From a virus, in IMG/VR virus record IMGVR_UViG_3300010885_061724, positions 1 to 22,754 of that record: a stretch of 22,754 nucleotides of DNA; one strand, 5' to 3'. The notes under the pieces are model-generated. The model made no database searches. It saw only the letters and a program-made list of their open reading frames with translations, and was not told the DNA's origin. Both the position numbers and the translations under genes were made by a program. This document shows, piece by piece, positions 1 to 22,754 of this stretch (positions are counted from its first letter, which is position 1; every line of letters begins with the position of its first letter).

Positions 1-1
1 A

Positions 2-1666
2 GGATCAATTGCTGGTGTTGGTACAACTTCTGTTGCTTCTGGATACCTTAAAGGGATTATTACAGGAGTTGGTGCATCTACAATTTATGTAAAAGTTAAT
101 TCAATTGTAACAGTTGGAGGAACAGAATCAATTCAAGATTATACAGAAAATGGATCTTATGCCTTTGAAAAATCTTCATTAAATATAATTACTGCAAGTG
201 GTGTAACTACTTCAACCCAAACTCCAACTTTAGTTTCTGACTGGTACAATTCTCAAAATATTTTAGATACTGCAAATGGAGATAGTACAACTCTTTCTTG
301 GAGAAGTGTTGCTAATAAACCAAGAACTAATGCTTATGTATCAGAAAGAGGTGGTGGTAATGATGCATTGCACGTTGTAGTTGTTGACAGCAAAAAAGTT
401 GGAAATATTTCAGGAACTCCACAAAATATTTTAGAAAAATTCATCAATCTTTCTAAAGCATCAGATGCCACAATTTCTCCATCACAAAAAATTTATTATA
501 AAGATTATATTGCATTAAATTCAAACTACATATATGCAGGAAAATCTATTGGAGATGTTGCAGATAGTTATTGGAACACAAGTCCAGTTGCATCAAATTT
601 TTCTTCAGCATTTACTGTAAAAACAGTTGCATCTGGAGTTTGGGGAGTAAGTTCAGAAAATACTACATTCAATTCAATTGGAAATGTATCTTATACTTTA
701 ACAGGTGGTAAAGATTACAGTACTGGAATAAGTACTGCAATAACTAATGTTGGAGGATATGAAGTATCCTTAAGTGACTTAACTTCTGCATATGATTATC
801 TTGCAAATGCAACTAATGTTCCTTTAAATTTCCTTCTACAAGGAAGTGCTTCTTTAGGGAAGGAATTTGAGCAAGCAAAAGCAAAGAAATTAATTGAAAT
901 TGCCGAACAAAGAAAAGATTGTGTTGCATATATTTCTCCATACAGAGGATCCTCTGTAAATGCAACTTCAACATCAACTCAACTTACAAATATTCTTGGG
1001 TTTTTTAGTCCAATAACTTCTTCATCATATGCAGTATTTGATAGTGGTTATCAATACATTTATGATAGATTTAATCAGAAATTTGTTTATATTCCTTGCT
1101 CAGGAGACACTGCTGGTATTTGTGTAAGAACAGATATTAATCAGTATCCCTGGTACTCACCTGCAGGTAAAAGTAGAGGAAATTATAATCATGCAATTAA
1201 ACTTGCATATAGTCCTTCACAGGATGATAGGGACAGATTATATTCTCAAAGAATTAATCCTATAATTTCTTCTCCTGGAGCTGGTATTATTCTTTTTGGA
1301 GATAAAACTGCATTATCTTATCAATCTGCATTTGATAGAATTAATGTCAGAAGATTATTCATCACTATTGAACAAGCAATTAAGAGTGCTGCTGATGCTC
1401 AACTTTTTGAATTCAATGATGCAACAACAAGAGCAAATTTTGTAAATATTGTAGACCCATATTTAAAAGATGTTCAAATTAAGAGAGGTATTTCAGACTA
1501 TCTCTTAATTTGCAATGAAACAAATAATACCCCAGATGTAATTGATAGGAATGAATTTGTTGCTAACATTTATGTAAAACCCGCAAGATCAATTAATTTT
1601 ATTGGTCTTACATTTGTTGCTACCAGAACAGGTGTTTCATTTGAAACAGTTGTAGGAACCGTTTAA
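2..1666 (+). CDS. 18: Contractile tail sheath protein gp18 (5' end missing)
   Basis: The frame is open from base 2 with no in-frame stop until TAA at 1664-1666, so this is the C-terminal 554 residues of a gene starting upstream; the TTG at 368 is an internal leucine, not a start. The last ~150 residues carry the typical T4-family sheath C-terminal region: a 'RINPIISSPGAG' stretch, then 'INVRRLFITIEQAI', and a closing 'RDEF'-type strand seen here as 'DRNEFVANIYVKPA'. Sheath subunits polymerise around the tail tube and contract to drive it through the host envelope. The upstream half is rich in Ser/Thr/Gly and probably forms the surface-exposed domains. It sits directly before the tail tube gene, as in T4. 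The identification rests on family pattern and gene order and is firm; full length cannot be judged. Confidence 0.95.
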   Translation, partial: GSIAGVGTTSVASGYLKGIITGVGASTIYVKVNSIVTVGGTESIQDYTENGSYAFEKSSLNIITASGVTTSTQTPTLVSDWYNSQNILDTANGDSTTLSWRSVANKPRTNAYVSERGGGNDALHVVVVDSKKVGNISGTPQNILEKFINLSKASDATISPSQKIYYKDYIALNSNYIYAGKSIGDVADSYWNTSPVASNFSSAFTVKTVASGVWGVSSENTTFNSIGNVSYTLTGGKDYSTGISTAITNVGGYEVSLSDLTSAYDYLANATNVPLNFLLQGSASLGKEFEQAKAKKLIEIAEQRKDCVAYISPYRGSSVNATSTSTQLTNILGFFSPITSSSYAVFDSGYQYIYDRFNQKFVYIPCSGDTAGICVRTDINQYPWYSPAGKSRGNYNHAIKLAYSPSQDDRDRLYSQRINPIISSPGAGIILFGDKTALSYQSAFDRINVRRLFITIEQAIKSAADAQLFEFNDATTRANFVNIVDPYLKDVQIKRGISDYLLICNETNNTPDVIDRNEFVANIYVKPARSINFIGLTFVATRTGVSFETVVGTV

Positions 1667-1686
1667 TTTAATCAGGAGAATCTAAA

Positions 1687-2313
1687 ATGGCTACTTTTCA
1701 GCAAAGAACTATTGACAGTTTTAAGACTAAGTTAAAAGGAGGTGGTGCTCGTAGTAACTTATTTGAAGTAAGTTTTGGTAAAGACCAAGGAGGAACACCT
1801 AATGGTGGAGTATTTGCTAATCTTGGAGTTACCACCTTCGAAAATGATGATTTAATGCTCATCAAAACTGCAGGATTACCAGCTTCCACTCTAACTGAAA
1901 TTCCAGTTCCATTTAGAGGTAGAACTTTAAAGATTGCTGGTGACAGAAGTTTTGATGTTTGGAGCATTACAGTTATTAACGATACAGATTTTAAATGGAG
2001 AAACTTTTTTGAAAGATGGGTTAACTATATTACTAAGGCATCTGATGGAAGTGGTACTATTAATCCAACTGAATATATGGCGGATATGAATGTAGCACAA
2101 TTAACAAGAAGTCCCAGTGTTGCTCCTAATCAAGTAAATACTAATAGTATTGCAGTATTGAGAAAATATATTGTACATTCAGTATTTCCAACTTCAGTGT
2201 CACAAATTGATCTTTCATATAATAATGAAAATGAAATTGAAGAATTTACAGTAGATCTTCAAGTTCAATGGTGGGAAGCAGTGAACGAAAAGAACCAGCA
2301 AGATATCATCTAA
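1687..2313 (+). CDS. 19: Tail tube protein gp19
   Basis: A 208-residue protein that stacks as hexameric rings to form the inner tube through which DNA passes. The signs are length (T4 gp19 is of similar size), position just after the sheath gene, and the T4-type strands: 'PFRGRTLKIAGDR' near residue 75, 'WRNFFERWVNYI' near 105, and the C-terminal 'FPTSVSQIDLSYNNENE' segment followed by 'FTVDLQVQWWE'. A good Shine-Dalgarno AGGAG lies about 10 bases before the ATG. It follows gp18 by 20 bases and is probably co-transcribed with it, since no promoter is visible in the gap. The gp3-like protein further downstream shares the same pattern of strands. Confidence 0.95.
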   Translation: MATFQQRTIDSFKTKLKGGGARSNLFEVSFGKDQGGTPNGGVFANLGVTTFENDDLMLIKTAGLPASTLTEIPVPFRGRTLKIAGDRSFDVWSITVINDTDFKWRNFFERWVNYITKASDGSGTINPTEYMADMNVAQLTRSPSVAPNQVNTNSIAVLRKYIVHSVFPTSVSQIDLSYNNENEIEEFTVDLQVQWWEAVNEKNQQDII

Positions 2314-2316
2314 ATA
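2309..2316 (+). promoter_or_regulatory. Late promoter box (CTAAATA type) before gp20
   Basis: TCTAAATA overlaps the end of gp19 and lies about 22 bases before the gp20 ATG. CTAAATA and ATAAATA variants of the T4 late box TATAAATA are reported for cyanophages. No Shine-Dalgarno is evident before gp20. The call depends on a short AT-rich match and on position. Confidence 0.5.
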
Positions 2317-2338
2317 CTTCATAGTTTAAAATTATACA

Positions 2339-3994
2339 ATGGCAAAATTATTTGGTTTTTCTATTGAGGATGAAAATAAATTACCTAAAAGTGCTATATC
2401 TCCTGTCCCCGAAAATAACGAGGATGGGGTTGATTATTATCTGACCAGTGGATTTTATGGTCAATATGTAGATATTGAAGGTGTATTTAGGAATGAATAT
2501 GATTTGATTAAGAGATATCGTGAGATGTCTCTTCATCCAGAATGTGATAGTGCCATTGAAAATGTAGTAAATGAAGCTATTGTAAGTGATTTAAATGATA
2601 GTCCAGTAGAACTTGAATTGAGCAATTTAAATGCAAGTGATGGATTAAAAAAAATTATTCGTGAAGAATTTAAGTATATTAAAGATTTGATGGGATTTGA
2701 TAAAAAATCACATGAAATTTTTAAGAATTGGTATATTGATGGAAGAATTCTTTATCATAAAATAATTGACATCAAGAATCCAACTGAAGGTATTCAAGAT
2801 TTGAGATATATGGATCCTCTAAAAGTTAAATTTATGAGGGTAGAAAAAAATAAAGGTAATGTTTTAAGTGCTAATTATATTCCTGATTTAAAAAATCCTT
2901 CAATGATTCAGGAACCTGATATTGAAGAATACTTTATGTATTTTCCTGCTACTACTATTCAAAAGTATGGGGCAAGTAGTAAGGGAATTAAGATTGCAAA
3001 AGATTCAATCACATATGTTACTTCAGGACTTGTAGATAGAAATAGACAATTAACACTTTCATATTTACATAAGGCAATTAAGGCACTTAATCAATTAAGA
3101 ATGATTGAGGATGCTTTAGTTATTTACAGACTTTCAAGAGCACCTGAAAGAAGAATTTTTTATATTGATGTTGGAAATTTACCTAAAGTAAAAGCAGAAC
3201 AATATCTTCGTGATGTAATGAATCGTTATCGCAATAAACTTGTATATGATGCAAATACTGGTGAAATACGTGATGATAAAAAGTTTATGAGTATGATGGA
3301 AGATTTTTGGTTACCTCGTAGAGAAGGTGGTAGAGGAACTGAAATTTCAACTCTTCCTGGAGGTCAAAATCTTGGAGAACTTCAGGATGTTCAATACTTC
3401 CAAAAGAAACTTTTTAGAGCACTCAATGTTCCAGAATCCAGAACTGCTTCTGATGGAGGATTCAATTTAGGACGTTCATCTGAAATTTTAAGAGATGAAC
3501 TGATGTTTACCAAATATGTTGGTAGAATGAGAAAAAGATTTAGTAATGTTTTTCATGATATGTTAAGAACTCAACTAATTCTCAAAAACATAGTAACCCC
3601 AGAAGATTGGGATAATATGAGTGAGCATATTCAATATGATTTCCTTTATGACAATCATTTTTCTGAACTTAAAGAAACTGAATTGATGAATGAAAGATTA
3701 AATCTAATGGTAGCAGTTCAACCTTATGTAGGAACATACTATTCTCAAGATTTCGTAAAGAGAAAAGTTTTAAGGCAAACTGATCAAGAAATTGTAGATC
3801 AGAAAAAACTGATGGAAAAGGAAATTAAAGATGGTGAATATCCAGATCCTAAATTAGTTCCACCAATTGGACCTGATGGTATGCCTATTATGGGAGCAGC
3901 GGGTGGACAAGTGATGGGTCAAGTTCCTATGGAACCTCAAGTTTCAGGTGCAGATAAGGCAACTTCAGTTAATAGCAAAGCAGCAGAAATATAA
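2339..3994 (+). CDS. 20: Portal vertex protein gp20
   Basis: A 551-residue protein, close to T4 gp20 (about 524). The portal is a dodecamer at one capsid vertex; it starts prohead assembly, is the channel for packaged DNA and docks the terminase and then the neck. Family features include the N-terminal 'KRYREMSLHPECDSAIENVVNEAI' region (residues ~62-85, an early helix where T4-like portals are most conserved), 'YRLSRAPERRIFYIDVGNLP' near 270, and 'FWLPRREGGRGTEISTLPGG' near 330. The C-terminal ~40 residues are Pro/Gly/Met rich and probably disordered. The start at 2339 has no recognisable ribosome binding site. Position between gp19 and the prohead core genes agrees with T4. Confidence 0.96.
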   Translation: MAKLFGFSIEDENKLPKSAISPVPENNEDGVDYYLTSGFYGQYVDIEGVFRNEYDLIKRYREMSLHPECDSAIENVVNEAIVSDLNDSPVELELSNLNASDGLKKIIREEFKYIKDLMGFDKKSHEIFKNWYIDGRILYHKIIDIKNPTEGIQDLRYMDPLKVKFMRVEKNKGNVLSANYIPDLKNPSMIQEPDIEEYFMYFPATTIQKYGASSKGIKIAKDSITYVTSGLVDRNRQLTLSYLHKAIKALNQLRMIEDALVIYRLSRAPERRIFYIDVGNLPKVKAEQYLRDVMNRYRNKLVYDANTGEIRDDKKFMSMMEDFWLPRREGGRGTEISTLPGGQNLGELQDVQYFQKKLFRALNVPESRTASDGGFNLGRSSEILRDELMFTKYVGRMRKRFSNVFHDMLRTQLILKNIVTPEDWDNMSEHIQYDFLYDNHFSELKETELMNERLNLMVAVQPYVGTYYSQDFVKRKVLRQTDQEIVDQKKLMEKEIKDGEYPDPKLVPPIGPDGMPIMGAAGGQVMGQVPMEPQVSGADKATSVNSKAAEI

Positions 3995-3997
3995 ATA
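3990..3997 (+). promoter_or_regulatory. Late promoter TATAAATA before gp67-like gene
   Basis: An exact TATAAATA, the T4 late promoter consensus recognised by gp55-RNA polymerase, starts at the end of gp20 and lies 25 bases before the next ATG. A transcript would start near base 4003 and leave a leader of about 20 bases that includes TTTGAGG, a plausible ribosome binding site. Confidence 0.7.
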
Positions 3998-4022
3998 GTT
4001 TCATAAACTTTGAGGTATTTAA

Positions 4023-4184
4023 ATGGATCCTAGTAATGATTTGATGGACATTGTATTGGATGGAAATTCTGCAGAAGAAATTTCTGATAAGATTAAAGAA
4101 ATCTTATATACGAAATCTGCAGAAAAAATCAATGAATTAAGACCTTATGTTGCACAAGATATGTTTGGTACAGAGGAAAACTAA
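4023..4184 (+). CDS. 67: Small prohead core protein, gp67-like
   Basis: A 53-residue ORF lies between gp20 and the next gene, with GAGG about 10 bases before its ATG and a TAATG stop/start overlap with the following gene. It occupies the place of T4 gene 67, a prohead core component. The second half reads as one helix, with a pattern such as 'SAEKINELRPYVAQDMFG' that resembles the helical segment of T4 gp67. It is shorter than T4 gp67 (about 80 residues) and lacks the long Asp/Glu tail of that protein. Identification is by position and weak similarity. The coding call itself is supported by spacing, ribosome binding site and overlap. Confidence 0.7.
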   Translation: MDPSNDLMDIVLDGNSAEEISDKIKEILYTKSAEKINELRPYVAQDMFGTEEN

Positions 4185-4714
4185 TGGCACATAGAGTAGT
4201 AGGAACTGGACTTACAGTAGCAATTGCTGCAGGAACTGGTTCAACATCAACTCCAATTGCATTACAATCTGGATATGTAAGAATTGCTCCTACAGTTGCA
4301 TGTCATGTTGGGCTTGCTTCAACTTCAACATCTTTAGCATCAAAAAGTGATTATCTAATTCCAACTGATGATTATGCAATTTTAAAGGAAAGAGTTGCAT
4401 CTTCTGTAGTAAGTTCAGCATCTTCAGGTTCCACAACAACTTATTATTTTGGAGAAAATGTAGAAAATCCATTTCTCATTGGAGATTATGTGACAATTAC
4501 AAATTCTTCTTCTAGTGCTTATAATTGTACTCATCAATTGGTAACTGGAAAAGCATTGAATTATATTACATTAAATTATTCAACATCAACAGGAGCAGCA
4601 ACCACATTTTCTGGAACTGCTAATGCAAGAAGATCAATAGTTGTTACAACACTAGGAGCAGCGTCTGCTGGATATGCTCATGTAACAGAAGTACAAATTG
4701 CATCTCAAGGATAA
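4184..4714 (+). CDS. Unknown Ser/Thr-rich protein between gp67-like gene and gp21
   Basis: I do not recognise this 176-residue protein. It is low in charge and rich in Ser, Thr, Ala and Gly, with alternating hydrophobic residues that suggest beta strands, and has no signal peptide or membrane helix. Runs such as 'TGSTSTPIAL' and 'SSASSGSTTTYYFGE' recur. It begins inside the stop of the gp67-like gene (TAATG) and its own stop abuts the ATG of gp21, so it is tightly coupled to head-assembly genes and is probably made late. A structural role such as a head decoration or head-associated protein would fit the composition and context, but nothing in the sequence proves it. Confidence 0.85.
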   Translation: MAHRVVGTGLTVAIAAGTGSTSTPIALQSGYVRIAPTVACHVGLASTSTSLASKSDYLIPTDDYAILKERVASSVVSSASSGSTTTYYFGENVENPFLIGDYVTITNSSSSAYNCTHQLVTGKALNYITLNYSTSTGAATTFSGTANARRSIVVTTLGAASAGYAHVTEVQIASQG

Positions 4715-5365
4715 ATGAAACTAATCACAGAAGAAATAGAATCAGTAAAAATTATTACTGAAGAAAAAAATGGAAAACAAACCTTGTATATTACAGGGCC
4801 GTTTCTTCAAGCTGAAATTACTAATAGAAATGGTAGATGTTATCCATATCAAGTTTTAGACAGAGAAGTAAAAAGATATAATGATTCATTTATCACAAAT
4901 GGTCGTGCATTGGGTGAATTAGGCCACCCTAATGGACCCACTATTAATCTTGATAGAGTTTCTCATATGATCACATCCCTTCATGCAGAGGGGAATAATT
5001 TTATTGGAAAAGCAAAGATTCTTGATACTCCAATGGGAAATATTGCAAAGTCCCTTTTAGGGGAAGGTGTAAAACTTGGAGTTTCTACTAGAGGAGTTGG
5101 ATCTTTAATAGAAAGAAATGGAATTAAATATGTTGGTGATGATTTTATGTTAGCAACTGCTGCTGATATTGTAGCCGATCCTTCTGCCCCTGATGCATTT
5201 ATTCAGGGAATTATGGAAGGTAAAGAATGGGTATGGGATGGTGGAGTATTAAAAGAAATTGCAGCAACAAAAGTAAAAAAAACAGTAGAGTCTCTTTCTA
5301 AGAAAAAAGGTCTTACTGAAAGTGAAAAACTTTATCTTTTGAATGATTATCTTTCAAATTTGTAA
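4715..5365 (+). CDS. 21: Prohead core protease gp21
   Basis: A 216-residue serine protease of the T4 gp21 family, which matures inside the prohead and cleaves scaffold, core and capsid proteins after (I/L)xE sites. The catalytic His is most likely H71 in 'GELGHP', and the nucleophile S124 in 'LGVSTRG', both in the usual family context; the N-terminal 'NRNGRCYP' segment near residue 37 is also typical. Its ATG directly follows the stop of the preceding gene, so it probably depends on coupled translation. It is followed by a late promoter and the gene for its main substrate, the scaffold gp22. Confidence 0.95.
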   Translation: MKLITEEIESVKIITEEKNGKQTLYITGPFLQAEITNRNGRCYPYQVLDREVKRYNDSFITNGRALGELGHPNGPTINLDRVSHMITSLHAEGNNFIGKAKILDTPMGNIAKSLLGEGVKLGVSTRGVGSLIERNGIKYVGDDFMLATAADIVADPSAPDAFIQGIMEGKEWVWDGGVLKEIAATKVKKTVESLSKKKGLTESEKLYLLNDYLSNL

Positions 5366-5367
5366 TT

Positions 5368-5375
5368 TATAAATA
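5368..5375 (+). promoter_or_regulatory. Late promoter TATAAATA before gp22
   Basis: An exact TATAAATA lies just after the gp21 stop, about 43 bases before the gp22 ATG. The predicted start near 5381 gives a leader of about 38 bases ending in a good ribosome binding site (CGGAG before the ATG). The sequence runs on as AAATAAATAT, so the exact register is uncertain. Confidence 0.7.
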
Positions 5376-5418
5376 AATATAGAATAAATCTAAGAGTTTT
5401 TTTATTCGGAGTATACAC

Positions 5419-6630
5419 ATGAGTATCGGTAACGACTTACAAGAAATGGAAGTATCAACTAAAAAATCTGTAACTGCTGTTAACAGAGGGGCAAAGCCTG
5501 GTGAGGCAATGCATAAATTAAGTACAGGAATTGTGGATGGACAATCTGGTAGTTGGGAAGATCTTGGAGGACCTACTCCATTTAATTCTCGTTCTACTGA
5601 TGACTCCAACAAACTTTCCACTCCTGGAAAAACTCTTAAGCAAGTGAGTAATGTTGTAAATAAGGGTGCTAAGAGTGCAGACCCAATGCAAAAACTTAAT
5701 AAATCAAAAGTATCTTATGAAGATGCTGAGTATGATGAAGAAGATAAAATCTTAGAAGCAAAATGTGATGAAGATTCTGAAGAAGATCCTGAAGAAGATC
5801 CTGAAGTGAATGGTGAAGATGAAAAGGGTGGTAAGAAATCTTCTAAAAAGAAGATGAAATACATGCAGCAAGAAGAAGTAGAAGAAGATGATGAAGAAGA
5901 AGACGAAGAAGATTATAATTTAGATTTTTCTGAAGATGTAAATGCTATTATTGGTGGAGAAGGTCTTTCTGAAGAATTCAAAAATAAAGCAACTATTATT
6001 TTTGAAGCAGCAGTAAAGAATAAAATTTCTGAGATTAAAGAAAATCTCCAAGTAAGATTTGATAATGCTCTTGTAGAAGAAGTATTATCAATCAAAGAAG
6101 AACTCACAGAAAGAGTTGATTCTTATTTAGAATATGTTTCAAATGAGTGGCTTGAAGAAAATGCTCTTCAAGTTGAGAAAGGTCTTAAAGGAGAACTTTC
6201 AGAATCATTCATGAGTGGCATGAAGTCACTCTTTGAAGAACATTATGTAGAAATCCCTGAAGATAAATATAATGTGTTAGAGGGAATGGTCGAAAGACTA
6301 GATGAGATGGAGTACAAACTCAATGAACAAATTGAAAGAAATGTTCAATTAAACAAAAGACTTAGCGAAGCTGTAAGTGATACTATTTTTAATGATGTTT
6401 CTGAAGGGTTAGCTTTAACCCAAAAGGACAAGCTTGCAGGTCTTGTAGAAAGTGTTGAGTTTGAAAGTGAAGAAGACTATCGTGAGAAGCTAGAGACTCT
6501 TAAAGAGTCATATTTCTCAAGAAATATACAAGTTTCTTCTAGAGAAGAAGTACTATTAGAAGGAGTAGAAGTGGACCATGGTCCTCAAATGAATGCTTAT
6601 CTAAAAGCACTTGGTAAATTCTCTAAGTGA
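5419..6630 (+). CDS. 22: Prohead core scaffold protein gp22 with extra N-terminal region
   Basis: A 403-residue scaffold, clearly longer than T4 gp22 (about 269). The C-terminal part from about residue 180 matches the T4 protein: 'EEFKNKATIIFEAAVKNKI', 'SNEWLEENALQVEKGLKGEL', 'GMKSLFEEHYVEIPED', then a coiled-coil stretch and 'LTQKDKLAGLVESVEF'. The preceding ~180 residues have no counterpart in T4 gp22. They hold a 14-residue motif present twice ('VNRGAKPGEAMHKL' at 21-34 and 'VNKGAKSADPMQKL' at 80-93) and a very acidic tract at about 100-180. The protein should be highly soluble, form the inner core on which gp23 assembles, and be digested by gp21; several LxE and IxE sites are present. Confidence 0.93.
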   Translation: MSIGNDLQEMEVSTKKSVTAVNRGAKPGEAMHKLSTGIVDGQSGSWEDLGGPTPFNSRSTDDSNKLSTPGKTLKQVSNVVNKGAKSADPMQKLNKSKVSYEDAEYDEEDKILEAKCDEDSEEDPEEDPEVNGEDEKGGKKSSKKKMKYMQQEEVEEDDEEEDEEDYNLDFSEDVNAIIGGEGLSEEFKNKATIIFEAAVKNKISEIKENLQVRFDNALVEEVLSIKEELTERVDSYLEYVSNEWLEENALQVEKGLKGELSESFMSGMKSLFEEHYVEIPEDKYNVLEGMVERLDEMEYKLNEQIERNVQLNKRLSEAVSDTIFNDVSEGLALTQKDKLAGLVESVEFESEEDYREKLETLKESYFSRNIQVSSREEVLLEGVEVDHGPQMNAYLKALGKFSK

Positions 6631-6642
6631 AAATACCTTTAT

Positions 6643-6650
6643 AATAAATA
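6643..6650 (+). promoter_or_regulatory. Late promoter AATAAATA before gp23
   Basis: AATAAATA, a one-base variant of the T4 late box, lies in the gap between gp22 and gp23, about 47 bases before the gp23 ATG. The predicted leader of about 40 bases ends in a strong ribosome binding site, as expected for the most abundant virion protein. Confidence 0.6.
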
Positions 6651-6683
6651 TTTGTAGTTAAAAACACACTTTTTACAAGAAAC

Positions 6684-6689
6684 AAGGAG
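6684..6689 (+). promoter_or_regulatory. Strong ribosome binding site of gp23
   Basis: AAGGAG sits 8 bases before the gp23 ATG. It is among the best Shine-Dalgarno matches in the window and supports the start at 6698. Confidence 0.75.
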
Positions 6690-6697
6690 AAAAAGCA

Positions 6698-8155
6698 ATG
6701 TTCCTTTCAGAACAATTGCAGAACAAGTGGCAACCTCTCCTAGAGGCAAATGGACTTGATGAGATCAAAGATCCTTATCGTAGAGCCGTTACCGCTGTTC
6801 TGTTAGAAAATCAAGAAAGATTCCTCAAGGAAGAAAGAGGATTCCTTTCAGAAACCCCAGCAGGTTCATATGCCAGCTTAGGTGGTGCTGGTGGTGCTGC
6901 AGGTTATGGTGGTGGTGCTTCTGCTACTGGACCAGTAGCAGGTTTTGATCCAGTTCTAATCTCATTGATTAGACGTTCAATGCCTAATCTAGTTGCTTAT
7001 GACTTAGCAGGTGTTCAACCAATGAATGGTCCTACTGGACTTATCTTTGCAATGAGAACTCGCTATGTCAACCAAAATGGAACTGAAGCACTCTTCAATG
7101 AAGTTGATACAGCATTCTCAGGTCAGGATGATGGTTTCAACACTACCACTGGAGATTATACTGGTGGAGCTGATGGTACTTCATCTGTAGGTTTTGGTAC
7201 TACTGGATTTGCTGCTACTGGATTTGGTAACACTGATGCACAAGGTACTGCATATGGGTTTAACCCAGCAGACCTAAACAACTCTGGTGCAAGTGGACTT
7301 GAGTACAGAGTTGGACAAGCTATGTCCACCTATGATGCTGAAAATCTTGGTGCTGGTTCTGGTGATCAGTTTAATCAGATGGCTTTCAGTATTGAAAAGC
7401 TTTCTGTTACAGCAAAATCAAGAGCACTTAAGGCAGAATATACCTTAGAACTTGCACAAGATCTTAAGGCAATTCATGGTTTAGATGCTGAGGCTGAATT
7501 AGCAAATATTCTTTCAACTGAAATTCTTGCTGAAATCAACAGAGAAGTTATCAGAACTATCTACAAGATTGCTGAGCCAGGTGCTCAAGCAAACGTAGCA
7601 AATGCTGGTTTCTTTGACCTTGATGTTGATTCAAATGGTAGATGGTCAGTTGAGAAGTTCAAAGGTCTTCTCTTCCAACTAGAAAGAGATGCTAATGCTA
7701 TTGCATACAGAACTCGTAGAGGAAAGGGGAATGTAATTCTCTGTTCTTCTGATGTTGCTTCAGCACTCACCATGGCAGGATTGCTTGATTATACTCCAGC
7801 ACTTAATGCTAACCTTAATGTTGATGACACTGGCAATACTTTTGCTGGTATCCTCAATGGCAAGTTTAGAGTTTATATTGATCCTTATGCAGCAAACCTT
7901 GCTGCTAACCAATACTATGTTGTTGGTTACAAGGGAACCAATCCTTATGATGCTGGACTTTTCTACTGCCCTTATGTACCTCTCCAGATGGTACGTGCAG
8001 TTGGGCAAGATACTTTCCAACCAAAAATTGGATTCAAGACCAGATATGGTATGGTATCCAATCCATTTGCAGAAGGTACTGTTCAAGGACTAGGTAGAAT
8101 TGCTGCAAATACCAACAGATACTACAGAAGAGTTCAAATCAAGAACCTTATGTGA
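6698..8155 (+). CDS. 23: Major capsid protein gp23
   Basis: A 485-residue precursor of the hexamer-forming capsid protein with the HK97-type fold. Familiar T4-family marks include the N-terminal 'LQNKWQPLLEA' helix, 'SLIRRSMPNLVAYDLAGVQPM' near residue 88, 'GLIFAMRTRY' near 115, and 'KIGFKTRYGMVSNPFAEG' near the C-terminus. A Gly/Ala-rich stretch at 60-78 follows the probable gp21 cleavage site at E52 (LSE). Residues ~130-195 are Gly/Thr/Asp rich and likely form a surface-exposed loop. Codon choice contains more C-ending codons than most neighbours, which fits very high expression. It has its own late promoter, a strong ribosome binding site and a terminator. Confidence 0.98.
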   Translation: MFLSEQLQNKWQPLLEANGLDEIKDPYRRAVTAVLLENQERFLKEERGFLSETPAGSYASLGGAGGAAGYGGGASATGPVAGFDPVLISLIRRSMPNLVAYDLAGVQPMNGPTGLIFAMRTRYVNQNGTEALFNEVDTAFSGQDDGFNTTTGDYTGGADGTSSVGFGTTGFAATGFGNTDAQGTAYGFNPADLNNSGASGLEYRVGQAMSTYDAENLGAGSGDQFNQMAFSIEKLSVTAKSRALKAEYTLELAQDLKAIHGLDAEAELANILSTEILAEINREVIRTIYKIAEPGAQANVANAGFFDLDVDSNGRWSVEKFKGLLFQLERDANAIAYRTRRGKGNVILCSSDVASALTMAGLLDYTPALNANLNVDDTGNTFAGILNGKFRVYIDPYAANLAANQYYVVGYKGTNPYDAGLFYCPYVPLQMVRAVGQDTFQPKIGFKTRYGMVSNPFAEGTVQGLGRIAANTNRYYRRVQIKNLM

Positions 8156-8174
8156 GTTCTGTTCACAGATTCTC

Positions 8175-8204
8175 AAGGACCTCCCAAAAGGGGGTCCTTT
8201 TTTA
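8175..8204 (+). terminator. Rho-independent terminator after gp23
   Basis: AAGGACC at 8175-8181 pairs with GGTCCTT at 8193-8199. The stem continues as CCC/GGG around an AAAA loop, with T8182 bulged, and a T run follows. This is a strong intrinsic terminator 20 bases after the gp23 stop. It should set off the abundant capsid message from gp3 and the recombination genes. Confidence 0.9.
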
Positions 8205-8208
8205 TTGA

Positions 8209-8216
8209 AATAAATA
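8209..8216 (+). promoter_or_regulatory. Late promoter AATAAATA immediately before gp3-like gene
   Basis: AATAAATA ends only 9 bases before the ATG of the next gene. With T4 late promoter geometry the transcript would start near base 8222, leaving about 4 bases of leader. No Shine-Dalgarno is present. Confidence 0.55.
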
Positions 8217-8225
8217 GTTCAAAAA

Positions 8226-8789
8226 ATGGCAACAAATCCTTGGAATAACCAACCAACCAATAAGAATTTTCTTTCTCCAGTTGGTTTTAAATTTAATTTA
8301 CATAAAGCACCTAAAGTAGATTTTTATTCAAATATGGCAAATATTCCTGCCATTACTTTAGGTTCTGCACTTATGTCTCGTTATGGAAAAAATATTGATA
8401 TTCCTGGAGATAAAATGACTTTTGATGATTTCAATTTAAGATTCTTGGTTGATGAAAATATGGAAAATTATATGGAAATATGGAATTGGATGACCGGTTT
8501 AGGATTTCCATATAGTTTAGAACAATATAAAAATTTAAAAGAAAATTCAGATACTACAGATTCACCTGCGGTCAAAACTTTGTTTTATGAAAGATCTGAT
8601 TCCACATTACAAATATTAAATAGCAATTTTAACATATCAAGTCAAGTTATATTCACTGGAATGTATCCAACTTATATCTCTTCACTAGAATTTGATGCAA
8701 CATCAGAAGACATTAGATATTTTACTGCTCAGGTTAACTTCAAATATAATTACTATAAAATTGTCAGTGCAACAGGAACTACTTTATGA
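8226..8789 (+). CDS. 3: Tail-tube-fold protein, probable tail completion protein gp3
   Basis: A 187-residue protein with the same sequence pattern as the tail tube: 'IPGDKMTFDDFNLRFLVDE' near residue 60 corresponds to the gp19 'KIAGDRSFDVWSITVIND' region, and 'MYPTYISSLEFDAT' near 146 corresponds to gp19 'VFPTSVSQIDLSYN'. In cyanophages the gene between gp23 and uvsY is called gp3, the tail terminator that caps the finished tube. The tube-like fold fits a ring that docks on the tube end. The gp3 name rests on gene order; another tube-related protein is possible. Its last four bases overlap the uvsY start (ATGA). Confidence 0.7.
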   Translation: MATNPWNNQPTNKNFLSPVGFKFNLHKAPKVDFYSNMANIPAITLGSALMSRYGKNIDIPGDKMTFDDFNLRFLVDENMENYMEIWNWMTGLGFPYSLEQYKNLKENSDTTDSPAVKTLFYERSDSTLQILNSNFNISSQVIFTGMYPTYISSLEFDATSEDIRYFTAQVNFKYNYYKIVSATGTTL

Positions 8790-9217
8790 TATCTCTTGAA
8801 GAAATACAAAAATTATGGAAAGAAGATTCTCAAATTAATATTGATGATTTGCACAATGAATCTTTGAAAATATCTTCATTGCATGGAAAATATTATGAAA
8901 TTTATAACAATATTTCATTACTTAGAAAAAGATCAGAATCACAATACAAAATTAAAAAATTAGAAAGATTTAATTATTATAATGGAAAAGCAGATCCTGA
9001 GATTTATAAAGAAGATCCATTTCCATTTAAAGTAAGAGATAAAGAATCTTTACAAAGATATTTGGATGCAGATGAAAATCTATCAGAAATATTAATGAAA
9101 ATTGAATATTACGATACAATTTTAAAATACTTAGAAGAAATTATAAAAATGATTTCAAATAGATCTTTTCAAATAAAAAATTCTATTGACTTTTTAAAAT
9201 TCCAAATGGGAATGTAA
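8786..9217 (+). CDS. uvsY: Recombination mediator UvsY
   Basis: A 143-residue, helical, Lys-rich protein similar in length and pattern to T4 UvsY (137). It helps load UvsX recombinase onto gp32-coated single-stranded DNA. Recognisable segments are the N-terminal 'LEEIQKLWKEDSQI' (T4: LEDLQEELKKD), 'KLERFNYYNGKADPE' near residue 57 (T4: ARLDYYSGRGD), 'LDADENL' near 95, and 'ISNRSFQIKNSIDFLKFQMG' at the C-terminus. Its start overlaps the stop of the gp3-like gene by four bases and it is one base from uvsW. Expression from the late promoter of gp3 is therefore likely, perhaps besides early read-through. Confidence 0.9.
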   Translation: MISLEEIQKLWKEDSQINIDDLHNESLKISSLHGKYYEIYNNISLLRKRSESQYKIKKLERFNYYNGKADPEIYKEDPFPFKVRDKESLQRYLDADENLSEILMKIEYYDTILKYLEEIIKMISNRSFQIKNSIDFLKFQMGM

Positions 9218-9218
9218 C

Positions 9219-10682
9219 ATGTCAGATTTAATTATATCAAAGAAAAATGAAATTTATTTAAAGATTGAATGTGAAGCACACATCAAATATGAATTGAGTG
9301 ATCAATTTACTTTTGATGTTCCTGGTGCAAAGTTCATGCCTCAATATAGAAGCAAACACTGGGATGGAAAGATTCGTTTATTTAATGTTCAAAATGGAGA
9401 AATTTATATTGGACTTTTAGATAAAATATTAGAATTTTGTGAAAATCATAAGTATAAATTTGAATTTCAAGAAAATAAATTTTATGGACTTCCTGGAGAG
9501 ATAAATGAATCTATTTCTCTAGAAGGTGTTAAGGATTATATGAAAAGCATCTGTACTCATGATCCAAGAGATTATCAAATTAAAGGAGTTCATGATTCTC
9601 TAAAATATAATAGAAAACTTATCATATCCCCAACTGCTTCAGGAAAATCTTTAATGATTTATTCTGTAGTTCGATACTTTACTGAACAGGGGAAGAATAC
9701 ACTTCTTGTAGTACCTACTACATCCCTTGTAGAGCAGATGTATAAAGACTTTGAAGATTATGGTTGGAATGCTGAAGAACACTGTCACAAGGTCTATGGT
9801 GGCAATGAGAGAATATCAGATAAACAAGTTACTATATCAACTTGGCAATCAATATATAAATTAGATAAATCTTTCTTTAAAAATTTTGATGTTGTAATTG
9901 GAGATGAAGCTCATCAATTTAAATCTAAATCTTTAATTAGTATTATGTCAAAATTGCATGAAGCAAAATATAGATTTGGATTTACTGGTACTTTAGATGG
10001 AAGTCAAACTCACAAATTAGTTCTTGAAGGTTTATTTGGCCCAACATATAAACTAATTAAAACTGATGATCTAATTAAAAAAGGATATCTATCAAAACTT
10101 CAAATTAAAGTTCTACTCTTAAAACATGAACCTAACAAATTAAACGATTACGAAGAAGAAGTTAAATATTTAATAGGACATGAAGTTAGAAATAAATTTA
10201 TTAAAAATCTTGTTTTACAACTTAATGGAAATAGCTTAGTTTTATTTAATAGAGTTGAAACTCATGGTAAACCACTTTATGAACTTATAAATAGTAATGT
10301 AAGTGAAAATAGAAAAATATTTTTTATTCATGGTGGAGTGGACACTGAGGAAAGAGAATTAGTTAGAAAAATTACAGAAGAAGAGTCCAATGCTATTATA
10401 GTTGCCTCCTATGGCACTTTTAGTACAGGAATTAATATAAAAAATCTTCATAATGTTATTTTTGCTTCACCAAGTAAATCAAGAATAAGAAATCTTCAAA
10501 GTATAGGTAGAGTTCTTCGTAAAGGTAAAGAAAAAGTTTCAGCTACATTATATGATATTGCTGATGACATTACCTATAATGGTAAAAGAAATTATACTTT
10601 GAATCATTTGGTTGAAAGAATTAAAATATACAATGAAGAAAATTTTGACTACGAAATTATAAACATCAATTTAAAAAAATAA
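9219..10682 (+). CDS. uvsW: UvsW superfamily 2 helicase
   Basis: A 487-residue SF2 helicase, close to T4 UvsW, which unwinds R-loops and branched DNA, regresses forks and helps switch from origin-dependent to recombination-dependent replication. The N-terminal domain contains 'MPQYRSKHWDGKIRLF' (residues ~40-55), typical of UvsW. Walker A is 'PTASGKS' at 138-144, the DEAH box is 229-232, 'FTGTLDG' (motif III-like) follows at about 255, and motif VI 'QSIGRVLRKGK' is near residue 430. The gene is one base after uvsY and one base before the following gene, so it belongs to a tight transcription unit. Confidence 0.96.
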   Translation: MSDLIISKKNEIYLKIECEAHIKYELSDQFTFDVPGAKFMPQYRSKHWDGKIRLFNVQNGEIYIGLLDKILEFCENHKYKFEFQENKFYGLPGEINESISLEGVKDYMKSICTHDPRDYQIKGVHDSLKYNRKLIISPTASGKSLMIYSVVRYFTEQGKNTLLVVPTTSLVEQMYKDFEDYGWNAEEHCHKVYGGNERISDKQVTISTWQSIYKLDKSFFKNFDVVIGDEAHQFKSKSLISIMSKLHEAKYRFGFTGTLDGSQTHKLVLEGLFGPTYKLIKTDDLIKKGYLSKLQIKVLLLKHEPNKLNDYEEEVKYLIGHEVRNKFIKNLVLQLNGNSLVLFNRVETHGKPLYELINSNVSENRKIFFIHGGVDTEERELVRKITEEESNAIIVASYGTFSTGINIKNLHNVIFASPSKSRIRNLQSIGRVLRKGKEKVSATLYDIADDITYNGKRNYTLNHLVERIKIYNEENFDYEIININLKK

Positions 10683-10683
10683 T

Positions 10684-11055
10684 ATGGAAGAGGAATTTTA
10701 TGCTTCAGTTAAATTAGTATCTGGAGAAGAAATATTTACTTTAGTATGTGCTACTGAAGAAAATGAAAATACATTTTTGATTTTACAAAATCCTGTAATT
10801 ATGAAACCTATGATATCTAAGCAAAAAATATATGCTTTTAAAATTTCTCCATGGATGAATATTCCAGAAGATGAAATTTACATAATTTCTATAGATAAAG
10901 TTATTACTATGACTGAAGTTAGAGATAAAAATATCATAGGAATATATAAAAAATATTTAAATAATAATTCTCAAATAAAGGTTGATAATATTACTGGATT
11001 TATTTCTAAAGTGAATGATGCCAGAGTATCTTTAGAGAATCTTTATAACTCTTAA
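10684..11055 (+). CDS. Sm-like protein (paralogue A)
   Basis: A 123-residue protein with an Sm/LSm-like pattern: an initial strand 'ASVKLVSGEEIFTLVCA', a central 'LILQNPVIM', and 'IPEDEIYIISIDKVITM' before a helical C-terminus. Sm-like proteins, including Hfq, form rings that bind RNA. From memory, a crystal structure of an Sm-like protein of putative cyanophage origin has been reported, and this gene fits that description, but I could not align the two here. It begins one base after the uvsW stop and is followed by a promoter-containing gap. Two further proteins in the window (18817 and 19088) share its NP and SI/IS pattern. RNA binding is an inference. Confidence 0.75.
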   Translation: MEEEFYASVKLVSGEEIFTLVCATEENENTFLILQNPVIMKPMISKQKIYAFKISPWMNIPEDEIYIISIDKVITMTEVRDKNIIGIYKKYLNNNSQIKVDNITGFISKVNDARVSLENLYNS

Positions 11056-11099
11056 ATATATAATTTATCTTCAAACCTAACAGAGTGATTATAGCCATC

Positions 11100-11107
11100 T
11101 ATAAATA
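11100..11107 (+). promoter_or_regulatory. Possible late promoter TATAAATA before gp55
   Basis: An exact TATAAATA lies in the 120-base gap before gp55, with a predicted start near 11113 and a leader of about 60 bases. It lies upstream of a separate sigma70-like promoter, so gp55 may be transcribed both early and late. A chance AT-rich match is possible. Confidence 0.5.
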
Positions 11108-11119
11108 TCTTGTCAAGTG

Positions 11120-11148
11120 TTGCCAAAAATCAATAAAACTGATATAAT
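11120..11148 (+). promoter_or_regulatory. Early sigma70-like promoter of gp55
   Basis: TTGCCA at 11120-11125 and a perfect TATAAT at 11143-11148 are separated by 17 bases. Transcription would start near 11155, about 20 bases before the gp55 ATG. This is one of the best host-type promoters in the window. Confidence 0.75.
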
Positions 11149-11175
11149 TTTCTTATTAATATTCAGGTAGTATAT

Positions 11176-11664
11176 ATGCAATTAATAATGAAAAGAACAA
11201 AAAAGAAATCAGAGCATTATGTAAATAATAAAGATTTTCATCAAGCTCTTGTAGAACATAAAAAGAAAGTTAATGAAGCAAAGGAAAAAGGACTTCCAAA
11301 ACCAAGAGTAAACAATTACATTGGAGATTGCTTCTTGCGTATTGCAAATCATTTAGCATATAAACCAAATTTTGTAAATTATATGTTCAAAGATGATATG
11401 GTATGTGATGGTATTGAAAATTGTATTCAATACATTGATAATTTTGATGTAGAACGTACCAATCCTTTTGCATATTTTACTCAAATTGTTTACTATGCCT
11501 TCTTAAGAAGAATTGCCAAAGAGAAAAAGCAATTAGAAATTAAATCTAAAATTATTGAAAGATCTGGATTTGATGAAGTATTTTCTGTAGATAGTTCTGA
11601 TCTTAGTGGTGATTATTCTAATATGAATGGAATTAAAGATAATATTAATTACAAATACTCATAA
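11176..11664 (+). CDS. 55: Late-transcription sigma factor gp55
   Basis: A 162-residue diverged sigma70-family factor that directs host RNA polymerase to the TATAAATA-type late promoters. The N-terminal 'EHYVNNKDFHQALVEHKKKV' matches T4 gp55 'YNYVNNKELLQAI'. The sigma region 2 core is 'FKDDMVCDGIENCIQYIDNFD' (71-91) followed by 'NPFAYFTQIVYYAFLRRIAKE' (96-116). It is shorter than T4 gp55 (185), and the T4 C-terminal clamp-binding tail (SLDFLYE) is not present. An alternative start is M5 at 11188; the first ATG is preferred because CAGGTA lies about 8 bases before it. The stop overlaps the gp47 start (TAATG). Confidence 0.94.
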   Translation: MQLIMKRTKKKSEHYVNNKDFHQALVEHKKKVNEAKEKGLPKPRVNNYIGDCFLRIANHLAYKPNFVNYMFKDDMVCDGIENCIQYIDNFDVERTNPFAYFTQIVYYAFLRRIAKEKKQLEIKSKIIERSGFDEVFSVDSSDLSGDYSNMNGIKDNINYKYS

Positions 11665-12692
11665 TGTTAGTAGCAATTATTACTGATACTCATTTTAATT
11701 TTCGTAAAGGAAATAAGTTCTTTCATGATTATTTTGAGAAATTTTATAATGATATTTTCTTTCCTACATTGAGAGAATATAATATCGAAACAGTAATACA
11801 TCTTGGTGATATTTTTGATAATCGTAAAGTTACTGATTACTGGAGTATTGAGTGGACCAAAAGAGTTATTTTAGAACCACTTAAAAAGTATAACTTTCAT
11901 TTAATTTTAGGTAATCATGATCTTTTTTATAAGAATACAACTAAATTAAATAGCCCAAGTCTTCTTTTTAATGGATATGATAATATTAAAATTTATTCAG
12001 AACCAAAAACAGTTAACTTAGGTGATATTGATATTTTATTTGTTCCTTGGATTACTTCAGAGAGTCATGAAAGCACCTTGAGGGCAGTTAAATCAACTCC
12101 AGCTAGGGTTGCTATGGGCCATCTTGAATTGAATGGATTTTGTCCCCATAAAGGAAATATTATGGAATCTGGAATGGATCCAAAGTTATTCAATAAATTT
12201 GATAGAGTTTTTTCTGGACACTATCATACAAGAGGTGATGATGGAAAAATATTTTACTTAGGAAATCCATATCAAATGTTTTGGAATGATTATAACGATC
12301 CAAGAGGATTTACTATTTTTAATACTGATACATATCAATTAACTAGAGTAGATAATCCATATGAGGTATTTAAAATTTGTTATTATGATGAGGATAATAT
12401 TGCTGATGTGAATGAATATAGGGACTGTATTGTTAAATTAATTGTTAAAAATAAAATAAATCAATCTAAGTATGATAAATTTTTAGATTCTTTGGTTAAA
12501 GTTTATCCTCAAGATTTAAAAATTATTGAAAATATTCAGATTAATAATGACTTTGATGCAGAGGAAATATTGAAAATAGAAGATACACTTTCTTTGTTGA
12601 AAAAGTATGTTGATGAATCTGAAATTAAGTTAAATAAGAATAGAATTAAGAAACTAATTCATTCAATTTACCAAGAATCATTTCAGTTATAA
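11664..12692 (+). CDS. 47: Recombination nuclease subunit gp47 (Mre11/SbcD-like)
   Basis: A 342-residue calcineurin-like phosphoesterase, the nuclease half of the gp46/gp47 complex that resects DNA ends for recombination-dependent replication and host DNA breakdown. The metal-binding motifs are all present: D8xH10 in 'ITDTHFNF', 'GDIFD' 48-52, 'GNHD' 83-86, 'GHLEL' from 152 and 'GHYH' 185-188. Length is near that of T4 gp47 (339). It starts within the stop of gp55, and two bases separate it from the small gene that lies between it and gp46. Function is firm by motif content and neighbourhood. Confidence 0.97.
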   Translation: MLVAIITDTHFNFRKGNKFFHDYFEKFYNDIFFPTLREYNIETVIHLGDIFDNRKVTDYWSIEWTKRVILEPLKKYNFHLILGNHDLFYKNTTKLNSPSLLFNGYDNIKIYSEPKTVNLGDIDILFVPWITSESHESTLRAVKSTPARVAMGHLELNGFCPHKGNIMESGMDPKLFNKFDRVFSGHYHTRGDDGKIFYLGNPYQMFWNDYNDPRGFTIFNTDTYQLTRVDNPYEVFKICYYDEDNIADVNEYRDCIVKLIVKNKINQSKYDKFLDSLVKVYPQDLKIIENIQINNDFDAEEILKIEDTLSLLKKYVDESEIKLNKNRIKKLIHSIYQESFQL

Positions 12693-12694
12693 TA

Positions 12695-12973
12695 ATGTAT
12701 ATACTAACTGTTTTAGATGATACTGAAGGTGCTTATTCAGTGCAAAATAAATATGGTGAAAAAGTTTTATACATGTTTGAAGAAGAAGATGATGCAGTCA
12801 GATATTTAAACATGTTAGAAGAACTTGATTATCCTGAAATGGAAGTTACAGAGGTAAATCCTTATGTAGCAGTGGCTGCATGTGATCATTTGAATTATCA
12901 CTATGCTATAATTACACCAGAAGATATCGTTATCCCTCCTGATTATGATAAAGTTTACAAAACTAAAATATAA
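12695..12973 (+). CDS. Small DUF3110-like protein between gp47 and gp46
   Basis: A 92-residue acidic protein. The segment 'KVLYMFEEEDDAVRYLNMLE' (residues 23-42) followed by a short 'ELDYPEMEVTEV' closely resembles, from memory, the DUF3110 family of cyanobacteria and plants, whose pattern is VLMFE.EDDA.RYA..LE.QDFP.P.V. The function of that family is unknown to me. The gene lies two bases after gp47 and overlaps the gp46 start by 29 bases, so it is co-translated with the two nuclease subunits. It is either a host-derived gene captured in the core or an old phage gene; a role as modulator of gp46/47 is only suggested by position. Confidence 0.75.
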   Translation: MYILTVLDDTEGAYSVQNKYGEKVLYMFEEEDDAVRYLNMLEELDYPEMEVTEVNPYVAVAACDHLNYHYAIITPEDIVIPPDYDKVYKTKI

Positions 12974-14663
12974 GAATTTTTTAAGTTCAGGTAATTATTG
13001 GACAGAATTAAACTTATATAAAAATAATTCCACTTTGATTGTAGGATCAAATGGTGCAGGAAAAAGCACTATGCTTGATGCTCTTACATTTGTATTATTC
13101 AATAAACCCTTTAGAAAAATTTCAAAAGCTCAACTTGTCAATACTATAAATGAAAAGGATTGTTCAGTAGAAGTAGAATTTAATATTGGAAAAATTGAAT
13201 GGAAAATTATTAGGGGAATTAAACCAAACACTTTTGAAATTTATAAAGATAATACTCTTTTAGACCAATCAGCTTCTGCAAATGATCAGCAAAAGTGGTT
13301 AGAGCAATCTGTAATTAAATTAAATTACAAATCTTTTACTCAAATTGTAATTTTAGGTTCTACAAATTTTATTCCATTTATGCAACTTCCTTTGCAGCAT
13401 AGAAGAGAGGTTGTTGAAGATTTGCTTGATATTAAAGTATTTTCTTCCATGAATGATATTGCTAAATTTAAAATAAAGGAACTTAAGGACGAAATTAAAG
13501 AATTTAGTTATAAAAAGGAAAACTTAGAAGATAAAATAGATTCTCAAAAAACTCTTATTAATGAACTTTCAAAAAGGGTAAAAGAAGAAATTGAAGATAA
13601 GAATAGTAAAATAAATCAACTTACAGATGAAGAGTTCAAAATTTCAAAGGATAATGATAATTTTAAAAATAAAATTGAGAATTTAAATGTAGAATTGGAA
13701 AAATTTTCTGGTGCTTCAGATAAACTTAAGAAACTTATTTCACTGAAAGGAAAAATTCAACAAAAGGTTTCTGCAGTTAATGATGAATATATATTTTTTA
13801 AAGAAAATACAAGTTGTCCTACCTGTACACAAACTATTGAAAATTCTATTAAATCTTTTAAAATAAATGAAATAGAAAATAAGATTAAGGAATTGGAATT
13901 TGGATTTGGAGAAATTGAAAAAACCATAACAGATGAAGAAGATAGGGAATTAAATTTTTTAAAAATAAGTAAAAATATTATTAAAATTACTAATGAGATT
14001 AATCAAAACAATACTCAAATTTTTAGAATACAAAAGCAATTGTCAGATATACAATCTGAAATTCAAAAACTTACAAAGAAAAATTCAACAGGAGATGTTG
14101 AGGAGCATAAATTAAAAGATTTAAATTTGAGATTAGATGAACTTATAAAAGAAGCATCAAAATCTAAAGAAGAATTATCTAATTATGAATTTATTCATAT
14201 GTTATTAAAAGATGATGGAGCAAAAACTAAAATTATTAAAAAATATCTTCCTATAATTAATCAAACTCTGAATAAGTATTTGGAAATAATGGAGTTTTCT
14301 GTAAATTTTCATTTAGATGAAGAGTTTAATGAAAAATCATTAAATCCAATTTATGAGGACTTTTCATATTCCTCATTTAGTGAAGGTGAGAAAATGAGAA
14401 TTGATTTGGCTTTATTGTTTACTTGGAGAGAAATTGCAAGAATTAAGAATTCTATTAATACAAATTTGCTAATATTAGATGAAGTATTTGATAGTTCTTT
14501 AGATGATTTTGGAACTGATAATTTTACTAAAATTATTAGGTATATAATTGAAGATTCTAATGTATATGTAATTTCACATAAAACAAATGAATTGGAGGAT
14601 AAATTTAATGATATTATTAAATTTGAAAAAAGAAAAGGATTTAGTGTCATGCTTGACTCTTGA
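12945..14663 (+). CDS. 46: Recombination nuclease ATPase subunit gp46 (Rad50/SbcC-like)
   Basis: A 572-residue SMC-like ATPase, partner of gp47. Walker A is 'GSNGAGKST' at 34-42. A long coiled coil follows, interrupted by the zinc hook 'CPTC' at 291-294. The ABC signature 'SFSEGEKMR' is near residue 480, and Walker B 'LLILDEVFD' is near 508-516. Length matches T4 gp46 (560). The ATG at 12945 lies inside the preceding gene and restores the expected N-terminus ('MIKFTKLKYKNFLSSG'). The coding end carries an early promoter for the next gene. All catalytic features look intact. Confidence 0.97.
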   Translation: MIKFTKLKYKNFLSSGNYWTELNLYKNNSTLIVGSNGAGKSTMLDALTFVLFNKPFRKISKAQLVNTINEKDCSVEVEFNIGKIEWKIIRGIKPNTFEIYKDNTLLDQSASANDQQKWLEQSVIKLNYKSFTQIVILGSTNFIPFMQLPLQHRREVVEDLLDIKVFSSMNDIAKFKIKELKDEIKEFSYKKENLEDKIDSQKTLINELSKRVKEEIEDKNSKINQLTDEEFKISKDNDNFKNKIENLNVELEKFSGASDKLKKLISLKGKIQQKVSAVNDEYIFFKENTSCPTCTQTIENSIKSFKINEIENKIKELEFGFGEIEKTITDEEDRELNFLKISKNIIKITNEINQNNTQIFRIQKQLSDIQSEIQKLTKKNSTGDVEEHKLKDLNLRLDELIKEASKSKEELSNYEFIHMLLKDDGAKTKIIKKYLPIINQTLNKYLEIMEFSVNFHLDEEFNEKSLNPIYEDFSYSSFSEGEKMRIDLALLFTWREIARIKNSINTNLLILDEVFDSSLDDFGTDNFTKIIRYIIEDSNVYVISHKTNELEDKFNDIIKFEKRKGFSVMLDS

Positions 14664-14681
14664 GTGAATTGCTGTTATATT
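14653..14681 (+). promoter_or_regulatory. Early sigma70-like promoter before the replication genes
   Basis: TTGACT at 14653-14658, inside the last codons of gp46, and TATATT at 14676-14681 are exactly 17 bases apart. Transcription would start near 14688, about 17 bases before the next ATG. It would drive the DUF3310-like gene, gp45 and probably the whole clamp and clamp-loader unit. Confidence 0.75.
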
Positions 14682-14704
14682 AAATTAAGTTTATATCTCT
14701 GTTT

Positions 14705-15223
14705 ATGTCTGAAATTCCTGAAAAAAATGATACTATAAATTTTGTAGGTTCCAATCTTCCTGGTGGTGGATTTAGTCAATGGGATGATTATTGGTTTAAT
14801 AATGGAATTAATTTGACTGCCAATTCTTCTCCTGATACTATCTCTATAAATTCTAATCTTTATAGTTATGATAATGGCATGGTAACTCCAAATTCAAAAG
14901 TAACTGAATTAAATGAAAATGAAAATAATTTTTGGAAGTTTGAAGAAAATAAAACTTTAAAGGTTATTAAAGATTATATTGTAGGAACATATAATGCCCA
15001 TTATGCATCAGAAAAATCTAAAGTTCAAGTTTTAGATATTATTGATGCTATTGGTGATGGTATTCCCTTTTGCCGCACTAACCTTATCAAGTATTCTGCT
15101 AGATTTGGTAAGAAGAATGGTTTTTCAAAACTTGATGCTTTGAAAATTATTCATTATGGTATTCTTATGTACCATTTTGCAGGATTTCACAATGAAACTA
15201 AAAACAACAATGAAACTTTCTGA
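14705..15223 (+). CDS. DUF3310-domain protein upstream of the sliding clamp
   Basis: A 172-residue protein in two parts. The N-terminal ~85 residues are Asn/Gly/Ser rich, with 'GGGFSQWDDYWFNNGI' near 17, and match nothing I know. Residues ~95-160 fit the phage DUF3310 pattern: 'HYASEKSKVQVLDIIDAIGDG', then 'NLIKYSARFGKKNG', then 'DALKIIHYGILMYHF'. That domain is widespread in phages and is found in or near nucleotide-metabolism proteins such as the T7 gp1.7 kinase, but no activity can be assigned here. Its start has no clear Shine-Dalgarno and lies about 17 bases from the predicted transcription start. Its 3' end overlaps gp45. Confidence 0.8.
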   Translation: MSEIPEKNDTINFVGSNLPGGGFSQWDDYWFNNGINLTANSSPDTISINSNLYSYDNGMVTPNSKVTELNENENNFWKFEENKTLKVIKDYIVGTYNAHYASEKSKVQVLDIIDAIGDGIPFCRTNLIKYSARFGKKNGFSKLDALKIIHYGILMYHFAGFHNETKNNNETF

Positions 15224-15875
15224 AAACACTCTTAATATTTTAAAGAACTTTTCTTCTATCAATCACTCTATTTTGATTAAAGAAGGATCTAAACTTCGTA
15301 CAATTTCTGTGATGAAGAATATCTTTGCACAAGCAGATGTTACAGAAGACTTTCCAAAAGATTTTGCTATCTATGATTTGAATGAATTTTTGAGTGGATT
15401 AAGTCTTCACCAAGATCCTGATATTGATTTTGAAAATGATTCATATCTTCTTATTCGTGAAGGTAAGCGTAAGGTCAAATACTTTTATGCAGATCCAGAA
15501 GTAATTATCTCTCCCCCAGAAAAGGAAGTTACTCTTCCCTCTAAAGATGTTTGTTTTCAATTGGATCACTCTCAATTGAATCAATTACTTAAAGCAGCAG
15601 GAGTTTATAAACTTCCAGACCTTGCTGCAGTAGGGGAAAATGGAGTTATTCGTTTGGTTGTGAGAGATAAGAATAATGAAACATCAAATGAATATTCAAT
15701 AGTGGTTGGTGAAACTGATAAGGAGTTTGTTTTCAACTTCAAGGTGGAAAATATTAAGATCATTCCAACTTCTTATGATGTGATAGTATCTAGTAAAGGT
15801 TTCTCTCATTTTTATAGTGAAAAGTATAATTTGAATTATTATATTGCATTAGAACCTGATTCTTCTTTTAATTAA
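15192..15875 (+). CDS. 45: Sliding clamp gp45
   Basis: DNA polymerase processivity clamp, a trimeric ring loaded by gp44/gp62 that also activates late transcription in T4. Two tandem ATGs compete. The one at 15192 has AGGA seven bases upstream and gives 227 residues (T4: 228). The one at 15210 gives 221 residues beginning 'MKLSENTLNILKNFSSIN', which aligns directly with the T4 start 'MKLSKDTTALLKNFATIN'. Further T4-like segments are 'FAIYDLNEFLSGLSL' in the N-terminal third and the ending 'NYYIALEPDSSF' (T4: NYVVALEADST). The gene overlaps the upstream DUF3310 gene, and its TAA is one base short of overlapping, sharing the A with the next ATG. Confidence 0.94.
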   Translation: MKLKTTMKLSENTLNILKNFSSINHSILIKEGSKLRTISVMKNIFAQADVTEDFPKDFAIYDLNEFLSGLSLHQDPDIDFENDSYLLIREGKRKVKYFYADPEVIISPPEKEVTLPSKDVCFQLDHSQLNQLLKAAGVYKLPDLAAVGENGVIRLVVRDKNNETSNEYSIVVGETDKEFVFNFKVENIKIIPTSYDVIVSSKGFSHFYSEKYNLNYYIALEPDSSFN

Positions 15876-16402
15876 TGAACATCTTTGTAACTGACGTGAC
15901 CCCCAGTAAGTCTGCTCAAGTACTTCCTGATAAACACGTTGTGAAAATGCCCCTGGAGACCTGTCAGATGGTCTCCATCATATACTCTAAGTGGTACTAT
16001 GATTGGGGCACAATCAATAAAGCAGACAACACTCCTTACAATACAGTAAAGGGTGCCTTTCGTAATCATCCCTGCACCAAATGGGCTGCAGATAATCACT
16101 ACAATCTTGCCTGGTTGATTACACATGGAATACATTTATGCTTTGAATACGAACATCGCTATCAAAAACGACACTCTTGTTTGAATACCCTAGAAGAAGC
16201 AATGGTAATCTTTCATAACAATGCTAAGATTTCTATTTCCGAGCATACTAATGTAAAGGAATTCACTAGAGCAATGCCTGATGAATATAAACTTGATAAT
16301 AGTATTGATACCTTCACTGCTTATAAGATGTATGTTGCATCTAAACCCTGGGTGTGCGATAATTATCTTCGCCGTCCAGAACGTAAACCTGATTGGATTT
16401 GA
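15875..16402 (+). CDS. Conserved phage protein with endonuclease V-like N-terminal motif
   Basis: A 175-residue protein that I recognise only as a type common in phages, with 'DKHVVKM' near residue 19, 'NHPCTKWA' near 62 and a C-terminal '(K)PW..' plus 'RRPERKPDW' region. The N-terminal D19-x-H21 and E28 have the same spacing as D14, H16 and the catalytic E23 of T4 endonuclease V (pyrimidine dimer glycosylase). The C-terminal 'MPDEYKLDN' to 'ASKPW' loosely recalls the 'PQEFRNDY' to 'QRPTWY' region of that enzyme. Residue 2 is Asn, not the Thr whose amine is the T4 nucleophile. Its base composition looks less AT-rich than its neighbours. The gene is real; the enzymatic guess is tentative. Confidence 0.85.
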   Translation: MNIFVTDVTPSKSAQVLPDKHVVKMPLETCQMVSIIYSKWYYDWGTINKADNTPYNTVKGAFRNHPCTKWAADNHYNLAWLITHGIHLCFEYEHRYQKRHSCLNTLEEAMVIFHNNAKISISEHTNVKEFTRAMPDEYKLDNSIDTFTAYKMYVASKPWVCDNYLRRPERKPDWI

Positions 16403-16404
16403 TT

Positions 16405-17352
16405 ATGAGAAGTGATTTTTTGTGGGTAGAAAAGTATGCCCCAAAGAAAATTGAAGATTGCATTCTACCTGAAGGTATTAAAAAAACATTTCAGGATTTT
16501 GTAAATCAAGGACAAATACCAAATTTACTACTTGCTGGTCCTCCTGGAATTGGTAAGACAACAGTAGCAAAAGCATTATGTTATGAACTGGGAGTAGATT
16601 CTTATGTCATCAATGGGTCTGATGAAGGACGATTTTTGGATACGGTACGGAACCAAGCAAAGAACTTTGCATCGACCTTATCACTTCAAGCAATTGGTAA
16701 ACATAAAGTCATCATCATTGATGAAGCAGATAACACAGGAAACGACGTACAACTCTGTCTTAGGGCTAATATTGAGACATTTTATAAAAACTGCAGATTC
16801 ATCTTTACCTGCAACTACAAAAATAAAATTATTGAACCAATCCATTCCCGTTGTGCCGTTGTGGAATTTGGAATCAAATCAAAAGACAGACCTAAGATTG
16901 CAGCAGAATTCTTTCAAAGACTTAATTATATCCTTGACCAAGAAAGAATTGAGTTTGATAAAAAAGTTCTCGTTCAATTAATTAATAAGCATTTTCCGGA
17001 TTGGAGAAGAGTTCTTAATGAATGTCAACGTTATTCAGTATCTGGTAAAATTGATTCAGCTATTCTTGCTACTTTCTCTGGCATTAAAGTAAATGATCTC
17101 ATTAAAAATATTAAAGAAAAAAACTTTGCTGAAGTTCGTAAGTGGGTTGTTGCCAATCTTGATAATGATGCCAGTACTGTTCTTCGTAGAGTGTATGATG
17201 CTTTATATGAATATTTGGATGGTCCCAGTATTGCTGCTTGTGTACTTATTGTGGCTAAGTATCAGTACCAATCTGCTTTTGTAGCAGATCAAGAGATTAA
17301 TCTTCTTGCAGCTTTAACTGAAATGATGGTGGAGTGTAAGTTTAAATTATGA
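16405..17352 (+). CDS. 44: Clamp loader large subunit gp44
   Basis: A 315-residue AAA+ ATPase (T4 gp44: 319) that with gp62 opens gp45 and places it on primer-template junctions. Walker A is 'GPPGIGKT' at 45-52, Walker B 'IIIDEAD' with DEAD at 106-109, sensor 1 'FTCN' near 134, and the arginine-finger 'SRC' motif at 148-150. The ATG at 16405 is preferred over an in-frame TTG at 16393 that lies inside the preceding gene: it gives the expected N-terminus ('MRSDFLWVEKYAPKKIEDC'). The last four bases overlap gp62 (ATGA), matching the known translational coupling of 44 and 62 in T4. Confidence 0.97.
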   Translation: MRSDFLWVEKYAPKKIEDCILPEGIKKTFQDFVNQGQIPNLLLAGPPGIGKTTVAKALCYELGVDSYVINGSDEGRFLDTVRNQAKNFASTLSLQAIGKHKVIIIDEADNTGNDVQLCLRANIETFYKNCRFIFTCNYKNKIIEPIHSRCAVVEFGIKSKDRPKIAAEFFQRLNYILDQERIEFDKKVLVQLINKHFPDWRRVLNECQRYSVSGKIDSAILATFSGIKVNDLIKNIKEKNFAEVRKWVVANLDNDASTVLRRVYDALYEYLDGPSIAACVLIVAKYQYQSAFVADQEINLLAALTEMMVECKFKL

Positions 17353-17735
17353 AATATGAATTGAAAGATTGGTTAAATTCTATCAATCAAACAAAGGTTA
17401 ATATAATGGACACTGATCCAGATAGTGTAAGTGATTATGTACCTTATGTAATTAATAAATGTCTTTCTGGTAATATTGATTCTATTCTATATGCCAATGA
17501 AATGAATATGAATCATCAACTTCATAAAAAATTACAATATAATTTTTTTATAAATACTTTGAGAAAAAGAAAAAGATTTTCTCCTTGGATTAAGAAGGAA
17601 GATATCAAAGATCTTGAATGTATTAAATCTTACTATGGTTATAGTAATGAAAAGGCACATCAAGCTTTGAAAATCCTTAAAAAAGAAGAAATTGATTTTA
17701 TAAAATCTAAACTTGAAATTGGAGGAAGACAATGA
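17349..17735 (+). CDS. 62: Clamp loader small subunit gp62
   Basis: A 128-residue protein in the position of T4 gene 62, with ATGA overlaps to both gp44 and regA. Its sequence is helical and basic: the N-terminal 'YELKDWLNSINQTKVNIMD' resembles the start of T4-family gp62 proteins, and a central 'LHKKLQYNFFINTLRKRKRF' is also family-like. It is shorter than T4 gp62 (187), so the C-terminal part of that protein is reduced or absent. One copy of gp62 joins four of gp44 in the loader. The name rests mainly on gene order and moderate similarity. Confidence 0.88.
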   Translation: MKYELKDWLNSINQTKVNIMDTDPDSVSDYVPYVINKCLSGNIDSILYANEMNMNHQLHKKLQYNFFINTLRKRKRFSPWIKKEDIKDLECIKSYYGYSNEKAHQALKILKKEEIDFIKSKLEIGGRQ

Positions 17736-18172
17736 GTGTCGTAAATGAACCTGAAGTGAAATGGTCACCTGACCAAATGGTTGAGGTAGTCCTAAATCAA
17801 CCTGATGACTTTTTGAAAGTTCGTGAGACTCTAACACGTATTGGTGTTGCATCAAGAAAGGAAAAGAAAATCTATCAATCTTGCCATATTCTTCATAAGC
17901 AAGGTAGATACTATCTTGTACATTTTAAAGAACTGTTTGCACTTGATGGTAAACATGCTAATCTTACAGTAAATGATGTTCAACGTCGCAATCGTATTAC
18001 TCAATTACTTGCTGATTGGGGATTGATTACTGTTGTGACTCCAGAAAAAATTCAAGATATTGCCCCATTAAATCAAATTAAAGTTCTTTCTTATAAGGAT
18101 AAGGATGATTGGGTTCTAGAAACTAAGTATAATATTGGTGCAAAGAAGAAAAAGGTAGAAGAAACTGAATAA
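17732..18172 (+). CDS. regA: Translational repressor RegA
   Basis: A 146-residue RNA-binding repressor of early phage mRNAs, including its own and those for the clamp and clamp loader in T4. The core matches T4 RegA well: 'PDDFLKVRETLTRIGVA' (T4: PEDFLKVKETLTRMGIA), 'IYQSCHILHKQGRYYLVHFKE', then 'LLADWGLITVV'. It carries about 15 extra N-terminal residues relative to T4. The first ATG is kept because GGAGG stands 8 bases before it and it overlaps the gp62 stop (ATGA); M16 at 17777 would give the T4-like length. The last residues are Lys/Glu rich. A terminator follows seven bases after the stop. Confidence 0.95.
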   Translation: MSVVNEPEVKWSPDQMVEVVLNQPDDFLKVRETLTRIGVASRKEKKIYQSCHILHKQGRYYLVHFKELFALDGKHANLTVNDVQRRNRITQLLADWGLITVVTPEKIQDIAPLNQIKVLSYKDKDDWVLETKYNIGAKKKKVEETE

Positions 18173-18178
18173 TTGTGT

Positions 18179-18202
18179 AGAGGGTTCAACACCCTCTTTT
18201 TT
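18179..18202 (+). terminator. Rho-independent terminator after regA
   Basis: AGAGGGT at 18179-18185 pairs with ACCCTCT at 18191-18197 around a TCAAC loop and runs into six T residues at 18197-18202. It closes the gp45-44-62-regA unit. Confidence 0.9.
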
Positions 18203-18213
18203 GTACTTTTTTG

Positions 18214-18219
18214 TATAAT
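18214..18219 (+). promoter_or_regulatory. Possible -10 element before hsp20
   Basis: A perfect TATAAT stands in the regA-hsp20 gap, but no -35 element is found 15-19 bases upstream because that stretch is the preceding terminator. It may work as a weak or factor-assisted early promoter. The start near 18226 would put the following hairpin at the very 5' end of the message. Confidence 0.35.
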
Positions 18220-18226
18220 TAGTAAT

Positions 18227-18247
18227 ATCAGATGCTTCGGGTCTGAT
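18227..18247 (+). other. Hairpin with UUCG tetraloop in hsp20 leader
   Basis: ATCAGAT pairs with GTCTGAT, one T-G wobble included, and encloses a C(TTCG)G tetraloop with one bulged G. UUCG loops are exceptionally stable in RNA. No T run follows, so it is not a terminator. A role in 5' mRNA protection is possible. Confidence 0.5.
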
Positions 18248-18279
18248 GTTTACAATACTCGCTCTTACGGAGAAAATCT

Positions 18280-18717
18280 ATGTGGTCAACAAAAATTACA
18301 AAGTATAGTACTGGAAATATTGAAAAGTTTCTAACTGATATTGATAAGTATTCTATTGGAATGGATGAATGGTTAGATCGCTTCAATTCTCATCATCAAA
18401 CAGAATCAAACTATCCCCCGTACAATCTAATTAAAGAAAGCAACACAGCTACAAGACTTGAAATTGCTCTTGCAGGGTTTAGGAAAAGTGAAATCTCCGT
18501 CTATACTGAAAATAATAAACTATTTGTGAAAGGTGAAAAAGATTCAGTTGAAGAAACTGAATATGTACATCAGGGACTTGCAAAACGAGCATTCACTCGT
18601 ATATGGACAATCTCTGATGATGTAGAAGTAAAGGAAGTTACATTTGAAGATGGGCTACTTACAGTTAAACTTTCTCGCATTATTCTAGAGCATCAAATAA
18701 AGAAGATTTGGTTCTAA
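18280..18717 (+). CDS. hsp20: Small heat shock protein Hsp20
   Basis: A 145-residue alpha-crystallin-family chaperone. The N-terminal ~50 residues are variable. The core begins at 'YPPYNLIKESNTATRLEIALAGF' (residues ~46-68), followed by 'VYTENNKLFVKGEK', 'HQGLAKRAFTRIWTISDDVEV' and 'FEDGLLTVKLSR', matching bacterial IbpA-type proteins. Its C-terminus ('LEHQIKKIWF') lacks a clear I-x-I/V tail motif. It would hold unfolding host or phage proteins during infection. An Hsp20 gene at this place between regA and gp43 is a hallmark of T4-like cyanophages. It has a good ribosome binding site (ACGGAG) and is framed by terminators on both sides. Confidence 0.95.
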   Translation: MWSTKITKYSTGNIEKFLTDIDKYSIGMDEWLDRFNSHHQTESNYPPYNLIKESNTATRLEIALAGFRKSEISVYTENNKLFVKGEKDSVEETEYVHQGLAKRAFTRIWTISDDVEVKEVTFEDGLLTVKLSRIILEHQIKKIWF

Positions 18718-18740
18718 ATAATATTGCTATCGTTGTCGCA

Positions 18741-18782
18741 GGGAGGGAGCTGGCAAAATCCAGTTGCACCTCCCCTTTTTTT
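18741..18782 (+). terminator. Rho-independent terminator after hsp20
   Basis: GGGAGG at 18741-18746 pairs with CCTCCC at 18769-18774. Inside, CTGG at 18750-18753 pairs with CCAG at 18760-18763 around a CAAAAT loop, separated from the outer stem by an internal loop. Seven T residues at 18776-18782 follow. Its 3' side also contains the -35 element of the next promoter. Confidence 0.88.
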
Positions 18783-18792
18783 GTGCTACAAT
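18764..18792 (+). promoter_or_regulatory. Early extended -10 promoter inside the hsp20 terminator
   Basis: TTGCAC at 18764-18769 and TACAAT at 18787-18792 are 17 bases apart, and TGC immediately before the -10 makes it an extended -10 (TGNTACAAT). Transcription would begin near 18799, about 18 bases before the first Sm-like gene. It would drive that gene, its neighbour and gp43. Confidence 0.75.
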
Positions 18793-18816
18793 GTATTTGG
18801 TTGAAGATTATAAACT

Positions 18817-19122
18817 ATGTCTGTTAAACTTTTGATTCTTAAATCATACGAAGATCTAATTGCTGATGTCAAGGAAATGCTTTCTGGGGACAAGGTAATT
18901 GGATATGTTTTAGATAATCCTTATCTTGTGAGATTGGAAGAAGGTAGTCAGGACCTTCCTGCAAGGGTTTCTTTTTACCCTTATGCACCACTTTCTAAAG
19001 ATAAATCTATCCCCATTCCTTGTGATTGGGTAGTCTCTATTCTTGAACCCCTTGATGAAGTTAAAAAATCTTATTTGGAGAATCTAGATGCAAAATCTGA
19101 AAATTCTAATTCTAAAGAATGA
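18817..19122 (+). CDS. Sm-like protein (paralogue B)
   Basis: A 101-residue protein with the same layout as the gene at 10684: an opening 'KLLILKSYEDLIADV', a central 'YVLDNPYLVRLEE', 'RVSFYPYAP', then 'IPIPCDWVVSILEPLDEV' and a Glu/Ser/Asn-rich tail. This order of strands with a central NP and a late P..D.V.SI segment suggests an Sm-like fold with possible RNA binding. I know no function for it; cyanophages often carry unnamed small genes between hsp20 and gp43. It is the first gene behind its own predicted promoter, and its 3' end overlaps the next gene by 35 bases. Confidence 0.8.
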   Translation: MSVKLLILKSYEDLIADVKEMLSGDKVIGYVLDNPYLVRLEEGSQDLPARVSFYPYAPLSKDKSIPIPCDWVVSILEPLDEVKKSYLENLDAKSENSNSKE

Positions 19123-19351
19123 AAAAATTCTTGTAACTGAAGTACATGAAGTAGAATCTGAATTGGGTGAACCTGATTGTAAATTAGTCAATCCATGTGA
19201 AATGTTTGTATCAAGCAAAGATGTTTGGGAAATGAAGACATGGCCTTGTTTTACAAATCAAAGAGAGCTTAAGATACATTCTGATTCTATTTTTAGTATT
19301 GTTGATCCAACTCCAGAACAGATTCAACTTTATATAGAGACTATTAAATGA
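19088..19351 (+). CDS. Sm-like protein (paralogue C), overlapping B
   Basis: An 87-residue protein beginning within the last codons of the preceding gene. The ATG at 19088 has GGAG eight bases upstream, and no later in-frame ATG would keep the first strand, so the 35-base overlap looks genuine. Its pattern repeats that of its neighbour: 'LKILILKNEKILVTEV', 'CKLVNPCEMFV', 'TWPCF', and 'LKIHSDSIFSIVDPTPEQ'. Its stop overlaps the gp43 start (ATGA), tying its translation to DNA polymerase. A third Sm-like paralogue is the most economical reading, though similarity across the three is low and needs structural confirmation. Confidence 0.75.
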   Translation: MQNLKILILKNEKILVTEVHEVESELGEPDCKLVNPCEMFVSSKDVWEMKTWPCFTNQRELKIHSDSIFSIVDPTPEQIQLYIETIK

Positions 19352-21843
19352 AATTTTACACTAATGTTGTTCTTGTTGGAAATGAAATACTTTCCAGAGG
19401 ATATGATAACGGAAAATATTTTAAGAATAGGGAACAATTTTATCCAACACTCTATGTACAGACCAATAAAAAAACAAAGTTTAAAACTTTGGAAGGTTTA
19501 TATGCAGATGAGATAAAACCTGGAACTATTCGTGAAACTCGTGACTTTATTCAAAAGTATGAGAATATTGATAACTTTATCTTGTATGGAAATACAAGAT
19601 ATATAAATCAATATATTTCTGAAAATTATTCAGAGGATAACATTAAGTTTGATATTAATAAAATTAAGCTGATTACAATTGATATTGAGGTAGCATCTGA
19701 GAATGGATTTCCTGATGTAAAAAGTTGCCAAGAAGAACTTCTTACTATTTCTATTCAGAACTATGCTACCAAAAATATTATTACTTGGGGAATAAAGCCA
19801 TTCAATAATACTAATCCAAGTGTTGAATATATTGAATGTAAAGATGAATTTGATCTTTTAGATAGATTCATTGCTTTTTGGGAATATGAAACTCCAGAAG
19901 TAATTACTGGTTGGAATTGTGAACTTTATGATATTCCATACATTTATGGAAGACTTCAAAAAGTTCATGATACAAAAACTGCAAAAAAACTTTCTCCCTG
20001 GGGAATTGTAACTGAAAAAGAAGTTTACATTACTGGCAGAACTCATACTAGTTGTGATATTGCTGGAATTACTGTTCTTGATTATTTGGATTTGTATAAG
20101 AAGTTTACTTATACAAATCAAGAATCTTATCGTCTTGACCACATTGCCTTTGTTGAGCTTGGGCAAAACAAATTGGATCATAGTGAATTTGATACTTTCA
20201 AGGAATTCTATACAAAAAATTGGCAAAAGTTTGTAGAATATAATATTAAGGACGTAGAACTTGTTGATAGATTGGAAGATAAGATGAAATTAATTGAGCT
20301 TGCTATTACTATGGCATATGACTCAAAAGGTAATTATAATGATGTTTTCTATCAAGTAAGAATGTGGGATTCTATTATCTACAATTATCTAAAGAAAAAA
20401 AATATAGTAATTCCTTTCAAAAAAAATAATAAAAAGGATGAAAAGTATGCTGGTGCTTATGTAAAGGAACCAATTCCAGGTAAATATGACTGGGTAGTGA
20501 GTTTTGACTTGAATTCACTATATCCTCATTTAATTATGCAATATAATATAAGTCCTGAAACACTTTTGACTGAAAGACACTCTAATGTCACTGTAGATAA
20601 AATTCTAAATCAAAGTATAGATTTTTCTGATGTAAGAGACTATGTAGTGTGCGCTAATGGTGCCATGTATAAAAAGGATGTGAGAGGATTTCTTCCAGAG
20701 TTAATGGAAAAAATTTATAATGATCGTGTCATCTATAAGAAAAAGATGATTGATGCGAAGAAAAAATATGAAAAGACTCCAACAAAAGATTTAGAAAAAG
20801 AAATTGCTAGATATAATAATATTCAGATGGCAAGAAAGATTCAACTCAACTCTGCCTATGGTGCTGTAGGCAATGAATATTTTAGATATTTTCGTATAGA
20901 AAATGCTGAAGCAATTACATTGTCTGGGCAGGTTTCTATTAGGTGGATTGAGAATAAGATGAATTCTTACTTAAATAAAACTTTGAAAACAAATGAAGTT
21001 GATTATGTTATTGCTTCTGATACTGATTCCCTATATCTCAATTTAGGTCCTTTAGTAGAAACTGTATACAAGGGAAGAGAAAAAACTTCTGAAAGTGTGG
21101 TTTCATTTCTTGATAAGATTTGTAAGATGGAGCTTGAAAAGTATATTGAAAGTTCTTATCAAGAATTGGCAGATTATGTAAATGCATATGATCAAAAGAT
21201 GTTTATGAAAAGGGAGAATATTGCTGATCGTGGAATCTGGACTGCCAAGAAACGTTATATTCTAAATGTCTGGGATAGTGAAGGGGTAAGATATTCTGAA
21301 CCTAAACTTAAGATGATGGGAATTGAAGCAGTCAAATCTTCAACTCCAGCTCCTTGTAGGAAGAAGATTAAAGAAGCTCTGTCAATTATTATGAATAAAA
21401 CTGAAGATGATTTGGTTAAGTTCATTGATGAGTTTAGAAAGGAATTTAGCAATCTTCCTCCAGAAGAAATATCATTCCCAAGATCTGTAAATGAACTTAC
21501 TAAATATAGATCTGTAAATTCAATTTACGAAAAAGGAACTCCTATTCATGCAAGAGGTGCTCTTCTTTATAATTACTATGTGAAGGATAGGGGATTGGAT
21601 AATAAATATCCTCTTATTAATAATGGTGAAAAAATTAAATTTTGCTATCTCAAAAAGGCAAATCCAATTAGAGAAAATGTACTGTCATTTATTCAACAAT
21701 TTCCTAAGGAATTGGGTCTTGTTAAATATGTGGATTATGACTTACAATTTGAGAAGAGCTTTATTGAACCACTAAAAATTATTCTAAATTGTATTGGGTG
21801 GAGTGTTGAAAAAACTGTTAATTTAGATTTACTTTTTGCTTAA
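19348..21843 (+). CDS. 43: Replicative DNA polymerase gp43 (family B)
   Basis: An 831-residue family B polymerase with 3'-5' proofreading. Exo I 'DIE' is at 112-114, Exo II 'GWNCELYDIPY' has N190 and D195, and Exo III 'YNIKDVELV' has D302. Polymerase motif A 'SFDLNSLYP' contains D387, motif B 'KIQLNSAYG' contains K497 and runs to 505, and motif C 'SDTDS' ends at 561. All catalytic residues are present. It is shorter than T4 gp43 (898). The C-terminal 'NLDLLFA' looks like a clamp-binding peptide, comparable to the 'SLFDMF' end of the RB69 polymerase. Translation starts inside the stop of the preceding small gene; no other promoter was found just before it. Confidence 0.98.
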   Translation: MKFYTNVVLVGNEILSRGYDNGKYFKNREQFYPTLYVQTNKKTKFKTLEGLYADEIKPGTIRETRDFIQKYENIDNFILYGNTRYINQYISENYSEDNIKFDINKIKLITIDIEVASENGFPDVKSCQEELLTISIQNYATKNIITWGIKPFNNTNPSVEYIECKDEFDLLDRFIAFWEYETPEVITGWNCELYDIPYIYGRLQKVHDTKTAKKLSPWGIVTEKEVYITGRTHTSCDIAGITVLDYLDLYKKFTYTNQESYRLDHIAFVELGQNKLDHSEFDTFKEFYTKNWQKFVEYNIKDVELVDRLEDKMKLIELAITMAYDSKGNYNDVFYQVRMWDSIIYNYLKKKNIVIPFKKNNKKDEKYAGAYVKEPIPGKYDWVVSFDLNSLYPHLIMQYNISPETLLTERHSNVTVDKILNQSIDFSDVRDYVVCANGAMYKKDVRGFLPELMEKIYNDRVIYKKKMIDAKKKYEKTPTKDLEKEIARYNNIQMARKIQLNSAYGAVGNEYFRYFRIENAEAITLSGQVSIRWIENKMNSYLNKTLKTNEVDYVIASDTDSLYLNLGPLVETVYKGREKTSESVVSFLDKICKMELEKYIESSYQELADYVNAYDQKMFMKRENIADRGIWTAKKRYILNVWDSEGVRYSEPKLKMMGIEAVKSSTPAPCRKKIKEALSIIMNKTEDDLVKFIDEFRKEFSNLPPEEISFPRSVNELTKYRSVNSIYEKGTPIHARGALLYNYYVKDRGLDNKYPLINNGEKIKFCYLKKANPIRENVLSFIQQFPKELGLVKYVDYDLQFEKSFIEPLKIILNCIGWSVEKTVNLDLLFA

Positions 21844-21845
21844 CT

Positions 21846-22754
21846 ATGGATTTTTTAAAAGATATTGTAAAAGAAATTGGCGGAGAATATACGCAACTGG
21901 CATCAAATATTGATGAGACCGAAACTTATGTGGATACGGGTTCATACATCTTTAATGCTCTTGTCAGTGGGAGTATCTTTGGTGGGGTTTCTGGTAACAA
22001 GATTACTGCAATTGCAGGTGAAAGTAGCACTGGAAAAACTTTCTTTAGTTTGGCAGTGGTCAAGAATTTCCTTGATAATAATCCTACTGGATATTGTTTG
22101 TATTTTGATACTGAAGCTGCTATCACAAGATCCCTATTGGAGAGTAGAGGAGTTGACACAACTCGTGTGGTTGTTGTCAATGTTGTCACCGTAGAAGAGT
22201 TTCGTGGTAAGGCACTGAAGGCAGTTGATCTGTATATGAAGAAACCTGAAGGAGAACGTAATCCTTGTATGTTTGTGCTAGACTCTTTGGGAATGCTTTC
22301 GACTAGCAAGGAAATCAACGATGCCCTGAATGACAAGGAGGTGCGAGATATGACCAAATCCCAACTCATTAAAGGTGCATTCCGTATGCTTACACTGAAA
22401 CTAGGTCAAGCAAACATTCCAATGATCGTGACTAATCATACTTATGATGTAATTGGTGCTTATGTTCCTACTAAAGAAATGGGAGGTGGTAGTGGTCTTA
22501 AATATGCCGCTTCTACTATTGTTCATCTTTCAAAGAAGAAAGAAAAGGACGGAACAGACGTTATTGGAAATATTATCAAGGCAAAAACTGCTAAGTCTCG
22601 TCTAAGTAAAGAAAATCAAGATGTTGAAATACGTTTGTTCTATGATGAACGTGGATTGGACAGATATTATGGTCTTCTGGAACTTGGAGAGATTGGTGGA
22701 CTTTGGAAGAATGTTGCCGGACGTTATGAAATGGATGGTAAGAAACTCTATGCA
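21846..22754 (+). CDS. uvsX: Recombinase UvsX (3' end beyond window)
   Basis: The ATG at 21846, two bases after the gp43 stop, opens a frame that runs without a stop to the window end (303 codons). It is a RecA/Rad51-family strand-exchange protein that works with UvsY and gp32. Walker A is 'GESSTGKT' at 58-65, the catalytic glutamate lies in 'YFDTEAA' (E90), and Walker B 'MFVLDS' ends near residue 147. The later 'MIVTNHTYD' and 'EMGGGSGLKYAA' match the DNA-binding loop region of UvsX. T4 UvsX is about 390 residues, so roughly the last fifth to quarter is missing. Base composition is less AT-rich than the polymerase gene. No Shine-Dalgarno is apparent, so coupling to gp43 is likely. Confidence 0.96.
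   Translation, partial: MDFLKDIVKEIGGEYTQLASNIDETETYVDTGSYIFNALVSGSIFGGVSGNKITAIAGESSTGKTFFSLAVVKNFLDNNPTGYCLYFDTEAAITRSLLESRGVDTTRVVVVNVVTVEEFRGKALKAVDLYMKKPEGERNPCMFVLDSLGMLSTSKEINDALNDKEVRDMTKSQLIKGAFRMLTLKLGQANIPMIVTNHTYDVIGAYVPTKEMGGGSGLKYAASTIVHLSKKKEKDGTDVIGNIIKAKTAKSRLSKENQDVEIRLFYDERGLDRYYGLLELGEIGGLWKNVAGRYEMDGKKLYA

Follow-up and report, generated by a model that had tools for sequence, protein, structure and literature searches.

The gap between hsp20 and an Sm-like gene in the stretch of viral DNA analyzed here (the window; 22,754 nt, positions 1 to 22,754 of IMG/VR record IMGVR_UViG_3300010885_061724) probably holds a late-transcribed small RNA gene of cyanophages, the terminator of which has been co-opted as an early promoter. 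Comparison of relatives established the conservation of the block, covariation of its stems, constant spacing, a single copy in each of 18 genomes, and the separability of its two functions; that the promoters fire, that the RNA is a separate molecule, and that its seed pairs with a target is what we infer.

In the proposed mechanism, a late-type [A/C]TAAATA promoter at the end of the upstream gene would start an RNA of ~55-75 nt, with its 5' end at the seed AUCGUCGNCGC or directly upstream of it, its 3' end being formed by a Rho-independent terminator, the hairpin with the loop UGGC[A/C]AAAUCCA. This hairpin would have to fold and, mostly, terminate; in most of the relatives compared, its 3' side would also be shaped into a sigma-70 -35 element, TTGACN, built from the closing TT of the inner stem, the bulged bases joining the helices, and the first outer pair. 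The T-run would act as the spacer and, with an extended -10 next to it, give an early promoter for the following operon (Sm-like and gp43 in the window). The early promoter would thus drive Sm-like and gp43 early, and the late promoter would drive the RNA afterwards.

Based on ORF order and family matches, the window comes from a T4-like cyanophage genome, and the nearest records listed for it belong to phages of Synechococcus and Prochlorococcus and to uncultured marine viruses. The order on the plus strand is clamp-loader subunit, translational repressor, hsp20, Sm-like, a second DUF6561 protein, and gp43. The features of the region are as follows.

18280 to 18717, plus strand: hsp20 (Pfam HSP20, 49.6 bits; PHROG 432)
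18714 to 18720, plus strand: CTAAATA, late-promoter-like, overlapping the hsp20 stop codon TAA at 18715-18717 (sequence, relatives)
18729 to 18739, plus strand: ATCGTTGTCGC, the window version of the ATCGTCGNCGC motif and proposed unpaired 5' seed (R1 match from 18729)
18741 to 18774, plus strand: two-part hairpin (fold; covariation over 48 elements)
18741-18746 with 18769-18774, plus strand: outer stem GGGAGG/CCTCCC (fold)
18747 with 18767, plus strand: single pair between the helices (fold)
18748-18753 with 18760-18765, plus strand: inner stem AGCTGG/CCAGTT (fold)
18754-18759, plus strand: loop CAAAAT (fold)
18764 to 18769, plus strand: putative -35 element TTGCAC in the 3' side of the hairpin, mostly TTGACN in relatives (sequence, relatives)
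18776 to 18782, plus strand: seven-base T-run that ends the intrinsic terminator and lies within the promoter spacer (sequence)
18784 to 18792, plus strand: putative extended -10 element TGC-TACAAT, with TGC at 18784-18786 and TACAAT at 18787-18792 (sequence, relatives)
18817 to 19122, plus strand: Sm-like protein, first gene past the early promoter (3by7 profile, predicted model, Foldseek)
19348 to 21843, plus strand: gp43 DNA polymerase, third gene past the promoter (PHROG 262, 1183 bits)

The hairpin at 18741-18774 and its T-run are present as the original prediction had described them, by direct reading and by folding (18729-18782 folds at -19.2 kcal/mol). The promoter that it had read as TTGCAC, 17 bases, and TGC-TACAAT is likewise there, with a 17-bp spacer and a start site predicted from spacing near 18799; it is weak by itself and draws its support from relatives. 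The two overlap in bases as claimed, the -35 lying within the 3' side of the hairpin and the T-run within the spacer. The -35 straddles both helices: the inner stem closes with its TT, the G and A form bulges, and the outer stem opens with its last C. TTGCAC agrees with TTGACA at 3/6 positions and TACAAT fits the consensus at 5/6, and the promoter score of 9 was reached in 292 of 2,000 mononucleotide shuffles of the gap, which preserve base composition only. Considered alone, the window promoter is a weak match and not above chance, and TTGCAC reads as a weakened form of the TTGACN of relatives. A simple terminator and promoter scan listed neither element of the window, because it limits loops to 8 nt and requires 4/6 matches per hexamer, of which TTGCAC has only 3.

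In relatives the promoter goes beyond chance. We scored 155 distinct elements with the canonical loop and at least 350 nt downstream, many of them close kin (8 elements with less than 350 nt downstream and an unrelated match, L171:914, were left out). The score was at least 10 in 141 elements, 9 in 4, and lower in 10; after clustering at 0.88 similarity, 18 of 28 groups scored at least 10, 2 scored 9, and 8 scored less. In all 141 promoter-bearing elements the -35 began 0-3 nt past the CCA of the inner stem. The spacer was 17 bp in 137 of them, TGn preceded the -10 in 130, and the -35 read TTGACT, TTGACA, or TTGACG in 128. This conservation backs the earlier proposal that termination and initiation use the same ~50 bases. 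The original prediction had named relatives that keep the hairpin but not the -35/-10 spacing as evidence against it; such relatives exist and count in part against it, a hairpin with a promoter score below 9 being found in 10/155 elements and 8/28 clusters, including S-PM2 and Syn9. The longest downstream frame starts 0-1 nt past the T-run in 5 of these 10 elements and in 6/141 promoter-bearing ones. Among 80 contigs fetched by the hsp20 protein alone as one relative set, model R1 matched 70; of the 10 misses, L003 and L038 end inside the gap.

Alignment of the gap also exposed a conserved block upstream of the hairpin, which begins with a TAAATA where the upstream gene ends. Its layout is [A/C]TAAATA, usually 9 nt, ATCGTCGNCGC, and the hairpin with the loop UGGC[A/C]AAAUCCA and covarying stems. 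The view of the hairpin as the hsp20 terminator is therefore incomplete: hairpin and T-run do stand there, but they also form part of this conserved block, which the original prediction did not mention.

The link between the two halves of the block was examined in both directions, with shuffles that preserve base composition only. All 90 loci chosen by hairpin and -35 alone, representing 62 distinct upstream stretches, formed the forward test. The seed was found in 62/62 stretches, and TAAATA lay at most 22 nt from it in 61/62 (farther upstream in the remaining one), at a distance of 9 in 44/61. In mononucleotide shuffles, computed on 80 of the 90 loci, the seed appeared in 0.6% and the seed with TAAATA in 0%. 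The first seven bases of the seed, ATCGTCG, were exact in 61/62 of these hairpin-chosen relatives (58/59 in the position table), and position 8 was G, C, or T, never A, in that table. The converse test took loci chosen by TAAATA and seed only; 117 were used for loop counts, 113 of which were long enough among the matches listed, and 79 listed loci were inspected for hairpin and terminator variants. Among the matches listed, the loop TGGCN5CCA occurred in 95/113 loci (0.23% in shuffles) and a hairpin preceded a T-run in 108/113. The 18 listed loci lacking the canonical loop comprised 5 unstructured, chance-like matches (L192, L216, L217, L220, and L261) and 13 with variant hairpins.

The base before TAAATA was left free in the scan, and over the 113 matches listed it was C in 58, A in 53, G in 2, and T in 0. 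The published cyanophage late promoter is given as NATAAATA in the accessible text of PMC2984593. Set against TATAAATA and NATAAATA, position 2 was A in 53/113 and C in 58/113 of the matches listed; counting against the small RNA gene, CTAAATA differs from NATAAATA by one base and is the form of roughly half of the late-promoter candidates. Motif counts in five genomes showed ATAAATA, but not CTAAATA, to be over-represented. A role of [A/C]TAAATA as a late promoter is plausible from these motifs, and a late transcript, given T4-like spacing, would begin near the seed. Also against the small RNA gene, in the nearest relatives of the window (L002-L019 where matched), the seed has drifted, e.g., to ATTGTTGCC, and R1 gave 28-37 bits; the R1 score of the window itself is not independent, because L001, identical over the gap, is in the model. 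Continuation of the hsp20 reading frame into the block was considered and rejected, as the stop-to-seed distance was spread over the three frames (17, 11, and 12 of 40 distinct gaps).

A secondary structure that is conserved through compensatory changes, as expected of small RNAs, was observed in an alignment (A1) of 48 diverse elements, from which L250, L255, L282, L284, L194, L171:914, and sequences with an MFE above -12 were excluded. Seven of its nine consensus pairs had compensatory changes. Paired cells amounted to 91.4%, versus 76.9% in shuffles, and covariation was 0.506 versus 0.215, a value reached by 0/500 shuffles, a comparison that kinship may inflate; slid registers, a control that retains relatedness but favors structure from the same alignment, gave at most 0.27. 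The inner pair at columns 35-50 was AU in 26 elements, CG in 7, GC in 7, UA in 6, and GU in 2, with none broken. Seed invariance within A1 is by construction, because the search pattern fixes most of the seed. A putative promoter of its own and a Rho-independent terminator surround a conserved noncoding core, as judged from sequence. The AAAA of the loop precedes the -35 by 6-9 bp, which puts it at about -41 to -44, and T4-like early promoters carry A-rich, UP-like sequence at -40 to -44 according to PMC1524935. An UP-like role may help to conserve the loop, but it cannot explain the persistence of the loop where the promoter is missing.

T4-like cyanophages are abundant in surface waters, and the hosts of the viruses at issue are ocean and lake cyanobacteria. 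When a composed 82-nt query was compared by blast with 50,697 phage records, 300 of them matched with an E of at most 0.1, in one place each, and 297 of the 300 were named Synechococcus, Prochlorococcus, or cyanophages. The query was covered to at least 80% in 74 of the 300 records, and the matches in the rest do not imply the whole block. No annotation among the blast matches listed names it. R1 found one strong copy per genome in 18 records of 170-198 kb (44-74 bits; one with an extra match of 15.4 bits), genomes that had been selected because they hit. Among nine records picked independently of the element, S-SCSM1 and S-SKS1 carried it in the hsp20 gap and S-CAM9 had a divergent copy elsewhere (25.8 bits); P-SSM2, P-HM2, S-SSM7, P-RSM6, P-TIM68, and T4 had no R1 match above 14 bits. 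In five cyanobacterial host genomes, with 150 first-look candidates scored per genome, R1 gave nothing above 21.9 bits. A multi-copy mobile cassette was also considered and rejected in view of the single copy per genome (18 genomes).

The element occurs in two genomic settings. The first is that of the window, with hsp20, the element, an Sm-like or hypothetical gene, and gp43 (S-SM2, S-CAM1, and S-CAM3). The second consists of hli or a small hypothetical gene, the element, a hypothetical gene, and psbA, and was seen in S-RIM8, S-RIM50, S-H35, P-SSM7, Syn19, S-ShM2, and others; where labels are given, GC162 precedes the element and GC942 or GC174 follows it. Rfam 15 gave no family at or near gathering score over the element in the window and seven isolate loci. 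The literature searched, with incomplete coverage of print, held no description of the block in the accessible text of PMC4503421, PMC3037559, PMC2984593, and PMC9964418, nor in that of PMC2518516, PMC12197685, PMC2864571, and PMC1524935. The block offers a defined candidate small RNA to search for directly in infection RNA-seq.

One short sequence would act as RNA terminator and promoter -35 together, and natural variants separate these roles. In S-PM2 (L180), where the downstream gene is annotated as convergent, the block keeps TAAATA, the seed, and the CTGGCAAAAACCAG hairpin and reads AAGAC where others read TTGAC. In Syn9 (L179), the next gene begins right after the T-run and the -35 is missing. 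The loop hairpin is not the terminator in L250, L255, L282, and L284, where a separate hairpin and T-run follow, and in S-CAM9 the seed is exact, the hairpin differs in sequence but by eye follows the same plan of outer stem, bulge, and inner stem, and the terminator is separate. Conversely, L026, L031, L041, and L078 have the hairpin and early promoter with no seed block. Another class (L021, L024, L030, L040, L042, L043, DSL-LC03, and L246) carries the seed and a hairpin that has a different loop, followed directly past the T-run by a late-type TAAATA and no early promoter. Some relatives keep the hairpin but not the promoter, and others the promoter but not the motif; therefore the hairpin is not only hsp20 punctuation. 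These sequence variants place the hairpin in a conserved RNA-like block, and they show this block and the putative early promoter to be separable. As side observations, L226 is a further natural variant of the block lacking the -35 of the early promoter, and in L021, L024, L030, L040, L042, L043, L246, and L187 the T-run is fused to or stands directly before [AC]TAAATA after an hsp20-type hairpin, an arrangement that reads as the late counterpart of the early composite.

The strongest competing explanation, which we nevertheless regard as unlikely, is that the element is punctuation only, a PeSL-like composite that divides the hsp20 and gp43 units, with motif and loop as details of a 3' UTR (e.g., a stability or processing signal). 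The fixed position and spacing of the promoter in 141/155 elements and 18/28 clusters would follow from it, the four seedless loci keep hairpin and promoter, and P-TIM68 has in the same gap a plain hairpin with GTGACA-17-TAAAAT. Similar composites, defined by a promoter score of at least 10 and a -35 starting upstream of the T-run, were also present at other terminators of six cyanophage genomes: 12/198 hairpin terminators with a T-run were composites, versus 11/2618 T-runs with no hairpin and 6/721 intermediate cases. Three of the 12 were copies of the present element and the remaining 9 were still in excess (Fisher p 3e-6); at a looser cut-off of 9, the counts were 15/198 terminators and 65/2618 plain T-runs. 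In some composites the -35 hexamer is the terminator loop, e.g., CCCTTGACAGGG in S-SM2, and in Syn9 0/30 terminators were composite.

The PeSL cassettes of T4-like phages, associated with the names Arbiol 2010 and Comeau 2014, reportedly occur in many similar copies that are dense in hyperplastic regions and reportedly mediate recombination or module exchange. Like them, the present element unites a putative sigma-70-type early promoter, a weak match in the window itself, and a stem-loop terminator in one intergenic unit, and different gene modules stand downstream of the same hairpin position, as judged from gene content. Composites of this kind resemble PeSL cassettes, and therefore the overlap, taken alone, varies an already known arrangement. 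The -35 of the element lies within the hairpin, a placement that may set it apart from published PeSLs. Unlike in PeSLs, its hairpin has a conserved loop and shares a block with a seed and a motif of the late-promoter type, and where checked it is present as one strong copy per genome (18 genomes), in place of the many similar copies of a recombination cassette; the other composites differ in sequence. PeSL (promoter-early stem-loop) cassettes are described for T4-like phages in PMC4503421, according to which S-PM2 is without the dense PeSLs found in other T4-like phages. What speaks against mere punctuation is that seed and loop are conserved far beyond the needs of a terminator, and that the block keeps its own TAAATA when the upstream gene differs, occupies a second genomic place, and persists when the promoter is absent.

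A small RNA gene is also preferred over a DNA-level site within the terminator, such as a replication origin or a packaging or recombination site, with the inverted repeat as cruciform or protein site. This is improbable, even if a single copy, the strict conservation of ATCGTCG, and two alternative positions would suit it. Its position on one strand, with a late-type promoter motif before it and a T-run behind it, and the compensatory changes in the stems argue against it, as do cumulative GC skew extremes far from the element in five genomes, which is weak evidence because skew may simply track gene strand. Equally improbable is the switch first proposed, in which pausing at the terminator would occlude the promoter and an open complex would block read-through to give mutually exclusive states early and late: the 17-bp spacing is conserved along with the overlap and the two transcripts would fall in different phases if TAAATA is a late promoter, but the RNA part and the promoter each persist alone, and therefore neither depends on the other.

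For the small RNA gene, a more far-reaching version can be put forward, which we hold as doubtful: a widespread late small RNA family whose AUCGUCGNCGC seed would act in trans on a conserved target and which, in the hsp20 setting, would be served by the Sm-like protein of the phage, the gene for which would be switched on by the early promoter hidden in the terminator of the RNA. A search for phage mRNA targets, taking the top 12 duplexes in 5 genomes, found no gene family in more than two genomes. The seed complement GCGNCGACGAT had 18-22 exact matches each in G011, G012, G013, and G015, which are Synechococcus/Cyanobium-type hosts (2-4 for the reversed control in these four, 0-4 over all five hosts; 82 host matches in total), an excess that codon usage may explain. 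The Prochlorococcus MIT 9201 assembly contains no exact match, and because of this, exact pairing with rRNA as the general target of the seed looks unlikely. The gene right behind the promoter has the same predicted fold as the Sm/LSm protein 3by7; a chaperone role of this protein for the phage's own small RNA is an idea suggested by the proximity of an RNA-binding fold to a putative RNA with a U-rich 3' end, against which stands the hli/psbA setting of S-ShM2, where the Sm-like gene lies about 25 kb from the element.

The original labeling of the ORF at 18817-19122 as Sm-like was borne out by a PDB profile match (3by7, E 5.3e-10), a predicted model (pLDDT 89.9), and a Foldseek comparison of that model with 3by7 (E 3.4e-6, TM 0.77/0.94), and the protein is predicted to be an Sm-type beta barrel resembling solved Sm-like proteins. 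The neighboring ORF at 19088-19351 matches DUF6561 at 81 bits, and the Sm-like ORF matches it weakly (22.4 bits, under the cut-off of 27); from these matches, the two may form a tandem Sm-like pair.

Noncoding RNAs listed for T4-like cyanophages are few in the accessible sources, namely, CfrI and some cis-regulatory RNAs. With CfrI, wcaG, manA, glnA, and PhotoRC-II, the element would share the character of a short conserved noncoding RNA of T4-like cyanophages. CfrI of S-PM2, by the available account ~225 nt and antisense to psbA, is set apart from the element by its description. PhotoRC-II or wcaG was located within about 1.2 kb of the element in L172, L174, L176, and L179.

Other putative regulatory sequences were observed along the way. 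In S-SM2, the regA-hsp20 gap (L171:896-1000) has a second TAAATA with ATCGTCGCTC behind it; farther downstream come a hairpin whose loop contains TTAACC and then TATAAT, which makes another composite; the region is possibly another small RNA. The 5' leader of hsp20 resembled the heat-shock RNA thermometer ROSE_3 of Rfam in L187:1017-1080 and L171:1013-1074 (30.6 and 24.9 bits, respectively, below the curated cut-off of 43). In the window's own hsp20 leader (about 18199-18279), Rfam at E 0.5 found nothing and the fold was -17.8 kcal/mol; from the ROSE_3 matches, an RNA thermometer carried by phage at the hsp20 leader is possible. Elsewhere in the window, at 11088-11148, two divergent, near-perfect promoter-like sites adjoin back to back: the minus strand has TTGACA-17-TATAAT, and the plus strand has TTGCCA-17-TATAAT with TGn.
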